64,000 bases of DNA, taken from NCBI RefSeq assembly GCF_021533835.1, contig NZ_JAKFYQ010000002.1, positions 744,001-808,000 on the forward strand. The letters run 5' to 3'. A program made the translations under genes and the position numbers. Source of the DNA: Synechococcus sp. Nb3U1 (GTDB taxonomy: Bacteria > Cyanobacteriota > Cyanobacteriia > Thermostichales > Thermostichaceae). Positions 1 through 64,000 of the stretch are shown here, piece after piece. How positions within the stretch are numbered: position 1 is the first letter of the stretch; each line of letters opens with the position of its first letter. Under the pieces are notes generated by a model. The model was not told the DNA's origin and did no database searches. It worked only from the letters and a program-made list of their open reading frames with translations.

Positions 1-1
1 C

Positions 2-766
2 CCGGATGATGGCCCAATTTCAGCAGAACAGGTCACTTTACGGCAGTTGCTCACCCATACCTCCGGCCTGCCCGCCTGGCGACCTCTATTTCGACAACCA
101 GATGCCGCATCAGCCCGGCAGATGGCCATCAACACTTTTTTTTCCTACAGGCCGGGATCCCGTGTGATCTACAGCGATATCGGCTTCATTTTGCTGGGCT
201 TCGGTCTAGAGCGCCTGACGGAGAAAGGGCTAGATCAGATCCTGCAAAACACCGTTCTGGATCCCCTCAATCTACGACACACTCAGTTTTTCCCTCTCTG
301 GGTTCCGTTCCCCAACCAACCGACCTGTGCTCCCACCGAGTTTTGCACCTGGCGACAGCGCCGCATCATCGGGCAAGTTCATGATGAAAATGCCGCTCGC
401 CTGGGAGGGATCGCTGCCCATGCCGGGCTATTTGCCTCCGCTGAAAATGTGGCAATCTTTGGGGAGAGTTTTTTGCAGGGATCCCTGCTCAAACCGGAAA
501 CCGTGGCAGAAATGACCCGTGAGCAGGTTGGGGGTCGGGGCTTGGGGTTTGCCTTGCGCTCTGCGGATCCCTTGGCCAGTAGCTCCCCCTTTAGCGCAAG
601 CGCTTTTGGCCATACGGGGTTTACCGGAACTTCTCTGTGGGTCGATCCGCAGCGAGATCTGGTGGTAGTTTTGCTCACCAATGCCGTCTACCACGGTCGG
701 CACGAAAATGGGTTTCAGGCTTTTCGGGTGGCGGCGCATCAGGCCATTCTAGAAGGGCTTTCTTGA
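2..766 (+). CDS. Serine hydrolase, class C beta-lactamase/DD-peptidase-like (5' end outside window)
   Basis: The frame is open from the window edge, so the N-terminus, including the catalytic SxxK motif, lies upstream. The visible part begins just before LLTHTSGLP, a strongly conserved stretch of the beta-lactamase-related serine hydrolase family. YSDIGF follows at the place of the YxN motif, and HTGFTGTS near the C-terminus corresponds to the KTG/HxG box. Family members are penicillin-binding-protein-like peptidases or esterases acting on D-amino-acid peptides or esters; the substrate cannot be told from this fragment. The stop lies 10 bases before the GTG start of the XdhC-like gene, suggesting co-transcription. 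The shorter start at a TTG at position 47 is only an artefact of the truncation. Confidence 0.85.
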   Translation, partial: PDDGPISAEQVTLRQLLTHTSGLPAWRPLFRQPDAASARQMAINTFFSYRPGSRVIYSDIGFILLGFGLERLTEKGLDQILQNTVLDPLNLRHTQFFPLWVPFPNQPTCAPTEFCTWRQRRIIGQVHDENAARLGGIAAHAGLFASAENVAIFGESFLQGSLLKPETVAEMTREQVGGRGLGFALRSADPLASSSPFSASAFGHTGFTGTSLWVDPQRDLVVVLLTNAVYHGRHENGFQAFRVAAHQAILEGLS

Positions 767-776
767 GCAGGTTGGG

Positions 777-1724
777 GTGGAAGAGGGTTTTTATCGACAA
801 CTGGCTGCAATGCTCTCGGTGGGTCCGCTGGTAGTAGCCACCGTGATCCGTACGCAGGGATCCGTGCCGCGGCAGGTGGGGGCGAAACTCGCGCTGGGAG
901 CCGATGGCCGTCTGTTGGGCACTATTGGGGGCGGTGCCGGAGAAGCCAAAGTGATTGCTGAGGCCCAGACCCTTGTGCAGACAGCCGATGCCGTCGGGAT
1001 GGAGATCTCTATCGATCTGAGCGGCTCTCCCCTGGGCGTATGTGGGGGGCGAATGCACATTTGGCTGCAACAGTGGCAGGGATCCGTGGCCCAAGCGCTG
1101 GTGGCAGGGATTCTCCAAGCTTTGGAAGATGGGACTAACCAGCAATTGATCACCCCTCTGGAGCCACAGGGATGGCCCTATCTCAGCTCGGAGTTCCAGG
1201 CGATCTCGAGCCCTCGACTGATCGGCGGATCCCTGGTTGAGCCCCTCACCCCTTCCCCCACCCTGCTGATCGTCGGGGCTGGTCATTGTGGGAGCCCGTT
1301 GGCCCAAATAGCTCACTGGGCCGGGTTTCGCATTTGGATTCAAGATGACCGACCTGAATATATCACTCCAGAACGTTTCCCCACCGCCGAACGGCTTTGT
1401 CCGCAAGCATTTTCAGAACTGACCCCAGACCTCAGCCGCCGCTCAGAACTTTACATAGCCCTGCTCACTCGCGGCTACACCCTCGACTGCCAAATTTTGC
1501 GCACCCTCCACCAAGCTCAGCTGTCCTACCGCTACCTGGGCATGATCGGCAGCCGCAGGCGGGTGAAAACCGTGCTGCAAACCCTGGCCCAAGAAGGGAT
1601 CCCTGCCAGCGATTTCCCCTGCCTCCATGCCCCGATTGGCCTGGAGATCCACGCCGAAACCCCTGCCGAAATCGCCATCAGCATTACCGCCCAACTGATC
1701 CAGGTACGTCGGGCGCAAAACTAA
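777..1724 (+). CDS. XdhC/CoxI family protein
   Basis: A 315-residue protein with the two-part XdhC layout. The N-terminal XdhC/CoxI domain has GSVPRQVGAKLAL and the VCGG motif near residue 90. The C-terminal Rossmann-like domain opens with LLIVGAGHCG and ends with ETPAEIAISI. XdhC proteins insert the sulfurated molybdenum cofactor into xanthine dehydrogenase-type enzymes, and CoxI serves CO dehydrogenase-like enzymes. No molybdo-enzyme subunit is visible nearby, so the client is unknown. The start is GTG, closely spaced behind the serine hydrolase gene, which suggests an operon. A MITE-like element begins four bases after the stop. Confidence 0.85.
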   Translation: MEEGFYRQLAAMLSVGPLVVATVIRTQGSVPRQVGAKLALGADGRLLGTIGGGAGEAKVIAEAQTLVQTADAVGMEISIDLSGSPLGVCGGRMHIWLQQWQGSVAQALVAGILQALEDGTNQQLITPLEPQGWPYLSSEFQAISSPRLIGGSLVEPLTPSPTLLIVGAGHCGSPLAQIAHWAGFRIWIQDDRPEYITPERFPTAERLCPQAFSELTPDLSRRSELYIALLTRGYTLDCQILRTLHQAQLSYRYLGMIGSRRRVKTVLQTLAQEGIPASDFPCLHAPIGLEIHAETPAEIAISITAQLIQVRRAQN

Positions 1725-1727
1725 GCT

Positions 1728-1882
1728 AAAGCCTTTTCCGACTTTACGAGGAGCCTTGTGACCCAGAGCCTGGGTCACCTTAGGTAGAGCTGCATCCTTG
1801 TCAAGCCAACGGTGGTGCTCCGCACCTTGCCTAGCAAGACTGACTTGGACTAGCGGTAATCGATAACGCTGGAAAAAGTTGT
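1728..1882 (-). repeat. MITE-like inverted-repeat element, copy 1
   Basis: The left end reads AAAGCCTTTTCCGACTT. The right end, read on the minus strand, is ACAACTTTTTCCAGCG. These match the two ends of the copies at 7149-7253 and 36314-36417, but in opposite orientation and with a longer middle (about 155 bp). It fills most of the gap between the XdhC gene and the initiator tRNA and has no coding capacity of its own. Confidence 0.55.
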
Positions 1883-1925
1883 AAGTTGCCATCAGGTGAA
1901 GAGAAAGGTTAGCTTAGGAAAGCGG

Positions 1926-1999
<74 letters not shown>

Positions 2000-2045
2000 T
2001 CTCCAGTTGATACTTGTCGATGCTTAATGAATCGACCTGAGCAAG

Positions 2046-2076
2046 AACCCCTGACCGATTTGGCGAGGGGTTTTTT
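2046..2076 (+). terminator. Rho-independent terminator after tRNA-fMet
   Basis: AACCCCT and AGGGGTT form a 7-bp stem with a 13-base loop, followed directly by a T-run. It ends the tRNA transcript. Confidence 0.75.
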
Positions 2077-2188
2077 GTTGTCCCACGGGATCCAAAAAAT
2101 CAGGAGGGATCCGGCTTGACATACTCAGCTCATTCACTCCACAAGTCCCTGGGCGCTAATCTGATCATGGTTACGCCCCTGAACCGAG

Positions 2189-2809
2189 ATGATTGGTACC
2201 CTAGCGACGGTGGATTTGGTTGAGCTGACCCGGTTGGATCCCACGCTGAAACTGGATATTCGCTATGCCCGCTGCGATAACTTTCTCGGCTATCCGGTGT
2301 ATGCGCAGGCACGGGCTTTTTTGCAACGTCCGGCGGCGGAGGCGGTGGTGCGGGTGCATCGTCGCCTGGAACCAGAAGGGCTGGGGTTGCTGATCTTCGA
2401 TGGCTATCGCCCTTGGTCGGTGACACGGATCTTTTGGCAGGCGGTTGCCCCTTCTCAGCGGGCTTTTGTGGCCGATCCCGCTAGGGGATCCCGCCATAAT
2501 CGGGGCTGTGCGGTGGATTTGTCTTTGTTCGATCTCGCCACCGGCCAAGCGCTGGAGATGCCGAGCGACTTTGATGAAATGACGGAGCGCTCCCATATCG
2601 ATTATCCAGGAGGATCAGAGGAGGCCCGCCGCAATCGGGCTCGACTGCAAGAAGCCATGGCCCAGGAGGGATTTACCGTTTATGTGCGGGAGTGGTGGCA
2701 CTACGACCATCCCCTCTGGACTCGGTACCCGATTCTGGATTTGAGTTTTGAGCAGTTGGCTCTGGAACAAGATTTGCCTCCTGCAGAACCTGTCGAGCCA
2801 TGCAGGTGA
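2189..2809 (+). CDS. ddpX: D-alanyl-D-alanine dipeptidase, VanX/DdpX family (M15D)
   Basis: A 206-residue zinc dipeptidase of the VanX type. Zinc ligands are His103 and Asp110 in SRHNRGCAVD and His171 in REWWH, with Glu168 as general base. DGYRP near residue 73 supplies the conserved arginine. The family hydrolyses free D-Ala-D-Ala, for vancomycin resistance in VanX or for cell-wall dipeptide recycling in DdpX. No signal peptide is seen, so it should act in the cytoplasm. No vanH, vanA or dpp transport genes are adjacent, so recycling or nutrition is more likely than resistance; that is inference. A D-Ala-D-Ala-ligase-like gene lies at 38.5 kb but with no visible link. Confidence 0.9.
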   Translation: MIGTLATVDLVELTRLDPTLKLDIRYARCDNFLGYPVYAQARAFLQRPAAEAVVRVHRRLEPEGLGLLIFDGYRPWSVTRIFWQAVAPSQRAFVADPARGSRHNRGCAVDLSLFDLATGQALEMPSDFDEMTERSHIDYPGGSEEARRNRARLQEAMAQEGFTVYVREWWHYDHPLWTRYPILDLSFEQLALEQDLPPAEPVEPCR

Positions 2810-3058
2810 AAGTTAAGGTTACCGCTATTGTGGCCACCAACCCCACCAGTCCAGCGTTTGGGGCAATGGAGCTCTGGATCCCTTCACTGAATCCAGAGGG
2901 ATCCCCCAACAACGAACCGATCGATATAGACATAGTCGGGATCCCCCTGGCCAAACGGTTTGTTCCAGTGCATGATGGATCCATAAGAACTTGAAACACT
3001 TCTTAACATTAGTTCTCAGCATCTCAACATCGGAACCGCTTTCAGGGGAGGAATCAGC

Positions 3059-3871
3059 ATGAGCACAGGGTGGCCACGGATACTCCGCATTGGGGTAGGT
3101 CTTTGCGTTGGGTTGTGCCTTTGGCTTGGTGGGGGATCCCCGATTTGGGCGCAGCCTGCTTTGCCCGTGGTGCAGATGGATTTGCCTCAGCCCGCCTTGC
3201 CGGTTTTGGATTTGGCGGATCAGTTGACCAGTACTCAAGAAACCCAACTGGCGCAACAACTCACCAAGTTAGAGCAAGACACGGGTTGGAAACTGCGGGT
3301 ACTCACCCAGTTCGATCAAACGCCAGGCCGCCAGGTGAAAGACTATTGGGGCTTAAATGAGCGCAGTGTGCTGATGGTGGCGGATCCGAGGGGGGGGAAC
3401 CTACTGGCTTTTAATGTGGGGGATGGGGTGCGAGAGGTTTTGCCGCGTACCTTTTGGATTGAGCTGCAATCTCGCTTTGGCAACCAATTTTACGTGCGGG
3501 AGCATGGTAGCCATCGGGCGATTATAGAGACCGTGAACACCTTAGATCGCTGCTTCCACCAGGGGGGTTGCCGGGTGGTACCCGGACTACCGCAAGAGCA
3601 GTGGATCCTGACGTTGGTGACCTCCATTTTGGGAGGTTTTGTCTTCGGGTTTGCCGGTAAACCCCGTCATGCGGAAGAACTATTCAACTGGCGCTGGGCC
3701 TTATTAATTTCCCCGCTCTGGTTCATTTTGTTCGGTGCATTTGGTATTGGCCCAGTGGTGACGCGCACTACCGACTGGATCCCGTTGTTGCGCAATGTCA
3801 TGGGGTTTGCGGCGGGAGCTTTGTTGATTTACTTGGCACCCATCTCTCGCCCGGTTCAGGATCCCCAGTAG
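3059..3871 (+). CDS. psb32: TPM-domain protein, Psb32/TLP18.3-like
   Basis: A 270-residue protein with an N-terminal signal peptide ending near WAQPA (about residue 32). A TPM (DUF477) domain spans about residues 45-180, and hydrophobic segments follow toward the C-terminus. This matches the cyanobacterial Psb32 and plant TLP18.3 family, thylakoid-lumen proteins with a weak acid-phosphatase activity that help photosystem II repair after photodamage. A good ribosome-binding site, AGGGGAGGA, sits about 6 bases before the ATG. It stands alone, with no operon partner. Confidence 0.85.
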   Translation: MSTGWPRILRIGVGLCVGLCLWLGGGSPIWAQPALPVVQMDLPQPALPVLDLADQLTSTQETQLAQQLTKLEQDTGWKLRVLTQFDQTPGRQVKDYWGLNERSVLMVADPRGGNLLAFNVGDGVREVLPRTFWIELQSRFGNQFYVREHGSHRAIIETVNTLDRCFHQGGCRVVPGLPQEQWILTLVTSILGGFVFGFAGKPRHAEELFNWRWALLISPLWFILFGAFGIGPVVTRTTDWIPLLRNVMGFAAGALLIYLAPISRPVQDPQ

Positions 3872-4036
3872 GTTACAGTAGGTCATTTTTGTGAATTCGC
3901 TTGGAATCCCGGAGAACAGCCCCAGGTGGGAGTTGGGTTTTGTCAGGGGAGATCACGGCCTACATCATGGGTATTAAGTGGGTGTGGAGAGCCTAGCCCG
4001 TGGGGATCCAGCAATCCAGCTTCAGTTTGGCAAGCT

Positions 4037-5344
4037 TTACCGGGGATCCACCACCGATCCCATAAACAGCACCGCCTCCGTTTCTGTATCTCGGATGGCA
4101 AACCAGAAGGGGCGATCCGCCACCAATTGGAAAGGTTCCTCGCGATCAGTGGCCGTACGAGAGATGATCACCCCGGTAACCGCCGCCGCTTCGGATCCCT
4201 CTTCGTTTACTTCAATAACGGCCTTATGGATCACTTGGCTGATCTGGGCCGGTTCAGAAGTCATTGGGCTAAAATCGGCACGGTCGGAAAAGGCAATTCC
4301 CATGCCCAATTGCTCTAAAACGGGGATCAAATCGGTCTCATAGGCCAGGTTAAATTTCGGGATCCGTACCGAACCCGCCCGTGACCGCAGGGATCCCATC
4401 CACTCACCCCACGTTTCTGGGTTGAGCTCTGCTCGCAGCGCATCTAGATCCACATCCTCCTGCGGCAAGAGGATCAGCATCTCCATTTCCCCTTCCCCGT
4501 AAGGCAGACGCACCACTTGTAGCAGATTGGTTTCCAGGTAGCCATAACGACCGGATTGAGCCATCATCGGCACCTCTACCTGGCTGCCATCTGGGAGGGT
4601 AAAGGGCTGCAATTGTGTTTGGTCGGGATCAAACTGCTGCGTCCACTCCCCCTTAAAATAGATGGCATTCAGCAACACCATCAGATCATCGCGGCTAAGA
4701 CGATCGACAATGCGGTCGATCTTGCCTTGGGTGCGATCCTCCACCCAAGTGTTGATGTCTTCTACAGTTTGCCGGGATCCGAGATCCACCCGGTTCACCA
4801 CCGCTTGGTAATAGCTGGCCAGAGCTTGTAAAAACTGTGGCCGCAAGGTGATGGCTTGATCCACCCAGAATCCATTGGCAATTTGCACTCGCACGTTAGC
4901 CTCTTCCTCGTCAGAACCTGGAGAAGGGTGAGAACTTTCTGCCAAACGGCGCACCAATTGGGTATTGGCCCAGTTCAACTCGGTGATGGACAACTCTTCT
5001 GCTTCTAGAACCTCGGCAATGGCAGCCTGGGTCTCTCCAGAAGCACCGTTATAGACCATGCTCAGAGCCAAACGAATGCTCAAGGGTGAGAAAAAGAGGT
5101 TCTCTTCAGGAGCCTGCTGGAGCAACTGATCAAACAATTTCAGGTCGAAACGGGTCTGAGCTTGTTGTGCCACAGCTTGTTCTCCATACCCTTCCCCGTG
5201 AGTCACTGTTGGTTCAAACGGGATCCGCACTGGGGTTTCTTGCGCAACCGAACGGGATCCCAGTAACAATAGACTGAGCAGCGCCAAGAGCGGGAGCCGA
5301 CTCACGACCTTATAGGGCCAATTCAAAGGATTGATCAGGCGCAT
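4037..5344 (-). CDS. Secreted serpin (serine/cysteine protease inhibitor)
   Basis: A 435-residue serpin with a signal peptide (hydrophobic LLALLSLLLLG, cleavage near SVAQ). Family landmarks are NLFFSPLSIRLALSMVYNGA near the start of the fold, LLNAIYFKGEWTQQFDP in the middle and RPFWFAIRD at the end. The hinge of the reactive-centre loop reads EEGSEAAAVTG, with the small residues required for loop insertion in inhibitory serpins. Counting from the hinge places the scissile bond near S-R-T-A, so P1 would be Thr or the neighbouring Arg. It would inhibit an extracytoplasmic protease. Serpins are uncommon in bacteria but known from thermophiles and some cyanobacteria. It is monocistronic on the minus strand. 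Confidence 0.92.
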   Translation of the reverse strand: MRLINPLNWPYKVVSRLPLLALLSLLLLGSRSVAQETPVRIPFEPTVTHGEGYGEQAVAQQAQTRFDLKLFDQLLQQAPEENLFFSPLSIRLALSMVYNGASGETQAAIAEVLEAEELSITELNWANTQLVRRLAESSHPSPGSDEEEANVRVQIANGFWVDQAITLRPQFLQALASYYQAVVNRVDLGSRQTVEDINTWVEDRTQGKIDRIVDRLSRDDLMVLLNAIYFKGEWTQQFDPDQTQLQPFTLPDGSQVEVPMMAQSGRYGYLETNLLQVVRLPYGEGEMEMLILLPQEDVDLDALRAELNPETWGEWMGSLRSRAGSVRIPKFNLAYETDLIPVLEQLGMGIAFSDRADFSPMTSEPAQISQVIHKAVIEVNEEGSEAAAVTGVIISRTATDREEPFQLVADRPFWFAIRDTETEAVLFMGSVVDPR

Positions 5345-5649
5345 GGTGGCTTTCCTCCCAGAGCGTCGGGTTGAGGTGATGGGTTCTATGGCTATGCTAT
5401 CGAGTCGGCCATGGGCTGCTCCTACCCAGGGTGGCCATTTCTGCTGCGCTTGTGTTGGAGCAACCTTGGCAGTTTCTGGCAGGCGGAAGTATACAAGGGC
5501 ACCTATGAGTTAGCTAGAGAGCTTCTTGCCAGGGATGCCGTGCAGATCGACCGGGATGCCCCTCATGGGTACAACAAGCAAGCGCTAGGATAAAGCCTGC
5601 CCAGAAACAGAAATAAATAGCTTGAGTGAAGAATACACAGGGGTGAACC
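5345..5649 (+). other. Intergenic gap, no gene seen
   Basis: About 300 bases lie between the divergent serpin and DUF192 genes. I see no convincing coding frame or structured RNA. It should carry both promoters, but I could not assign -35/-10 boxes with confidence. Confidence 0.5.
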
Positions 5650-6186
5650 ATGGCGGCAAAATGGCGCAAAATAACTGGCTACCTGAGTCTGGCTTTGCTG
5701 CTACTGGGATCCGGGCTGGGATGTACGTCTTCGGCAGGTGAATCCTCGCAAGTGCAGGTGGCCGAGGCAGCCGCCCATCCTTCTTTGGGACAACCTCAAC
5801 AACTGGCAGTTGAAGCGGAAGTAACCATCGCGGGTCAACCCTTCCAGCTAGAAGTGGCCCGCACCCCCGAACAACAGCGCATTGGCTTGATGTTTCGCAC
5901 CGATTTACCGGAAGACCGGGGCATGTGGTTCCCTTTTGATCCGCCTCGACCGACTTCCTTCTGGATGTTCAACACCCTGATCAACCTGGACATCATTTTT
6001 CTATACCGGGGAGAAGTGGTGTATATCGCCGCCGATGTGCCCGGTTGCCCGGCTCAACCCTGCCCAACTTATGGGCCGCCCCCTTCGCAGTTGGTGGACG
6101 GGGTACTGGAATTCCGTGGGGGCACGGCTGCGGGCCTTGGTTTGCAAGTGGGAGATCCCGTTGAGATTCGGCTCTTATCTCCCTAG
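5650..6186 (+). CDS. DUF192 lipoprotein
   Basis: A 178-residue protein with a lipoprotein signal (LALLLLGSGLGC; Cys near 25 as lipidation site). A complete DUF192 domain covers about residues 52-176, with the family stretches EQQRIGLMFRTDLP, MWFPF, TSFWMFNTLINLDIIFL and VLEFRGGTA. DUF192 proteins are small, widely conserved beta-rich proteins of unknown function, often exported. The start is supported by AGGGGTG a few bases upstream. A MITE-like element begins 10 bases after the stop. Confidence 0.85.
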   Translation: MAAKWRKITGYLSLALLLLGSGLGCTSSAGESSQVQVAEAAAHPSLGQPQQLAVEAEVTIAGQPFQLEVARTPEQQRIGLMFRTDLPEDRGMWFPFDPPRPTSFWMFNTLINLDIIFLYRGEVVYIAADVPGCPAQPCPTYGPPPSQLVDGVLEFRGGTAAGLGLQVGDPVEIRLLSP

Positions 6187-6196
6187 ACACCTGCTT

Positions 6197-6332
6197 GCAG
6201 CTTTTTCCAGCGCCTAGTGGAGCAGGATGGAGTCCTGTATCCACTACAGTCCACATGGGCTAATCCCTGATCGGATCAGGATTTAAGGATTCTAGGCCGC
6301 CTTAGATTCTCCATATAGTCAGGAAAAGCTGT
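6197..6332 (+). repeat. MITE-like inverted-repeat element, copy 2
   Basis: The left end GCAGCTTTTTCCAGCG matches 14 of 16 bases of the left end of the 7149 copy. The right end AGTCAGGAAAAGCTGT is a slightly diverged form of that copy's right end. Length is about 136 bp. It lies just downstream of the DUF192 gene and close to the 3' end of the tauE-like gene, so that gene is bracketed by two copies. Confidence 0.55.
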
Positions 6333-6371
6333 GGAGGTGAGTTTAGCAGTCTGAGCGGATTACAAATCCAC

Positions 6372-7130
6372 TCATCCCTCACCAAAAGGTGTCCAGAAAG
6401 ATCTCCACAGGAGCATTAACCCGATCCCCACCAAGGACATCAGCACCAGGCGACGAAACTGCAAGGGATTCACAAAACGGGCAAGCCAAAGTCCGGTGAG
6501 AAAACCAAAGACAATCGCCGGTAGCCCTAAACCCAGTAACCGCCACACTTGCGGTGTGTAATTGCCCTGCAGGGTATGGCTAAGCATGACGGTGCCTAGG
6601 TTACTCAAAAACAATCCCTGCAAATTGCCCTTGAACCGTTCTGGATCCCAGCGGCGACAGTTGGCATAGATGATGGCCGGAGGGCCACCGATATTGGCCA
6701 TACCAGAAAGAAAGCCCGACAATCCGCCGAACAACCAGGCCCAGTGGGGGGATCCCAGCTCTGGCAACCGCAACCCCAAAAGTCCGTAGCTGGCATACAA
6801 AACCAGGAGGATCCCTAAAATAAGCGTCATCCACCCTTCATCCCAGTGAGCCGCTGCCCATACTCCCAAGGGGATGGTTACCGTAGCTCCTCCTGCCAAC
6901 CGCAGCAGGGATCCCCACTCCAGGGCATGTCGGTAGCGCAAAGCCATGGCCACTACCGTCATCCCCGAGACCAAGGAGATCAAAGGCGTCGCCACCTGTA
7001 AGCTGACTACCCATTGCAGCAGCGGCACCGCCACCAACGCCAGACCAAAGCCCGATAGCCCATGAGTCAGGGTGGCCAAAAATAAGATTAGACAGACCCA
7101 CTCCTCAACCATTTTGGCGATCGACTCCAA
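6372..7130 (-). CDS. TauE/SafE (DUF81) family membrane permease
   Basis: A 252-residue, very hydrophobic protein with about eight membrane segments in the two-repeat layout of the TauE/SafE family. LATLTHGLSGFGLALVAVPL near the N-terminus and GGLSGFLSGMANIGGPPAIIY in the second half are the family's repeat motifs. These permeases are linked to export or uptake of sulfite, sulfoacetate or other organosulfur anions; the substrate is not deducible. It stands alone on the minus strand. It sits between two MITE-like elements at 6197-6332 and 7149-7253, so its promoter lies in or next to one of them. Confidence 0.85.
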   Translation of the reverse strand: MESIAKMVEEWVCLILFLATLTHGLSGFGLALVAVPLLQWVVSLQVATPLISLVSGMTVVAMALRYRHALEWGSLLRLAGGATVTIPLGVWAAAHWDEGWMTLILGILLVLYASYGLLGLRLPELGSPHWAWLFGGLSGFLSGMANIGGPPAIIYANCRRWDPERFKGNLQGLFLSNLGTVMLSHTLQGNYTPQVWRLLGLGLPAIVFGFLTGLWLARFVNPLQFRRLVLMSLVGIGLMLLWRSFWTPFGEG

Positions 7131-7148
7131 ACGGCTACAGTCAGACTC

Positions 7149-7253
7149 ACAGCCTTTTCCAGCGATACATATTACAGCCGATGCAGGCCAACCCTTTGTC
7201 CGACAAGAATTTCTTCTTTACCCTGTGTCATTAATGAAGTCGGAAAAGGCTGT
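7149..7253 (+). repeat. MITE-like inverted-repeat element, copy 3 (cleanest ends)
   Basis: A 105-bp element. It starts ACAGCCTTTTCCAGCG and ends GAAGTCGGAAAAGGCTGT, so the outer 12 bases are perfect inverted repeats. No clear target-site duplication was seen. The interior resembles the copy at 36314-36417 over most of its length. It is non-coding and starts 18 bases upstream of the tauE-like start codon. Confidence 0.65.
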
Positions 7254-7361
7254 CACACAGATATTCAGCAGATATCTAGAGTGTGCACTTCTGTGGGCCT
7301 CGGATCCGAATCGGGAATATTAAGCAAAACTTAATATACTGACTTTGGGATCCCTTTCCCC

Positions 7362-9583
7362 ATGCCCTCTACCCTGGTGCGTTATGACCGATTCCGTGGC
7401 CCCCCAGGTCTGTACCTGTTGCACCTGCATCTACATGGCCTGTTGCGTGGGCAGGCGTTGGAGTTGGGACGGGATGCGGATACGGGGGCCAGACCCGCTA
7501 TGTTCTTGATTTGGCAAGGGCTTTATCCCAGCAGCCGCAAGTGGAACGGGTGGATCTCGTAACACGGCAGGTGGTGGATACCAAAGTCAGCCCCGACTAT
7601 GCCCAGCCCTGGGAGCCTCTCACCGACAAAGCCCAGATTGTGCGGCTGCCCTTTGGCCCACGCCGCTATTTGCGCAAAGAAGTGCTCTGGCCCCACCTGG
7701 ATGCTTTGGTGGAGGAACTTTTACGTTACCTGCGGTGGGTGGGACGACTGCCGGATGCCATTCATGCGCACTATGCAGATGCCGGGTATGTGGGGACGCG
7801 ATTGGCAGGGTGGCTCGGGATCCCTTTGATTTACACGGGACACTCCCTCGGGCGCGTCAAACGACAGCGGTTGTTGCAACAAGGACAAAAGCCGGAGGTT
7901 ATCGAAGCGCAATTTCATCTGCAGCGGCGGATCGCGGCGGAAGAGGCCACCCTAGCCAGTGCGGCTTTGGTGATCACCAGCACCCGTCAAGAGATCGAGG
8001 AACAGTACTCGCTTTACCAGCAGTACCATCCCCAGCGGATGCAGGTGATCCCGCCGGGGATCAACTTGGAGCGGTTTCATCCTCAATCTCGTTCAGGCCG
8101 CCCTCCTATTGCCGAGAGCCTAGAGCGGTTTCTCCAGGATCCCCGCAAGCCCTTGATCTTGGCTTTGTCGCGGGCTTCTTCTCGCAAAAATGTTGCGGCA
8201 CTGGTGCGGGCCTACGGCGAGGATCCTGATTTGCAAGTGTTGGCCAACTTGGTGCTGATCCTGGGCAACCGCGAGGATATCCGCAAGCTGGAATCGGAAT
8301 CTCGCCAGGTGATGACGGAGTTGTTGCTGCTGATCGACCGCTACGACCTCTACGGTCGGGTTGCCTACCCCAAATCCAACCACCCGGAAGATGTGCCAGC
8401 CTTGTATCGTCTGGCAGCCCGTCAACGGGGCGTGTTGGTCAACCCGGCCCTAACCGAACCCTTTGGACTCACCCTGTTGGAAGCGGCCGCCTGTGGTCTG
8501 CCGATTGTGGCCACCCAAGATGGGGGCCCACGCGACATTCTTGCCGCCTGTCAGAATGGCCTGCTAGTGGATCCTTTGGATCTGGGATCCATTCAAACTG
8601 GCCTGAAAACCGCCCTCAGCCAACCGGAGCAATGGCAGCAGTGGAGCCGCAATGGCCTGCAAGGGGTACGCAAGCACTACACTTGGCCCAGCCATGTCAA
8701 ACCCTATCTCAGTCAACTGCGCCCTCTGCTGAAACAACCTTCCCTAACCTTGCCCACCGCTCTGCGGAACTTTCCTCTGCCCGACTCACCCAAACGACCG
8801 CTTCCTCGCCAAGTCCCGACAGGGATCCCCAGCCGCAATCGCATGCCGTTACACTTTCGCCTGTTAATCGCCGATATCGACGGTACCTTGATCGGGGATC
8901 GAGAAGGATTACGGCAGCTGTTGATCGCCCTCAACAAAGCCAATCCGAGTGTGGGATTGGGCATTGCCACAGGGCGCTGTCTGGAGAGTGCCCTGGAGGT
9001 GCTGTGGGAGTGGGAGGTGCCGATACCGGAGCTGCTGATCACCTCCGTTGGTGGAGAGATTCACTATGGCCCGCAACTCACCCTGGATCAGAGCTGGCAA
9101 GATTTCATCAGCCCCAATTGGCAACCGGAGGCCATTCGCACCGCCATGGCGCAACTACCCGGCCTTAGGCCACAGCTTCCCGTTACCGATCGACCCCTAA
9201 ACAAAGTGGGCTATATTCTCGATCCGGCCCAAGCTCCCAAACCCCGCCAGATTTTGCAACACCTGAAGCAGCAGCAGCTCCCCGCCAGAGCCATTTTCTG
9301 TCATCAGCGCTATTTGGATCTGTTGCCTCAACGGGCTTCAAAAGGAGATGCCGTCCAATTTTTTGCCCGCAAGTGGGGCTACGCCCTGACAGATATTTTG
9401 GTGGCGGGGGATTCTGGCAACGATGAATCAATGCTCACCTGTGGGGCCTTGGCGATGGTAGTGCGCAACTACAGCCCGGAACTGAAGAAGCTGCATCAGG
9501 GATATCGGCCCATTTACTTTGCCCAGCAGAGCCATGCTTGGGGAATTTTGGAAGCCCTCCACCATTTCGACTGGCTAGCCTAG
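7362..9583 (+). pseudogene. sps: Sucrose-phosphate synthase with C-terminal phosphatase-like domain, frameshifted
   Basis: The N-terminal segment GLYLLHLHLHGLLRGQALEL followed by GRDADTG is read from an ATG at 7362. The rest of the protein continues in another frame with RYVLDLARALSQQPQVERV. Adding one G to the run of five G at 7484-7488 would give the standard GRDADTGGQTRYV motif and one product of about 740 residues. The body contains the GT-B donor-site motif EPFGLTLLEAAACGLPIVAT (about residue 316 of the downstream frame). A HAD domain follows with the nucleophile motif DIDGTLIGD (about 453) and GDSGNDESML (about 633). It makes sucrose-6-phosphate from UDP- or ADP-glucose and fructose-6-phosphate, and the HAD domain may dephosphorylate it. 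Whether the frameshift is real, a sequencing error or tolerated by slippage is open. Confidence 0.85.
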
Positions 9584-9724
9584 AAAAAGGAGGAAAATCT
9601 CTTGGGGATGAGATAATAGTGCAAGTAGCGCTTGCATCCTGGAAAAGTCTGAGTTGAGATGACCTTTGAGGGTTCGAGCAGCCTTAGGCAGACTTAGACC
9701 GTCGCAGACGCAGCACAGAACAGT

Positions 9725-10996
9725 ATGGACATCGGCAGCATCGACCAGTGGATATGGGGTGGAGGGATCGCGTTGGCCTCCATTCTTTGGGCTGAGATCG
9801 TGCGGGATATTCGCCATTGGCTGGCTCACGGTTGGCCCTGGCTGATGCCCAAGCACAACCTGCACCATCGCCTATTTCGCCGCGATCTGAGCGTGGTGGA
9901 CGGGCAACTGTACCGGGAATCTCAGTGGCACCACGATGTGCCGGAAGCCGTGACGATGATCCTGACCGGGATCCCTTGGGTGGTCTTGTTAGGCTGGGGA
10001 TCCTGGCTGAATGGCGTGGCGGCAACGGTGGGCATTGTCTACTCCGCCAGCTTTTTGGTCTCGGGGATGCTGCGGGGCTGGGGTCTGGCCCTAGAAACTG
10101 ATATCACCCATCAACCGGGGCCTTTTCGATTTCCGCCCAGCCAATGGCATGTCAACCGCACCTACCACTGGCGGCACCACTTCGACGATACCAATGCTTA
10201 TTTCTGCGGCACCCTGACGTTTGTGGATCGGATGATGGGCACCAGTCTTTCTTTAAAGGGCAAGCGAGTGGCGGTCACAGGGGCCTCTGGCACCCTTGGA
10301 CATGGGCTGTTGAAGCACCTCCACCGGCAGGGGGCCAAAGTCATCGCCCTCAGTTCTCAGCCGGATCCCATTCAAATTGAGATGGATGGGCAACTGCAAG
10401 CTGTAGAAACGATCCATTGGCAGGTGGGGCAGGAGGGATCCCTGCTGGATCTTTTCGAGCGCATCGATATTCTCGTTCTCAACCACGGCCTCAATGTTCA
10501 TGGTGCTCGGGATGCGGAGGCAGTTCGCCGATCCTATGCCGTCAATACCTTCTCCAGTTGGCGCCTGATGGAATTGTTCTTCCAGACGGTGCGCAGCAAC
10601 CCGGAGGTGGCCACCAAAGAGGTTTGGGTGAACACCTCAGAGGCCGAAGTCAGCCCCGCCTTTAGCCCCCTCTACGAGCTTTCCAAACGCGCCCTTGGGG
10701 ATTTGGTTACCCTGCGCCGTCTAGATGCCCCCTGTGTGGTGCGCAAGCTGATCCTAGGGCCCTTCAAGAGCAATCTCAACCCGATTGGGGTCATGTCTGG
10801 AGATTGGGTCGCGGCTCAGATCTTGGCTCAAGCCAAGCGTGACTGCCGCAACATTATCGTCACCATTAACCCTTTCACCTACCTGTTTTTCCCCCTGAAA
10901 GAACTGGCTGTAGGCACCTATTTCCGGCTGTTTAGTCGTTCTCTCCCCCATCCAGAAGCCGCTGCTTCCAACTCCGATGGGATCCCTGTGGTTTGA
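9725..10996 (+). CDS. Bifunctional fatty-acid-hydroxylase-like (sterol desaturase) / short-chain dehydrogenase fusion
   Basis: 423 residues in two modules. The N-terminal half has histidine clusters of the membrane di-iron hydroxylase/desaturase superfamily: HNLHH (about 44-48), QWHHD (68-71) and WRHHFDD (about 149-155), with hydrophobic segments between. The C-terminal half is a short-chain dehydrogenase with VAVTGASGTLGHG (about 184-196) for NAD(P) binding and YELSK (about 317-321) as the YxxxK catalytic pair. This fusion is a recurrent cyanobacterial annotation, and its substrate is not established. One protein could hydroxylate a lipid and then oxidise or reduce the product; that is inference. 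Gaps of about 140 and 170 bp suggest it is transcribed alone. Confidence 0.85.
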   Translation: MDIGSIDQWIWGGGIALASILWAEIVRDIRHWLAHGWPWLMPKHNLHHRLFRRDLSVVDGQLYRESQWHHDVPEAVTMILTGIPWVVLLGWGSWLNGVAATVGIVYSASFLVSGMLRGWGLALETDITHQPGPFRFPPSQWHVNRTYHWRHHFDDTNAYFCGTLTFVDRMMGTSLSLKGKRVAVTGASGTLGHGLLKHLHRQGAKVIALSSQPDPIQIEMDGQLQAVETIHWQVGQEGSLLDLFERIDILVLNHGLNVHGARDAEAVRRSYAVNTFSSWRLMELFFQTVRSNPEVATKEVWVNTSEAEVSPAFSPLYELSKRALGDLVTLRRLDAPCVVRKLILGPFKSNLNPIGVMSGDWVAAQILAQAKRDCRNIIVTINPFTYLFFPLKELAVGTYFRLFSRSLPHPEAAASNSDGIPVV

Positions 10997-11166
10997 GGGG
11001 ATCCCTACCTGGCCAGTCCTGTGGCATTTCGCGCAGAAGTAGAGTAAGACAAGAGCAGGTTCCAATGCGCAAGCTGGAACTTCTCTGAGTGTGAGAATAC
11101 CCTTCCTTGGGGTGTTGCAATGGTTCGGTTCTTGGTGGGTTTCTGTGTGAGGAGTAGGAGTGAGAT

Positions 11167-11931
11167 ATGAAAGTTGCGCGCGAATGGGTGGGCGCGGTTC
11201 TCTGGGTAGTGGGCGGCACATTCATGCCGGGGCTTTTGTCCGGTTGCGCCATCCCTATGCCTTCTGCATCCGCTGAGGTTTCTGAAATTCAGGTGCGTTT
11301 GGTGCATGTGGCCCCCAATACCCCTCGGATCGACCTAGAGGTGGGTGGGGTGAGGGCTGCTCAGTATGTGGCCTACGGCTCCGTGAGCGAGTACGTGCGG
11401 ATGCCTGCAGGTGAGTACGATATTGTCTTGTCTTCGACGCCTGAAAAAATTGATCTTAATCAACCCTTGCGTTTCGATGTTGCCGCCAGAACCGTAGCTA
11501 GCTTACGGGGTGGGGGGGTGTTTTCGGTGGTTGCCACCGACGAGCCGAATCGCATGACAGCTTTGGTTCTGGAAGACAACATTAATCCCCTCTTCGATCA
11601 AGCACTGGTGCGGTTTGTTCATGCGGCTCCCGATGCGCCAGCTCTGCAGTGGCGGGGAGAACAAGACCGGATCCTTTTACCTCGGCTAGCCTTCGGTGAA
11701 GTGTCTACCTTTCAAGCGATGCGACCTGGGTTTACGCAAATTCAGGTGGCTCCAGCCCCCTCGACCACACCCGGTGTGCAGTCCACGGCTAGTAGCTCTG
11801 CCTTAGAACGGTTTGATCTTCAGCTGGAAGCAGGCAAAGTGTACACCCTTTACGTGGCGGGTCTGTTGCGCAGCAAGCCGGGACTGGATCTGGTACTGGC
11901 GGAGGAAACTCGCGCTCGCAAACTCCTGTAG
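11167..11931 (+). CDS. DUF4397 lipoprotein
   Basis: 254 residues. An N-terminal lipoprotein signal ends at LLSGC (Cys near residue 27). Two DUF4397-type repeats follow: one around VRLVHVAPNTPRIDLEVGG and a second around VRFVHAAPDAPALQWRG, each the start of an immunoglobulin-like beta sandwich. DUF4397 proteins are secreted or surface-anchored with no defined function. A GGAG site lies before the ATG. Confidence 0.8.
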   Translation: MKVAREWVGAVLWVVGGTFMPGLLSGCAIPMPSASAEVSEIQVRLVHVAPNTPRIDLEVGGVRAAQYVAYGSVSEYVRMPAGEYDIVLSSTPEKIDLNQPLRFDVAARTVASLRGGGVFSVVATDEPNRMTALVLEDNINPLFDQALVRFVHAAPDAPALQWRGEQDRILLPRLAFGEVSTFQAMRPGFTQIQVAPAPSTTPGVQSTASSSALERFDLQLEAGKVYTLYVAGLLRSKPGLDLVLAEETRARKLL

Positions 11932-12117
11932 ACAGACTTCTGTTTTTTATCCCTCTACAGCCTTTCCTCTTCTTTGCCTCTTAATAGTCTTAATAGTGAT
12001 TATAGTGAGTTCTGGGATCCCCTGGATGCCCACAAACAGCCTGTGTTGGGTTCAGAACGGCGCACCAACAGGCTGGAGTTGGTAGCAGGGAACAGTGACC
12101 TCGAGGTGAGGAAGCAG

Positions 12118-12894
12118 ATGGACTCCTTGTTTCAAGTGGTGGTGCTCAACCAAACCCCAGATCCGGAACGGGTGATCTACCAGGCCATGCACCAGGACTA
12201 CAGCCCTGGATTTGTTACGGCTGAGGATCGGATCCCGGAAAAGTATGGAGAGGCAGTTGTTAAACATTTGCTAGAGGGGAATCGTGGGCATTATGGCCCT
12301 CTTGAGCACCCCCAGATAACTTTTGGGGTCGGTCATTTTCCCCATACGGTGATGCAACAAGCCCGTACCCATCGGGTGGGAATTTCGTTTGATGTTCAAT
12401 CTTTTCGCTATACTGGCCAGCAAATTTCTGTATTGGGAAAATCCCTCATTGAGGGATCCCCAGCCCCCCATGCCTCTGACACAGTTGTGCCATTAGAAGC
12501 CAAGCTAGAAACTCTATTTTATCTACCTGAAACGGTTAAAGAAGGCAAAGCCAAAACTCGTCAAGGCTTTAAGCCTATTTCACCCGAGGCAATGGATATT
12601 ATTCTGGAGCAGTATCGAAATCAGGCAATTGCCTACTATCGCTTGGTGGAAGAGTGCGGATTACCCTACGAAGATGCCCGCAACATCATTGGATACGGGA
12701 TCCGCCAGCATTTCGTGGTTTCCTTTAATTGCCGTAGCCTGATGCATTTTCTGGATCTGCGAGCCAAAGAGGATGCCCAGCGGGAAATTCAGCAACTTTG
12801 TGAATTGATCTGGCCACATTTTGAGGCATGGTGTCCGCATGTGGCGGCTTGGTACTACAAAAATCGCTGGGGCAAGGCAAGATTGTCTCCTTAA
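12118..12894 (+). CDS. thyX: FAD-dependent thymidylate synthase ThyX
   Basis: A 258-residue flavin-dependent thymidylate synthase that methylates dUMP to dTMP with methylene-tetrahydrofolate and NAD(P)H. The ThyX signature appears as RTHRVGISFDVQSFRY, the RHRxxSxNxxSxR region with local substitutions. GHYGPLEHPQITF upstream and IRQHFVVSFNCRSLMHFLDLR downstream are typical of the family. I chose the ATG at 12118, which follows GAGGTGAGG. The frame is open further upstream to a TTG at 11974, but that extension is not family-like. ThyX usually replaces ThyA. Confidence 0.93.
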   Translation: MDSLFQVVVLNQTPDPERVIYQAMHQDYSPGFVTAEDRIPEKYGEAVVKHLLEGNRGHYGPLEHPQITFGVGHFPHTVMQQARTHRVGISFDVQSFRYTGQQISVLGKSLIEGSPAPHASDTVVPLEAKLETLFYLPETVKEGKAKTRQGFKPISPEAMDIILEQYRNQAIAYYRLVEECGLPYEDARNIIGYGIRQHFVVSFNCRSLMHFLDLRAKEDAQREIQQLCELIWPHFEAWCPHVAAWYYKNRWGKARLSP

Positions 12895-12959
12895 AACTTG
12901 AATCTATGCAGTAGGAGGAGATAAGGATAAGTTGGGATGGCCTCTTGAAGTCCCAAATA

Positions 12960-13031
<72 letters not shown>

Positions 13032-13170
13032 CTAGCTGCTGCTCATTGGAGAGCAGGATTTCTATCCTACACGATTATCAGCGCTGCACGGCAGGATCTA
13101 GAATTTTCAACCCAAGATAGCCGGGATCCCGTCTGCCCGCTACAGTAAAGGTCAGGGATCCGGGGGCACC

Positions 13171-13911
13171 ATGGCCTTTTCACCGACCGAAGAAGCCATT
13201 TCTCTGCTCATTGATTTGGCAGAGCGGGGGGAAATCGACCCCTGGGATGTGCAGGTGATCGAGGTGATCGATCGCTTCTTGACTCGCATGGCTCCCACCA
13301 GCAGCAGCCATGATCTGTCTGAGTCGGGACAAGCCCTGCTGTATGCCGCCATGTTGGTGTATCTCAAGGCGATGGCTTTGGCGGAACCGGAAGTGGGAGA
13401 AGCCAACGAAGACCTGATGGATTTGGGGACGGATCCCTTGCCCGGCTGGTCTTTGGCCCAGTTGGATCGCGTTTTACAACCCAGAGCCGTTCCCCGTCTT
13501 AGCCGCACCCGACCGGTTACTCTCAAAGAATTGATCGGCCACCTGCAAGAGCTAGAAACCCTGTTGGAACAACGGCCTGAATCCGCTCCTAAGCCCCTAA
13601 CCCAACGGATTACCCGCAAACAAGCGCTATCGGCCATTACCCAACTGGCCCACCCCGAAAATCTTCTAGAAACCACCGCCGAACTGGAATCTCTGCTGGC
13701 ACAACTGTGGCAACAGGGCTTTGCCCACATGAGCTTTGGGGATCTCCAGCAGTACTTTCGCCAAACAAGCTCCGCCGGATCCGTTCACCCGATTCAACTG
13801 TTTTGGTCGTTGTTATTGATGGCCTCTCGTTCCCAGGTGGAGTTGCACCAAGAGGAATTTTACGGCCCGTTGACAATCCTGCCCTACAGACCGGGATCCC
13901 CAGTCGAGTAA
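13171..13911 (+). CDS. scpA: Segregation and condensation protein A (ScpA)
   Basis: 246 residues. The N-terminus LLIDLAERGEIDPWDVQVIEVIDRFL is the ScpA/kleisin start that binds the SMC neck. The ScpA C-terminal winged-helix region lies around residues 160-245, with LWQQGFAHMSFGDLQQYF. ScpA joins SMC to ScpB in the bacterial condensin that compacts and segregates the chromosome. As is common in cyanobacteria, scpB is not adjacent. Confidence 0.85.
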   Translation: MAFSPTEEAISLLIDLAERGEIDPWDVQVIEVIDRFLTRMAPTSSSHDLSESGQALLYAAMLVYLKAMALAEPEVGEANEDLMDLGTDPLPGWSLAQLDRVLQPRAVPRLSRTRPVTLKELIGHLQELETLLEQRPESAPKPLTQRITRKQALSAITQLAHPENLLETTAELESLLAQLWQQGFAHMSFGDLQQYFRQTSSAGSVHPIQLFWSLLLMASRSQVELHQEEFYGPLTILPYRPGSPVE

Positions 13912-13965
13912 GTCCTCACATTCAGGGATCCCGATTTGAGCCAGTTGACACAGAGAAATAGGGTC

Positions 13966-14436
13966 TCAGTCGTGGTTGCTCTCCCGCTGACCCTCCGAGT
14001 CGTGCCTAGCACAATCCACCCGTTTCAGGTCTTCCCCGTTTAGGCGTACCGGCAGCTCGGCAGTAGCCTCCCGATCCAGATAGTAATCTTCGAGCAGACG
14101 TTCCCCATTCGGATGGTCTTCGCTCTCAGCGGCCAGTAGCGGTAGACCCAACAATTCAGCGGGGGGACAATCTTCGGAAATGGGCAAATCGGCCGTGCTG
14201 AGCATCCCTTTGGGAATGGTAGAGAGGCGTTGAGCTACCGCTCCAATGCTTTCGAGGCGAACCATCTCTTCCCAGGAGCAGATCTCCTCCTCATCCTCCG
14301 TTTCGTAGCGAACCAAAATGGTATCCCCTTCGATATCGAGGATCTTGGCTCGTTCTAGCCATCGTCCTTGATCGCGCAGGTAGATCCACACATCTTTGCC
14401 TTCGCGGCTGAGTTGATAGATCCTACGATGAAGCAC
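13966..14436 (-). CDS. Conserved cyanobacterial protein, DUF6679-like
   Basis: 156 residues. The well-ordered N-terminal half contains RWLERAKILDIEGDTILVRYETEDEEEICSWEE-type beta strands (split here across residues 25-58) and MVRLESIGAVAQRL. The acidic C-terminal half appears disordered. I recognise it as a conserved cyanobacterial family, probably DUF6679, of unknown function; the family name is from memory. It has no signal peptide. It is monocistronic and converges on scpA. Confidence 0.7.
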   Translation of the reverse strand: MLHRRIYQLSREGKDVWIYLRDQGRWLERAKILDIEGDTILVRYETEDEEEICSWEEMVRLESIGAVAQRLSTIPKGMLSTADLPISEDCPPAELLGLPLLAAESEDHPNGERLLEDYYLDREATAELPVRLNGEDLKRVDCARHDSEGQRESNHD

Positions 14437-14626
14437 CGTCCCCTCCTGAGGTAAAAGATCCAGGCAGAACTGTTGTTGGGGTTACCCAGTTCATCCCTTC
14501 ATCTTAGCGGCTGGATCCCTAGCCTGTACGTCGAAGTCCAGAAGTAGAGCTTCCACAACACTCGGCGGAGGCCAAGCTTAGGTGAGGATAGCTACAGAAC
14601 CGTTCATTCTAAAGTGTTGAAGTACC

Positions 14627-15487
14627 ATGCGCATTGCCATCGTCGGGTTAGGGTTGATCGGTGGATCCCTGGCCCTCAAGCTGACCGAACAGGGATATGC
14701 CGTTTTTGGGATCAGCCGTAACCTGATGACTTGTGAACAAGCGCTGGCGCTAGGAGCTGTGCAAGCCTGCGGAACGGAGTTGGCCCAGTTGCAGGCATGG
14801 GATCCCCAATTGGTGCTGATCTGCACCCCATTAGAGCAGGTTTTGCCTACTCTGACAGCTCTCCTACCCTATCTGTCGGCGGAGACGGTAGTCAGCGATG
14901 TGGGTTCGGTCAAGCAACCGATTGTTCGCCCTGCCACGCAGCTATGGCCTTTGTTTGTGGGTGGACATCCCATGGCGGGCAAAACCACCCAAGGGATCCA
15001 GTCTGCCGAAGCAGACTTGTTTGTAGGGCGGCCTTATGTCCTCACCCCGATTGCCGAAACTCGGCCCCAAACCCTGGAGATTTTGCAGGAACTGGTTGCT
15101 GTTGTTGGGGCGGAAGGGGTCTTCACGGATCCCGCCCGACATGATCGGGCGGTGGCCTGGATTAGCCATTTGCCGGTCATGATTAGTGCCAGTTTAATCA
15201 CATCCGTCAGCCAAGAAGTGGATCCGGTAATCCTGGAATTGGCTCGCACCCTGGCAAGTAGCGGCTTTCGGGATACCAGTCGTGTCGGCGGAGGGATCCC
15301 GCAGTTGGGATTAGAGATGGCCCGTCACAACCGACAGGCGGTGCTGGCAAACCTGCGCAGTTACCAACAACACCTGCAGCAGATAGAAACCTGGATTGAG
15401 AAAGAACAATGGGATGGGCTGAGCCAATTCCTGGAGCAAACTCAGCGGGAATGGCGGCAATTTCCAGTCAATCAACCGCAACCTTAG
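14627..15487 (+). CDS. tyrA: Prephenate/arogenate dehydrogenase
   Basis: 286 residues. An N-terminal Rossmann fold has IAIVGLGLIGGSLALKL (GxGxxG at residues 6-11). TyrA-specific motifs follow: VSDVGSVK, GGHPMAGKTTQG and DRAVAWISHLPVMISASL. It oxidises arogenate (the usual cyanobacterial substrate) or prephenate in tyrosine synthesis, with NADP(H) preferred in cyanobacterial homologues. It ends without an ACT domain, as in the short cyanobacterial form. The ATG at 14627 starts right at the Rossmann fold. Confidence 0.92.
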   Translation: MRIAIVGLGLIGGSLALKLTEQGYAVFGISRNLMTCEQALALGAVQACGTELAQLQAWDPQLVLICTPLEQVLPTLTALLPYLSAETVVSDVGSVKQPIVRPATQLWPLFVGGHPMAGKTTQGIQSAEADLFVGRPYVLTPIAETRPQTLEILQELVAVVGAEGVFTDPARHDRAVAWISHLPVMISASLITSVSQEVDPVILELARTLASSGFRDTSRVGGGIPQLGLEMARHNRQAVLANLRSYQQHLQQIETWIEKEQWDGLSQFLEQTQREWRQFPVNQPQP

Positions 15488-15624
15488 GAAGGATCTGGAT
15501 CCCTTGCCCATGCCGGGAGACTCCCACAGCACTGTGTAACAGAACTGCGCAATAGTGCCTTGCCTTTCATCACAAGTATTTTTACAGTTGAAAAACAAAC
15601 ATTCGATTACCCTAACCAGAGCCT

Positions 15625-16368
15625 GTGAGCACCCTCCTTGCTGAAGATGATGTTCTGTACCGTCAACATGTGCACAACCTGCTGATGCAGCATTTGCCTC
15701 AGTTTGGGCCGGTGTACACAGCCTCGAATGGTACAGAAGCCTTGGAGCTCGCTCGTCAGCACCATCCCAGCTTCATGCTGATGGATATTCGTATGCCCGA
15801 GATGACCGGGATCGAGGTGGCCCGTCAGGTTTGGTCGGAGCGGCCCAATACCCGCATCGTTTTTTGGTCTCATTTTGCCGATGAAGTTTATGTGCGGGAG
15901 CTCCACAAGATCGTCCCTCCCCAAACGGTGTACGGATATCTCTTGAAAAACTGCACGGATGAAAAGTTGGTCAGTGCTATTCAAGCGGTGGTGCAAGACG
16001 AGCAGTGTGTGATCGACCGCGAGGTGCGTGGGGTAGATTCCCGCTCCCAAAACAAAATTACCGGCCTGAGCGATGCCGAGTACGAAGTGTTGATCGATAT
16101 TGCCCTGGGTCTGACGGATCAAGCGATTGCCTCACGACGGTTCTTGTCCCGCCGCGGGGTGACCAATCGGTTGCGCAACCTCTACGACAAGCTAGAAGTC
16201 AGCAACGACCAAATTGAGAGCGATGAATGGGGCACAACCTTTAGTTTGCGTGCCCGTGCCATTCGTCTCGCCTTTAAACGGGGATTGATCAATGCTCAAC
16301 TTTTGGATGAAGAGGAAGTGCAATTGGATCACTGGCTAAGCCGATATCGACTGGAGCCGTTGGACTAA
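15625..16368 (+). CDS. Response regulator with LuxR-type helix-turn-helix output
   Basis: 247 residues. The receiver domain covers residues 1-125: acidic residues AEDD near 6-9, phospho-acceptor Asp in LMDIRMPEMTG (about 53), and lysine in YLLKN (about 111). The C-terminal part GLSDAEYEVLIDIALGLTDQ resembles a LuxR/FixJ helix-turn-helix, but its recognition helix (RRGVTNRLRNLYDKLEV) is diverged. No histidine kinase is adjacent. The start is GTG. The 3' end overlaps the convergent FtsL-like gene by 4 bases. Confidence 0.85.
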   Translation: MSTLLAEDDVLYRQHVHNLLMQHLPQFGPVYTASNGTEALELARQHHPSFMLMDIRMPEMTGIEVARQVWSERPNTRIVFWSHFADEVYVRELHKIVPPQTVYGYLLKNCTDEKLVSAIQAVVQDEQCVIDREVRGVDSRSQNKITGLSDAEYEVLIDIALGLTDQAIASRRFLSRRGVTNRLRNLYDKLEVSNDQIESDEWGTTFSLRARAIRLAFKRGLINAQLLDEEEVQLDHWLSRYRLEPLD

Positions 16369-16916
16369 TAACCAATGGGATAGAAAATTGCTGCTTTTGC
16401 AGAATCTTGCAGGGCTTTGGGTAAATGCTGCTCTGAGGACTGACCGGCATCCTGTGCGCCTTGGTTGGGGAGGGCTATCGGCACCTCGATCATCCGATCC
16501 GGCACTAGGGGAACCATTTCAGAGCGGCTGGCGGTTTCTCGCAAAGAGTTGGCGATGGACTCTTGGGTGAGCAAAAATTGCCGTTCGTTGCGCTGCATCT
16601 GCTGCCAAACTTGGTAGCGCTGGCTCCACTGGCTTTGGGTATGAACGGTCCAACTGTAAAGACTCAGCACTGAAAACCCAGAGACAATGGCCACCCCTGT
16701 GGAGATTTGTTTCCACCAGCTTAGATATTCTGTCCAAACGGGATCCCGGCTGTAGGGATGGGCAGATTTGAGAGGTCGGGGGCGACTGACTTGACCGAAA
16801 AGGGAAGGTGTTGGGGAAGGCATCCGTTCGCGGCGGCGGGGAGGTAAAGCAGAGCTTTTGGGGCGGACAGGGAGACGACTGCGGCCGCGGCCCGCATCAA
16901 AAGGCTGGCTAACCAT
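16365..16916 (-). CDS. Small single-pass membrane protein behind rsmH, FtsL-like by position
   Basis: 183 residues. A basic, Pro/Arg-rich cytoplasmic N-terminus (1-65) leads to one membrane segment (about 72-92, VAIVSGFSVLSLYSW). A predicted helical, Gln-rich stretch follows (WSQRYQVWQQMQRNERQFLLTQ), then an extracytoplasmic tail. It lies 92 bases downstream of rsmH on the same strand. In the dcw cluster of many bacteria this place belongs to ftsL, a bitopic division protein with a short coiled coil. Sequence similarity to FtsL cannot be judged by eye, so the assignment rests on topology and position only. Confidence 0.7.
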   Translation of the reverse strand: MVSQPFDAGRGRSRLPVRPKSSALPPRRRERMPSPTPSLFGQVSRPRPLKSAHPYSRDPVWTEYLSWWKQISTGVAIVSGFSVLSLYSWTVHTQSQWSQRYQVWQQMQRNERQFLLTQESIANSLRETASRSEMVPLVPDRMIEVPIALPNQGAQDAGQSSEQHLPKALQDSAKAAIFYPIGY

Positions 16917-17008
16917 GCTGCTTAGACCTCACACACAACCAACACACACCCAAAGGGATCCAATCCATCCAACCTGGCGGAGGCTTAAAAACTTCTGCCG
17001 ATTTCGAT

Positions 17009-17956
17009 TCACTGTATCCGATCTTTCGGGATTAGGCGCAGGTTGTCTTCAATGTTGCTCTGGCTACGGGCAGCCACGCGCAGCTTGGCAGAACGGGCGC
17101 GGGGATTGTGCCGCATTTCCGATTCCGTGGGTTGTAGAGGCTTGGGCGTGAGCACTTGCCAGCGGGGATCCGTGCGAAAAGCCCATTTCACCAGACGATC
17201 TTCCAAACTGTGAAAACTAATCACCGCCAACCGACCGCCGGGTTTCAGCCAGTTGGGGGCTTGGGCCAGCAGGGTTTCCAACACCTCCAGCTCATGGTTC
17301 ACCGCAATACGCAGCGCTTGAAAAACCCGCGTTGCGGGATGGATACGACCCTGACGAGCCGCAGGGGGAACCGCTTGCCAGATCACATCCGCCAACTGAG
17401 TTGTGGTCAACAGGGGACGGGACTGTTCGATGCGCCGGGCAATACGCCGGGCAAACCGTTCTTCCCCATAGCGGCTAAAAATGTCGATTAACGCTTCCAC
17501 CTCATGATGATTGACCCAATCAGCAGCCGTCTCTTGTGCTGCGCTAGCATCCATGCGCATATCCAGTGGCCCCTCGGCGCGAAAGCTGAAACCCCGTTCA
17601 GGTTGATCCAGTTGCGGGGAGCTCACCCCCAAATCCGCCACGATCCCATCAAACGGGATCCTCTCCCCCCGGTCATCCTGAAAACCATAGTGTTGCAGCT
17701 CAAACTTGGCGAAATTCAGGTGCCAGAGTTTGACCCGGCGGCCCTCCAAGGGGATCCCTGCCGCAACAAAACGAGCCTGGGCCGCCTCTAAAGCCAGAGG
17801 ATCTTGATCCAACCCCATGACTTGAGCGGCTCCCCCCCGCAGCAGCGCTAACGTATGTCCACCCCCGCCTAAGGTCACATCCAAAAAAATTCCGCCCGAC
17901 TGAGGTTGCAGGTAGGCCACGACCTCCTCCGTCAAAACGGACTCATGTTGATACAA
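17009..17956 (-). CDS. rsmH: 16S rRNA (cytosine1402-N4)-methyltransferase RsmH (MraW)
   Basis: 315 residues, full length for the family. SAM-binding motif DVTLGGGGHT lies near residue 25 and DQDPLALEAA near 50. Family motifs DGIVADLGVSSPQLD and ISFHSLEDRLVKW are present. It methylates N4 of C1402 in the ribosomal decoding centre. In many bacteria it heads the division/cell-wall cluster, and here it is followed on the same strand by a small bitopic membrane protein. Confidence 0.94.
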   Translation of the reverse strand: MYQHESVLTEEVVAYLQPQSGGIFLDVTLGGGGHTLALLRGGAAQVMGLDQDPLALEAAQARFVAAGIPLEGRRVKLWHLNFAKFELQHYGFQDDRGERIPFDGIVADLGVSSPQLDQPERGFSFRAEGPLDMRMDASAAQETAADWVNHHEVEALIDIFSRYGEERFARRIARRIEQSRPLLTTTQLADVIWQAVPPAARQGRIHPATRVFQALRIAVNHELEVLETLLAQAPNWLKPGGRLAVISFHSLEDRLVKWAFRTDPRWQVLTPKPLQPTESEMRHNPRARSAKLRVAARSQSNIEDNLRLIPKDRIQ

Positions 17957-18167
17957 CTCGGTCTCCCAACACTGCGGTTCTTAGTCTAGTCGGCGGAGGA
18001 AGCAGGGGATCCCGACTTGGGAGGAGTGCCAGAAATCCCAACCGGCGGGAAAACAACCCGTAGTGTTTCAAAATCTCGAAAACAGGTACCCAACACTGCT
18101 GACAGTGGCAGAGGGGATCGTTTAGGGTTTATTCTATCCGCAACATCCACAAAAGGGGCCAGCCACC

Positions 18168-19742
18168 ATGACAGGATTCGCTGCGACAAGTCGCCACTGG
18201 TGCAAACGAACCATTGGGGTTTGGGGGATTTTGACTGTGGTGGGTGGGATCCTCCCCAGTACCGTTGCTGGCCAATCGGCGTTGCCTCCTGTGCCTGTAG
18301 TTCCCTCCTTGGGGGAGCCGAACGACCCCGTGTTGGCTCCTTTCCCTGAGCCGGTTCCCTTGGCTGAGCCAGGGATCCCAACCGCTCCAACCGATGCAGC
18401 CCCTTTACCCCCCCGTGAGCCAGTAGGGTTGGATCTTCGCCATTTGGTGAGCCTGTTCATCAACGAGTCTTTGGATGCGGGCAGTCAGATTGCGGCAGTC
18501 AGCTACAACGACCTTTATACCCGCCTGTTGGCTCGCGGCTACGGGGATCCACGCCCACCGATTGAAGTGGAATACGAGCTGCTGCAGGAAATCCTCAAAG
18601 AGTACGGGGATCCCGTGGATCGGTTTTGGGATCCTGAGGCCTTCAAAAGCTTACTCAATCGACCCCGTCCGCCTTTACAAGCTCAGGTGATCGCCCCCCG
18701 CATCGTCTACTTAGCGGTACCGGATCTCACCCCTGCCACCGCTCAGCAGATTCGCCAAACCCTCTATACCCAAGACTATAGCCGCGGCATCCTTCTCGAT
18801 CTACGGGGATCCGTGGGCTATGACCCCCAGGTGGTGGCAGATGTGGCCCGTCTATTTTTGCCCCGTTCCATCCATCCTCTGCTGATCACCGAAGACCGCT
18901 TTGGGGAGTCTACCGCTTGGAATAGCGAAAATCTGCCGATTGCGGCGGGGATCCCATTGGCTGTGCTGGTGGATGGCAATACTCGCCAGGGTGCTACCCT
19001 CTTGGCCGCCCAACTCGGATCCAGCGGCAACACCATTGTTCTGGGCCAACCCACCCAGGGTAGCGAACGGCAAACCCAATTCTTCGCCCTTCCTTCCGGT
19101 GCAGCGGTGGAATTGGCCGTTGCCAATTGGAAAACAGGGGATGGCCGCTCGTTGGAGCAAGGCTTGGTTCCTCTACAGACGGTGAATGGGGAGGGCACCC
19201 TCTGGTTGAATGCTGGAGTTGAAGCGCTGGCTGTGCCGCCCCGCCGCCCCACCCCACCCCCCCGACCCACGGTCTTTTTGCAGGAGGGTCGCGTCGGTCG
19301 CTTTGAGCTGGGTATGGATACCCGCAATGTGGATACCCATTTGCTGGGGAATGTCGATCAAATTTCAGCAGAATCTCGGGCGAATGTATTTCAGCCCAAC
19401 AGCGATTTGAAACTGTTTTATCTGCAAGACTACATCCTTTTTACCTACCGTCACCCCGGTATTATCGATAGCTTCTTTGCCAACCGCATCTACACCACCC
19501 ATCCAGAGGCCATGACCAGCGAAGGGATCCGCATCGGCTCTACTTATACAGAAGTCACGGAAGTGTATGGTAAACCGGGCGAGAATGGTTACAACGAGAT
19601 CGTCCCCTATCCCAAAGGTAGCCGTGAATATCTGCGGGATGACCGCTACTATGTCAATTATGATGCCTTGGGTTTAGCCTTCGCCTTTGAAGTGGGATCC
19701 AACCGAGTCAGTGCCATCGGTCTGTTCAAGCCAGGGAATTAA
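18168..19742 (+). CDS. Exported S41-protease-like protein lacking the catalytic serine
   Basis: 524 residues. A signal peptide (to about residue 34) is followed by a Pro-rich linker. Around residues 190-345 it resembles the C-terminal processing protease fold: GILLDLRGSVGYDPQ, LAVLVDGNTRQGATLLAAQL, VLGQPTQGSERQTQ and DGRSLEQGLVP. In active S41 enzymes the strand after LVD carries the Ser (GSASA-type); here it reads GNTRQGAT, so the nucleophile appears lost. The remaining 170 residues form an unassigned C-terminal domain rich in aromatic residues. It is probably a non-catalytic scaffold or chaperone in the periplasm. The fold assignment is by motif reading only. Confidence 0.7.
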   Translation: MTGFAATSRHWCKRTIGVWGILTVVGGILPSTVAGQSALPPVPVVPSLGEPNDPVLAPFPEPVPLAEPGIPTAPTDAAPLPPREPVGLDLRHLVSLFINESLDAGSQIAAVSYNDLYTRLLARGYGDPRPPIEVEYELLQEILKEYGDPVDRFWDPEAFKSLLNRPRPPLQAQVIAPRIVYLAVPDLTPATAQQIRQTLYTQDYSRGILLDLRGSVGYDPQVVADVARLFLPRSIHPLLITEDRFGESTAWNSENLPIAAGIPLAVLVDGNTRQGATLLAAQLGSSGNTIVLGQPTQGSERQTQFFALPSGAAVELAVANWKTGDGRSLEQGLVPLQTVNGEGTLWLNAGVEALAVPPRRPTPPPRPTVFLQEGRVGRFELGMDTRNVDTHLLGNVDQISAESRANVFQPNSDLKLFYLQDYILFTYRHPGIIDSFFANRIYTTHPEAMTSEGIRIGSTYTEVTEVYGKPGENGYNEIVPYPKGSREYLRDDRYYVNYDALGLAFAFEVGSNRVSAIGLFKPGN

Positions 19743-19866
19743 ATCTCCAACTTGAGGTCGAGTCTATCTCTCAACTCTCAAGCGAGCCCAGCCTCAGCAA
19801 AGCCGGGGATCCCTTGCCCTCCAGCAAAACTGACTACAATCCAGTTAGATTGACTGCTTGTCCTGA

Positions 19867-20346
19867 ATGCAAATTGATATTCGCCCAGTGGAAGACTCGG
19901 ATAGTGATGCTTTGCTCCACATCTTAGAAGTGGTCTTTGCGGAATATCCGGGCTGTGTATTGAATATAGAGGAAGTTCCAGAGCTACTTCAGCCGGCCAT
20001 TGCTTTTGCGGAAATGGGCGGTTGCCTCTGGGTGGCACAACAGCAGGAGCAGGTGGTGGGGTGTGTGGGGATTGTCCCAACCGAAAGGGCAGAGCGCATG
20101 GAATTAAAAAAGCTCTATACGCTGCCGGCAGTGCGGGGCCAAGGTTTGGGGCGGCGGTTAATTGAACAGGTGGAAGCAGAAGCCCGACGCCGCTATGCCC
20201 ACTCTCTCCATCTGTGGACAGACACCCGATTCACCACGGCCCATCGAGTCTATGAACGGCTAGGCTATACACGCTTGCCCGAAACCCGCGAGCTATGTGA
20301 CCGCAGCCACTCCGTGGAATATCACTACGAAAAGCGCCTCTGTTAA
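19867..20346 (+). CDS. GNAT family N-acetyltransferase
   Basis: 159 residues. The GNAT acetyl-CoA pyrophosphate loop VRGQGLGRRLIEQ lies near residues 91-103. The preceding strand is LKKLYTLPAV and a C-terminal YERLGYTRLPETREL follows. The acceptor substrate is not predictable. It is 11 bases upstream of the ThiO-like oxidase gene, suggesting one transcript. Confidence 0.87.
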   Translation: MQIDIRPVEDSDSDALLHILEVVFAEYPGCVLNIEEVPELLQPAIAFAEMGGCLWVAQQQEQVVGCVGIVPTERAERMELKKLYTLPAVRGQGLGRRLIEQVEAEARRRYAHSLHLWTDTRFTTAHRVYERLGYTRLPETRELCDRSHSVEYHYEKRLC

Positions 20347-20357
20347 GGATCCTGCCC

Positions 20358-21491
20358 TTGAACTGTGATGTGGTGGTGATTGGCTGTGGAGTGGTGGGCT
20401 GTGCCATTGCCTATGAGCTGGCGGTGGCTGGCCTATCGGTGATTGGGGTTGAGGCCGGGGATCTTGCCGCAGGCTCTACGGGAGCCGCCCTGGGGATATT
20501 GGTGGGCATTTCTAGCCAGCAAGTGAGTGGAGATGGGGTGGAGTTACGCCTGAAAAGCCTGGAGCGGTTTGATCCTCTCATTGCCCGCTTGGAAGAAGAC
20601 CTAGGTCGGGACTTACCCGTGAATCGGTGCGGTATTCTCAAACTCCTCAAACTCGGTGAGGCAGACGATTGGCAAGAGACCCTGGCAGCTCGTCAACAAG
20701 CGGGTTACCGACTACAGCTCTTAAGCCCCGCCGAAGTGGGATCCCTGCAACCGGGCCTCCGCGCCGACTTGGCCGGGGCTATTTACTCCCCTCAGGATCG
20801 GCAAATCCAGCCCAAGCTCCTGACTCAGGCCCTGTTGGAAGCGGCCCAACGCAAGGGAGCCCGGTTCTTCTTTCATCAGCCCGTGCAAAGGGTTAAGCGC
20901 AGCCCGGATCCCCCTTTTCGTCTCCAGGCGGTCTACACTCCAGATCTCACCTTCTCAGCTGGGCAGGTGATCCTCGCTGCCGGTTTGGGGAGTTCCCCTC
21001 TGGCGGATGAGCTGGATCTACGGGTGCCGCTACAGGCGGTGAAAGGACAAGCGCTGCGGGTCAAAGCCCCTAATCTCCTGCTAGGGCCAGTGATCACCGA
21101 CGAAGATTTGCATTTGGTTCCCTTGGGGGATGGATCCCTGTGGGTGGGCGCAACGGTGGAGTTTCATGCCCCTCATCCCGACCCAACGCTGCAGACGCTA
21201 CAAGATTTGCTCACCCGTGCCATCACCCTCTGCCCCGCTTTAGCCGAAGCCACACTGGTAGACCAATGGGCAGGCTATCGGCCCCGACCGACAAGACAAC
21301 GGGCCCCCATTCTTGGCTTTGCCCCTCCCTACACCAACCTCCTCATCGCCACTGGCCATTATCGCAATGGGGTGTTGCTGGCTCCCATTACTGCTGCCGT
21401 TATGCGGGACTTGGTACTAAAAGGGGAAACGGAGTTGTGCGATTTGAAAGCATTTGCCCCGAAGCAAAGAGAAGGGTCAACCCACCTTTGA
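20358..21491 (+). CDS. FAD-dependent oxidoreductase, glycine oxidase (ThiO)-like
   Basis: 377 residues of the DAO/ThiO amino-acid-oxidase family. The dinucleotide fold VVVIGCGVVGCAIAYELA (GxGxxG near 9-14) leads into EAGDLAAGSTGAALGIL. The substrate-side motif VILAAGLGSSPL lies near 205, and the C-terminal ATGHYRNGVLLAP is the typical ThiO/DadA flavin-contact motif. It oxidises a primary or secondary amine to an imine. Glycine oxidation for thiazole synthesis is the best-known role, and no thiamine gene is adjacent. The start is TTG at 20358, directly at the Rossmann strand. Confidence 0.87.
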   Translation: MNCDVVVIGCGVVGCAIAYELAVAGLSVIGVEAGDLAAGSTGAALGILVGISSQQVSGDGVELRLKSLERFDPLIARLEEDLGRDLPVNRCGILKLLKLGEADDWQETLAARQQAGYRLQLLSPAEVGSLQPGLRADLAGAIYSPQDRQIQPKLLTQALLEAAQRKGARFFFHQPVQRVKRSPDPPFRLQAVYTPDLTFSAGQVILAAGLGSSPLADELDLRVPLQAVKGQALRVKAPNLLLGPVITDEDLHLVPLGDGSLWVGATVEFHAPHPDPTLQTLQDLLTRAITLCPALAEATLVDQWAGYRPRPTRQRAPILGFAPPYTNLLIATGHYRNGVLLAPITAAVMRDLVLKGETELCDLKAFAPKQREGSTHL

Positions 21492-21554
21492 GCTGACATC
21501 CATGGGTCAGAGTCCTTCCCCATGCCTTGGTCTCAACAATAGGACTGAGTTCGG

Positions 21555-22454
21555 TTATATCGAGCTCAGAAACTCCTGCATGAAGGGCAAGACCTGTTCG
21601 GAATGAAAGGCGGGGATGGCGTGACTGGCTCCTGGCAAGATCTTGAGCTGGGCCCCAGGGATCCGCTCCGCATAGGTTTGGCAGTGCCAGAGGGGAATCG
21701 TATCATCCTCTTCAGCAGCAATCACCAGTGTCGGGGCCTGAATGCAATGGATATGGTTTTCGATCGTATCGACGGCATCTTCCGGGCGCAGACGGTGCAA
21801 CAGAAATTGTCGAGCGACTGGCTGCTGGCGCAGGGATCCCCGTAACCATAGGATTTGAGCCAATTTATCCTCCTGATGCCACCACCGAGCCAGGGGGATA
21901 GCCGCCTGCAACAGCCCATCCACCCAAGCGGTTTCCCACAGCAAAGGCCGCAAATGGTTATACCGCCCAACAAAGCTATCGTCGCGGATCCCGGCAGGAG
22001 CTAACAAAACCAACCCCCGCAGAGGATAACGCACCCCATAGGCCGCCCCCACCCACCCCCCAAAGGAATGGCCTATGACCACCGGGGCAGATAAGTCCAA
22101 TGCCTGAACAAAACCCCGCACAAACGCCACTTCGGCAGCAATGTCGTAGCGCAAGGCCGGTTGGCTAGATTGGCCAAACCCCAACAAGTCCAGCGCAATA
22201 CAGCGGTAACCGGATCCCAACCCTTGCATCAAGAGCCACCAGTTGGCATGGGTGGCCATGAAGCCGTGCAGAAATAGCAGCGGGATCCCGGATCCCCACT
22301 CTCGGTAAGCCACCCAGCAGGACTCTGCTCCCGCGATCTCCAATCCGTCCAGTTTCACCCGCTGCAGCGGGATCCCTTGGATATGGGCTCGTAACTCCGC
22401 CAGGCGCCGTGCCAAAGGCACCCGATTCAGCAGCTCTTGCATAGTGCTCTGCAC
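21555..22454 (-). CDS. Alpha/beta hydrolase
   Basis: 299 residues. Catalytic elements are the nucleophile elbow VIGHSFGGW (Ser about 128), an acid in VIAAEEDDTIPL and His in GASHAIP near the C-terminus. The oxyanion-hole motif LLFLHGFMATHANWW precedes them. The substrate is unknown; such proteins are esterases, lipases or C-C hydrolases. It is cytoplasmic, with no signal peptide. It lies 26 bases downstream of the rbcR-like gene on the same strand, so read-through is possible. Confidence 0.9.
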   Translation of the reverse strand: MQSTMQELLNRVPLARRLAELRAHIQGIPLQRVKLDGLEIAGAESCWVAYREWGSGIPLLFLHGFMATHANWWLLMQGLGSGYRCIALDLLGFGQSSQPALRYDIAAEVAFVRGFVQALDLSAPVVIGHSFGGWVGAAYGVRYPLRGLVLLAPAGIRDDSFVGRYNHLRPLLWETAWVDGLLQAAIPLARWWHQEDKLAQILWLRGSLRQQPVARQFLLHRLRPEDAVDTIENHIHCIQAPTLVIAAEEDDTIPLWHCQTYAERIPGAQLKILPGASHAIPAFHSEQVLPFMQEFLSSI

Positions 22455-22480
22455 CGCTTACACGATCAATCATCCGCTTA

Positions 22481-23428
22481 TTAGATCAACTGCAAATGGG
22501 GAGGGGGAGTTTTCAGCCAGTCTTGACGCGCCAGTAGTCCTTGCCGAAACCAAGTGGCCGCCTGAGATTGGTAACGCTCCGGGTTAAAGGCCAGCCACAG
22601 GGTACGCCGCACCTGTAACCCTTCCACCGAATGTTTTCGTAGCCGCCCCTGTTCCAACTCGGATCCCACCGCCACCACCGACAAAAAGGCCACCCCCAAG
22701 CCCGCCTGCACCGCATTTTTGATCGCTTCGACGGAGCTAAGTTCCAGTTGCACATCCAGTTCAGAAGGATTGATGCCGTGACGATCCAACACTCGGTCAA
22801 TGGTTTGCCGAGTCGAGGACTGCGGATCGAGGGTGATAAAGGGCAAGGTCAACAGATCCGCAATGGAGGGAGACTCGATGGCGGCACCGGGAGAACTAAC
22901 CAAGACATACTCATCCTCCGCCAGAGCAATAACCTTCAGGTTTTTTTGCAAATCAAACGGGATCTCTCCCCCGACAATGGCTACATCCAATTGTCCTTCC
23001 ACCAGCTTCCGGGCGATCCGCCGGGTGGACTGCACCATTAACTGCACCGAAATGTGGGGATAGCTGCGGTGATATTGAGCGATCAAAGAAGGCATCACAT
23101 AGGTACCTACCGTTTGGCTAGCCCCCAAAACCAGGTGCCCCCGCCGCATGTCCTGCAAGTCTGCCAGAGCTTGGGTAGTCTCGCGGCACAACTTAAGGAT
23201 GCGCTCGCTATACTGCACCAGAATTTGCCCCGCATCCGTTAGCTGCACCTTACGTCCGCCCCGATCGAACAGCACCACCCCTAATTGCCGCTCTAGATTT
23301 TGGATCTGTAAGCTGACGGCAGGTTGGGAGACAAACAAACTATCGGCGGCACGGCGAAAACTGCCCTGCTGAGCAATTGCCCGCACGATCAACAGCTGAT
23401 CCAGCGTAAACGGCAATTCATCCGCCAT
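22481..23428 (-). CDS. rbcR: LysR-type regulator, RbcR (Ycf30) type
   Basis: 315 residues from the ATG at 23428 (MADELPFTLDQL). The frame is open 31 codons further, but that stretch is not family-like. The helix-turn-helix is GSFRRAADSLFVSQPAVSLQ, followed by VVLFDRGGRKVQLTDAGQ. The effector domain starts with LVLGASQTVGTYVMP and contains VQSTRRIARKLVEGQLDVAIVGGE. The strings match the RbcR/Ycf30 group, which activates Rubisco and carbon-fixation genes in cyanobacteria and red-lineage plastids. Close relatives CmpR and NdhR sense carbon status. No rbc genes are in the window. Confidence 0.87.
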   Translation of the reverse strand: MADELPFTLDQLLIVRAIAQQGSFRRAADSLFVSQPAVSLQIQNLERQLGVVLFDRGGRKVQLTDAGQILVQYSERILKLCRETTQALADLQDMRRGHLVLGASQTVGTYVMPSLIAQYHRSYPHISVQLMVQSTRRIARKLVEGQLDVAIVGGEIPFDLQKNLKVIALAEDEYVLVSSPGAAIESPSIADLLTLPFITLDPQSSTRQTIDRVLDRHGINPSELDVQLELSSVEAIKNAVQAGLGVAFLSVVAVGSELEQGRLRKHSVEGLQVRRTLWLAFNPERYQSQAATWFRQGLLARQDWLKTPPPHLQLI

Positions 23429-23737
23429 AGGGAACTCCAAACAACACAGCGGGATCCCTTGTAACTCCCCCAGCGACAAGATAGCCTCTGATGCGCAGCT
23501 TAATGGGTCTGGCCTTGGCAATACGTTTCGACAACCCAGCTCAGCCCGCCCCTGAGAACCCGTATCAGATCATCATAGATAAGCAAGAGTGCCTAAGAAA
23601 ACCACTCGATGCCACCCCGATAGTCTAGCTCCAGAGATTGCTCGATATCCGAACGGCTCCACCCATCGTCGGTCTGTTTTTGAGTTACGGCTACACAAGT
23701 AATCCTAGCCCTGTAATTTGAGCCTAAAATCTAATTC

Positions 23738-24406
23738 CTAGCGAGGGCCATAGGTTGTCCAGTAGCCGCGCCCCTGTCTTTCTCCTGCAGTGGCAGCTTC
23801 GGAGAGGATGGTACCGTACTTTAAGCCCTCCGTTTGCGGCGACAACCGGCCATGCCCGAGAAACAGCATTTCTTGGTTAATGAGGGTATTGGCTTGCCAA
23901 ACGTAAGCGGGCAGTGTGGAGGCGGGAGCCAAAGCCGCGTCCAATTCCAAGAACACCTCGCGCCCCAGCAAAGAAGTCTGCAAATATTGGCCGGCATTAT
24001 AGACCGCTAAAGGGGTTTCTTCCCGCAACTCCGTCCAGTTGGGGTTAATCTGGGCAGGCAAAGGATCAATCCCGATCAGTTGCACCAGCCGCAAATCCAA
24101 ATCCCCTTCGATCTGGACAGCTAGGGTGTTGTAGTTGATCACCCGGATCACTTCCGCTCGTTTGAGGGTGCGCAGATCTGGACGTGCCACCGATGTTAAG
24201 GCCCAACTGGGCAGAGCTGAGAACACCAGGGGCAGAACCAACAGGCTCCCAAATTTGACAAGCCCCCGTCCCACGGCTGGGAACAAAGGTTTACGACAAG
24301 GGGAAGTGGGAACAGAACGCAGGGATTTTTGCATCATGGACTTCACCCGTTGCATGGCAGATTTGGCCATAGTAATGCTTCGCATTTTTGCCCTTGAAGA
24401 TCTCAC
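23738..24406 (-). CDS. Exported SNase (thermonuclease)-like protein with degenerate active site
   Basis: 222 residues. A long basic N-terminus and a hydrophobic segment (LLVLPLVFSALPSWAL) suggest export. The following part, VIRVINYNTLAVQIEGD then LRLVQLIGIDPLP, aligns with the opening strands of staphylococcal-nuclease domains (V.DGDT...VRLIGIDTPE). LPAYVWQANTLINQEMLFLGHGRL matches the later G.LLNE.L...G.A region. The calcium-binding Asp of DGDT is Asn here, and TPE is replaced by PLP, so nuclease activity is doubtful. The true start could be one of several Met codons in the first 40 residues. Confidence 0.65.
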   Translation of the reverse strand: MRSSRAKMRSITMAKSAMQRVKSMMQKSLRSVPTSPCRKPLFPAVGRGLVKFGSLLVLPLVFSALPSWALTSVARPDLRTLKRAEVIRVINYNTLAVQIEGDLDLRLVQLIGIDPLPAQINPNWTELREETPLAVYNAGQYLQTSLLGREVFLELDAALAPASTLPAYVWQANTLINQEMLFLGHGRLSPQTEGLKYGTILSEAATAGERQGRGYWTTYGPR

Positions 24407-24654
24407 ACCGCCCGCATCCCACTCAGGTTCAACCTCGCGGGATCCGGCTCACCTGCCGTCACTGTACAAAAAACTTGGGCAGATGGGTCAGCTGAGCTTG
24501 ATCTTGCTCAATTTTAAAGACTCGACTGGGATCCAAGATGCTAGGGGAGGGTATTCAAGATAGTGGCATCCCGAATTGATGAGGCATTTTTCTCTCCACA
24601 AGGGATGGGGTTTTCCCAACAATTTCCATAAAGCTGTAGTCAGGCTATTGGATG

Positions 24655-25704
24655 TTACTGAATGGGCTTGGCTACATCCCCCACCGAGAAGCTTGCTCCG
24701 CTGAGAATGCGCCCAACACTAGAACCATCATCCACTTCTGTGAGTTGGATCTGTCCGGCAGGCTCAGTTAATTTGCGCAGCACTGCCCCTGTCGCCGGAT
24801 CCGTGACTTCCCGCACCACACGCTCCACCGAGAGAATCAGACCGACTCGATACCCATCGCGGCTGCCCTTATTCAAAATCACCTGGTTGCCATACACATC
24901 CGCCACCAAAGCATCCACCGTCGGCAAGGCTTGTGGTTGAGCAGCCAAACGCCCAGCAGAGGCTGCCAACTGACCCGCCACTTGATCCACAGCCTGCTGA
25001 GTGGCCAATACCAACAGCTTTTCTTCATTGCTGGTGGCAGATCCTCCCCCAAAACCAGCCACGGTTACGGTGCTATCAGACTGGCTAATGTTCCCTCGAC
25101 CTTCGACAACTGTCAAAATTTCTGCAGTGCTGGTGCTCACCATGCGCACATTCAGCTGCACATTGGCATCAGCATCCACCGACTCAGCCCCCACAGCCAC
25201 CGGGAACTGCCCAAATGGAGTCAATACAGGGGCTCCTCCCCCAGAGCGGCGTACCGACACATCAAACTGGGTCACACTGCCGATGATCACGGCATCTACC
25301 CCCAGAATCCGCCCCACTTGAGCGGCTGTGCTGGCATCCAATCGTCCAGATAAACCTAGGTTTTGCTCAGCCAAGATGGCTTCTAGTCGTGACCGTTCGA
25401 TCACCGAAAACGTTCCATCCTTAACCAGTCGATCCACCAATACATCACTCACTCCCCGTGAGGCATTGGGAATGCTGTACGGATTGCTGAGGCTGCTGAA
25501 ATCAAAATCCAGGACAGCAATACGAGGACGGGATGTAGGTTGCGGTGCTTGTCCACTCTGACTAGGAGCAGAAAGAGTACAGCGGATATCTTGAGGAAAT
25601 TGCTGACAGAGAGCCGGATTGGCTGACTGAGCTACTACAGGGATCCCGCCCCACAATCCAGTCATCATAGGGATCCCGACCATCAAGACCCATCGGTTGC
25701 GCAT
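24655..25704 (-). CDS. CsgG/HfaB-family lipoprotein-like exported protein
   Basis: 349 residues from the ATG at 25704. A signal peptide is present (MTGLWGGIPVVAQ). The CsgG-like domain has RIAVLDFDFSS, GVSDVLVDRLVKDGTFSVIERSRLEAILAEQNLGLSG, then ILGVDAVIIGSVTQFD. The C-terminal 90 residues read as a domain handling glycine-rich loops (VILNKGSRDGYRVGLILSVER). CsgG forms the curli secretion pore, but in cyanobacteria these homologues occur without curli genes. The lipobox cysteine of true CsgG is not evident. Function here is unknown, perhaps an envelope stress or assembly factor. Confidence 0.82.
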   Translation of the reverse strand: MRNRWVLMVGIPMMTGLWGGIPVVAQSANPALCQQFPQDIRCTLSAPSQSGQAPQPTSRPRIAVLDFDFSSLSNPYSIPNASRGVSDVLVDRLVKDGTFSVIERSRLEAILAEQNLGLSGRLDASTAAQVGRILGVDAVIIGSVTQFDVSVRRSGGGAPVLTPFGQFPVAVGAESVDADANVQLNVRMVSTSTAEILTVVEGRGNISQSDSTVTVAGFGGGSATSNEEKLLVLATQQAVDQVAGQLAASAGRLAAQPQALPTVDALVADVYGNQVILNKGSRDGYRVGLILSVERVVREVTDPATGAVLRKLTEPAGQIQLTEVDDGSSVGRILSGASFSVGDVAKPIQ

Positions 25705-25823
25705 AACCAAGCTCTCCGAACGCAGAACAGAATCAGGGTGACATTCCAAAGTTTGATCCCAAAATAGCTTAAGGGCAGTGATAGATATCACAAGAGTTAT
25801 TTAAGAGTTGTTTTCCGAAATGT

Positions 25824-25857
25824 AAAAAATGGGCCACCCTTTCTCCAGGCAGCCCAT
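25824..25857 (-). terminator. Rho-independent terminator on the minus strand
   Basis: Read on the minus strand, ATGGGC and GCCCAT form a stem followed by six T. It would end the transcript of the small membrane peptide gene at 25946-26107. Confidence 0.6.
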
Positions 25858-25945
25858 CCTGCATTGTCTTGAGTTGACTTTGTTTGACTCAGAATCGTTG
25901 AATAGTTTTAGTGGCTGACAGGGCATTTGCCGCTGGTCAGTTTCA

Positions 25946-26107
25946 TCAACATGTTATTGGATTGTAGCGAGTCAGGGAGGGCGGTGTCGTTTTGAGACCA
26001 GACCGAAGTGCCTGGGTCTGTGCCTGCCAACGGGATCCGCCGTACCCAATTCCGACAAGGCTAAGCAGCAGGAGAGCCAGCAGGATAAAGCCAAGGATGC
26101 TGACCAT
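25946..26107 (-). CDS. Small single-pass membrane peptide (53 aa)
   Basis: The start is set by a very strong Shine-Dalgarno, TAGGAGGT, 7 bases before the ATG at 26107. The product begins MVSILGFILLALLLLSLVGIG, a single membrane helix, followed by a basic, Gln-rich tail of about 30 residues. A terminator hairpin lies 90 bases downstream. No family is recognised. The ribosome-binding site, membrane helix and terminator together make a real small gene likely. Confidence 0.6.
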   Translation of the reverse strand: MVSILGFILLALLLLSLVGIGYGGSRWQAQTQALRSGLKTTPPSLTRYNPITC

Positions 26108-26150
26108 AGTAGACCTCCTAGAAAGGGGCAAAAACATGGGGGACATGGCC

Positions 26151-27100
26151 TTACCCCAGGAGCACATTCTCCAGAGGGCGGCGAGGCGAGGGGGGCACTT
26201 CTTCTAGCGGATAGCCTAAGCGTAGGAGGATCTGCGGGGAGCCTGTGCCTTCCACCCCCTTTTGTACCTCTGGGCGCAAGGACTGCACCTGGAGCGACGG
26301 ATTGAGATAGGAAGCCTGTAGCCCCAGTTGCCAAGCTGTGAGCAACACCCGCTGCAACCCTTGTCCAGCTTCGAGCCATACCCGCACATCATCCTGACCG
26401 GATCCCAACAAAGCCAGCAGCGGGGCTGATTCTGCCAAGTTTTTATCCTGGGATCCCATGCTGCGGCCCATATCAAGGGTACGCACCCCCCACTGGGTAA
26501 TCGGCCCGCTCCAACTGGAAACCGTCAGCCCATCTCCCTGCCGCCACGGATGCATCCAAGCAGCTAGCTCCTGTCGCACCGGGGATCCCCCCATGCAGTG
26601 CATCGCCCTCGATCACCAAGGCTGCGGCCTTTTGACGAGCTTCTGCAGTCAGCAGAGGTTGAAACCAGGCTTTTTCGGCGTGCGCTGCCTCGATCAGGGC
26701 TTCTATCACAAAGGGCTCAACCGGTCTGTCGGCAAAGGGCTTGCGGTAGGTGTGTTGCAACAGGATGCATTCCGCTAGACCCGCCGTAGAAGCGGCTATT
26801 GCACCCCCAGGGATCACTGTCAAACGGGCTAACCAATCAGGATCCTCAGGATCGGGCAACAACTCCACCTCAGCTCCGAAAAAAGATGATATTCCCCGCC
26901 GCCATAGCGCACATCCAGCACTCGTCCACGTACCTGCTAGGATCGCAAACTGGGGTGAGCAGGCAATACCATCACCCGTTCTGGCGGGATAGCCAGATAG
27001 ACCGTCGCAGCAGAGACCGGCTCCAGCAGAGGCAACTCTGGCCCCCTGCCAGCCAAGCGCACTGTGCTGGAATGGGATCCCGGCTCTACACGACTCAGGT
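26151..27100 (-). pseudogene. Nitroreductase-like (Acg/Rv2032 type) gene broken by two frameshifts
   Basis: Three consecutive minus-strand pieces add up to about 316 codons, the size of Acg-type nitroreductases. Piece 1 (to 26937) has EPGSHSSTVRLAG, resembling the family's PSSHNxQPW. Piece 2, in another frame, has TSAGCALWRRG, EVELLPDPEDPDWLARLTV and TYRKPFADRPVEP. Piece 3 (26151-26603), back in the first frame, starts after GDALH with GSPVRQELAAWMHP and ends with QILLRLGYPLEEVPPSPRRP. The second break is in a run of six C at 26587-26592; removing one base restores the frame. The first break lies near 26930-26945. Net shift is zero. It follows gloB by one base. Confidence 0.6.
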
Positions 27101-27859
27101 TCAGAAGTGATCCTTCATACCGCGAATGCGAGCCAAAACCCGAGCCGGCTCCTGGATCCCGGCGGCCGCTTGCAGGGCCGGCTGATCCCACCGCAAAAAA
27201 GGGTTAGTGCGCTGTTCTTCGCCGATGGTGCTGGGTACGGTGGGGGATCCCACTTGGCGGAGAGCTTCCACCGCCCGGTAGCGAGCCTGGAGGTCGGGGT
27301 TATCTCCATCCACCGTCAGGGCAAATTTGAGATTGTTCAGGGTGTATTCGTGGGCACACCATACCCTTGTGGGTTCCGGTAGCTGGCGCAGTTGATCCAG
27401 GGATCCCAGCATTTGTTGCGGTGTCCCCTCGAACAGCCGCCCACACCCCCCCGCAAACAGGGTATCCCCGCAAAACAGGTCACCACTCTCGGGAAAGTAG
27501 TAGGCAATGTGGCCACGGGTATGTCCCGGCACAAACAACACCTGGGCCATGTGGCGGTTGAACAGAACCGTTTGCCCTGCCGCTAGCTCCACCGTCTGGC
27601 CCGGGATCCGATCCCGATCCACCCCGCTGGCATAAACTGCCGCTTGGGGATAACGGGCCAACAACAGCAGATTGCCCCCGACATGGTCGTGATGGTGGTG
27701 GGTGTTAAAAATGGCTACCAAATCTGCCTGTAGCTCCGCCAGTTTTTCTAGCACCGGTTCAGCCACTGCGGGATCCACCACCGCCGCCGTTGCCGTATCG
27801 GGATCGTGCAGCAGGTACACGTAGTTATCACGCAGGACGGGCAATTGCAGAATGCGCAC
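27101..27859 (-). CDS. gloB: Hydroxyacylglutathione hydrolase (glyoxalase II)
   Basis: 252 residues of the metallo-beta-lactamase fold. It has NYVYLLHD at the start, metal motif [39 protein letters not shown] and [11 protein letters not shown], all diagnostic of glyoxalase II. It hydrolyses S-lactoylglutathione in methylglyoxal detoxification. I start it at GTG 27859 ([15 protein letters not shown]). The frame is open further, but that would overlap the DUF3143 gene. It is the second gene after DUF3143, with a 2-base gap. Confidence 0.93.
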
Positions 27860-27861
27860 GG

Positions 27862-28125
27862 CTAATCCTCGAAAATCGCCTGTTCCACATCCCCACGGCT
27901 GAGGGAATAGGGAAAGGACAGGGTCTTGGTGTTGCCATCCTGGTAGGTGTAGCGCACCCAAATGGTGGTCTCATCCAGACGCAGACAGGCCTTCCACTGC
28001 GGGCGCTCACAAAACCATTGCTCCACATCCTCGGGATCCCGGGTGCAGCCAAGATCCTCTAGCCACCGTTCGAGGGTGTGAAGAGGGTGATTGTACAAAG
28101 GCGTAGTCGCAGGAGGCAAAGGCAT
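27862..28125 (-). CDS. DUF3143 protein
   Basis: 87 residues, the normal length of the cyanobacterial DUF3143 family. It has [14 protein letters not shown] near the N-terminus, [22 protein letters not shown] in the middle and the terminal [11 protein letters not shown]. The function is unknown. It is directly upstream of gloB (2-base gap), so the two are translated from one message. A J-domain gene lies upstream on the same strand. Confidence 0.85.
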
Positions 28126-28187
28126 GGCGAGTTTAAGAAAAAGCAGTCAAACAAGAGTCACAACAGGGATCCCAATTCAGTCACTCT

Positions 28188-28281
28188 CAATATCGATATA
28201 CCTATACCAATCTGATGCTGATGGATGTTAATCGACGCTGGACGTTGATCGATATCGATATTGAATTGAATCGATATTGAA
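28188..28281. repeat. Cluster of ATCGATAT-type short inverted repeats
   Basis: CAATATCGATAT at 28188-28199 faces two copies of its complement, ATCGATATTGAA, within 28248-28281, one of them overlapping a further GATATCGATATC-like palindrome. It sits between the J-domain and DUF3143 genes. It could fold as a hairpin or bind a regulator; nothing further can be said. Confidence 0.5.
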
Positions 28282-28284
28282 CCA

Positions 28285-28692
28285 TCAGCCTGCCCCACTC
28301 TCCCGCAGCCAAGCTAGAGTACCCGCCAACAGCAGGCACATCACGAAGGTGGATCCCATCAACAACAGGGCACAGATTTCACCTCCCGAGAGGGGACGGG
28401 TTTCCATCCGCAGCTCTAGCGAATCCACATCGGCTGAATCTGCTGGCCCCGAGTTGGAGAGCACGGCCCGCAGGCTGGCATCATAGGTGGCTCGCTGTAG
28501 GGGGTTGCTGAGGATCAAATATGCTTCCTGAAGCTCCTGGAAGCGCCGAATCGCCACTTCTGGAGCTAGGGGGGAGGTATCGGGATGGTAGCGTTTGCTC
28601 AGTTGCCGATAGGCCCGCCGAATGGCCTCAGGAGATGCCCCCGGAGATAGGCCCAACCGTTGGTAGTAGGTGAGGGAGGTCAGCGAGTGCAT
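28285..28692 (-). CDS. J-domain protein with C-terminal membrane anchor
   Basis: 135 residues. A J domain occupies residues 8-72: YYQRLGLSPGASPEAIRRAYRQL, then YHPD with the HPD tripeptide needed to stimulate Hsp70 ATPase, then FQELQEAYLILSNPLQRATYD. One hydrophobic helix follows near 107-128 (ICALLLMGSTFVMCLLLAGTL). It would recruit DnaK to a membrane. It is upstream of DUF3143 and gloB on the same strand, separated by a repeat-rich gap of 159 bases. Confidence 0.9.
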   Translation of the reverse strand: MHSLTSLTYYQRLGLSPGASPEAIRRAYRQLSKRYHPDTSPLAPEVAIRRFQELQEAYLILSNPLQRATYDASLRAVLSNSGPADSADVDSLELRMETRPLSGGEICALLLMGSTFVMCLLLAGTLAWLRESGAG

Positions 28693-28819
28693 GCAAGCCG
28701 ATGGGTAAGCAAGACAGCAACGACAAAAGGGCTCTTCTCCGATGGGTCTAGCCTATCTAGCCTAATCCAGTGTAATCATTGGCCCCCTATCCAGGGGAAT
28801 CCCAGGGGCTTATTCTGGC

Positions 28820-29002
28820 TTATTCTTCCTCATCCTCATCCTCTGTCTTGGCATCGGGGTAGTAGAAGCCGGTGCTGCGACCGGTCAAAATTGAGCGCCC
28901 GATGGTCATCGCCCGTTGTGCCTGCAGCGTCGCCTTGTGAGTCCAGGTGGCGTAGCGCTTGCGGCTGCGGGATTTGGAGGTTTTTTTCTTGGGAACAGCC
29001 AT
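28820..29002 (-). CDS. rpmF: 50S ribosomal protein L32
   Basis: 60 residues. MAVPKKKTSKSRSRKRYATW is the classic L32 start, followed by HKATLQAQRAMTIGRSILTG and a cyanobacterial acidic tail ending DEDEEE. The zinc-binding cysteines of some L32 forms are absent, as usual in this group. Confidence 0.95.
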   Translation of the reverse strand: MAVPKKKTSKSRSRKRYATWTHKATLQAQRAMTIGRSILTGRSTGFYYPDAKTEDEDEEE

Positions 29003-29586
29003 GACCGTGCATGAGAATACAGCCTTACTAGGCTAGCACTGAGTTTGCGGTGTGTGTCTTGTGCCATCTAACTCAATACCGGCTCCTCCCTTGCGTCTGC
29101 TGATACCGTCCTCCGTAGACCTCACCCAGCAGAACCAACCTCAAGGGGATCCCTCGACAATCTTCTGCTCCTAATCGATTCAAATCTAGGCCAGAAAAAT
29201 TCGATTAAAGAAACAAATTTATTGTCAAACAAAATCTTTGCTGAATCATCAACACTCAACCGTATAACCAAAGCAAAAATGAAGAATCATATCGACCTGT
29301 TCCAGCTAATGATGGGTCTGAATCCAGGAGAACGGGCTCAGCGATGACAAGCCCGCTCTCCGGTGCAACCCACGGGCGAAACGGTGGTGGTGGAGTTACC
29401 GGTTGCAGCCTTACATGGCATCGGCACTGAAGTGGTGGCAGGGACACCCGTGGGAGCTCCGTCTGAATAGAGTCTGAATAGAGGCGGAGCTGTCTGGTAA
29501 GAGATTGTTGTTTTTTTGGGGAGAGCCAAGTATACGGCAGATTTTAACAGTAAGAGGGTACAGTTGTAGCGTTACGACCTGTCTTT
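29003..29586. other. Gap with possible coding remnants, no intact gene
   Basis: It lies between rpmF and the solute-binding-protein fragment. On the plus strand, a readable stretch from about 29346 to 29469 (VQPTGETVVVELPVAALHG) ends at a stop without a start of its own and could be a decayed reading frame. A short direct duplication (AGTCTGAATAG-like) lies near 29462-29480. I cannot name a function. Confidence 0.4.
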
Positions 29587-29946
29587 TTTCAGGAAGGAGC
29601 CCCCACCCCAGAAGAGGGCCAGCAGTTTATTGATTACATGCTTTCGCCGGAAGGGCAGGAGAAAGTGGCGAATGTGTTTTTGATCCCATCCCTACCTACA
29701 GTTGAGGCCAAAAGACCTACCCCTGGAGAAGGATTTACAGCTCTTACTCCCGATTGGGCTTTTGTGGCCAGCAACATCGCTGACTTGGTGAGCCGATTCC
29801 GCACCGAGATTGTGGAAGGGATCATCCAAAGCCGGTCAGTGAAAGCAAAAGGGCTGTGGATTCCTCCCAACTTCGCGCCAGCAAAATGGTTTAATGAGAA
29901 TTTAGCGATCTTTGCAGACCCCTATGGCCGAAACCCTCCTGTTTAA
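29587..29946 (+). pseudogene. C-terminal fragment of an ABC transporter solute-binding protein
   Basis: The frame reads EEGQQFIDYMLSPEGQEKVA near its start, then NVFLIPSLPTV and, further on, a helix-like NIADLVSRFRTEIVEG. FIDYMLSPEGQE is the typical closing region of periplasmic iron- or polyamine-type binding proteins. Everything before it (over 200 residues) is missing and no signal peptide exists. The frame runs on to 29946, overlapping the pdhB start, but the last 40 codons do not look family-like. It is best read as a remnant after deletion. Confidence 0.55.
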
Positions 29947-30895
29947 TGCTTTGCGTGCCGCCCTAGATGAAGAAATGGCACGGGATCCCAGTGTGTTTGT
30001 TTTGGGAGAAGATGTGGGTCACTACGGCGGATCCTACAAAGTCACCAAAGACCTCTATCAGAAATACGGGGATTTGCGCCTGCTAGATACCCCCATTTGC
30101 GAGAATAGCTTTACCGGCATGGCGATTGGGGCTGCCATGACGGGGTTGCGCCCGGTGATCGAGGGCATGAACATGGGCTTTTTGCTCCTAGCCTTCAACC
30201 AAATTGCCAATAATGCGGGCATGTTGCGCTATACCTCCGGCGGTAATTTTAAGATTCCGGTGGTGATTCGCGGGCCGGGGGGAGTAGGTCGGCAACTGGG
30301 GGCTGAGCACTCCCAGCGCTTGGAGGCTTATTTCCAGGCTGTGCCGGGTTTGAAGATCGTGACTTGCTCCACTCCCTACAATGCTAAAGGCTTACTCAAG
30401 TCCGCCATTCGAGATGAGAACCCGGTGTTGTTTTTTGAGCATGTGCTGCTCTACAACCTCAAAGAAGACCTGCCGGAAGAAGAATATCTCTTGCCGCTGG
30501 ATAAAGCAGAAGTGGTCAGAGAGGGATCCGATATCACCCTTCTCACCTACTCCCGTATGCGCTATCACGTTATGAAAGCGGTGGACAGTCTGGTGCAGGC
30601 GGAGATTGAGCCGGAGGTGATCGACTTGATCTCTCTCAAGCCTTTGGATATGGAAACCATTGCTGCCTCGGTTCGCAAAACCCACCGGGTGATCATTGTC
30701 GAAGAAGATATGAAATCCGGCGGTATTGGGGCAGAACTGACGGCTCGGATTACCGAAGAGCTGTTTGACGAATTGGATGCGCCCGTGGTGCGCTTGGCCT
30801 CTCAGGATATTCCCACCCCTTACAATGGCGCGATGGAAGCGGCCACCATTGTGCAACCTGCGGATATTATTGCTGCTGTTGAGCAAATGCTCTAA
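29924..30895 (+). CDS. pdhB: Pyruvate dehydrogenase E1 component, beta subunit
   Basis: 323 residues. Motifs are [57 protein letters not shown] and the C-terminal transketolase domain ([31 protein letters not shown]). With the alpha subunit it decarboxylates pyruvate with thiamine diphosphate and acetylates E2. I start at ATG 29924 (MAET); a TTG 12 bases upstream is less likely. As is usual in cyanobacteria, pdhA and the E2 gene are elsewhere. Confidence 0.94.
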
Positions 30896-30961
30896 CCCCG
30901 CACATGGCCAAAACCTCCTGAGGAACCTTGCTAAGATTTGCATGGCAGGGATCCCAGGGTC

Positions 30962-32335
30962 ATGCAAGGCATACTGCTCATCGTCTACATGTTGTTTGTC
31001 AGTGGCCTGATCGCCGTCGTTGGAGATCGGGTCGGCTATCGGATTGGCAAGAAGCGCCTCACCTGGTTTAATCTGCGCCCGCGCCATACCGCGATTCTAG
31101 TGGCGGTGGTGACGGGGGTCAGCATTTCTGGACTGACCCTGGGCACCCTGTTGCTTCTGAATCGCTCCCTTTCCGAAGCTCTCTTCAGCTACACCAGTCA
31201 AATTGCCCAAGCCGAGCAAGAACTGCGTTCCCTCAACCGCGAAAAAGCCCTCCTGCAGGCAGAAAACGCCGCTCTCAATGCCGAGCGAGATAGCCTCAAA
31301 ATTGATCTCGACCAATTTCGTAACCAACAATCCGCCGCCCAAACCCGACTGAGCGAGGTGCGCGATCAACTAACCGTAGCCTTGCAAGAGCGGCAAGAGG
31401 TGGAAGCCAAACTGGCGGCGGTCAATGAGCAACTGGCCAATGTGCAGCCTAGCTTGGATCAGGCCAATGCGGAGTTGAACGAAGTGAAAGCAGAAGTGGA
31501 ATCGGCCCGGCAACTGATTGCCACCCTGGAGGAGCAGAAACAAGCTTTGCAATTGGATCGGGATCAATTGGAGCGCTCTCTAGATGTGGTGCAGGCGGCT
31601 CTGAGCAATTTGGAGGAACAGAAAACCCAGCTGGAACAGGAGATTGAGCAGTTTAACCAGCTGGCGGTGAGCTTGCGACGGGGGGAATTGGCCATTTTGG
31701 CCGGGGAAGTCTTGGCAACTGGGGTAGTAAATACTTCAGAAGGGACTGAGCTCAACTCCATCCAGCAGCAATTTGAACAAATTCTGGCCCAAGCTGAGCA
31801 GCAAGCCCTGGCGTTGGGATCCCAACCGGCACCCCCTTTGGAAAATGCGATCATGATGCGTCGGGAGGATGCCGACCAAGCCCTTGGCAAATTGAAAGAA
31901 GCGGGCAGTTGGGCGGTGCGAGTTCTCTCTCTCACCAATCGCCTCAAGGGGGAGCCCGTGCCTGTGCTTGTGCAAATTTATCCCAATCAACAGATCTTCC
32001 CCAAGGGATCCGTGTTGGCCAGCGGGGTCATTCAGCCGGGTTTGGATGAAAGCCAGATTCAGCAGCAACTACTGGGCTTACTCAACCAGGCCAACCAACG
32101 CTCACAGGAGGCGGGCCTGCTGTCGAATCCGATCACCGGTACAGTCGGGGAGTTTTCTCAGGTGAAGTTTCTGGAAATTGTCCAACAACTGCGCCAGAGC
32201 ACCACTCCTCTCACTGTGAAGCTAGTCACGGATACTGATATTTACACTGCGGGGCCCTTACGGGTGAGTTTCCTGATGGCCGAAACTTCTGCCCAAGAGA
32301 ACCCTCAAACGCCCCAACGGGCAGAGCTGCCTTGA
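30962..32335 (+). CDS. DUF3084 coiled-coil membrane protein
   Basis: 457 residues. One membrane helix at the start (GILLIVYMLFVSGLIAVVGDRVG) and a second near residues 45-68 precede a long coiled coil (about 80-230, rich in Glu, Gln and Leu heptads). A C-terminal domain then contains VQIYPNQQIFPKG and FLEIVQQLRQS. This is the cyanobacterial DUF3084 family, of unknown function and probably an envelope structural protein. The ATG at 30962 fits the membrane start. It is followed after 3 bases by the YqgF-like gene, so the two are co-translated. Confidence 0.85.
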   Translation: MQGILLIVYMLFVSGLIAVVGDRVGYRIGKKRLTWFNLRPRHTAILVAVVTGVSISGLTLGTLLLLNRSLSEALFSYTSQIAQAEQELRSLNREKALLQAENAALNAERDSLKIDLDQFRNQQSAAQTRLSEVRDQLTVALQERQEVEAKLAAVNEQLANVQPSLDQANAELNEVKAEVESARQLIATLEEQKQALQLDRDQLERSLDVVQAALSNLEEQKTQLEQEIEQFNQLAVSLRRGELAILAGEVLATGVVNTSEGTELNSIQQQFEQILAQAEQQALALGSQPAPPLENAIMMRREDADQALGKLKEAGSWAVRVLSLTNRLKGEPVPVLVQIYPNQQIFPKGSVLASGVIQPGLDESQIQQQLLGLLNQANQRSQEAGLLSNPITGTVGEFSQVKFLEIVQQLRQSTTPLTVKLVTDTDIYTAGPLRVSFLMAETSAQENPQTPQRAELP

Positions 32336-32338
32336 ACC

Positions 32339-32794
32339 ATGTCCTACTCCAATGCATCTATCCCGTCAGCCTTATCCCAAGTGGGGGTGGTTATCGGCTT
32401 TGATCCGGGGCGGGACAAATGTGGAATTGCGGTTGTGCAGGTGCTATCGGAGCTTAAAGTCCTACACCGGGAGGTGATTGCCTCCTCAGTAGCATTGGCC
32501 AAACTGCAAACCCTCTGGCAACACTTTCAGGCAGAGCGGGTGATCCTGGGCAACCAAACAACGGCCCAAACCTGGAAACATCAACTGGAATCGATCATCC
32601 CCCCGCAACAGATCATCCTTGTGGATGAACGGCATAGCTCTCAAGAGGCCCGTCAGCGCTACTGGGATTTTTATCCACCCCAAGGATGGGATCGCCTCCT
32701 GCCCAAAGGGCTGCGGGTACCGGCCAACGCTTACGATGATCTGGTGGCTTTGATTCTGGTGGAGCGGTACTGTCGTGGAGCATCTGAGGGTTAG
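32339..32794 (+). CDS. YqgF/RuvX-like RNase H-fold nuclease
   Basis: 151 residues. VVIGFDPGRDKCGIAVV carries the first catalytic Asp of the RNase H fold. VILGNQTTAQTW is the second strand, LVDERHSSQEARQRYW has the Glu/Arg of the YqgF family, and AYDDLVALILVERY has the last acidic residues. YqgF processes the 5' end of 16S rRNA; RuvX names refer to proposed Holliday-junction cleavage. It lies between DUF3084 (3-base gap) and the lipoprotein gene, which overlaps its end by 20 bases. Confidence 0.85.
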   Translation: MSYSNASIPSALSQVGVVIGFDPGRDKCGIAVVQVLSELKVLHREVIASSVALAKLQTLWQHFQAERVILGNQTTAQTWKHQLESIIPPQQIILVDERHSSQEARQRYWDFYPPQGWDRLLPKGLRVPANAYDDLVALILVERYCRGASEG

Positions 32795-33905
32795 CCGACG
32801 TGAACTCTTGCACGGGATCCTGCTCGGGTTGGTGCTGGCGGGGTGTGGTGGCCCGAATCCGAATGTGCCTCTGATCTTGGCGCTGAAACAATCGATTCCC
32901 GGCAGTCTGCTCAACGAGTTCCGCCGCAGTACAACCGCTCGGTTTCAGGTGCAGCTCTTGGATGAACGGGCACAGCTATTGGCTAATTTGCGGCGAAGAG
33001 TTCAGCCTTCAACCCCCGCTTGGTGGGATCCCTTGGGTTGGTTTCAACCTCGGCAACCTAGGGTTGCTCTATCCTTGCTGGGGGCAGACGGGTTGGATCG
33101 GGCCATCGTCTCCGGTTGGTTGGATCCCTTACCCGAAGACCTTTTGGGGGAAAAGTGGGTAGATTTGGATCCCCGTTGGCGGCAGGCGGTACAACGAGAG
33201 GAGAACATTTGGGGCGTCCCCTGGCGCTGGGGAGTAACGGCTATAGCCTACCGTCGGGATCGGGTTATAGAACCCATTCGAGATTGGGCCGACCTGTGGA
33301 GATCCGATTTAACGGGCAAAATTACTCTGCCGGATCATCCGCGGGAAGTGATTGGCCTAACCCTAAAAAAGCTGGGGCGTTCCTACAACGATCCCCTCAA
33401 CCCAGAGGATGCTGAGCTCCGGCAAGAATTGGGATCCCTGCACCGTCAGGTTTTGGCTTATACCTCCTCTGAGTACCTGCCCATCTTGCGCATTGCCGAT
33501 AGCTGGGTGGCGGTCGGTTGGTCGCAGGATCTCTACAGCACCCAAGCCAGTTATCCCGAATTGGAGGTGGTGATCCCGGCTTCTGGCTCAGCCCTATGGT
33601 GGGATGCGTGGGTACGCCCCCATGCCCTAGAAACCGAAGGACTGGAATCTCTGGATTTGGGATCCCTTTTCGTGGATTGGTTTAATTTCTTGCTAGATCC
33701 TGAGTTGGCCCCCCGTTGGGTGAATTTGAGTGGGATCCCTTCTGTATTGCCAATGGATCCGGCCCAGTTGTCTCCCCGCTTGCAACAAAGAGAGGACTTT
33801 CAGCCTGCCACTTGGCAGCAGTCTGAAATTTGGCGACCTCTTTCCACCTCTGCAGTGGCATCTTATCTTAACTTGTGGGATCAGATGCGTCAGGGGCTGC
33901 TGTAG
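32775..33905 (+). CDS. Extracellular solute-binding lipoprotein, polyamine (PotD)-like
   Basis: 376 residues. The signal peptide carries twin arginines near the start (SRRELL) and a lipobox LVLAGC, so it may be a Tat or Sec lipoprotein. The remainder is a type 2 periplasmic-binding-protein fold: IWGVPWRWGVTAIAYRRD, DWADLWRSDLTGKITLPDHPRE and GSALWWDAWVRP are typical of spermidine/putrescine-type proteins. No permease or ATPase is adjacent, so the substrate and partner are unknown. The GTG start overlaps the YqgF-like gene by 20 bases, suggesting translational coupling. Confidence 0.85.
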   Translation: MEHLRVSRRELLHGILLGLVLAGCGGPNPNVPLILALKQSIPGSLLNEFRRSTTARFQVQLLDERAQLLANLRRRVQPSTPAWWDPLGWFQPRQPRVALSLLGADGLDRAIVSGWLDPLPEDLLGEKWVDLDPRWRQAVQREENIWGVPWRWGVTAIAYRRDRVIEPIRDWADLWRSDLTGKITLPDHPREVIGLTLKKLGRSYNDPLNPEDAELRQELGSLHRQVLAYTSSEYLPILRIADSWVAVGWSQDLYSTQASYPELEVVIPASGSALWWDAWVRPHALETEGLESLDLGSLFVDWFNFLLDPELAPRWVNLSGIPSVLPMDPAQLSPRLQQREDFQPATWQQSEIWRPLSTSAVASYLNLWDQMRQGLL

Positions 33906-34029
33906 TTGATAGAGATAGATCATTCTTTGGAGAGACACGGTTGAATAAGGCACTTTTCATACACCTTTCACAAAACCAGATCAATTTCTCTTCGTGATTC
34001 ACTCTTCGCGATTTACTAACAGCAATAGA

Positions 34030-34047
34030 CTAAACTGTTTAGCTAAA
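34030..34047. promoter_or_regulatory. Overlapping palindromes upstream of the RiPP precursor, possible operator
   Basis: CTAAACTGTTTAG (arms CTAAAC/GTTTAG) overlaps the perfect palindrome TTTAGCTAAA. The site is about 95 bases before the precursor ATG, a plausible place for a regulator. No regulator gene is next to it. Confidence 0.35.
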
Positions 34048-34138
34048 TGGAATCATCTATGCTCCTCAGTACTAGAACTAAGCAACAGAACATGCTAGGT
34101 TCAAAGAACTCACTGAATTAGGATAGAAGAGGGCAACC

Positions 34139-34480
34139 ATGAGTGCACAGGCAGTCACAGAATTCTTAGCAAAAGTCACAGAGAATGAAGATTTGATGAA
34201 AGAGGTCATTCAGGTGCTGGATGCAGAAGACGACCGGGAGGCGGTGGCTTCCTTGGCTGCTCAGAAAGGATTTGAGTTCACCTCAGAGGAGCTTTGGGCA
34301 GAGGTATATCGTCGTCAAGCAGAGTTCTCTCGTCGTCAGGATTTAGGCGAACTGACGGATGAAGAACTAGAGGCCATTGCTGGAGGGGAGATGTTGGTGG
34401 CAACCGCCCTAACAGTTGGTTTGGCAACGGCATTGGGCAGCGCGATTAGCATAGCCATTGCTCCTAAGGTGAAGTGGTAA
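34139..34480 (+). CDS. Nif11-type leader RiPP precursor peptide
   Basis: 113 residues. The leader (1-83) has the Nif11 pattern: AVTEFLAKVTENEDLMKEV at the start and KGFEFTSEELWAEV in the middle. It closes with GELTDEELEAIAGG, whose double glycine (82-83) is the expected cleavage site. The core (84-113, EMLVATALTVGLATALGSAI then SIAIAPKVKW) is hydrophobic, has Ser/Thr but no Cys, and ends K-V-K-W. Nif11 and nitrile-hydratase-type leaders direct peptides to many kinds of RiPP enzymes. Lack of Cys argues against lanthionine or sactionine products. Possible modifying enzymes follow at 35.3-39.6 kb. GAAGAGGGC precedes the ATG. Confidence 0.85.
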   Translation: MSAQAVTEFLAKVTENEDLMKEVIQVLDAEDDREAVASLAAQKGFEFTSEELWAEVYRRQAEFSRRQDLGELTDEELEAIAGGEMLVATALTVGLATALGSAISIAIAPKVKW

Positions 34481-34532
34481 GGCTCATTTTTTGGGGATTG
34501 TATTCGCAATATCTACTAGGCGGACAAAGATT

Positions 34533-34667
34533 GATTCCAGAAAACAGAAATACAGATTACAAATTCAAGATCTCCATATTACTCCTGATGAACTTCGGAA
34601 GAAGGTGAAAAGCCACCGGCAGGAACTTGCTCACCGTCCAGATATAGGCGAATTGAGTGAGGGTTGA
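34533..34667 (+). pseudogene. Decayed Nif11-type precursor remnant
   Basis: The open frame reads DLHITPDELRKKVKSHRQ and then ELAHRPDIGELSEG before a stop. This matches the second half of the intact leader (FTSEELWAEVYRRQ ... RQDLGELTDE) at corresponding spacing. The stop replaces the last residues before the GG site, and no core follows. The start of the leader is not readable. Confidence 0.6.
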
Positions 34668-35006
34668 CCCCTCTACTGCCCATACAATCTTCATATATCT
34701 GCCTCACCCACTTGAGTGGAATCAAAGGGAATCCGTCTATTTTTAGATTGGCATCTATTAAGGCTATATCTTTATTCTAGGCTAAGGAAAAGAATCCAGG
34801 CAGAAATCAACTATCTCCTAGCGGTTTATGGCCGACTCAACATTCATTTGTTTGCCTGGCGGCATATGCGGACAATGGTACTAATCTATTCCGAATACAA
34901 TCCTTAATTTAACTTAGTCAAGATAAACATCAATAGATTATGATGACGTGATAGCATTATTGCGCTCATTTATTTCGGTGCTACGTCCATTTACTTCGGT
35001 GATATT
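34668..35006 (+). other. A+T-rich gap inside the precursor array
   Basis: It lies between the two precursor remnants. A 63-codon open stretch (34716-34907; contains HLLRLYLYSRLRKRIQAE) has no ribosome-binding site and no recognisable family, so I do not call it a gene. No terminator or RNA structure is clear. Confidence 0.4.
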
Positions 35007-35257
35007 ATGAGTATACAAGCTGCACAGATCTTGCCATTTCGAAGGGGTTTGACCTGACGCCTGATGAGCTTTGGGAGGAAGTGCAGAGACGGCAGGCAGA
35101 GACTCCCACTAATGAATTAACTGATGAGGAGTTAGAGTCTGTGGCAGGTGGAGAAGTTAAGGTGTCTCTTACAATTGCTATTGTCTCTGCGACAGTGGGC
35201 GCAACAGCAAGTGTAGTGACAGGCTGGGTTCCAAAACCTCCAAAACCAAAATGGTAA
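35007..35257 (+). pseudogene. Nif11-type precursor with damaged leader but readable core
   Basis: From the ATG at 35007 the frame gives MSIQAAQ, like the intact MSAQAVT start, then stops after 16 codons. In another frame, from 35030, comes AISKGFDLTPDELWEEV, then NELTDEELESVAGG and a 34-residue core ending VPKPPKPKW. About 33 leader residues are missing at the junction, with a frameshift. The core shares the hydrophobic Ala/Val/Thr/Gly composition and K-x-K-W end of the intact precursor and lacks Cys. The preserved core suggests recent damage. A start in the second frame cannot be seen. Confidence 0.65.
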
Positions 35258-35313
35258 ACCTAAATGCCAGATGACTAACCAGATGACTGAGTGTTTGCTC
35301 GTTTCTGAGAAGA

Positions 35314-35356
35314 AGAGTAGAGTTGTGCTGGTGTTATAACAACTCTGCTCTTTTTT
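35314..35356 (+). terminator. Terminator/attenuator between the precursor array and the OTC-like gene
   Basis: AGAGTAGAGTTGT pairs with ACAACTCTGCTCT (13 bp, one G-T pair, 12-base loop), followed by six T. It ends only 10 bases before the OTC-like ATG, so downstream expression depends on read-through or on a promoter within the hairpin. Such arrangements give more precursor than enzyme. Confidence 0.7.
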
Positions 35357-35366
35357 GTATTGTTAA

Positions 35367-36371
35367 ATGCTTAAACATTGGATTAGCCTACTAGATTGGG
35401 ATCCTGGATCCCTGCAGGGAATCCTCAGGCTAGGTATAGAAGCGTTCGAACAAGCTCAACAAGGTTTGGTTGATGAGAATTATAAGGATCTTGCAAACAA
35501 GCCAACCCGAGTTGCATTCCTCTCCCAAAAAGCTTCTTTGCGAACCCGACTTAGCTTTGAGGTTGCGGTGAGCTTGCTAAGAGGGCAACTTATTCCCTTA
35601 AGTCTTGAGGAAATTGGCTGGGGCTATCGAGAGTCCATTCAGGATTTTGCAGCTACGCTAGGCCTTTTTGTGGATGCTGTTGTTATTCGTTTGCGGCACC
35701 ATACAGAACTGCTCGAGTTAGCCCGCTGGTCTACCGTGCCTATCATCAATGCCATGACCGATTACTGTCATCCCTGTCAAACTCTGGCGGATGTGATGAC
35801 CCTAGAGCAGGAATTTGGCAGTTATGCAGGCTTAAGGGTTGCATTCGTGGGGCATAGCGCTCAGGAGGTTTGTCGCTCATTAGCCTTTGCAGCCGCCAAG
35901 TTTGGGTTTCATCTGATGATCAGTAGCCCACCCGAATTTTGTCTTGACGCAGATTCCATCCAACTGGCCAACCAAGTTAACCATCATGAAGCCGTTACCC
36001 TCATAGGGGATCCCGTGCAAGCCGTAGAACAAGCTGATGCCATCTACACGGATTCTTGGATTCAAACAGGCTTGTTGGAGAAAGAAGTCGAATTCCGGCT
36101 CACAAAATTGGCTACTTATCAAGTCAACGAAGCACTCCTGATGCACGCTCCATCCCATGCTATCCTCCTGCACTGTATGCCTATGGAGAGAGGTAGAGAG
36201 ATTACAGACTCTGTTGCGGAGGGATCCCAGTCAAGGATCCTAAAACAGGCCAAGAATCGAATTTATGCTCAGAAAGGGATTCTGTCATTCCTTCTCGGTA
36301 AACAGTTGGCGATACAGCCTTTTCCAGCGTCATCTGATACAGCAGATTCAGGTCAATCTTGTACCCCATAA
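35367..36371 (+). CDS. Ornithine-carbamoyltransferase-like enzyme in RiPP cluster
   Basis: 334 residues with the two-domain transcarbamylase plan. Carbamoyl-phosphate residues are kept: SLRTR (57-61), an Arg near 108-110, HPCQ (135-138) and the C-terminal HCMP...R (269-275). Acceptor-binding parts are altered. The GDxxNN turn of ornithine enzymes is GHSAQE (162-167), and the SMG loop after DxW is QTG (229-235). So it probably carbamoylates another amine, or binds differently. Its place after Nif11-type precursors suggests a peptide substrate (lysine, or ornithine made elsewhere); that is inference. The last 19 codons fall in a MITE-like element. No good ribosome-binding site precedes the ATG. 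Confidence 0.85.
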   Translation: MLKHWISLLDWDPGSLQGILRLGIEAFEQAQQGLVDENYKDLANKPTRVAFLSQKASLRTRLSFEVAVSLLRGQLIPLSLEEIGWGYRESIQDFAATLGLFVDAVVIRLRHHTELLELARWSTVPIINAMTDYCHPCQTLADVMTLEQEFGSYAGLRVAFVGHSAQEVCRSLAFAAAKFGFHLMISSPPEFCLDADSIQLANQVNHHEAVTLIGDPVQAVEQADAIYTDSWIQTGLLEKEVEFRLTKLATYQVNEALLMHAPSHAILLHCMPMERGREITDSVAEGSQSRILKQAKNRIYAQKGILSFLLGKQLAIQPFPASSDTADSGQSCTP

Positions 36372-36417
36372 GGTTTTTGTCTAGCTCAACAGCCTGTGTG
36401 AAGTCGGAACAGACCGT
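36314..36417 (+). repeat. MITE-like inverted-repeat element, copy 4, overlapping the OTC-like 3' end
   Basis: It begins ACAGCCTTTTCCAGCG, identical over 16 bases to copy 3, and ends GAAGTCGGAACAGACCGT, which matches copy 3 except for a few bases. It is 104 bp long. Interior blocks such as TACAGC..GAT.CAGG.CAA also agree. It supplies the last codons and stop of the OTC-like gene. Confidence 0.65.
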
Positions 36418-36489
36418 AACTGGGAATCATCTGTAGTTTCAGCAAAAGCAACCAGGTACAATAAGCATAATCGCCATTTCTCATTAGGA

Positions 36490-37878
36490 GTGATGGGTGA
36501 TAGTACTATACAAAGGATTCATGAACCCTCAATGAAGATATCTGAAAGTCTAAGACAACTCTTCAAGGTCGAGGAGGCAGAGGTCAGGGTCGTCTTTATG
36601 ATGACTTTAATTCTGTTGATAAACTCTATTGCCAGACAAATATCGGATGTCGTTGCCGTCAGCGGATTTCTCAGCACAGTAGGTTCCGATGCTATTTTAG
36701 TTGTCTGGCTAGTTGATATGTTTATCGTCATGCTGGTGACAGCAATTCAGTCTGTAGTGATTGATAAATACAATCGACTTCAGCTTTTAAGTTGGATGGT
36801 TTTTAGTTTTGCATTAATTCATATTTTATTAAGATTTTTATTCATTTTTGAAGGCGTGAGAGGGATTAACTACGGCTTACTGTTTCTCTTGTCTGAGCAG
36901 CAACAGCTTTTCTTCCCCATCATCTTTTGGGTTCTAGCCAATGATATTTTTAGCATGACCCAGTCGAAACGCTTGTTTCCTCCGATTGCATCTGGAGAGT
37001 TTGTCGGACAAATTTTAGGACTTGGAATTTCAGGAATTGCCCCAATACTTTTAACTAGAGTTGACTTGAAGACGGAGGAACTGCTTGTCTTCAATGGATT
37101 GCTTTATATGATCATTTTTATCTTTATAAAAGCAGGGTTGCATGGGGTTGAGATTAGACGAACCAGTAATAAGAAAGAGACTTTCCAGGAATCTCTCAGT
37201 GAGGGTTGGGAGTTCATCAAAGAAATTCCTGCATTTCGTTACATTATGTTTTCTATTATTGGAATTAATGTTGTTCTTACCATCTTTGAGTTCGATTTTC
37301 TTGGCATTACTAACCAAGCATTTCCTACTGTAGAAAGCTACCAGCAATTCTACAGCTTATTTAGACTAGGACTTATTCTCTCTGCCACTTTTATCCAAAC
37401 CTTCTTAACCAGTCGCATATTGCAAGTCTTAAATCTAAAAAACGCCTTGCTGATCTTGCCGATCAACCAGTTGTTTGCCAGCCTGTGGATGATTCTTTCT
37501 AGAGGTCTGGTCAGTGGGATCGGAGGCTTTAGCCTATCCAAAATCTCGCAATTGACGATTAACGAAGCTGCTGGAAAATCGATCCAATCTCTTGTGCCTG
37601 AGGAACGCCGAGGTAGGGTTAGCTTGTTTATGGACAGCTACTTATTTGCAATTGGAACGATCATGGGATGTGTTATTTTAACGTTGATATGGGGATCCTC
37701 ATTCTTTATTGAAACTGTCGATCATCGGCAAATCTATTTGATCTTAGCAGCCGTGGTCGGCGTAGCCAATGTTGGGTTCGTTTTGAAAATGCGGTCTACC
37801 TACGATAGCAGCTTACTTAACTGGCGACTGAAGCGTAGACAGAAAGGCAGGAGCGTTTTGGATCAACTGGATTTCTAG
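36490..37878 (+). CDS. NTT-like (nucleotide transporter family)/MFS membrane protein
   Basis: 462 residues, about 10-12 membrane helices. The stretch FWVLANDIFSMTQSKRLFPPIASGEFVGQILGL resembles the ATP/ADP-antiporter (NTT/TlcC) family, split here over residues 146-178. SLVPEERRGRVSLFMDSYLFAIG is a loop common to the MFS-like relatives. In the cluster it could export the peptide product or supply a nucleotide or cofactor; which one is unknown. Starts are possible at GTG 36490 or ATG 36493, behind TTAGGAG. Base composition looks A+T-rich and GGATCC sites are absent between 36,240 and 37,690, unlike the surrounding chromosome, pointing to acquisition. Confidence 0.75.
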   Translation: MMGDSTIQRIHEPSMKISESLRQLFKVEEAEVRVVFMMTLILLINSIARQISDVVAVSGFLSTVGSDAILVVWLVDMFIVMLVTAIQSVVIDKYNRLQLLSWMVFSFALIHILLRFLFIFEGVRGINYGLLFLLSEQQQLFFPIIFWVLANDIFSMTQSKRLFPPIASGEFVGQILGLGISGIAPILLTRVDLKTEELLVFNGLLYMIIFIFIKAGLHGVEIRRTSNKKETFQESLSEGWEFIKEIPAFRYIMFSIIGINVVLTIFEFDFLGITNQAFPTVESYQQFYSLFRLGLILSATFIQTFLTSRILQVLNLKNALLILPINQLFASLWMILSRGLVSGIGGFSLSKISQLTINEAAGKSIQSLVPEERRGRVSLFMDSYLFAIGTIMGCVILTLIWGSSFFIETVDHRQIYLILAAVVGVANVGFVLKMRSTYDSSLLNWRLKRRQKGRSVLDQLDF

Positions 37879-37916
37879 ATGAGGTATGTCCAACCACAGG
37901 CTGAGATGGGGAATGA

Positions 37917-38564
37917 ATGGTGAACTCTCATAATATCGAGATTGCCCACATCTATGTTGACAAGGAAAATCCTCAATTTCTGTCGGATGAGGTACTTTAT
38001 CATATTCACTTTTCTGTAGATTACGCACGACGCTGGATCAAGGCCTATGACTTAATGCCGGAAGACTATTGTATTAGCGTATTAATTGACGATCGAGAAC
38101 TTTACGAGAATGATCAAGATAGATTCCAAAGTTTTGTTCCTTTTGTGGCGACTATCGCCAGATATTTTGAGCTGGACTATGTCTGTTTTGAGAGCGAGCT
38201 GGATAGACTGCTGGGATCCACCCTAGAGCAACTCAGCCAGCCTGAAGTACTACAGGAGGATATTTTTAGAAGATATGGCGGAGTTCTACAATGCTCTCAC
38301 TACGTCGGCATTTGGCATCTGATGAGGCTGGGATCCCTGCCTCTGATGAACTTGGCTATTCCTGTGTCTCAACGAGCTCAGTTGGGAAAATGTAGCTTCG
38401 CTGCCGAAACGGCGGTGTCTATTTTGGGAGAGGAATACCGTAGTGCCGAGCGTTCCGCCCATCGTAAGATTCTTTCCCGTTGCTGGGATCCTAAGATTAC
38501 TCAGCGTATCAAGCATAGCTACTACCCTTCCTATGCTCTCGCAGGCGAGCGGAAATTCTCATGA
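37917..38564 (+). CDS. Unrecognised 215-aa protein coupled to the ATP-grasp gene
   Basis: 215 residues, soluble, with no signal peptide and no motif I recognise. Features: an acidic N-terminal half with YCISVLIDDRELYENDQDRF, two aromatic-rich stretches (IARYFELDYVCFESELDRLL; HYVGIWHLMRLGSLPLMNLA) and a basic C-terminus with ERSAHRKILSRCW. The stop overlaps the ATG of the ATP-grasp gene (ATGA), so the two proteins are made in step and may form a complex. It may be a partner, leader-binding or acyl-donor protein for peptide modification; no sequence evidence decides. A GATGGGGA site precedes the start at 37917. Confidence 0.75.
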   Translation: MVNSHNIEIAHIYVDKENPQFLSDEVLYHIHFSVDYARRWIKAYDLMPEDYCISVLIDDRELYENDQDRFQSFVPFVATIARYFELDYVCFESELDRLLGSTLEQLSQPEVLQEDIFRRYGGVLQCSHYVGIWHLMRLGSLPLMNLAIPVSQRAQLGKCSFAAETAVSILGEEYRSAERSAHRKILSRCWDPKITQRIKHSYYPSYALAGERKFS

Positions 38565-39568
38565 AAATTGGTCTTACCTACGACTTGCGTCCCTTGGATC
38601 CGCCATCTCCAGATCTACCTGTGGATCATTACGCAGAATTTGATAGCTCTGAAACCTTGTATTTTTTAACTGAAGGATTGCAAGCACTGGGCTTCGAGGT
38701 TGAGCGGATCGGTAACCTTTTAGCCCTACTAGAGCGACTTCATTCAAATCTGCTTTCTGTAGATTTAATCTTTAATATAGCCGAAGGGCTATGGGGTCGA
38801 GGACGAGAAGCTCTCATCCCAGCTCTATTGGAAGCCTACCGGATTCCTTATGTGGGATCGGATCCCCTGACACTCTCTCTTTGTTTAGATAAAGCCATGA
38901 CCAAACAAGTATGGAAAGGATGTAGTCTTCCTACAGCTTCCGCTTGGGTGGTACGAAGGGTCGAGGAATTGAGTCATTTATCAATTTCTGTCGATTATTT
39001 TCCCCTTTTTGTCAAACCTTGTCATGAGGGATCCTCAAAAGGTATTGATAGTCAGCGCTCTGTGATCTCAAGTTTTTTAGAGCTGCAAAGTCAGGTTGAA
39101 TATTTGCTCAGGATTTATCAACAGCCTATTTTGATTGAAAAATTTTTATCAGGTCGGGAATTTACAGTTGGGATATTGGGTACAGGGGAGAATACCCGCG
39201 TCTTGGGAATCACGGAAATTACTGAGGTCGCTCTCTATGGAGCTAGTGGGTATCGAGAGAAGGAAGAATGGGAGAGCCTAGCACCTGATACCTATCTTCC
39301 CTTGGGGCCAAGCCTGTTGTGGGATGAACTTGCCAAGGTAGCTCTTGCCGCATACCAAGCTGTAGAATGTAGAGATTTGGGTCGTGTCGATATTCGGCTA
39401 GATGCAGAGGGGAACCCTAACCTTCTGGAGATTAATCCATTGCCCGGTCTGAATCCGAAGCATTGTGCCCTGCCAATCATCGCCCAGCAACAGGGGCTTT
39501 CCTACCCGGATCTCTTGGGTCAGATTTTGGACTCCTACCTGAGTCGTGAGAAGATCTTATGCAAATAA
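38561..39568 (+). CDS. D-Ala-D-Ala-ligase-like ATP-grasp ligase in RiPP cluster
   Basis: 335 residues with the Ddl plan: NIAEG (72-76), VGSDPLTLSLCLDK (98-111), KPCHEGSSKG (152-161, ATP and substrate loop), LIEKFLSGREFTVGILG (191-207), RVDIR (275-279) and LEINPLPGLNP (289-299). The Mg-binding Asp277, Glu290 and Asn292 are kept, so it should be active as an ATP-dependent carboxylate-amine ligase. Housekeeping ddl is not expected in such a context. In this cluster it may ligate an amino acid or amine to the peptide or close an amide bond, as ATP-grasps do in microviridin-type RiPPs. It is ATGA-coupled to the 215-residue protein. Confidence 0.88.
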   Translation: MKIGLTYDLRPLDPPSPDLPVDHYAEFDSSETLYFLTEGLQALGFEVERIGNLLALLERLHSNLLSVDLIFNIAEGLWGRGREALIPALLEAYRIPYVGSDPLTLSLCLDKAMTKQVWKGCSLPTASAWVVRRVEELSHLSISVDYFPLFVKPCHEGSSKGIDSQRSVISSFLELQSQVEYLLRIYQQPILIEKFLSGREFTVGILGTGENTRVLGITEITEVALYGASGYREKEEWESLAPDTYLPLGPSLLWDELAKVALAAYQAVECRDLGRVDIRLDAEGNPNLLEINPLPGLNPKHCALPIIAQQQGLSYPDLLGQILDSYLSREKILCK

Positions 39569-39657
39569 AAAGTTTTTATGCAAGCCTAAACCGATAAGAT
39601 AGAATATACAGTCAGACTTTTAGAATCTAATCAGACTAGAATCAGACTAGGGATCCC

Positions 39658-40743
39658 ATGTTGACTCAAGCCCTAAACTCAAAAGTCGTATCCCAGAGAA
39701 AAAGGAAGCGGCCTTTTCTAAGCTTGCGCTTTAAACTTCTATTTGGATTTACTTTAACCTTTAGCTGTGTTTTTGCGGGAGCCTATTATTGGTTTTACCG
39801 ATACTCTACTTCAACAGCATTGAGTCGAATTAAAGAAGAGTTGATCTGGACTTTAGAAGGAGCTTCTGCCGAGATTGATGGAGATGCTCTACTCACCCTC
39901 AAAAAAGAGGCTAAGCCTCGCGAAGATGGCTACACAGACGATCCACGCTATTGGGAGCATGTACGGTTTCTAGCTTCTCTGAAGGCGATCAATCCTGAGG
40001 TGCTTGCCTACACTTACCTTCCAGGAGACTCTCCCAACGAGGTGATTTTTATCGGTAGTAGCTCTGCTCTGCAGGATCCCCCATTTGGAGCTAAGTTTCT
40101 CGAGCGGTTCGTCAGTTCTGGTGATGAGAACTCCCTCATTAGTGGTTTGGAAAAACTGAGCATTTATCTAGAACCCTACACAGATGAGTTCGGCTATTGG
40201 GTTTCTGGTTGGATTCCAGTGAAAAATGCTAAAGGAGAAAATGTAGGAGGTTTGGGCATTGATTATCGAGCAGATTATGTGATCCGTGTGCAGCAAGGGA
40301 TCCGGGATAGCATCCTAGTTGCCTTCGTTTCTACCTATGGTGGGCTGTTTATTTTGGTGTTTATCTTCTCTTCTTTATTCAGCCGTCCTCTGCAGGTGCT
40401 AGCCAAGGCCGCTGAGGATGTACAGAAGGAAGACTATGACAGCTACATTCAGCAGTTGAAGCAACTGGAGCCTCGCAAAGGGCTGCCCAGTCTTCTGCCC
40501 ACCGATGAGATTTCTACCCTCACAGATATTTTTGATCTGATGGTGCAGGATGTACGGAGCAGAGAGATCAAACTAAAACAACAAGTGGCAGAGCTCAAGA
40601 TTGAGATTGATGAGGTGAAACGTCAGAACCAGGTGAAGGAAATTATCGATACAGACTTCTTCCAGTCATTGCAGGAAAAAGCAAGACGTTATCGCAATCG
40701 TATTTCAGCTGAGCAAAAGATTCCCAAGTCAGAAGAGCCTTGA
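39658..40743 (+). CDS. HAMP-domain membrane sensor without output domain
   Basis: 361 residues. Membrane helices near 25-47 and 222-247 enclose a periplasmic sensing part of about 175 residues (with YTYLPGDSPNEVIFIGSS and EFGYWVSGWIPVKNAKGENVGGLGIDY, a Cache-like pattern). A HAMP region (FSRPLQVLAKAAEDVQ ... DEISTLTDIFDLM) leads into a coiled coil and ends VKEIIDTDFFQSLQEKARRYR. No kinase, cyclase or GGDEF domain follows, so it must signal through a partner. It starts 90 bases after the ATP-grasp gene and could regulate or sense the product of the cluster, but membership is unproven. Confidence 0.75.
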   Translation: MLTQALNSKVVSQRKRKRPFLSLRFKLLFGFTLTFSCVFAGAYYWFYRYSTSTALSRIKEELIWTLEGASAEIDGDALLTLKKEAKPREDGYTDDPRYWEHVRFLASLKAINPEVLAYTYLPGDSPNEVIFIGSSSALQDPPFGAKFLERFVSSGDENSLISGLEKLSIYLEPYTDEFGYWVSGWIPVKNAKGENVGGLGIDYRADYVIRVQQGIRDSILVAFVSTYGGLFILVFIFSSLFSRPLQVLAKAAEDVQKEDYDSYIQQLKQLEPRKGLPSLLPTDEISTLTDIFDLMVQDVRSREIKLKQQVAELKIEIDEVKRQNQVKEIIDTDFFQSLQEKARRYRNRISAEQKIPKSEEP

Positions 40744-40973
40744 AAAGCCATAGAGCCTACTGTTGAGGTAGAGAACATACCACTTCATTTCTCTTCTGCC
40801 CACAACCATCAGATTCGCTTTCTGGAGTGAGCTGCCTTTGGAGTTGAGTCTAGTCTACTAATATCCTTTGGAAACCTTTGGAAAGCTCGTAAGTTGCCAG
40901 CTTTCGCAAGCGGTGAGAGCCCCTTGCTGTCTAGAATAGAGGTAATGTCAGAGCGGATCAGGAGGATCTGAAC

Positions 40974-41567
40974 ATGAAGGCCATTCTTGTTGCAGCCTTG
41001 GTTGGCCTAGCCGGGATCCCTCTAGTTGCTCCCATGCCCACTGAAGCCCAGCAGCTCTTTGAACTGGGAGCCTATCGTCTACAGCAGGGGACGGTCATTC
41101 CCGTCGGCAGCCTCAACAGTGAAGCTCCGGAGTATTTCTACCCTGATACGGTTTACCCGTTACAGTTGGCGGTGACCCAGGGTATTTACGATGCCCAAGG
41201 TCGATTGGTCATCCCGGCGGGTAGTCGTATCTATGGCCAAATGGAACCGGCTCCTGGGGGATCCCGTTTTATAGGCACTTCAATTGTCATCGGTGGCCGC
41301 ACCTATAGTTTGCGAGCTACTTCAAATATCATTCGCGATGAGAAGGATCCCCGTCAGTACTCGGGTGATGCCCTCGTTAGAGATGCTGCCATCGGTGCTG
41401 CTGCTGGGGCGGTGCTGGGGGCGTTGACCGGAGGGGTATCGGTAGGGAATGTGCTGGGTGGTGCTGCTGCTGGGGTGGTGATTGGCAATGTCACGGCTCC
41501 TCAAGTGGTGGTGTTGCGCCCAGGCCAGTCCTTGAATCTGACCCTGGAAGCTCCTCTTAATCTGTAG
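40974..41567 (+). CDS. Exported protein with Gly/Ala-zipper C-terminus
   Basis: 197 residues. A signal peptide (cleaved near EAQQ, about 26) is followed by a beta-rich part: LQQGTVIPV, YPLQLAVTQGIYDAQGRLVIPAGSRIYGQM and FIGTSIVIGGRTYSLRATS. The C-terminal third is Gly/Ala-rich: DAAIGAAAGAVLGALTGG and VLGGAAAGVVIGN form a glycine-zipper-like membrane-inserting segment. The IPAGSRI.G pattern resembles part of the TrbI/VirB10 fold, but no conjugation genes are near. CAGGAGGATCTG precedes the ATG. Function is unknown. Confidence 0.75.
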   Translation: MKAILVAALVGLAGIPLVAPMPTEAQQLFELGAYRLQQGTVIPVGSLNSEAPEYFYPDTVYPLQLAVTQGIYDAQGRLVIPAGSRIYGQMEPAPGGSRFIGTSIVIGGRTYSLRATSNIIRDEKDPRQYSGDALVRDAAIGAAAGAVLGALTGGVSVGNVLGGAAAGVVIGNVTAPQVVVLRPGQSLNLTLEAPLNL

Positions 41568-41724
41568 TCAATAGATCAATAATCAATAATCTGTAGAGCT
41601 AGAGCCGCCGTAGAGCCTCTGAAAATGAAAAAACGGGATCCCTTGCGGCGAATTCTCTTTTGAGAAGCTGCAAAGCCAGCTACCTATGATTCACTAGGGA
41701 TCACGTCGCTGGTAGCTTGCCCCT

Positions 41725-43263
41725 ATGGCTACAGAATCCAAGTCAACTCCCCCGATCTACTCCACAGAACATACGTTTAAGGCTAAGGGTGAGCCCTTGA
41801 CCTACAAGGCTCTAGCGGGATGGCAAACCCTCTACGAGCGGGAAAAGCCCGTAGCAGAGATCTTCCATGTGGCCTATTTGAAGCAAGACTCTGATTCAGG
41901 ATCCAGTTCGCCACACCGTCCCCTCACGTTTGTGTTCAACGGTGGGCCTGGGGCAGCCTCTGCCTATTTACACATGGGAGCACTGGGGCCAAGACGGATT
42001 CAATTTGGGCCGAACGGTAGTTTGCCGGCTTCCCCAGTGCGCTTGGTGGATAATGCCGAAAGTTGGTTGCCATTTTCAGACTTGGTGTTTATCGATCCTG
42101 TGGGAACAGGCTTTAGTCGAGCCTTGCCGAAAGACAAAGAGAATACTGACCCCAGTAAAGCCGGGGATCCCCCAAAAGAAGCAAGTCCAGAATCCGGTGG
42201 TAAGGCGGAGGATCCCCCCAAAGAAGCCCCCTTCTGGAATGTAGAGCGAGATTTAAAGTCTCTGGGGGAGTTCATTCAGGGATTTCTCTCGCGGCACAAA
42301 CGCTGGCTATCGCCCATTTTTATTGCAGGCGAAAGTTATGGCGGGTTTCGGGTGGCACGGTTGGCCAAAGAGCTGCAATCAACGTTTGGGGTAGGGCTGT
42401 CGGGGGCGATCTTGATTTCCCCGGCCATAGAGTTCAGCCTCTTAGAGACCAGCGACTACAATCTCACCACTTGGGCAACGCTGTTTCCTTCCTATGTGGC
42501 TTCGGCAGCGCATCATGGTCTATCTAGCTGGGGTGAGGATCTATCCAGTTTGCTCCCCAGAGCGGAGACCTTTGCCCGACAGCGATTGCTACCCCTTCTG
42601 GCCATGGGAGAGGCGATGCCAGAAGCAGAACGCCAGGCTGTGTATCAAGACATGGCGGCAGGGATCGGCCTATCGGCAGAGTATATCGCCCAAAAAGGTG
42701 GGCGGATCGATATCAGCAGCTTTGCCCGGGAATTGTTGCGGCCTCAGCGACAGGTGGTGGGGCTGTACGATGCTTCTGTGACGGCGGTGGATCCCTTTCC
42801 GGATCGACCCACTTTCGAGGGATCCGACCCAACTCTAGATGGTTTGGATCGCTTGTTTACCGCTGCCATCAACAGCCACTTACGGGATACCTTACAGGTA
42901 AATACAGAGCTCACCTACCACCTGCTGAATTTTGAGGTGTTCAAAGCCTGGCAATTTAACCAAAAAGGTGAGTTTAAGCAGGGGTTTATCGGGGCGATGG
43001 ACGAGTTGCGCACCAGCATGGCCCTCAACCCTCATATGCGGGTAAACATTCACCACGGCCTTTATGATCTGGTCACACCCTATTTTGCCTCCAATCACTT
43101 GGTGGATTTGATGAAGCTGGATCCGCGCCTGAAAGACAATTTGACCCTGAAACATTATCGGGGCGGGCACATGTTTTATACCTGGGATCCCTCGCGGTTG
43201 GAGTGGTTTGCGGCGATGCAGCAGCTATATCGCGAGGCTGTTCCTCCTGAGCTGAGGTACTGA
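41725..43263 (+). CDS. S10 family serine carboxypeptidase-like protein
   Basis: 512 residues. S10 landmarks are FVFNGGPGAASAYLHMGALGP (oxyanion hole), DLVFIDPVGTGFSR, the nucleophile IAGESYGGFRVARLA (Ser about 209), Asp in GLYDLVTPYFAS and His in RGGHMFY. A low-complexity insert rich in Pro, Lys and Glu (about 138-172) follows the GTGFSR motif. No signal peptide is seen, unlike many relatives, so it may act in the cytoplasm. It would remove C-terminal residues from peptides. It is transcribed alone. A role in processing the K-W ended peptide 7 kb upstream is conceivable but unsupported. Confidence 0.9.
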   Translation: MATESKSTPPIYSTEHTFKAKGEPLTYKALAGWQTLYEREKPVAEIFHVAYLKQDSDSGSSSPHRPLTFVFNGGPGAASAYLHMGALGPRRIQFGPNGSLPASPVRLVDNAESWLPFSDLVFIDPVGTGFSRALPKDKENTDPSKAGDPPKEASPESGGKAEDPPKEAPFWNVERDLKSLGEFIQGFLSRHKRWLSPIFIAGESYGGFRVARLAKELQSTFGVGLSGAILISPAIEFSLLETSDYNLTTWATLFPSYVASAAHHGLSSWGEDLSSLLPRAETFARQRLLPLLAMGEAMPEAERQAVYQDMAAGIGLSAEYIAQKGGRIDISSFARELLRPQRQVVGLYDASVTAVDPFPDRPTFEGSDPTLDGLDRLFTAAINSHLRDTLQVNTELTYHLLNFEVFKAWQFNQKGEFKQGFIGAMDELRTSMALNPHMRVNIHHGLYDLVTPYFASNHLVDLMKLDPRLKDNLTLKHYRGGHMFYTWDPSRLEWFAAMQQLYREAVPPELRY

Positions 43264-43283
43264 AGCCAATTGAACTGAGCAAC

Positions 43284-44072
43284 TCAAACCGAGTCCGGCT
43301 GAAAGAGTAGAGTGCCGACTGCAAAAAAGGCGTTGCGCTCCAGCTTTTCTAGTTTCCAGCCCAAAGGTTTGGCCCATGCAAGCAAAGTTTCGGCAGGACG
43401 GGGCACCAGTTCCCAGGGTTTTTGATGGAGATCCACAAATACCTGCTGCAGCATTTTTAGGTTGGGATGGCTTTCTTGGATGGTGAATATCCAACGGGAT
43501 CCCGGTTCTACTACCGCACTGCCATTCTTGAGAACCAGTTGGATTTGTTCCTCTTGGGTGAGGATGTCGAAAAAACCCGAGGCTACCAAAATATCGGCCC
43601 GCTCGGAAGCAAATTCCTTGGGTTCAAAGGCATTGTTGCGTCGAAATTGGATGTCGGGGCGGTTCAGTTGGCTGGCTTTCGCTTGTCCCTGTTGCACAGC
43701 TTCCGGTTCGTAATCTCCGGCGATGATTGTGGCCCGGTTGGGAGGTAGAGCGAACAGGTAGGATCCCACCCCAGCGGCCAAGTCGAAGATCAAAGGTTGG
43801 TGGTAATGGCCCATGGCCTCGGTGAGTTGCTGGATCAGCATTTGTCGGCGGGAACGTACCCCATCCCAAACCGGATGCGAGATGAAAAGACGGTCGAACC
43901 AAACTCCCAATGGAGTGATGCCACGAGGGTGATTTTCGTAGATGTATTCCAGCATCACCCCGGAGTCAAAGCCGGTGCGCCAGCCCAGCCGGATCCCTTC
44001 GCTCAGTTGCCCGATGGTGCGCAGCAAAAGCCGAAAAAGGGCATAGCCAATTCGCTCCAGAATATCGGTCAT
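43284..44072 (-). CDS. Class I SAM-dependent methyltransferase family protein
   Basis: 262 residues from ATG 44072. The SAM-binding region is FDLAAGVGSYLFAL with acidic IAGDYEPEAV as the next strand; ADILVASGFFDILT and SRWIFTIQESHPNLKML follow. The substrate is unknown. The start overlaps the stop of the class V aminotransferase gene (ATGA), so the pair is translationally coupled, downstream of cysS on the same strand. Confidence 0.8.
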   Translation of the reverse strand: MTDILERIGYALFRLLLRTIGQLSEGIRLGWRTGFDSGVMLEYIYENHPRGITPLGVWFDRLFISHPVWDGVRSRRQMLIQQLTEAMGHYHQPLIFDLAAGVGSYLFALPPNRATIIAGDYEPEAVQQGQAKASQLNRPDIQFRRNNAFEPKEFASERADILVASGFFDILTQEEQIQLVLKNGSAVVEPGSRWIFTIQESHPNLKMLQQVFVDLHQKPWELVPRPAETLLAWAKPLGWKLEKLERNAFFAVGTLLFQPDSV

Positions 44073-45136
44073 GGTTGAAGATCCCTTTGGGCTTGCCCTT
44101 CTACTCGACAATCCCACAGCCAGTCTACAGCCCAGTTCAGCTCCCGTTGAGCGTTAAAAATATGGGGGGACAAGCGCACGTATTCTCCCCGCTGGGCGGT
44201 GATGATCCGCCGCCGGTAGCCAGACTGCACAATCGCCTCCGCCCGAACGGATCCCGGTGCAAAAGAGAGGATCCCGGACCAGCGCTTTGGGCAAGAGACC
44301 ACCGGCCAGCCCATTTCCAGCAGCCGTTCGTGCAGAAAATCCCGCCGTTGCTTCACTCCTGCTGTGACAGCCTCCCACCCGATGTGCTCCAGGGTTTTGA
44401 GGTTGGTTTCAAAGCGGGCCAAGGCTGGAGGGGTGATCCAGCCCAGCTCCCATCCTCGGGCCGTCGGGTCGATCCCCAAGTTCAAATCGGGGGGGTGTTG
44501 GAGTCCTAGCCATGTGGGCATCGGGGGATCCAGTTCCTGTAAAACCCGTTGGCTCACCACCAGCAGAGCCAGACCTAACCCCGAGGCCAGCCATTTTTGC
44601 GTACCGGCACACCAGAAGTCCACCTCGGGGATCCAGCTGGGTTTGACCCCAGCAGATTGAATAGCATCCACACAACTCCAGATCCCCTGTGCCCGTGCCC
44701 GCCGTACCACCTGCTGCCAAGGTTGTTCGATGCCGGTGGAGTAGTCAACCGTCGAAAGACTGACCATGCGCACTTTCTCCGGCCAGGGATCCTCCCAATT
44801 CGAGACTGGGATCCCTTCGGCTCCAAAGCGGCTTAAGCGTTGCCAGGGCAAGATGTTGGCCGGAAAGTCCGATTGAGCGTATAGAACTTGATCGCTGGGC
44901 TGCCAAGCGAGCGCCAACGATGCGATGTAAAGAGCTGCACTGGTGGAGGGCAAGAAAGCCACCTGCTCCGGCTGACACCCTAACCAATTGGCCACCCGTT
45001 CTCGCAAAGCTTGAACCCGTCGGAACCAGCCGGGTAGCTGTGTATTTCCCAGAAGCTCCGGAGCAAAGAGACTGCGCAAATAACTGCGGGGAGTGAGGGG
45101 AGCCAGTCCAGCCCAGTTGAGATAGGTCAGCAGCAA
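44069..45136 (-). CDS. Class V PLP-dependent aminotransferase (cysteine desulfurase-like)
   Basis: The family fold starts at YLNWAGLAPL, just inside the TTG at 45136, which has GAAGAGG upstream. An ATG at 45199 is in frame but would overlap cysS by 41 bases. Landmarks are FLPSTSAALYIASLAL, DAIQSAGVKPSWIPEVDFWCAGTQKWL (PLP lysine in TQKWL, split here) and the C-terminal VRLSPHIFNAQRELNWAVDWL. Class V enzymes include desulfurases, kynureninases and isopenicillin-epimerase-like proteins. The active-site Cys loop of true desulfurases is not evident. It lies in an operon with cysS and a methyltransferase. Confidence 0.83.
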   Translation of the reverse strand: MLLTYLNWAGLAPLTPRSYLRSLFAPELLGNTQLPGWFRRVQALRERVANWLGCQPEQVAFLPSTSAALYIASLALAWQPSDQVLYAQSDFPANILPWQRLSRFGAEGIPVSNWEDPWPEKVRMVSLSTVDYSTGIEQPWQQVVRRARAQGIWSCVDAIQSAGVKPSWIPEVDFWCAGTQKWLASGLGLALLVVSQRVLQELDPPMPTWLGLQHPPDLNLGIDPTARGWELGWITPPALARFETNLKTLEHIGWEAVTAGVKQRRDFLHERLLEMGWPVVSCPKRWSGILSFAPGSVRAEAIVQSGYRRRIITAQRGEYVRLSPHIFNAQRELNWAVDWLWDCRVEGQAQRDLQP

Positions 45137-45158
45137 TGGGATCCCTCTTCGGCAAGGG

Positions 45159-46787
45159 TTAGGTATATCTCGATTCTTGAAGCCAGCGGGTGGTGCCATC
45201 CTTTTGATCGACCAGAGTAATGCCCAGAGTTTTCAAGTGCTCCCGAATCCGATCCGCCTCTGAAAAGTTTTTTGCTTTGCGGGCTGCCAAGCGTTGTGCG
45301 ATCAGATCCTCAACATCTTCTGGGCGTAAAGATTCTCTCCTGCTCCCCGATAGCTCTGCTGGGTCCGACTGCTGTGGATGGGCATCTTCCACCACAAATC
45401 CTAAAGTCCCCAGAACCTCCAGCAGAGCCACACTTTTCTGCCTCAGCACCTCCGCTTCCAGATGGGTTTGACCTTGGTGGGTCAATAGGTTGTGTTCGCG
45501 GGTGAGTTCTTTGGCCAATTCAAAAGCGATAGCCAGGGCGCCAGGGGTACCGAAATCATCGTCCATAGTAGATTCAAAGGCTTGTATTGCCCCAGCCTCT
45601 GGGGATTCCAGTGATCCGGAACCCTGCTTGAGGAACTGGTGCGCGGCTTGGATCCCTTTATGGAGGGTGTCCCAACCGTGGCTAGCAGCCTGCATTGCTG
45701 CATCCGTGAGGTCGATCGGGCTACGGTAGTGGGTCTGCAAAAGAAATAGACGCAGAGCCATGGGATCGTAAACGGTGAGGGCTTGCCGGAGGGTAGTGAA
45801 GTTGCCCAAAGATTTGGACATTTTCTCGCCATTGATGTTGAGAAAGCCGTTGTGTAGCCAGTATTTGGCCATGGGCTTGCCGGTGATTGGCTCCGATTGG
45901 GCGAGTTCATTCTCGTGGTGAGGAAAGATCAGGTCAGCGCCCCCAGCGTGGATGTCGATGTGTTCCCCCAGGGTTTCTCGCACCATAGCCGAGCATTCGA
46001 TGTGCCAGCCCGGCCTCCCCCAACCCCAAGGGGATTCAAACCCCGGCTCTGTGAGGGGAGCCGCCTTCCAAAGGGCAAAGTCAAAGGGATCCCGTTTGTC
46101 AGCGCTTTCTTCTCCCACCCGACCACTGGCCCCAGCTTCCATATCCTGCAACTTTCGCCCAGAGAGTTGACCATAATCCGAGAATTTACGGACAGAATAA
46201 TAGACATCGTAGGCCAGCTTCTCAGGCCAATCAGCTGTGGGTGAATCCGCTGCTGGAACAGAAGAAAATTTGGACTCTTTTTTAGACTCTTTGGGTATGG
46301 GATCCCGTACCCGGTAGGCAAAGCCTTTGAGCTCCAAAGATTGGATTAATTCGAACATTGCCTGTAAGGATTGAGTTGCTCTTGGATAAAGATCAGCTCG
46401 CTTGATATTAAGGCGATCCATATCCTGAAAGTATTCTGCGATAAAGCGTTCTGCCACTGATTGCATCGATTCTCCGCGTTCTAAAGCTCGCTTGAGAATT
46501 TTGTCATCCACATCTGTAAAATTCTGTACATACTGCACTCGATACCCACGCCATTCCAGATAGCGACGCACCACATCCCAGACCACATAAGTGCGGGCAT
46601 GGCCGAGATGGCAGAAATCGTAAACGGTGACCCCACAGACGTACATGCGCACCCGTGGTTTTTCTGGGGAAGACAGGTTTGCCGTGCCCCTCAGATCAGA
46701 GGTGGAAGCGGGCAGAAATCCACTCTGCAAAAGCGGAAGAAACGCTTCCTTGCGGCGGGTAAGTGTGTTGTAGACAACCAAACTCAT
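45159..46787 (-). CDS. cysS: Cysteinyl-tRNA synthetase
   Basis: 542 residues, longer than the typical 460-480. Class I motifs are [20 protein letters not shown] (HIGH as HLGH) and KMSKSLGNF. Zinc ligands are the Cys in YVCGVT and those around WHIECSAM and HHENE. Two insertions account for the length: about 20 residues after the first strand ([19 protein letters not shown]) and a charged segment ([21 protein letters not shown]) in the connective region. It charges tRNA-Cys. It heads a minus-strand operon with the aminotransferase and methyltransferase genes. Confidence 0.96.
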
Positions 46788-47116
46788 TGGAATCCTTGGT
46801 TTGTAGTTTCAGCTACAGCAAAATTGGTTTTGTGTTCCCAGAAAATACAGTGGTGTGTTCTGTCCGACATCGGATAAGAGTTCCAAAAATCCTGCATAGA
46901 AAACGGCTAGGATCATTGCAGGATAAGCGTTATAGCTGAAATCATCTGCGAAGACTTGTCTAGATTTGTTAACTACGGTACTCTAACCTGAGTGCGAATT
47001 GACCTGTTCATTATCGAACTCCCCTTATCCCTGGCGACCTTGGCAGTGCTTGGCACTAATAGGTTGCTGCTCTTATTTTCACCTCTTCTCTTGCGCTCTA
47101 GTGTCAGTCTGTTTGT
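46788..47116. other. Divergent intergenic region between cysS and the LysM-M23 gene
   Basis: 329 bases with no coding frame. It holds a short palindrome TGTAG...CTACA near 46803-46819 and the perfect 8-bp inverted repeat ATCCTGCA/TGCAGGAT at 46889-46924. Both divergent promoters should lie here. Confidence 0.5.
46889..46924. promoter_or_regulatory. Inverted repeat in the divergent promoter region
   Basis: ATCCTGCA and TGCAGGAT are perfect 8-bp arms around a 20-base spacer. There is no T-run after it, so it is more likely a protein-binding site than a terminator. Confidence 0.35.
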
Positions 47117-48904
47117 GTGAGGACGCCCTTGAGACCCACCCTCTCGAATCCCCGGAATGGGGAACTGGACTCCGCCGGTGCCGCCGTGAGCACCTTTTCC
47201 AGCCCAGCCCTACCTGTTGGGATCCCTTCCGAAGGCTCATTGACTGCTCAGGATCCGGAGATCTCTCAGGATCCGTCTGTTTCCGAAGCTCCCCAGGATG
47301 CTGAAGGTTCCCGTTTGGAATGGGTTGCGGCTTCCCCTCCCATGTTGCCAAAGCCAAGACTGGCAGGGTTTGCTCTATCCCTTGGTTTAACCGGACTGGT
47401 ATGGCTGCTCAAGTTGGAGTTGGATCCCTCCGCGGAGTCTTTGGAAACCTTAGTGCGGGATCCCCAGCAGGCGATTCCAGATCCTCTGTCCGAGCTGGCC
47501 CAGGGAACCTCTGATAAATCGAATAAATCGAACGCTTCGCTTCGGCGTACCTATCCCGTTTGGGCCAATGGGCTTTTGCTCATGCTGGGTTTGGCAGGAG
47601 CCGCCACGCTGCAGCAGCGACAACTGAATCGCCAGCCCTTGACCCCTCTTCCTCCGGTAATAGAGCGGATCCCGCCCTCGGTGCATACCCTATCTGGGGC
47701 TTTGCAGCAAAACTACGACCTCAAAAAAGCACAGCTACGGGAAGCTTTCCAAGAAGGAGCCATTCCCACCGGCGAAGGGCCTAAGGGCATTCTGGAGCAC
47801 GAGGTTCAGCCTGGGGAAACCCTGTGGCAACTGACCCAGATGTATCAGCTGGACGCTGCTGCGATCACAGTGTCCAATGGCATTCAGGCCAATACCCCGT
47901 TGGAGCCTGGTCAAACCCTGTGGATCCCCAGTCAGCCGGGATTGGTCTATACCGTCAAGCAGGGAGATACCCTTGAGGATGTGGCCAATCGCTATCAGGT
48001 TTCGCAGCAACAGATCATCGCCGCCACCCCCCTTAATCGACCTGAATACTTGCGCATTGGTCAACGCTTGCTCATTCCCGGCGATGTCAGCCAGTTGATC
48101 AACCGGCAAAAGGAGATGATTGCGGCTCAGAAGGCTCGGGAGGAGGAAGAACGCCGCCGCCAAGAAGAGGAGGCCCTGCGCCGAGCAGAGGAACAAGCTC
48201 GCCAGGAAGCCGAACAGCAACGTCTGGCGGAAGAAGCTCAACGGCAAGCCGAACAAGAACGTCAGACCCAAGCCGCCCTCTTGGCCAGTGGATCCCTAAC
48301 CCACACCGTCGGCTCCGGCGACACGATTGAGCGCATTGCCGCCCGCTATGGGGTAACCCAACGCTCCATTATTCAGGCCAACAACCTGCGCAATCCTCAT
48401 TGGCTGCGCATTGGCCAGCGTCTGGCGATTCCGGCACCAGGTACGCAGCCCACCCAAGCGCCGGCTCCACCAGCTCAGCCTCAACCCCAGGCCCAACCGG
48501 TACCAGCAGCTCCTCCTCAAGCCCGCAGCAGCAGCGGTTTTGTCTGGCCGGTTTCTGGGCAAATTACCTCTGGTTTTGGCTACCGTCGGGGGCGTCTCCA
48601 TGCTGGGGTGGATATCCCTGGCCCTGTGGGATCCCCGATTGTGGCGGTGATGGAGGGAACTGTGATTTTTGCTGGTAATGGCGGCGATGGCTATGGCAAC
48701 CGGGTGGATATTCGCCATCCCAACGGGTTAGTCACCCGCTACGCCCACGGGCATCAGATTTACGTGTCCAATGGCCAGTACGTGCAGCAGGGACAAACGA
48801 TCATGAGCCGAGGTAGCACCGGCTGGAGTACCGGCCCTCACCTGCACTTCGAAGTGCGCCCCGGCGGAGGTGCCCCTGTGGATCCACGTCCTTATCTACC
48901 CTAA
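47117..48904 (+). CDS. LysM-repeat M23 metallopeptidase (murein hydrolase)
   Basis: 595 residues. One or two hydrophobic segments (about 81-95 and 146-165) anchor it. Then come three LysM repeats: HEVQPGETLWQL (about 227), YTVKQGDTLEDV (277) and HTVGSGDTIERI (396). A Glu/Gln/Arg-rich coiled coil lies between the second and third (about 330-390), and a Pro/Gln linker follows. The C-terminal M23 domain has zinc ligands in HAGVD, and PHLHFEVR at the end. It would cleave or remodel peptidoglycan as a septal or envelope hydrolase (NlpD/EnvC type). The GTG start at 47117 is uncertain. Confidence 0.9.
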   Translation: MRTPLRPTLSNPRNGELDSAGAAVSTFSSPALPVGIPSEGSLTAQDPEISQDPSVSEAPQDAEGSRLEWVAASPPMLPKPRLAGFALSLGLTGLVWLLKLELDPSAESLETLVRDPQQAIPDPLSELAQGTSDKSNKSNASLRRTYPVWANGLLLMLGLAGAATLQQRQLNRQPLTPLPPVIERIPPSVHTLSGALQQNYDLKKAQLREAFQEGAIPTGEGPKGILEHEVQPGETLWQLTQMYQLDAAAITVSNGIQANTPLEPGQTLWIPSQPGLVYTVKQGDTLEDVANRYQVSQQQIIAATPLNRPEYLRIGQRLLIPGDVSQLINRQKEMIAAQKAREEEERRRQEEEALRRAEEQARQEAEQQRLAEEAQRQAEQERQTQAALLASGSLTHTVGSGDTIERIAARYGVTQRSIIQANNLRNPHWLRIGQRLAIPAPGTQPTQAPAPPAQPQPQAQPVPAAPPQARSSSGFVWPVSGQITSGFGYRRGRLHAGVDIPGPVGSPIVAVMEGTVIFAGNGGDGYGNRVDIRHPNGLVTRYAHGHQIYVSNGQYVQQGQTIMSRGSTGWSTGPHLHFEVRPGGGAPVDPRPYLP

Positions 48905-48971
48905 GCTCAGCCAGTCCGGTGATAAATTGTTAGCCTAAAGGCAGTAATCTCCATACCGTAGGAACACGCCG

Positions 48972-50282
48972 ATGCAGTGGGTGAACGCACTCTCCCAGCT
49001 CCCCTCCCTAGAAGCGGCTCTGCGGCAAGTGGTGGAAGAGGCCAAAGCAAAGCTTCAGGCAGCCCAACTCAAAAGCGCCCTAACGCGACAAGTGCAAACG
49101 GTGGGATCCGGCAATTTGCCTGGGGTGCTGACGGGGTATGTGCCCTCTCAAACGCCGCGCCCTAGCCTTGGGATCCTATTTGTGTCGGCGGCCTTTGCTA
49201 GCGAATATATCCGCGTGTTACCGCTGCTGTCGGATCTTCTGGATGTTGAGGTGTTGATCGGGTGTTCGGGGGGGGGCATTGTCGGTGGAGTCCAGGAAAT
49301 CGAAGACGGCCCGGCCCTGTCTTTGTCGTTGGCGGTGTTACCGGATGGGATAGTGCACCCTTTCCATGTGCGGGGCAGTCAACTGCCGGATTTGGATGCG
49401 GCCCCTTCTGCCTGGACGGATTTGATCGGAGTATCTCCGCAAACAAGACCGAATTTCCTGCTCCTAGCGGATGGATTTTCCTCCGGGGTTTCAGAACTGT
49501 TGCAGGGCTTGGACTTTGCCTATCCTGGTGCGGTCAAGGTGGGCGGATTGGCCAGTGGCGGTCGTAGCCCCAACAGCAACGCGCTGTTTTTGCGGGATGC
49601 CCGTACCCCGACCCCGCGGCAGGAAATGCATCGGGAGGGAACAGTAGGGTTGGCCCTCTACGGCAACGTGGTACTAGAGGCGGTGGTAGCCCAGGGGTGC
49701 CGCCCGATTGGGGATCCCTTGCGGGTAACCGAGGCAGAAGGGAACGTGATTCTTGGGCTGGAAGGGCGTGCCCCGTTACCTTTGCTGCAGGAGTTGGCGG
49801 AACGGCTTAGCCCTGCCGACCAACAGTTGGCCCGTCACTCCCTCTTCATCGGCTTGCTGATGAATGAATTCAAACTGGATCCCACCCCAGGTGATTTTTT
49901 GATACGGGTGATTTTGGGGATCGACCCGCGGATAGGGGCGATGGCAATCGGAGATCGAGTGCGCCCTGGCCAAACGGTGCAATTTCATCTGCGGGATGCC
50001 CAGACGTCATCGGAGGATTTGCGCTGGGCCTTAAGCCGCTATCAAGCAGAACAGCCTCCAGAGCCTAGACCGGATCCCTGTGGGGCATTGATGTTTGCCT
50101 GCCTGGGGCGAGGTCAGGGGCTTTACGGCACACCCCACTTCGATTCGCAACAATTTCGGGAATTAGTGGGGGATCTACCGCTGGGGGGCTTTTTCTGTAA
50201 TGGCGAGATTGGCCCGGTGGGGGGAACGACCTTTCTACACGGCTACACCTCCTGCTTCGCTATCGTGCGACCCACCCATTGA
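48972..50282 (+). CDS. FIST-domain signal-transduction protein
   Basis: 436 residues. The FIST N domain covers about 60-240 (LIGCSGGGIVGGVQEIEDG; AYPGAVKVGGLASGGRSPNSNALFL), and the FIST C domain about 265-430, ending with GALMFACLGRGQGLYGTPHFDS and GFFCNGEIGPVGGTTFLHGYTSCFAI. FIST domains are sensory modules thought to bind small ligands such as amino acids, often feeding histidine kinases or cyclases. Here it stands alone without an output domain. The 3' end overlaps a convergent membrane-protein gene. Confidence 0.88.
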   Translation: MQWVNALSQLPSLEAALRQVVEEAKAKLQAAQLKSALTRQVQTVGSGNLPGVLTGYVPSQTPRPSLGILFVSAAFASEYIRVLPLLSDLLDVEVLIGCSGGGIVGGVQEIEDGPALSLSLAVLPDGIVHPFHVRGSQLPDLDAAPSAWTDLIGVSPQTRPNFLLLADGFSSGVSELLQGLDFAYPGAVKVGGLASGGRSPNSNALFLRDARTPTPRQEMHREGTVGLALYGNVVLEAVVAQGCRPIGDPLRVTEAEGNVILGLEGRAPLPLLQELAERLSPADQQLARHSLFIGLLMNEFKLDPTPGDFLIRVILGIDPRIGAMAIGDRVRPGQTVQFHLRDAQTSSEDLRWALSRYQAEQPPEPRPDPCGALMFACLGRGQGLYGTPHFDSQQFRELVGDLPLGGFFCNGEIGPVGGTTFLHGYTSCFAIVRPTH

Positions 50283-50663
50283 CGGACGGCTTCTGCTCCT
50301 GCTCATCTGCCCTCGTTTTGCCCGCTGTCCAAGATGTTGCAGCGGCCCAGGAAACGCCATGGCCCAACCGACCCACAGCACACAGAGTAGCCCCAAACCG
50401 ATCAGCACAAAAGTTGGGATCCGCACCACCCCCACCCAAAACCAGCTCCATACATGCACTTCTAACAGACCTACCCACACCAGGCTCACTCCAGCCACGG
50501 TTCTCCGTTGCCACTGGGGCCACTCCAACGCCGTGAACACCAATACCTGCAGCGTGATCAACAGGCAGGCCGGAACCAAAGCCCCACACACCCAGCCACA
50601 GTAGGCTCGTGACCAACTCAGGATGAGCCCCAAGCCTGTCATCAGGGTGTGGATCCCAGTCAT
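50235..50663 (-). CDS. Hypothetical four-helix membrane protein
   Basis: 142 residues from the ATG at 50663 (after CGGAG). About four hydrophobic helices (HTLMTGLGLILSW; GALVPACLLITLQVLVFTALEW; TVAGVSLVWVGLLEVHVWSWFW; VLIGLGLLCVLWVGWAMAF) precede a basic tail RAKRGQMSRSRSR. No family is recognised. It overlaps the FIST gene end by 48 bases in convergent orientation, so the tail is uncertain. A long antisense open frame in the same region is a shadow. Confidence 0.5.
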   Translation of the reverse strand: MTGIHTLMTGLGLILSWSRAYCGWVCGALVPACLLITLQVLVFTALEWPQWQRRTVAGVSLVWVGLLEVHVWSWFWVGVVRIPTFVLIGLGLLCVLWVGWAMAFPGPLQHLGQRAKRGQMSRSRSRPSMGGSHDSEAGGVAV

Positions 50664-50759
50664 GGTCAATTCTCCGATGCGAAATTTCCCCTAAGGCTAC
50701 CTCAATCCGTTTGACCAACAGAGGATGCCACGACATTTTTGACATTCTTGATGCAAGGA

Positions 50760-50831
50760 AGCGGGCGATGAGACTCGAACTCACGACATCCAGCTTGGGA
50801 AGCTAGCGTTCTACCACTGAACTACGCCCGC
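50760..50831 (-). tRNA. trnG: tRNA-Gly (CCC)
   Basis: On the minus strand: acceptor GCGGGCG/CGCCCGC, D arm TAGTTCAGTGGTAGAA, anticodon stem CTAGC/GCTGG around TTCCCAA (anticodon CCC, codon GGG), T loop TTCGAGT, and discriminator T as in glycine tRNAs. Confidence 0.93.
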
Positions 50832-50930
50832 AGTGTTCAACAATTCTATCAGACCCCTCGGTCCGGGTCAGTAGAGCATCGGCTTTATGCTGAGGGACAG
50901 AACAGAACCTCGACAGATAGGTACTTCACC

Positions 50931-51530
50931 ATGTCAACCCCGTTCCCCTGGCCGTACCGCACCCCAGGGATCCCTGACTCCGCCTTCGAACGTATTCCCG
51001 GGATCCCCATGAGCCCCAGAGAGGTGCGCGTATTGGTGCTGAGCCAGTTGCGGTTGGGAGAAAACCACTGTTTGTGGGATATCGGCGCCGGTACAGGTAC
51101 CATCGCCATTGAAGCAGCCGTCCTATGCCCAAAAGCTCAAGTGATCGCCGTTGAGCGAGATGCGGAGGTTGTCAGCCTGATCGAGGGCAATTGTGAAAAA
51201 TTTGGTCTGAGCAACATCCAGGTAATTCAAGGAATAGCCCCAGACTGTCTGCAGCAGCTTTCTCCGCCACCAGATCGCATCTGTATTGAGGGAGGTTACC
51301 CTTTACAAGAGATCCTGGAGTCTTGCTGGCAATACCTCAGTCCAGAAGGGCGGATTGTAGCTACTACCCATTCTTTGGATGGACTCTACGGCCTTTCTGC
51401 CGGGTTAGCCGCTGTGCGGGCTCATCACGTAGAGGTGATTCAATCGGCGGTCAATCGGCTGGAACACCGTGGGCGGGCACAAATGCTCGTGGCGCTGGAT
51501 CCCACCTTCGTTTTGAGCGGGGAAAAATGA
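50931..51530 (+). CDS. cbiT: Cobalt-precorrin C15-methyltransferase/decarboxylase CbiT
   Basis: 199 residues. IPMSPREVRVLVLSQL is the CbiT opening helix, LWDIGAGTGTIAIEAAVLCP the SAM site and VIAVERDAEVVSLIEGNCEKFG the second strand, followed by RICIEGGYPLQEILESCW. It methylates C15 and decarboxylates the acetate side chain of a (cobalt-)precorrin in B12 synthesis. CbiT stands apart from CbiE here, unlike the fused CobL. No cobalamin riboswitch fits in the short leader between the tRNA and the start. Confidence 0.9.
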   Translation: MSTPFPWPYRTPGIPDSAFERIPGIPMSPREVRVLVLSQLRLGENHCLWDIGAGTGTIAIEAAVLCPKAQVIAVERDAEVVSLIEGNCEKFGLSNIQVIQGIAPDCLQQLSPPPDRICIEGGYPLQEILESCWQYLSPEGRIVATTHSLDGLYGLSAGLAAVRAHHVEVIQSAVNRLEHRGRAQMLVALDPTFVLSGEK

Positions 51531-52108
51531 ACTAAGTTTTATGTGGTTGTGTTTACATTGTTTGGCAAACTTTTCCAAAGGGATATCGAAGGGATGGGAT
51601 TGGACTATCTCAAGCCAGTCGAAAAAACTGACAGGCAGCAGAAATCTTAAGCTATACCAATGTTTCTCGATTACATACCTAAATTTGCTCTTATACCAGA
51701 TACAGAGAGCTGCGAAACCTCATAGTTATGGATCGATCCCAATACCAGTTTCGGGAGTCACAGGAAGTCAGATTGCGGCAACTGTTGATTCGGGAACGCT
51801 GGCCAGAAATGCTGAAGGGCTGCCGGGCCTGTATCCATTGGGACGACTTCAAACGGCCAGAATGCTGTGGAGACTGCGGCATCGGCGACAGACGCCGAGA
51901 AGAAATGTCTAGAGAGAGCCACTCCGGCAAATCTTCATGAACTTGGTGAAGAAGTGCTGTGGAAACTCAATCCGGATTCCCGTAGTTACAGCCCTTTTGT
52001 TGGTTACCCCGCATCGGATCATCTCAGGTCATCCAGGAGCGCTGGCCTACAATTTGTCAGGGATGTAAGCCTTGTTGTAGAAAATCCACCAAAGGGCTGT
52101 ACTTATAC
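51531..52108. other. Largely non-coding gap
   Basis: 578 bases between cbiT and the convergent RlpA-like gene. Apart from the small Cys-containing reading frame at 51728-51940, nothing looks coding; several overlapping short frames lack ribosome-binding sites and family patterns. Confidence 0.45.
51728..51940 (+). CDS. Possible small Cys-rich protein (70 aa)
   Basis: The frame starts MDRSQYQFRESQEVRLRQLL. It contains CRACIHWDDFKRPECCGDCG, a five-cysteine cluster that could bind a metal, and ends in a charged tail. There is no clear Shine-Dalgarno. No family is recognised. The amphipathic start and Cys spacing favour a real protein, but it could be chance. Confidence 0.35.
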   Translation: MDRSQYQFRESQEVRLRQLLIRERWPEMLKGCRACIHWDDFKRPECCGDCGIGDRRREEMSRESHSGKSS

Positions 52109-52510
52109 TTAGTTTAAACTCATCAAAATACCAGAGAGGGGTGGTTCTTCTGCAGGCAAAAGACGCACTTCTACCTGAGCCACTCCTTGCTCATAAATTC
52201 CCAGCTTGCGGGCTGCGACGGTGGAAATATCCAGATCCCGACCCCGAATAAAAGGGCCGCGATCCAAAACATCCACCACCACCTTCTGCTCGGGTTGCTC
52301 AGGATTGGTCAAGAGCAAGCGTGTGCCAATGGGTAAGGTGCGGTGGGCGGCAACGAAGTCTTGTTCCGGTCGAAAGAGGCTGCCATCCTTAAGTCGATTC
52401 CAGCTTTGTCCGGGGGGCAGTTGGCCGTAGTGGCTCACCACCATCTGTTCTGGCTCTCCGGGCACCGGTGGCAATAGAGCAATCAAAGCGCTGGTCAGCA
52501 AATCGATCAT
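52109..52510 (-). CDS. RlpA-like double-psi beta-barrel protein
   Basis: 133 residues. VVSHYGQLPPGQSWNRLKDGSLF opens the fold. AAHRTLPIGTRLLLTNPE and VVVDVLDRGPFIRGRDLDIS, with the catalytic-type Asp in DIS, and a final GVAQVEVRLL are the RlpA barrel. RlpA proteins bind or cleave denuded glycan strands at the septum. The N-terminus (MIDLLTSALIALLP) is a short hydrophobic stretch that may serve for export. Confidence 0.8.
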   Translation of the reverse strand: MIDLLTSALIALLPPVPGEPEQMVVSHYGQLPPGQSWNRLKDGSLFRPEQDFVAAHRTLPIGTRLLLTNPEQPEQKVVVDVLDRGPFIRGRDLDISTVAARKLGIYEQGVAQVEVRLLPAEEPPLSGILMSLN

Positions 52511-52802
52511 CCACTCTTCCTCGTTAAACGAAAGTTCCCTGGAAAATGTGTCCAGAGATACAGAGACGATCGATTTTTGTCTGAGGTTCCACAGGGGATC
52601 CCTTGGGGGTGGTTGTCCCTATGGGGGTATTCAACAGATGCGCTGATGGCGAAGGGGTCAGAAGAGGCGGATTCTCCAGAAATGCAAACTACTGTGTCGA
52701 TCCCCACACACTTCTCCACACCTCGCATTCTTCCTTAGAAATTGAGCTAGAGTAGGTCAGGTCGGTTCCTGCGGTGGGCCGCCTTTTTGGGAGGGCAAAA
52801 CC

Positions 52803-53054
52803 ATGAACATTGGAGATCGGGTGCGGGTTCGTACCAGCGTGATCGTCTATCACCACCCGGAATATCGCAATCAACCCTTTGATATTAAAGGAATGGAAGG
52901 GGAGCTGAAGGCAGTGATCCGAGATTGGAATGGCCGCCCAATCAGCGCCAATTTCCCCTTTCAAGTGCAGTTTAGCGGCAAGTTTCGAGCCCATCTACAG
53001 GCAGATGAGCTAGAGGTGATCGAGTCCATCGCTCCCTCAGAGACAGCGGCCTAG
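52803..53054 (+). CDS. ftrV: Ferredoxin-thioredoxin reductase, variable chain
   Basis: 83 residues. MNIGDRVRVRTSVIVYHHPEYR, then NQPFDIKGMEGEL, NGRPISANFPFQVQF and AHLQADELEVIE: a complete SH3-like FtrV barrel. It pairs with the catalytic chain FtrC to pass electrons from ferredoxin to thioredoxin in light regulation of metabolism. ftrC is elsewhere. The stop overlaps the end of the convergent phycobilisome-like gene by 4 bases. Confidence 0.93.
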   Translation: MNIGDRVRVRTSVIVYHHPEYRNQPFDIKGMEGELKAVIRDWNGRPISANFPFQVQFSGKFRAHLQADELEVIESIAPSETAA

Positions 53055-53524
53055 TTCAGGCCTAGCAACGTGCGATTTGTTTCTAGGATGGGCTTGAGTA
53101 GGTTCAATTCGTCGCGGGTTAGATAGTTCGCCACCACCTCTTGTAGAAAGCGATAGGTTGCCTCGCAACTGCGTTGGGTTCGGAAGGCCCGCATCAAGGT
53201 TTGAAACCAGTAGAGAAATCGCTCTTTGTAGCGTTGCTCATCATCCAGTAGCATAGCCAGCGCCGAAAGGCGTAAGACCCTTACTGTATCAGCTTTCCAC
53301 TTGTTGCTAAAGTCTTCCACCCCGCGCATGAGCAAGTAGGGATCCAGAGCGCGCATTTTCATCTCCACATCTCGGATGATTTGGGCTTCTGCATTCTGAA
53401 TCTTGTGATAGGCGCTCAGGCGCAGATCAAACGAGGCCAAGTAGGTCTCCATGAACTGCATCTCCTCATCCCTGAGGTAGCGTCCATCGGCGGCGATGCT
53501 CAGTTCGCGCAGTTGAGTCAGCAT
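53051..53524 (-). CDS. Phycobilisome-like protein without a chromophore cysteine
   Basis: 157 residues from ATG 53524. Its all-helical sequence resembles phycobiliprotein subunits: LSIAADGRYLRDEEMQFMETYLASFDLRLSAYHKI at the N-terminus (shortened reading), then KWKADTVRVLRLSALAMLLDDEQRYKERFLYW. The usual bilin-binding Cys of the 80s region is missing; there is only one cysteine, far C-terminal (RSCEATYRF). It may be a regulatory or assembly relative rather than a light-harvesting subunit. The frame extends upstream, but MLTQLRELSIAADG is the natural start. Confidence 0.7.
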   Translation of the reverse strand: MLTQLRELSIAADGRYLRDEEMQFMETYLASFDLRLSAYHKIQNAEAQIIRDVEMKMRALDPYLLMRGVEDFSNKWKADTVRVLRLSALAMLLDDEQRYKERFLYWFQTLMRAFRTQRSCEATYRFLQEVVANYLTRDELNLLKPILETNRTLLGLN

Positions 53525-53769
53525 GAAATATCCCCAAGATGAAAAGGAGAGGCCAGATTGGCAGGCAGATGGGCTAGGTCCCAAGAGGCGGTATCGATTT
53601 GATCCTATCCCTCCAGCCAAGTACCTGGATTGAGAGATTTGGCGGATTTTCAGCTAGTCTCTCAGCCAGGTTAATATTAATTAATAGTCTGTTGTTGCTA
53701 GAACCCACTCGACCCCAGATTGTCATCTGCGAGTTCGATAAGAAACACCCTTTGGGAGGAAACGCTTCC

Positions 53770-55686
53770 GTGAGTCAGAAAGGTAAAAACAAGAAATGGA
53801 GAAGTGCGGGGTTGTATGCGTTGCTGGCCATCGTGCTGATTTCGTTGGCCACGACCTTTTTCGGTACCCGCCCAGCTGAACGCCAAGAGATCAGCTACTC
53901 CGACCTGATTAGCCGCGTCGAACGGGGCGAGGTCAGCAAAGTTTTGGTGGAAACTGCCCCCGATGGTCGTCAAATCGCCATTGCCGAGGCGGAGGTGAAC
54001 AACCGTGCCACTCAGGTTCAGGTGAATTTGCCCCCCCTCACCCCCGAGTTTGAGAGCGCCCTAGTTGCCCAAGGGGTGGAATTGTCGGTGCGCCCCGTCC
54101 AAGAGGATGGCCTACTCGGACGCATCCTCAGCACCTTCTTCCTGCCTGTTTTGCTGCTGCTCGGCTTGTTCTTTCTGCTGCGCCGTGCCCAGAGTGGCCC
54201 CGGTAACCAAGCGCTCAACTTCGGCAAGTCGAAAGCGCGGGTACAGATGGAACCCAAAACTCAGATCACCTTCAATGATGTGGCCGGCATTGAGCAGGCC
54301 AAGTTGGAGCTGGCTGAGGTGGTGGATTTCCTAAAGAATTCTGAGCGTTTCACCGCTTTGGGGGCCAAGATCCCGCGGGGGGTCTTGTTGGTCGGCCCGC
54401 CAGGTACTGGTAAAACCCTGTTGGCCCGTGCTGTGGCCGGAGAGGCGGGGGTGCCCTTTTTCTCCATTTCCGGCTCCGAGTTTGTGGAAATGTTTGTCGG
54501 TGTCGGTGCCTCACGGGTGCGGGATCTGTTCGAGCAAGCCAAGCAAAATGCCCCTTGTATCGTCTTCATCGATGAAATTGATGCGGTTGGTCGCCAACGG
54601 GGGGCCGGATTGGGAGGTGGCAATGACGAACGGGAACAAACCCTGAACCAGTTGCTCACAGAAATGGATGGCTTCGAGGGCAACTCCGGCATTATCGTGA
54701 TCGCGGCCACCAACCGACCGGATGTTTTGGATGCAGCGCTGTTGCGACCGGGCCGTTTCGATCGCCAGGTGACGGTGGATCGCCCCGACTTCCAAGGGCG
54801 TTCCGAGATCCTCAAGGTGCATGCTCGCGGCAAAACCCTCTCTGCTGATGTGGATCTGGAGAAATTGGCCCGCCGTACCCCTGGGTTTACTGGGGCGGAT
54901 TTGGCTAACCTTCTGAACGAAGCAGCCATTCTGGCGGCCCGCCGTAACCTCACCGAGATCTCCATGGATGAGATCAACGATGCGGTGGATCGGGTGCTGG
55001 CCGGCCCTGAGAAGAAAGATCGCCTGATGAGCGAGCGGCGCAAGGAACTGGTGGCCTACCATGAGTCGGGTCATGCTCTGGTGGGATCCCTTTTGCCCAA
55101 CTACGATCCGATCCAAAAAGTGACGATCATCCCCCGTGGGCAAGCCGGTGGCCTTACCTGGTTTATGCCTAGCGATGACGATATGGGACTCACCACCCGT
55201 GCCCATCTGAAAAACATGATGACCGTCGCCTTGGGGGGCCGTGTAGCGGAAGAGGTGATCTACGGCGAGTCTGAGATCACCACCGGTGCTGCCAGCGACC
55301 TGCAACAGGTGGCTCGGATTGCCCGCAACATGGTGACCCGCTTTGGCATGAGCGATCGCCTGGGAAATGTCGCTTTGGGTCGGCAGTCCAGCAACATCTT
55401 CTTGGGTCGAGATATCGCTACCGAGCGGGATTTTTCGGAAGAAACCGCGGCCATCATTGATGAAGAGGTGCGGCGACTGGTGGATGAAGCCTATGAGCGG
55501 GCTACCCGCCTGCTGACAGAAAACCGTGCCCTCTTGGATCGCATCGCCCACCGCTTGGTGGAAACTGAAACGATCGATGGGGAAGAGTTGCAGGCGATTA
55601 TCGACAGCTCTGAGGTGGTGATGTTGCCGCCACAGGAGGAGCCAGAGCCGTTGACCATTCCGATGGCCGTGAATGTCAAGGCCTAG
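53770..55686 (+). CDS. ftsH: ATP-dependent zinc metalloprotease FtsH
   Basis: 638 residues from GTG 53770, which follows GGGAGG; the longer open frame upstream is not FtsH-like. There are membrane helices near 13-33 and 115-135. The AAA+ module has Walker A GPPGTGKT (about 208-215), Walker [13 protein letters not shown] (about 263) and the SRH motif. Protease motif HESGH is near 431, with the third zinc ligand in the following region. FtsH degrades membrane proteins; thylakoid FtsH hexamers remove damaged D1. Which of the several cyanobacterial paralogues this is cannot be told. A strong terminator follows. Confidence 0.96.
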
Positions 55687-55756
55687 CCCTCGTCAGGGAT
55701 CCCCTGTTGAGAGCGGGATCCCTGATTGGATCATCTGCACAGTAATAAAAAAAATG

Positions 55757-55788
55757 AAAGGCCCATCTGGTTTTAGATGGGCCTTTTT
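55757..55788 (+). terminator. Bidirectional terminator between ftsH and the phosphorylase gene
   Basis: AAAGGCCCATCT and AGATGGGCCTTT form a 12-bp stem with a six-base loop, T-rich on the right and A-rich on the left. It therefore works for both convergent genes. Confidence 0.9.
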
Positions 55789-55828
55789 ATGTTTGGAGTG
55801 GATTTCAGCTTCTAAGAATCCGAAACCC

Positions 55829-58030
55829 TTAACCTGCCACCGCAGAGCCAGACAAGGTGGGCTGAACCTCAGCAGGCATGTGCTCTGGCTCATACATCTT
55901 CAGCACGTACTCCGCCACCATTCGGTCGGTGTTAAAGACAGGGTTGAGGGTGCGAATCGCCTCCTTCATGCGAGCCACCCAGCGACGCGGGATCCCCTGT
56001 TCATCACGGTCGTAGAACATGGGAATCACCTCATATTCCAGCAGATCGTAGAGAGAGTTGGCATCCAAATCATCTTGGGCTGCCGGATCAATGCCGTCGA
56101 TTTCTTGGCCAATCGCCCAGCCGTTATGACCGTTGTAGCCTTCAGGCCACCAGCCATCCAAAACCGACAAATTCAAACCACCGCTGAAGCCCACCTTCTG
56201 ACCGGAGGTGCCGGAGGCCTCTAGAGGACGACGCGGGTTGTTCAGCCACACATCCACCCCCTGCACCAAGTTACGACCGACATAGGCATCGTAATTTTCG
56301 ATAAAGGCGATGCGATCTGCCACTTCAGGTTGGTTGGACCACTCCACCACCCGTTGAATCAGGCGTTTCCCCCCTTCATCCCGTGGGTGAGCCTTACCGG
56401 CAAAGATGATCTGAACGGGATAGTCCTTATTGGTGAAGATGCGGGTAATCCGCTCCAAATCCCGCAGGATCAGGTCGCCCCGCTTGTAGGTGCTGAAGCG
56501 ACGGGCAAACCCAATCGTCAGGATCTTGGGATCCAAAAGGTGGCCTACAGCTTGAATGCGCTCATTGGCTTCCCCACGATTGCGCCGAGCTCGCAACACC
56601 CGGTGGCGAGCAAAAGACACCAAACGCTCCCGCAGAGCCGCCTTGCAACGCCATAATTCTTCATCGGGAATCTCCTTAACCTGCGCCCATACCTCGGGAT
56701 CCGACATCCGCTCTGGCCAATCGGGCCCCAAATACTGGTTGTAGAGATTCCAGAACAAGGGTGAGATCCAGGTACGAGCGTGAACACCATTGGTAATGGA
56801 GCCGATCGGCACCTCCTCCACAGACCGCTCCGGATAGAGCACATGCCACATTTCCCGGGAAACCCGTCCGTGTAGCTTGCTCACCCCGTTGGCTGCCCGG
56901 GCATACCGCAAAGCCAGCACCGTCATATTAAAGCGCTCCCAGGGATCCCCGGTGCGACGAGCTCCCAAGGCCAAGAATTGCTCCCGTGTCAGACCCAGTT
57001 GCGGCCAGAAGGAGGCGAAGAAAGTATCCATCTCATTGGGACCAAAAGCATCGTGACCTGCCGGCACAGGCGTATGGGTGGTGAACAGACACTTCTCCCG
57101 AATCTTCGGCTCTGCTGCCAAAAAGGGCATACCGCGGGAAACTTCTTCCCGCAACAGCTCCAGCGTTAGGAACGCGGCATGCCCCTCATTCATGTGGTAG
57201 ACCGAGGGATCCAAGCCCAACTGGCGCAGCAGACGTACACCTCCAATGCCAAGAATGCACTCCTGCGCGATGCGGGTATCGGTACTACCGCCGTAGAGGT
57301 GGCCGGTAATCCATCGATCGACCGGGTCATTTTCTGGAATATCGGTATCGAGAAGGAAGAGGGGTACCCGACCCACATCTACCCGCCAGGTACGCGCCTT
57401 CACCACTCGCTGCCGCATCGCCACTTCCACCAACAGAGGGCTGCCATCCTGACGGCGTACCAAGGTGAGAGGCAGCAAGTCAAATTCAGAATCTTCGTAG
57501 AGTTCCCCTTGCCAGCCGCTGTTGTCGAGGCGCTGTTGAAAGTAGCCCTGCCGATAGAGCAAGCCAATCGCCACCATCGGCACCCCCAAATCAGAGGCAG
57601 ACTTGAGGTGGTCGGCAGCCAACATGCCCAAACCACCGGAGTAGGTGGGCAAAGACTCGTGCAAACCGTACTCGGCACAGAAGTAGGCAATCGGGCGCTG
57701 CCAGTCATAGCTTTTCATGGTGCGCTTAGCCCAGGTGTCCTCAGCGGCAATGTAGACGCGATAGGACTTCACCATCCGTTGCAGAGTGGCTAGATAGTTC
57801 ACATCCGTAGCCAAGGCGGCCAGGCGCAGATAGGAGACTTCCTCCAGCATGCGCACGGGATTATGGGAGGTTTTCTCCCACAAGGCGGGATCCATTTCCC
57901 GGAAAATGGTGAGGTGATCCGGGTTCCAAGTCCACCAATAGTTGCGGGCGATCTCGCACAAGGGCGTGAGAGCCTCTGGGAGTACGGGACAACGCTCAGG
58001 AAAGGCAGGGGCTAAGGTGGCGATGGACAT
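55829..58030 (-). CDS. glgP: Alpha-glucan (glycogen) phosphorylase, short Thermotoga/DUF3417-type
   Basis: 733 residues. The N-terminal DUF3417-like domain has NYWWTWNPDH; the GT35 body has AYFCAEYGLHESLPTYSGGLGMLAADHL, VYHMNEGHAAFL and LFTTHTPVPAGHD. The PLP-lysine region is SGTSGQKVGFSGGLNLSVLDG. This short form lacks the N-terminal regulatory part of the classical enzyme. It releases glucose-1-phosphate from glycogen. The genome may hold a second, classical phosphorylase, as many cyanobacteria do. It is monocistronic. Confidence 0.94.
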   Translation of the reverse strand: MSIATLAPAFPERCPVLPEALTPLCEIARNYWWTWNPDHLTIFREMDPALWEKTSHNPVRMLEEVSYLRLAALATDVNYLATLQRMVKSYRVYIAAEDTWAKRTMKSYDWQRPIAYFCAEYGLHESLPTYSGGLGMLAADHLKSASDLGVPMVAIGLLYRQGYFQQRLDNSGWQGELYEDSEFDLLPLTLVRRQDGSPLLVEVAMRQRVVKARTWRVDVGRVPLFLLDTDIPENDPVDRWITGHLYGGSTDTRIAQECILGIGGVRLLRQLGLDPSVYHMNEGHAAFLTLELLREEVSRGMPFLAAEPKIREKCLFTTHTPVPAGHDAFGPNEMDTFFASFWPQLGLTREQFLALGARRTGDPWERFNMTVLALRYARAANGVSKLHGRVSREMWHVLYPERSVEEVPIGSITNGVHARTWISPLFWNLYNQYLGPDWPERMSDPEVWAQVKEIPDEELWRCKAALRERLVSFARHRVLRARRNRGEANERIQAVGHLLDPKILTIGFARRFSTYKRGDLILRDLERITRIFTNKDYPVQIIFAGKAHPRDEGGKRLIQRVVEWSNQPEVADRIAFIENYDAYVGRNLVQGVDVWLNNPRRPLEASGTSGQKVGFSGGLNLSVLDGWWPEGYNGHNGWAIGQEIDGIDPAAQDDLDANSLYDLLEYEVIPMFYDRDEQGIPRRWVARMKEAIRTLNPVFNTDRMVAEYVLKMYEPEHMPAEVQPTLSGSAVAG

Positions 58031-58302
58031 AGTACAGATACCTGGGGATAAAGTTTAGGCTCGAAAAAGAAGGAGAGAGCGATCCTGGTAAACGTGTTTC
58101 AATTATTGGGTCAATTCTGAGGATTTCGACAGGAGAATTCAAGATCTCTACAAGATCCCCAAGGGATCCAAGCCGGATTTTCTCGGGATCCCTCGGTCTT
58201 GCCACTGCAACGGGAAGTGCTCGAAACTTAGTTCCCATAGGCAGTCTAGCCAACGATGAAATCAAAAATGCCGGAACATCCAAAGACAATCTGCCATTGG
58301 AG
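58031..58302. other. Intergenic gap upstream of glgP
   Basis: No convincing gene. It holds several GGGATCCC-type sites and short A+T-rich stretches that probably include the glgP promoter. Confidence 0.5.
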
Positions 58303-58419
58303 CTAACAAAATCTATAGAATCGCAACAGACTCTCAGGAATCAACTCCAGAGGCAGTAAAAGTCTTGCTTTCCACAAAACTCTAAAGAATGCTGCCGCTT
58401 TTGCTACCAAATAGGCCAT
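58303..58419 (-). CDS. Possible 38-aa hydrophobic peptide
   Basis: ATG 58419 follows AAAGGGAG by 7 bases, a strong ribosome-binding site. The peptide starts MAYLVAKAAAFFRVLWKARL and continues with LLLPLELIPESLL, amphipathic to hydrophobic. It lies downstream of the SpoIID gene on the same strand. No family is recognised; the support is mainly the start signal. Confidence 0.35.
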   Translation of the reverse strand: MAYLVAKAAAFFRVLWKARLLLPLELIPESLLRFYRFC

Positions 58420-58466
58420 TAGAATCTCCCTTTCCAATAGCTTGCCCTGGGATCCCTGGCCTGGTT

Positions 58467-59783
58467 CTAACGCCCCTCCACCAATGCCAGGCCCGTATTG
58501 CGGTAGTAATGGCTGAGGATCTGCTGATAGGAATAGTTTTGGCCCGCCATGCCAGCAGCGCCCCACTGGCTCATGCCCACCCCATGTCCGTAGCCGCGCC
58601 CCTGAATCTCGAAAAATGCCGGTGGGGATCCCGTCATGGGAGTCAAGCTGGCGGTGGTCGTCGCAGCCCCGCGCGGGCTAATGGCGATCATCGTGCTGCG
58701 CAACCCCAAGAGCCGACGAAATTCCCCCGCATTCAGGTCTTTGCTGCCCTGGGATCCCGTCAAGCGCAACATCATCGCCCGTCCCCAGGGGGAGCTGCGC
58801 AACACCTCGACCGAGCGAATCACCCCAATCCCAGAGGCCAACTGCTGGATTTGCTGGGCGGGAATGGTGGCCGTCCAGCTAAACACGGGCGAGTTTTGGT
58901 CGAAATCCGGCACCCCCTGCAAATAGGGCAACGACTCTAGCCACACGTTGCCCGCATCATCCGTATGCCCCCCCGCAGAGGAGTGGAAAACGGCGTTGAT
59001 CAACTGCCCTTGATGGGTGAGAACCTGTCCGGCAGTCTCGCGGGCAGCCGCTTGGGTACGGCTGGATTCGGCGGCCACCCCTTTGTACACCTGCCAATCG
59101 ACGCTATCCCCCAGATCAAAAGGTTGGTTAGAACGGCGACCGCGGTGGTAGAGAGCATAAGTACGGGAGGCTACCGCTTGGGCCTTGAGGGCCTCAAGAG
59201 GGAAACGATGTCCCATTTCGCTACCCACCACACTGGAGACATAGTCATCTAGTCCCACTTGATTGATGGCGATCAACCCGCTCTCGCCCGGGATCAACTC
59301 CACCAAGCCGCGATACCAATTCTGGTTGATAAACACCAGCCCATCCGGGGAGGTGGGCTGCAGAAAAAGGCGTTGTCCCTGCTGGCCGGCTAGGCTTATC
59401 CCGGCCCCCGAACGGCTAGCCCGCAACGGTTGCATGGCCTGCACCTCTGCCAGAGGTTGTCCCTGGGCATTCAACAGCCGCGCCCCTGTAGAGCTACCAA
59501 GAGTGACTTGCGGTTTGTTGACTGCGATCCCCACCCGCAGCAGCACGCGCGCCTGTACGGGGAAGGTCAGACAGAGCCAGGCCCAAATCAGCAGGGCAAT
59601 ACCCTTAAACCAAGCGGATTGAGGATGGGATCGAAAGGAAGAGGAAGGAGAGGGAAAGAAGGCAACAGGCACACACAGGATCCTCAAAACGAGCAACGAT
59701 CCGCCTACCTGCGGGCAGGCATAACCAGAAGTTAATGGTTCAGCCAACAGTGAACAACTGAACGGCGACGGCCAACTCCACAT
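58467..59783 (-). CDS. SpoIID/LytB-domain protein
   Basis: 438 residues. A signal segment (GIALLIWAWLCLTFPVQA) is followed by the SpoIID domain. Motifs are GLDDYVSSVVGSEMGHRFPLEALKAQAVASRTYAL (split here), INAVFHSSAGGHTDDAGNVW, RGYGHGVGMSQWGAAGMA and the end ILSHYYRNTGL. In spore formers SpoIID is a lytic transglycosylase; cyanobacterial homologues are thought to act in cell separation or envelope remodelling. The true start may be one of several downstream of the first Met. Confidence 0.9.
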   Translation of the reverse strand: MWSWPSPFSCSLLAEPLTSGYACPQVGGSLLVLRILCVPVAFFPSPSSSFRSHPQSAWFKGIALLIWAWLCLTFPVQARVLLRVGIAVNKPQVTLGSSTGARLLNAQGQPLAEVQAMQPLRASRSGAGISLAGQQGQRLFLQPTSPDGLVFINQNWYRGLVELIPGESGLIAINQVGLDDYVSSVVGSEMGHRFPLEALKAQAVASRTYALYHRGRRSNQPFDLGDSVDWQVYKGVAAESSRTQAAARETAGQVLTHQGQLINAVFHSSAGGHTDDAGNVWLESLPYLQGVPDFDQNSPVFSWTATIPAQQIQQLASGIGVIRSVEVLRSSPWGRAMMLRLTGSQGSKDLNAGEFRRLLGLRSTMIAISPRGAATTTASLTPMTGSPPAFFEIQGRGYGHGVGMSQWGAAGMAGQNYSYQQILSHYYRNTGLALVEGR

Positions 59784-59912
59784 CTAGGGGATGCCATTGT
59801 AAGGAGCAACTCCCCTCACGATCTCAACCAGATCCTGAACCAGGAGCAGCCGAGCTCGTTATGACAGTATCAAAAACATCTCCCAGATGCACGACCCCAA
59901 CCCGACAATTCT

Positions 59913-60473
59913 CTAGGGATGGGGGGGGATCCCCCGCAGCCGCAGGAACCACTGTTGCAGCAGTTGCCGACACTCTGCCTCACAAACCCCGCCGATCACC
60001 TCTGGGCAATGGAAGCTCGCGTCGGATGCAGGCAAATTCAGCACACTACGCAACGCGCCGGCCTTAGGGTCATCCGCACCGTAGATCACCTGAGCCAGTC
60101 GAGATTGGCTGATCGCCCCGGCACACATCGGACAGGGTTCGAGAGTCACGTACAGCCGACAGCCCAACAGTTGCCAATCTCCCAGTTGTTGTCCCGCTTG
60201 CCGCAAAGCCAAGATTTCCGCATGAGCGGTGGGATCCCGATCCCGTTCCCGCCGATTGCCGCTCAAGGCTAGCAACCGTTCTCCAGGGCCGACCACCAAA
60301 GCTGCCACCGGAATGTCTCCTGCTTCTCCCGCCCGTGCGGCCTCCTCAAGAGCCAACTGCATCCAGGCGCGATGAATTGGCCAGGGATCCCGACTGCTTG
60401 GCTGTGAGGCGTTGGGGAAATTGCCCTTATTCCCGATCATTTTGGGCCTTTCGAGCACTGCCGTCGTCTTCAA
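59913..60473 (-). CDS. tadA: tRNA(Arg) adenosine-34 deaminase TadA
   Basis: 186 residues. Zinc motifs are HAEILALR (His and catalytic Glu) and PCPMCAGAI, and the TadA-specific RLAQVIYGADDPKAGALRS follows. It converts A34 to inosine in the anticodon of tRNA-Arg(ACG). An N-terminal extension of about 30 residues precedes the domain, so the start may be internal. It is divergent from the htrA gene. Confidence 0.92.
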   Translation of the reverse strand: MKTTAVLERPKMIGNKGNFPNASQPSSRDPWPIHRAWMQLALEEAARAGEAGDIPVAALVVGPGERLLALSGNRRERDRDPTAHAEILALRQAGQQLGDWQLLGCRLYVTLEPCPMCAGAISQSRLAQVIYGADDPKAGALRSVLNLPASDASFHCPEVIGGVCEAECRQLLQQWFLRLRGIPPHP

Positions 60474-60646
60474 GATTTGCTAAGTTGATCACACGTGGCC
60501 CTACTAAACTGAACTATCAGAAATATCAGATTCAGATCAGGTGGAGCATCAGGCGTGAATCGGGCTGTCTGACACAGAATCGATGCACGCTACTTTGTCA
60601 CAGCCATCAGCTTTCTTGTCGATGTTGCACAGCTTTGGGAGGAATC

Positions 60647-61870
60647 ATGGTGCGGATTCTACGACACACACTTCTGGCGATGGTTTTGTTCGGTGGAGGC
60701 GTCGCAGGTGGGGTCTGGCTATCGTCTCGAGCGGGGCAAGAATGGCTGGAACAGAGTCCCGTGAGCACCTGGACGCAACGGGCCACAGAGGAGGTGCAAT
60801 CCCGTCTGCCCCAGCCTGAATCTCGTTCTGGATCTGCCGATGTTGTCCGGCCTTCCAATTTTATTGCGGTGGTTGCCGAAGAGGTGGGGCCAGCAGTGGT
60901 GCGTATTGATGCCACCCGCACGGTGTCGAGAGTGGCCAACCCTGAATTGTTTAACCAACCCCTGTTCCGCCGTTTCTTCGGGGATCAGATGCCGCAACTG
61001 CCGCAGGAGTTTCAGCGGGAAGGAACGGGATCCGGGTTCATCATCGATGCCAGTGGCCTGATCCTTACCAATGCTCATGTGGTGGATGGCAGCGAGCGGG
61101 TGACGGTGCATTTGCTGGATGGGCGCACCTTTGAGGGGGAAGTGAAGGGTTCGGATCCCGTCACCGATGTGGCGGTGATCAAAATCAAGGGTGAGGATCT
61201 GCCCACTGTGACGCTAGGAGACTCCGACCAAGTGCGACCAGGGGATTGGGCTATCGCCATCGGCAACCCGCTCGGCCTGGATAACACCGTGACAGCCGGG
61301 ATCATCAGCGCCGTCGGACGCTCTTCCGGGCAAATTGGGGCCGCCAACAAGCGGGTGGCTTTCCTGCAAACGGATGCGGCGATTAACCCCGGCAACTCCG
61401 GTGGCCCACTCTTGGATGCGGAGGGGCGTGTGATCGGGGTGAATACGGCCATTTTCCAACGGGCCCAAAGTGTCGGCTTCTCCATTCCCATCAACCGGGC
61501 CATGGAAATCGCTGAGCAGCTCATCCACAATGGCCGCGTTGATCACGCCTTCTTGGGCATTCGTATGATTACCCTCAACCCGGAAATTGTGGAGCGCCTC
61601 AACCGGGATCCCGAGCGCCCCACGACCCTAACCGTGCAAGAGGGAGTTTTGATTGGGCAGGTCATCCCTGGATCCCCAGCCGAGCAAATCGGACTGCGGG
61701 AGGGAGATGTGATCACCCAGATCAACGGTCAGCCCATCCGCGATGCTGAACAGGTTCAGCAGATGGTAGAGGCGACCGGTGTGGGCAATGCCCTCAATGT
61801 GCAGGTGCTCCGGGACGGACAGGAGCAAAACTTTGAAGTCAGAACCGGGGTACTGCCTGCAGATTCTTAA
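60647..61870 (+). CDS. HtrA/Deg-family trypsin-like serine protease with PDZ domain
   Basis: 407 residues from ATG 60647, with GGGAGGA just upstream. A membrane anchor or signal (LLAMVLFGGGVAGGVWL) is followed by the protease domain with catalytic His about 144 (LTNAHVVDG), Asp about 174 (DPVTDVAVIKIKG) and Ser about 251 (NPGNSGGPLLD). One PDZ domain is at the C-terminus (VIPGSPAEQIGLREGDVITQINGQ). It corresponds to the cyanobacterial HhoA/HhoB/HtrA group of periplasmic or lumenal quality-control proteases; which one is not decided. The open frame 104 codons upstream is not protein-like. Confidence 0.93.
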   Translation: MVRILRHTLLAMVLFGGGVAGGVWLSSRAGQEWLEQSPVSTWTQRATEEVQSRLPQPESRSGSADVVRPSNFIAVVAEEVGPAVVRIDATRTVSRVANPELFNQPLFRRFFGDQMPQLPQEFQREGTGSGFIIDASGLILTNAHVVDGSERVTVHLLDGRTFEGEVKGSDPVTDVAVIKIKGEDLPTVTLGDSDQVRPGDWAIAIGNPLGLDNTVTAGIISAVGRSSGQIGAANKRVAFLQTDAAINPGNSGGPLLDAEGRVIGVNTAIFQRAQSVGFSIPINRAMEIAEQLIHNGRVDHAFLGIRMITLNPEIVERLNRDPERPTTLTVQEGVLIGQVIPGSPAEQIGLREGDVITQINGQPIRDAEQVQQMVEATGVGNALNVQVLRDGQEQNFEVRTGVLPADS

Positions 61871-61929
61871 GGTTGATCGGGAGTCGGAGCCCTTTCTTTG
61901 TTACTTTTTTGTCACTTTGTTGAGCTGAG

Positions 61930-61956
61930 GCCGGATCTCGAGTGAGATCTGGCTTT
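61930..61956 (+). terminator. Hairpin after the htrA-like gene
   Basis: GCCGGATCTC pairs with GAGATCTGGC (10 bp with one G-T) around GAGT, followed by TTTA. The stem is good but the T-run is short, so termination may be partial. Confidence 0.55.
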
Positions 61957-61997
61957 ATGGAGTTAGTGCTTGCCCATGAGTTAGTCGGAGTAGCCAC

Positions 61998-62918
61998 GTG
62001 ACCCCTGAGCCGGATCCCCAACCGATTCCCCTAGCCTCTACCCCTGAAGCAAAACCGATGGCCAAGGGCAAAAAGAAGCGGCTTAAAACCGCCGGGATCC
62101 CTAGATCCACTTTTTTCACGGGGCAGCCTGATCCCAAGCGCCGTAAACTCTCGCAAAAGGATTACGAGCGGGAGTTGTTTCCTTTGAAAGTGGAGTTGGT
62201 GAAGCTGCAATATTGGGTGAAGCACAAAGGCTTAAAGGTGGTGATTATCTTCGAGGGGCGAGATGCCGCTGGCAAGGGGGGCATGATCACGACATTGACC
62301 CAACCCCTCAATCCACGCGGCTGTCGGGTGGTGGCCTTGGGGGTACCGTCGGATCGGGAGCAAACCCAGTGGTACTTTCAGCGTTATGTAGCCCATTTAC
62401 CTGCTGCCGGGGAGATCGTCATTTTCGACCGCAGTTGGTATAACCGGGCTGGGGTTGAGAAGGTGATGGGCTTTTGCACTGAAGAGGAGTATCAGGAGTT
62501 CATGCGCTCCTGCCCCGAGTTTGAGCGAATGCTGGTGCGCTCCGATATTATTTTGTTGAAATACTGGTTTTCCGTCAGCGATGAGGAACAAGAACGGCGC
62601 TTCCAAAAACGGGTGAAGGATCCCCTCAAGCGCTGGAAACTCAGCCCCATGGATATCGAGTCCCGTAACCGTTGGGTGGAATATTCCCAGGCCAAAGACA
62701 CCATGCTGGCCCACACCAATATTCCAGAGGCCCCCTGGTTTACGGTGGAAGCCGACGACAAACGCCGCGCTCGCCTTAACTGCATTCACCACATTCTCAG
62801 CAAGATCCCCTACGAAGATCTGATCCCTGAGGCGGTGGAGCTGCCCCCCCGCAAGGAAGGGGAGCATTATCAGCGCCCACCCCGCAACGAACAGTTCTAT
62901 GTGCCGTCGGTGTACTGA
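61998..62918 (+). CDS. ppk2: Polyphosphate kinase 2 (PPK2)
   Basis: 306 residues. Walker A is EGRDAAGKGGMITTLTQPL (near 87-105). Lid-side motifs are VVALGVPSDREQTQWYFQRYV, IVIFDRSWYNRAGVEKVMGFC and RSDIILLKYWFSVSDEEQERRF. PPK2 phosphorylates nucleoside mono- or diphosphates with polyphosphate; class I members convert NDP to NTP. The start is GTG 61998. The basic N-terminal extension is typical of class I PPK2. Confidence 0.92.
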   Translation: MTPEPDPQPIPLASTPEAKPMAKGKKKRLKTAGIPRSTFFTGQPDPKRRKLSQKDYERELFPLKVELVKLQYWVKHKGLKVVIIFEGRDAAGKGGMITTLTQPLNPRGCRVVALGVPSDREQTQWYFQRYVAHLPAAGEIVIFDRSWYNRAGVEKVMGFCTEEEYQEFMRSCPEFERMLVRSDIILLKYWFSVSDEEQERRFQKRVKDPLKRWKLSPMDIESRNRWVEYSQAKDTMLAHTNIPEAPWFTVEADDKRRARLNCIHHILSKIPYEDLIPEAVELPPRKEGEHYQRPPRNEQFYVPSVY

Positions 62919-62967
62919 GTTTTCTCTAACCCCTGTGACACAATAGCCCCAGGAGCGGGGATTGAGC

Positions 62968-64000
62968 ATGGCTTGGGCAGTCGGGGAAAAGCTCCAAGAG
63001 GGGCGCTATCGCATCGAGTCAATTTTGGGGGAGGGGGGTTTTGGCATCACCTACTGTGCCTGGGATAGCTTCCGGGCTGATCAGGTGGTGATCAAGGCGC
63101 TCAACGACAGCATTGCCCGGGATCCTGAGTATCCGCGCTTTCAGCAGAATTTTGTCAACGAAGCCTTGCAATTGGCTCGTTGCCATCACCCGCATGTGGT
63201 CAAAGTCGAGGAGGTAATCTGCGAGGGAGAGTGCTGGTGCATTGTCATGGAGTTTATTCGCGGCCAAACCCTGCATCAGCTTCTACGTCAAACGGGGCCA
63301 CTGCCCTTGCCCGAAGCCTTGCGCTTTACCCAAGAAGTGGGATCCGCCCTGAGCACCCTCCACGAGCAAGGGATCCTGCATCGGGATGTAAAACCGGCCA
63401 ACATTATGGTGCGGTCTGAGTCCAAACAGGCGGTGTTGATCGACTTTGGTTTGGCCCGCGGCTTTTCTCAGGGCACCCTACAGCGGCACACCTCTTATGG
63501 TACCGATGGCTATGCCCCCCTGGAGCAGTATGACACCTGGCGGCGTCGAGGGGCGTTTATCGATGTTTATGCCCTAGCGGCCACCCTCTACACAATGCTG
63601 ACCGGGATGGTGCCCCTGTGTGCCCCAGTACGAGCCACAGGCCGAGAGCTGGATCCGCCCCAACGGCTGAACCCCCATATTCCCGACAGGGTGAGCCAAG
63701 CGATTGTGCAGGGGATGGCTTTGAAATGGGAGGAACGCCCACAAACGATAGCGGAATGGCTGCAACTGCTCGGAGAAGAGACTTCTGAAGGGATCCCTGA
63801 AGACACCTCTGTCAATGCAATAAGGACAAATGCAATAAGGATAAACGTGGGAGCAGAGGATAAGGGTCAGCCCCAACCTGGGATCGGGATCCACACCCGT
63901 GATCTCGAGGAACTGCAGCAGATCCTGGTGGAAGATGAGTTGGAACAGTTGTTGAGAGAGCATTCTGCTGAGGAGCTAGAACGCATCGTTGCCTCGCCCA
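62968..64000 (+). CDS. Serine/threonine protein kinase, cut by the window end
   Basis: 344 codons are visible with no stop. The protein kinase domain starts directly: GRYRIESILGEGGFGITYCAWD (glycine loop, shortened reading), VVIKAL (catalytic Lys), ILHRDVKPANIM (catalytic Asp), LIDFGLARG and YAPLEQYD. The ITY and YAPLEQ motifs are common in cyanobacterial Spk kinases. After the domain (about residue 275) a linker contains a duplicated NAIR unit and an acidic helix. No membrane segment is seen before the cut. The substrate is unknown. Confidence 0.93.
   Translation, partial: MAWAVGEKLQEGRYRIESILGEGGFGITYCAWDSFRADQVVIKALNDSIARDPEYPRFQQNFVNEALQLARCHHPHVVKVEEVICEGECWCIVMEFIRGQTLHQLLRQTGPLPLPEALRFTQEVGSALSTLHEQGILHRDVKPANIMVRSESKQAVLIDFGLARGFSQGTLQRHTSYGTDGYAPLEQYDTWRRRGAFIDVYALAATLYTMLTGMVPLCAPVRATGRELDPPQRLNPHIPDRVSQAIVQGMALKWEERPQTIAEWLQLLGEETSEGIPEDTSVNAIRTNAIRINVGAEDKGQPQPGIGIHTRDLEELQQILVEDELEQLLREHSAEELERIVASP
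63814..63843 (+). repeat. 15-bp tandem duplication in the kinase gene
   Basis: Two adjacent copies, AATGCAATAAGGACA and AATGCAATAAGGATA, encode NAIRTNAIRIN in the linker after the kinase domain. The repeat length keeps the frame. Confidence 0.75.

Follow-up and report, generated by a model that had tools for sequence, protein, structure and literature searches.

Organization of the transcarbamylase locus

The window, i.e., the whole 64,000-nucleotide stretch of the Synechococcus sp. Nb3U1 genome (G000) that was analysed, carries on its forward strand a gene (35367..36371, from the ATG at 35367 to the stop at 36371) encoding a 334-aa divergent transcarbamylase of the ornithine carbamoyltransferase (OTC) branch. 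Upstream, on the same strand, lie a gene (34139..34480) for a Nif11-leader RiPP precursor with a double Gly and a core ending in APKVKW, and a second Nif11-type tail (35081..35257), also with a double Gly, whose core ends in PKPPKPKW and whose leader is incomplete in the frame. An 18-bp hairpin followed by a T-run (35309..35356, + strand; -23.9 kcal/mol, z -5.65, with 0/200 shuffled sequences as stable), predicted to be a terminator or attenuator, stops ~10 nt short of the transcarbamylase ATG. Since so strong a hairpin directly precedes the gene, transcription probably reaches it by read-through from upstream. A promoter scan gave hits at chance level (13 found vs 11.2 expected).

Four further genes follow on the + strand. 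The first (36490..37878) encodes a 462-aa MFS-like membrane protein of the TLC/nucleotide-transporter type, whose relatives match MFS/TLC weakly. It is followed by a gene for a 215-aa orphan protein without an assigned family (37917..38564) and by one for a 335-aa ATP-grasp ligase (38561..39568) that resembles D-Ala-D-Ala ligases and scores under the cut-offs of those families. The last gene (39658..40743) encodes a 361-aa membrane protein with a weakly scoring HAMP domain and a conserved coiled-coil-like tail. The orphan gene overlaps the ATP-grasp gene by 4 bp; no relative of its product was detected in 385 other genomes, nor in plasmids by tblastn, and its fold prediction was poor (pLDDT 39).

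The cluster is AT-richer than its surroundings (GC 0.38–0.49 vs about 0.51–0.57 in the flanks), and in the same-genus genome G002 it is absent, the flanking genes lying ~0.5 kb apart. In the sister genome G005, whose flank is 88% identical, everything between window positions 34360 and 40636 has been deleted, and the N-terminal ~74 residues of the Nif11 precursor now continue in frame into the last part of the HAMP gene; the resulting small hybrid Nif11-HAMP open frame lies at 10099–10428 of locus L053 (contig C27 of G005). This junction indicates that the common ancestor of both genomes had the two ends of the cluster, and it speaks to those ends rather than to the genes between them. The deletion also indicates that the cluster is dispensable.

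The carbamoyl-phosphate site is kept and the acceptor loops are altered

Both transcarbamylase Pfam domains (PF00185 and PF02729) scored far above their cut-offs in the window protein. The closest families in the scan of family models were OTCs, none of them above cut-off (262.3 bits against TIGR00658, cut-off 280.85; 284.6 bits against PRK00779, cut-off 306). The open frame and the existence of orthologues (see below) ruled out a sequencing or frameshift artefact. An AlphaFold model was poor (pLDDT 51.8); among the matches listed by Foldseek for it, all belonged to the transcarbamylase family.

The residues expected of the superfamily are present, namely SLRT (within SLRTR, residues 57–61), the strand-4 Arg (R108), HPCQ (135–138) and HCMP (269–272, with Met in place of Leu), together with a Trp (W85) 28 residues after the Ser of SLRT. 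An earlier note on this DNA had described SLRTR, HPCQ and HCMP as retained; all three are there, although SLRTR is itself altered from STRTR. The same note had pointed to changes in two elements that bind ornithine, and these can be read directly: the GDxxNN turn is G-H-S-A-Q-E, and the DxxxSMG loop is D229-S-W-I-Q-T-G. By comparison, all 24 aligned cyanobacterial ArgF proteins carry STRTR, GDGNN, D-x-W-x-SMG and HCLP.

In E. coli OTC, as given in the review PMC4581275, ornithine is held by N167, D231, S235 and M236, and via water by K53. Among the corresponding positions of the window protein, the Asp (D229) and the Lys (K55, two residues before SLRT) are kept, and those of the Asn, Ser and Met are changed.

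The transcarbamylase belongs to a rare clade distinct from ArgF

A scan of genome contigs with the window transcarbamylase alone detected no relative, and none was found in viral contigs. When the genome contigs were searched with an alignment of the neighbouring transporter, 17 loci with transporter relatives were obtained, two of which, both from distant cyanobacteria, have a transcarbamylase gene directly before the transporter: Spirulina sp. CCY15215 (L058) and Cyanobacteria bacterium SBLK (L059). In both, the order is MinD-like, transcarbamylase, transporter and HAMP, with gaps of 2–18 bp; the transporter gene directly follows the transcarbamylase gene in 3/3 genomes. The two orthologues are 46–47% identical to the window protein, which shares 35–40% identity (maximum 40%) with the 24 cyanobacterial ArgF in the same alignment.

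The orthologues contain SLRT, EIGWGxRES, GRSNQDVARS and DVWISRG, as well as HCLP in L059. Thus, the OTC-type SMG is missing from their loop too, and their GDxxNN turn (GRSNQD), like that of the window protein, has one residue more and lacks the acceptor-site Asn; the Lys two residues before SxRT is Arg in both. Common to all three members are SLRT, a Trp at Ser+28, G-R/H-S-x-Q-D/E and D-x-W-I-x-x-G, and 29 residues shared by the three are each present in no more than 5% of the 24 cyanobacterial ArgF. Since two orthologues share a pattern absent from 24/24 cyanobacterial ArgF, the altered motifs are not due to chance. The loop Asp is kept in 3/3 members, the Ser of SMG in 2/3 (both orthologues), and the Met is lost in 3/3. 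The earlier note's view that both ornithine-binding elements are lost is therefore too strong: both loops are altered, but the retained Asp and Ser indicate that the ornithine pocket was remodelled rather than erased, and K55 is also kept in the window protein.

In a phylogenetic tree, from which L081 (a duplicate of L002) was left out, the three members formed one clade with 100/99 support apart from cyanobacterial ArgF; the window branch was long (2.33) and its deeper placement uncertain. A profile built from the three members gave 573–616 bits on its own members and 249–277 bits on the true ArgF of the same genomes, a separate true argF being present in 3/3. The clade is rare: among 386 genomes of the phylum, only the window's own drew matches at E 1e-63, and among 291 genomes of the order of the Spirulina genome, only those of L058 and L059 matched. 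Between the latter two, dN/dS was ~0.09, at a dS of 1.3 that is near saturation.

The earlier note would have yielded to a placement inside ArgF in a genome with no other argF; the protein was found in a clade of its own, next to a separate argF. The separate argF in 3/3 genomes and the distinct, fully supported clade make a housekeeping role unlikely, and a housekeeping OTC was rejected on the former ground. This divergent transcarbamylase is thus real and conserved and probably not the housekeeping enzyme, and to that extent the earlier note's reading is supported.

A second, drifted OTC still making citrulline, for local use or regulation, would fit the best matches to OTCs, the kept catalytic residues, D229 and K55, the Ser in the orthologues and their scores above the NCBI OTC cut-off (315.5 vs 280.85 bits). 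However, the loss of the SMG Met and the rebuilt turn, longer by one residue, in 3/3 members, the genomes' own argF elsewhere, the fixed order with the MFS and HAMP genes and the 29 clade-specific residues leave this reading with a rather low probability. A non-catalytic protein that senses carbamoyl phosphate, or serves the HAMP/MinD/MFS proteins as a scaffold, would likewise agree with a kept phosphate site, a changed acceptor pocket, the long window branch and the sensor-like neighbours, but it appears improbable, as the catalytic motifs are all kept in 3/3 members and L058 and L059 are under strong purifying selection.

The transporter/HAMP module associates with enzymes that may act on basic amino acids

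The neighbourhood of the transporter was compared across 21 distinct loci, leaving out the duplicates L062, L069, L070 and L074 (contigs of L047, L049, L052 and L050, respectively); several loci lie at contig ends, where absences are not firm. Of the 21, 18 have a HAMP gene near the transporter and 11 a MinD-like ATPase; KamA-type aminomutases occur in 6, pre-ATP-grasp proteins in 5, the transcarbamylase in 3 and, by clustering, SET proteins in 2. Pfam added a third SET protein in the Deinococcus plasmid locus (L024, NZ_CP092194.1), where the MFS/HAMP/MinD module lies together with SET, SpoIIE and STAS genes. With this third SET protein counted, 14/21 loci have at least one of aminomutase, pre-ATP-grasp, transcarbamylase and SET.

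Four of the six aminomutases (L048, L051, L060 and L068) passed the NCBIfam cut-off for arginine 2,3-aminomutase, one is AblA-like, and the sixth is split and nearest to lysine 2,3-aminomutase. Four of the five pre-ATP-grasp proteins matched the amino-acid ligase BesA weakly, far under cut-off, and one matched nothing. In L048 and L051, the arginine 2,3-aminomutase occurs together with a ligase-like pre-ATP-grasp protein. No aminomutase or ligase genes were seen within L058 and L059, and a literature search linking arginine 2,3-aminomutase with cyanobacteria returned nothing. The combination of these enzymes hints at basic amino acids as the common theme of the module.

Relationship with the Nif11 precursors

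The Nif11 precursor at 34139..34480 is part of the neighbourhood, and its tie to the transcarbamylase is unproven. The earlier note had proposed a peptide side chain as the acceptor, with Lys giving homocitrulline. The enzyme might carbamoylate Lys or the N-terminus of the upstream Nif11 precursors, and the MFS protein might export what is formed. The two double-Gly precursors on the same strand, with their Lys-containing, KPKW-type C-termini, and the probable read-through from the precursor unit past the hairpin 10 nt before the ATG argue for this possibility. So does a 37.7-kb contig of a Halomicronema MAG that unites an MFS/HAMP pair with a KPKW Nif11 precursor, LanM, a JmjC protein, an AblA-like (aminomutase-like) rSAM, MinD and NHLM exporters. 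NHLM RiPP export genes above cut-off flank the transporter/HAMP module in 2/21 loci; in L071, NHLM ABC2 directly precedes the MFS gene, and in L058 a HExxH RiPP-protease-like gene (below cut-off) and an HlyD gene lie 3' of HAMP. The chemistry also has a precedent in StdF, considered below.

Against a peptide acceptor, no Nif11 leader motif was found beside the L058 and L059 loci, and KPKW-tailed Nif11 peptides also occur without an adjoining transcarbamylase, at C1:341–343 kb of the window's genome and in G005, where they adjoin a metallo-beta-lactamase-like gene instead. In addition, D229, which in OTCs holds the free alpha-amine, is kept. A Nif11 match was present in 31/59 relatives searched and absent from 28/59, and the eight genomes with a transporter match, among them G017 (an MFS match of 22% identity, outside the 21 loci), were divided into four with and four without Nif11. 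A general pairing of the MFS module with Nif11 peptides was therefore not upheld, although RiPP clusters recur at some loci. Moreover, the module occurs more often with arginine/lysine 2,3-aminomutases and ligase-like proteins than with RiPP export. A peptide side chain is hence possible, yet neither established nor favoured, and we consider it rather unlikely, ranking it just after ornithine itself. A literature search linking carbamoyltransferase, Nif11 and RiPPs returned nothing.

The Nif11-leader family with cores ending in KPKW or PKVKW comprises members in this genome (C1 and C2), G005 and the Halomicronema MAG (34139–34480, 35081–35257, L055:9410–11310 and L103:9658–10008). The metallo-beta-lactamase-like protein beside the KPKW peptides at C1, in G005 and in Halomicronema, where it is 53% identical, has ~490 aa.

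Proposed role of the transcarbamylase

The rebuilt pocket and the transporter/sensor operon, in genomes with a normal arginine-pathway enzyme, suggest that the protein probably carbamoylates something other than plain ornithine. Among the readings considered, the leading one, held tentatively and at somewhat below even chances, is a carbamoyltransferase specialised for an amine that resembles ornithine, is perhaps N-substituted and forms part of an exported small molecule; the acceptor is more probably a small molecule than the side chain of a peptide. In its favour we count the L058/L059 operons, the 29 clade-specific residues, the low dN/dS, the separate argF in 3/3 genomes, the 100/99 clade support, the SLRT/Trp combination, the 14/21 loci with associated enzymes and the four aminomutases above the arginine 2,3-aminomutase cut-off. 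Counted against it are the kept D229 and K55, the orthologues scoring above the OTC cut-off, the lack of an evident AOTCase/SOTCase-type Glu/Lys pair, the orthologous loci without aminomutase or ligase genes, and the Nif11/RiPP genes, which point to peptides.

According to this favoured explanation, an OTC-branch carbamoyltransferase, diverged from ArgF and putatively active, would serve a membrane module composed of the MFS/TLC-like transporter, the HAMP-domain sensor-like protein and, in relatives, the MinD-like ATPase. Carbamoyl phosphate would bind first, at SLRT/R108/HPCQ, with W85 contributed by the neighbouring subunit. The acceptor may be an ornithine-like amine held by D229 and altered on its carboxyl or alpha-nitrogen side, e.g., N-acylated, aminoacylated or amidated, and its attack on carbamoyl phosphate would give a ureido (citrulline-like) group. 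Similar basic amino acids could also be the substrates of the ATP-grasp ligase encoded here and of the aminomutases and ligase-like proteins in sister loci. The MFS protein would export the product, the HAMP protein would sense it, or both.

Annotation easily assigns OTC-type genes to arginine biosynthesis, and 2/3 members of this clade would score above the OTC cut-off. Conserved, with a reshaped acceptor pocket and an operon of its own, the clade offers a concrete candidate for a transcarbamylase with a new acceptor. The module of transporter, HAMP protein and MinD-like ATPase is sparsely distributed and occurs in different cyanobacteria with arginine 2,3-aminomutase, ligase-like, SET or transcarbamylase genes; these varied enzymes hint that a family of basic amino acids or peptides is modified and exported.

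Comparison with known transcarbamylases

The window protein resembles ArgF in its family, its phosphate-site and HPxQ/HCxP motifs, the loop Asp and the level of identity given above. The clade differs from ArgF in the replacement of the SxRT Thr by Leu, the EIGWG sequence of the 80's loop, QTG or SRG in place of SMG, G-H/R-S-x-Q-E/D with one extra residue in place of GDxxNN, and a separate operon.

Table 1 of PMC4581275 gives Thr as the variable residue of SxRT in all its enzymes except AOTCase (Met) and SOTCase (Leu), and Trp as the 80's-loop contact to carbamoyl phosphate only in these two, both of which use N-acylated ornithine. By the residue numbers printed there, this Trp lies at Ser+28 (S49/W77 and S47/W75), the spacing being 26–27 in the Gln enzymes. 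S57-L58 and W85 reproduce this arrangement in the window protein, and both orthologues share it, with SLRT as in SOTCase and Trp as in both, the equivalence of W85 being judged from spacing and not from a structure. The presence of SLRT and a Trp at Ser+28 therefore hints at an acceptor bulkier than ornithine at the alpha-nitrogen. Unlike AOTCase and SOTCase, however, the window protein appears from its sequence to lack a Glu just before HPxQ (MTDYC precedes HPCQ), and it has the D229 loop (D-x-W-x-x-x-G) in place of the 240's-loop Lys site. The missing Glu and the retained OTC-type Asp argue against membership in either family; the score against the N-acetylornithine model was 127.7, far under the cut-off of 288.

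A diaminopropionate, diaminobutyrate or putrescine transcarbamylase is very improbable. The loss of SMG and the Gln in the GDxxNN region recall the putrescine enzyme (PTCase), but the latter has Gln two residues before STRT and a (Y/W)(G/W)(V/L/I)x loop, whereas the window protein has Lys and IQTG and scored 207 against the putrescine model, far under the cut-off of 500. QTG is also similar to TTG, the last three residues of the DPTCase loop (T/S)RWQTTG, and the OTC branch fits as well. Nevertheless, as PMC4581275 describes them, DPTCase and DBTCase have a (T/S)RWQ loop with Thr/Ser replacing the loop Asp, and HDLP, in contrast to DSWIQTG with D229 and HCMP here. Membership in these three groups was rejected, since their motifs are not present. 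PTCase is further marked by a C-terminal helix signature; its membership was judged from the Gln and the loop.

StdF, from the std RiPP cluster (preprint PMC13174530), is reported to make homocitrulline in a RiPP, and would share its product with the window enzyme if lysine were the acceptor of the latter. The chemistry thus has a precedent, although through a different enzyme class: StdF is NodU-like and is not described there as OTC-like. We can envisage, as a possible but doubtful proposal, a transcarbamylase family set apart by an OTC-branch scaffold with a SOTCase-like phosphate gate (SLRT and Trp), which would carbamoylate a substituted ornithine-type amine, possibly in a dipeptide or Nif11 peptide. 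It would be one among several enzymes that modify basic amino acids and replace one another in a MinD/MFS/HAMP module for export and sensing.
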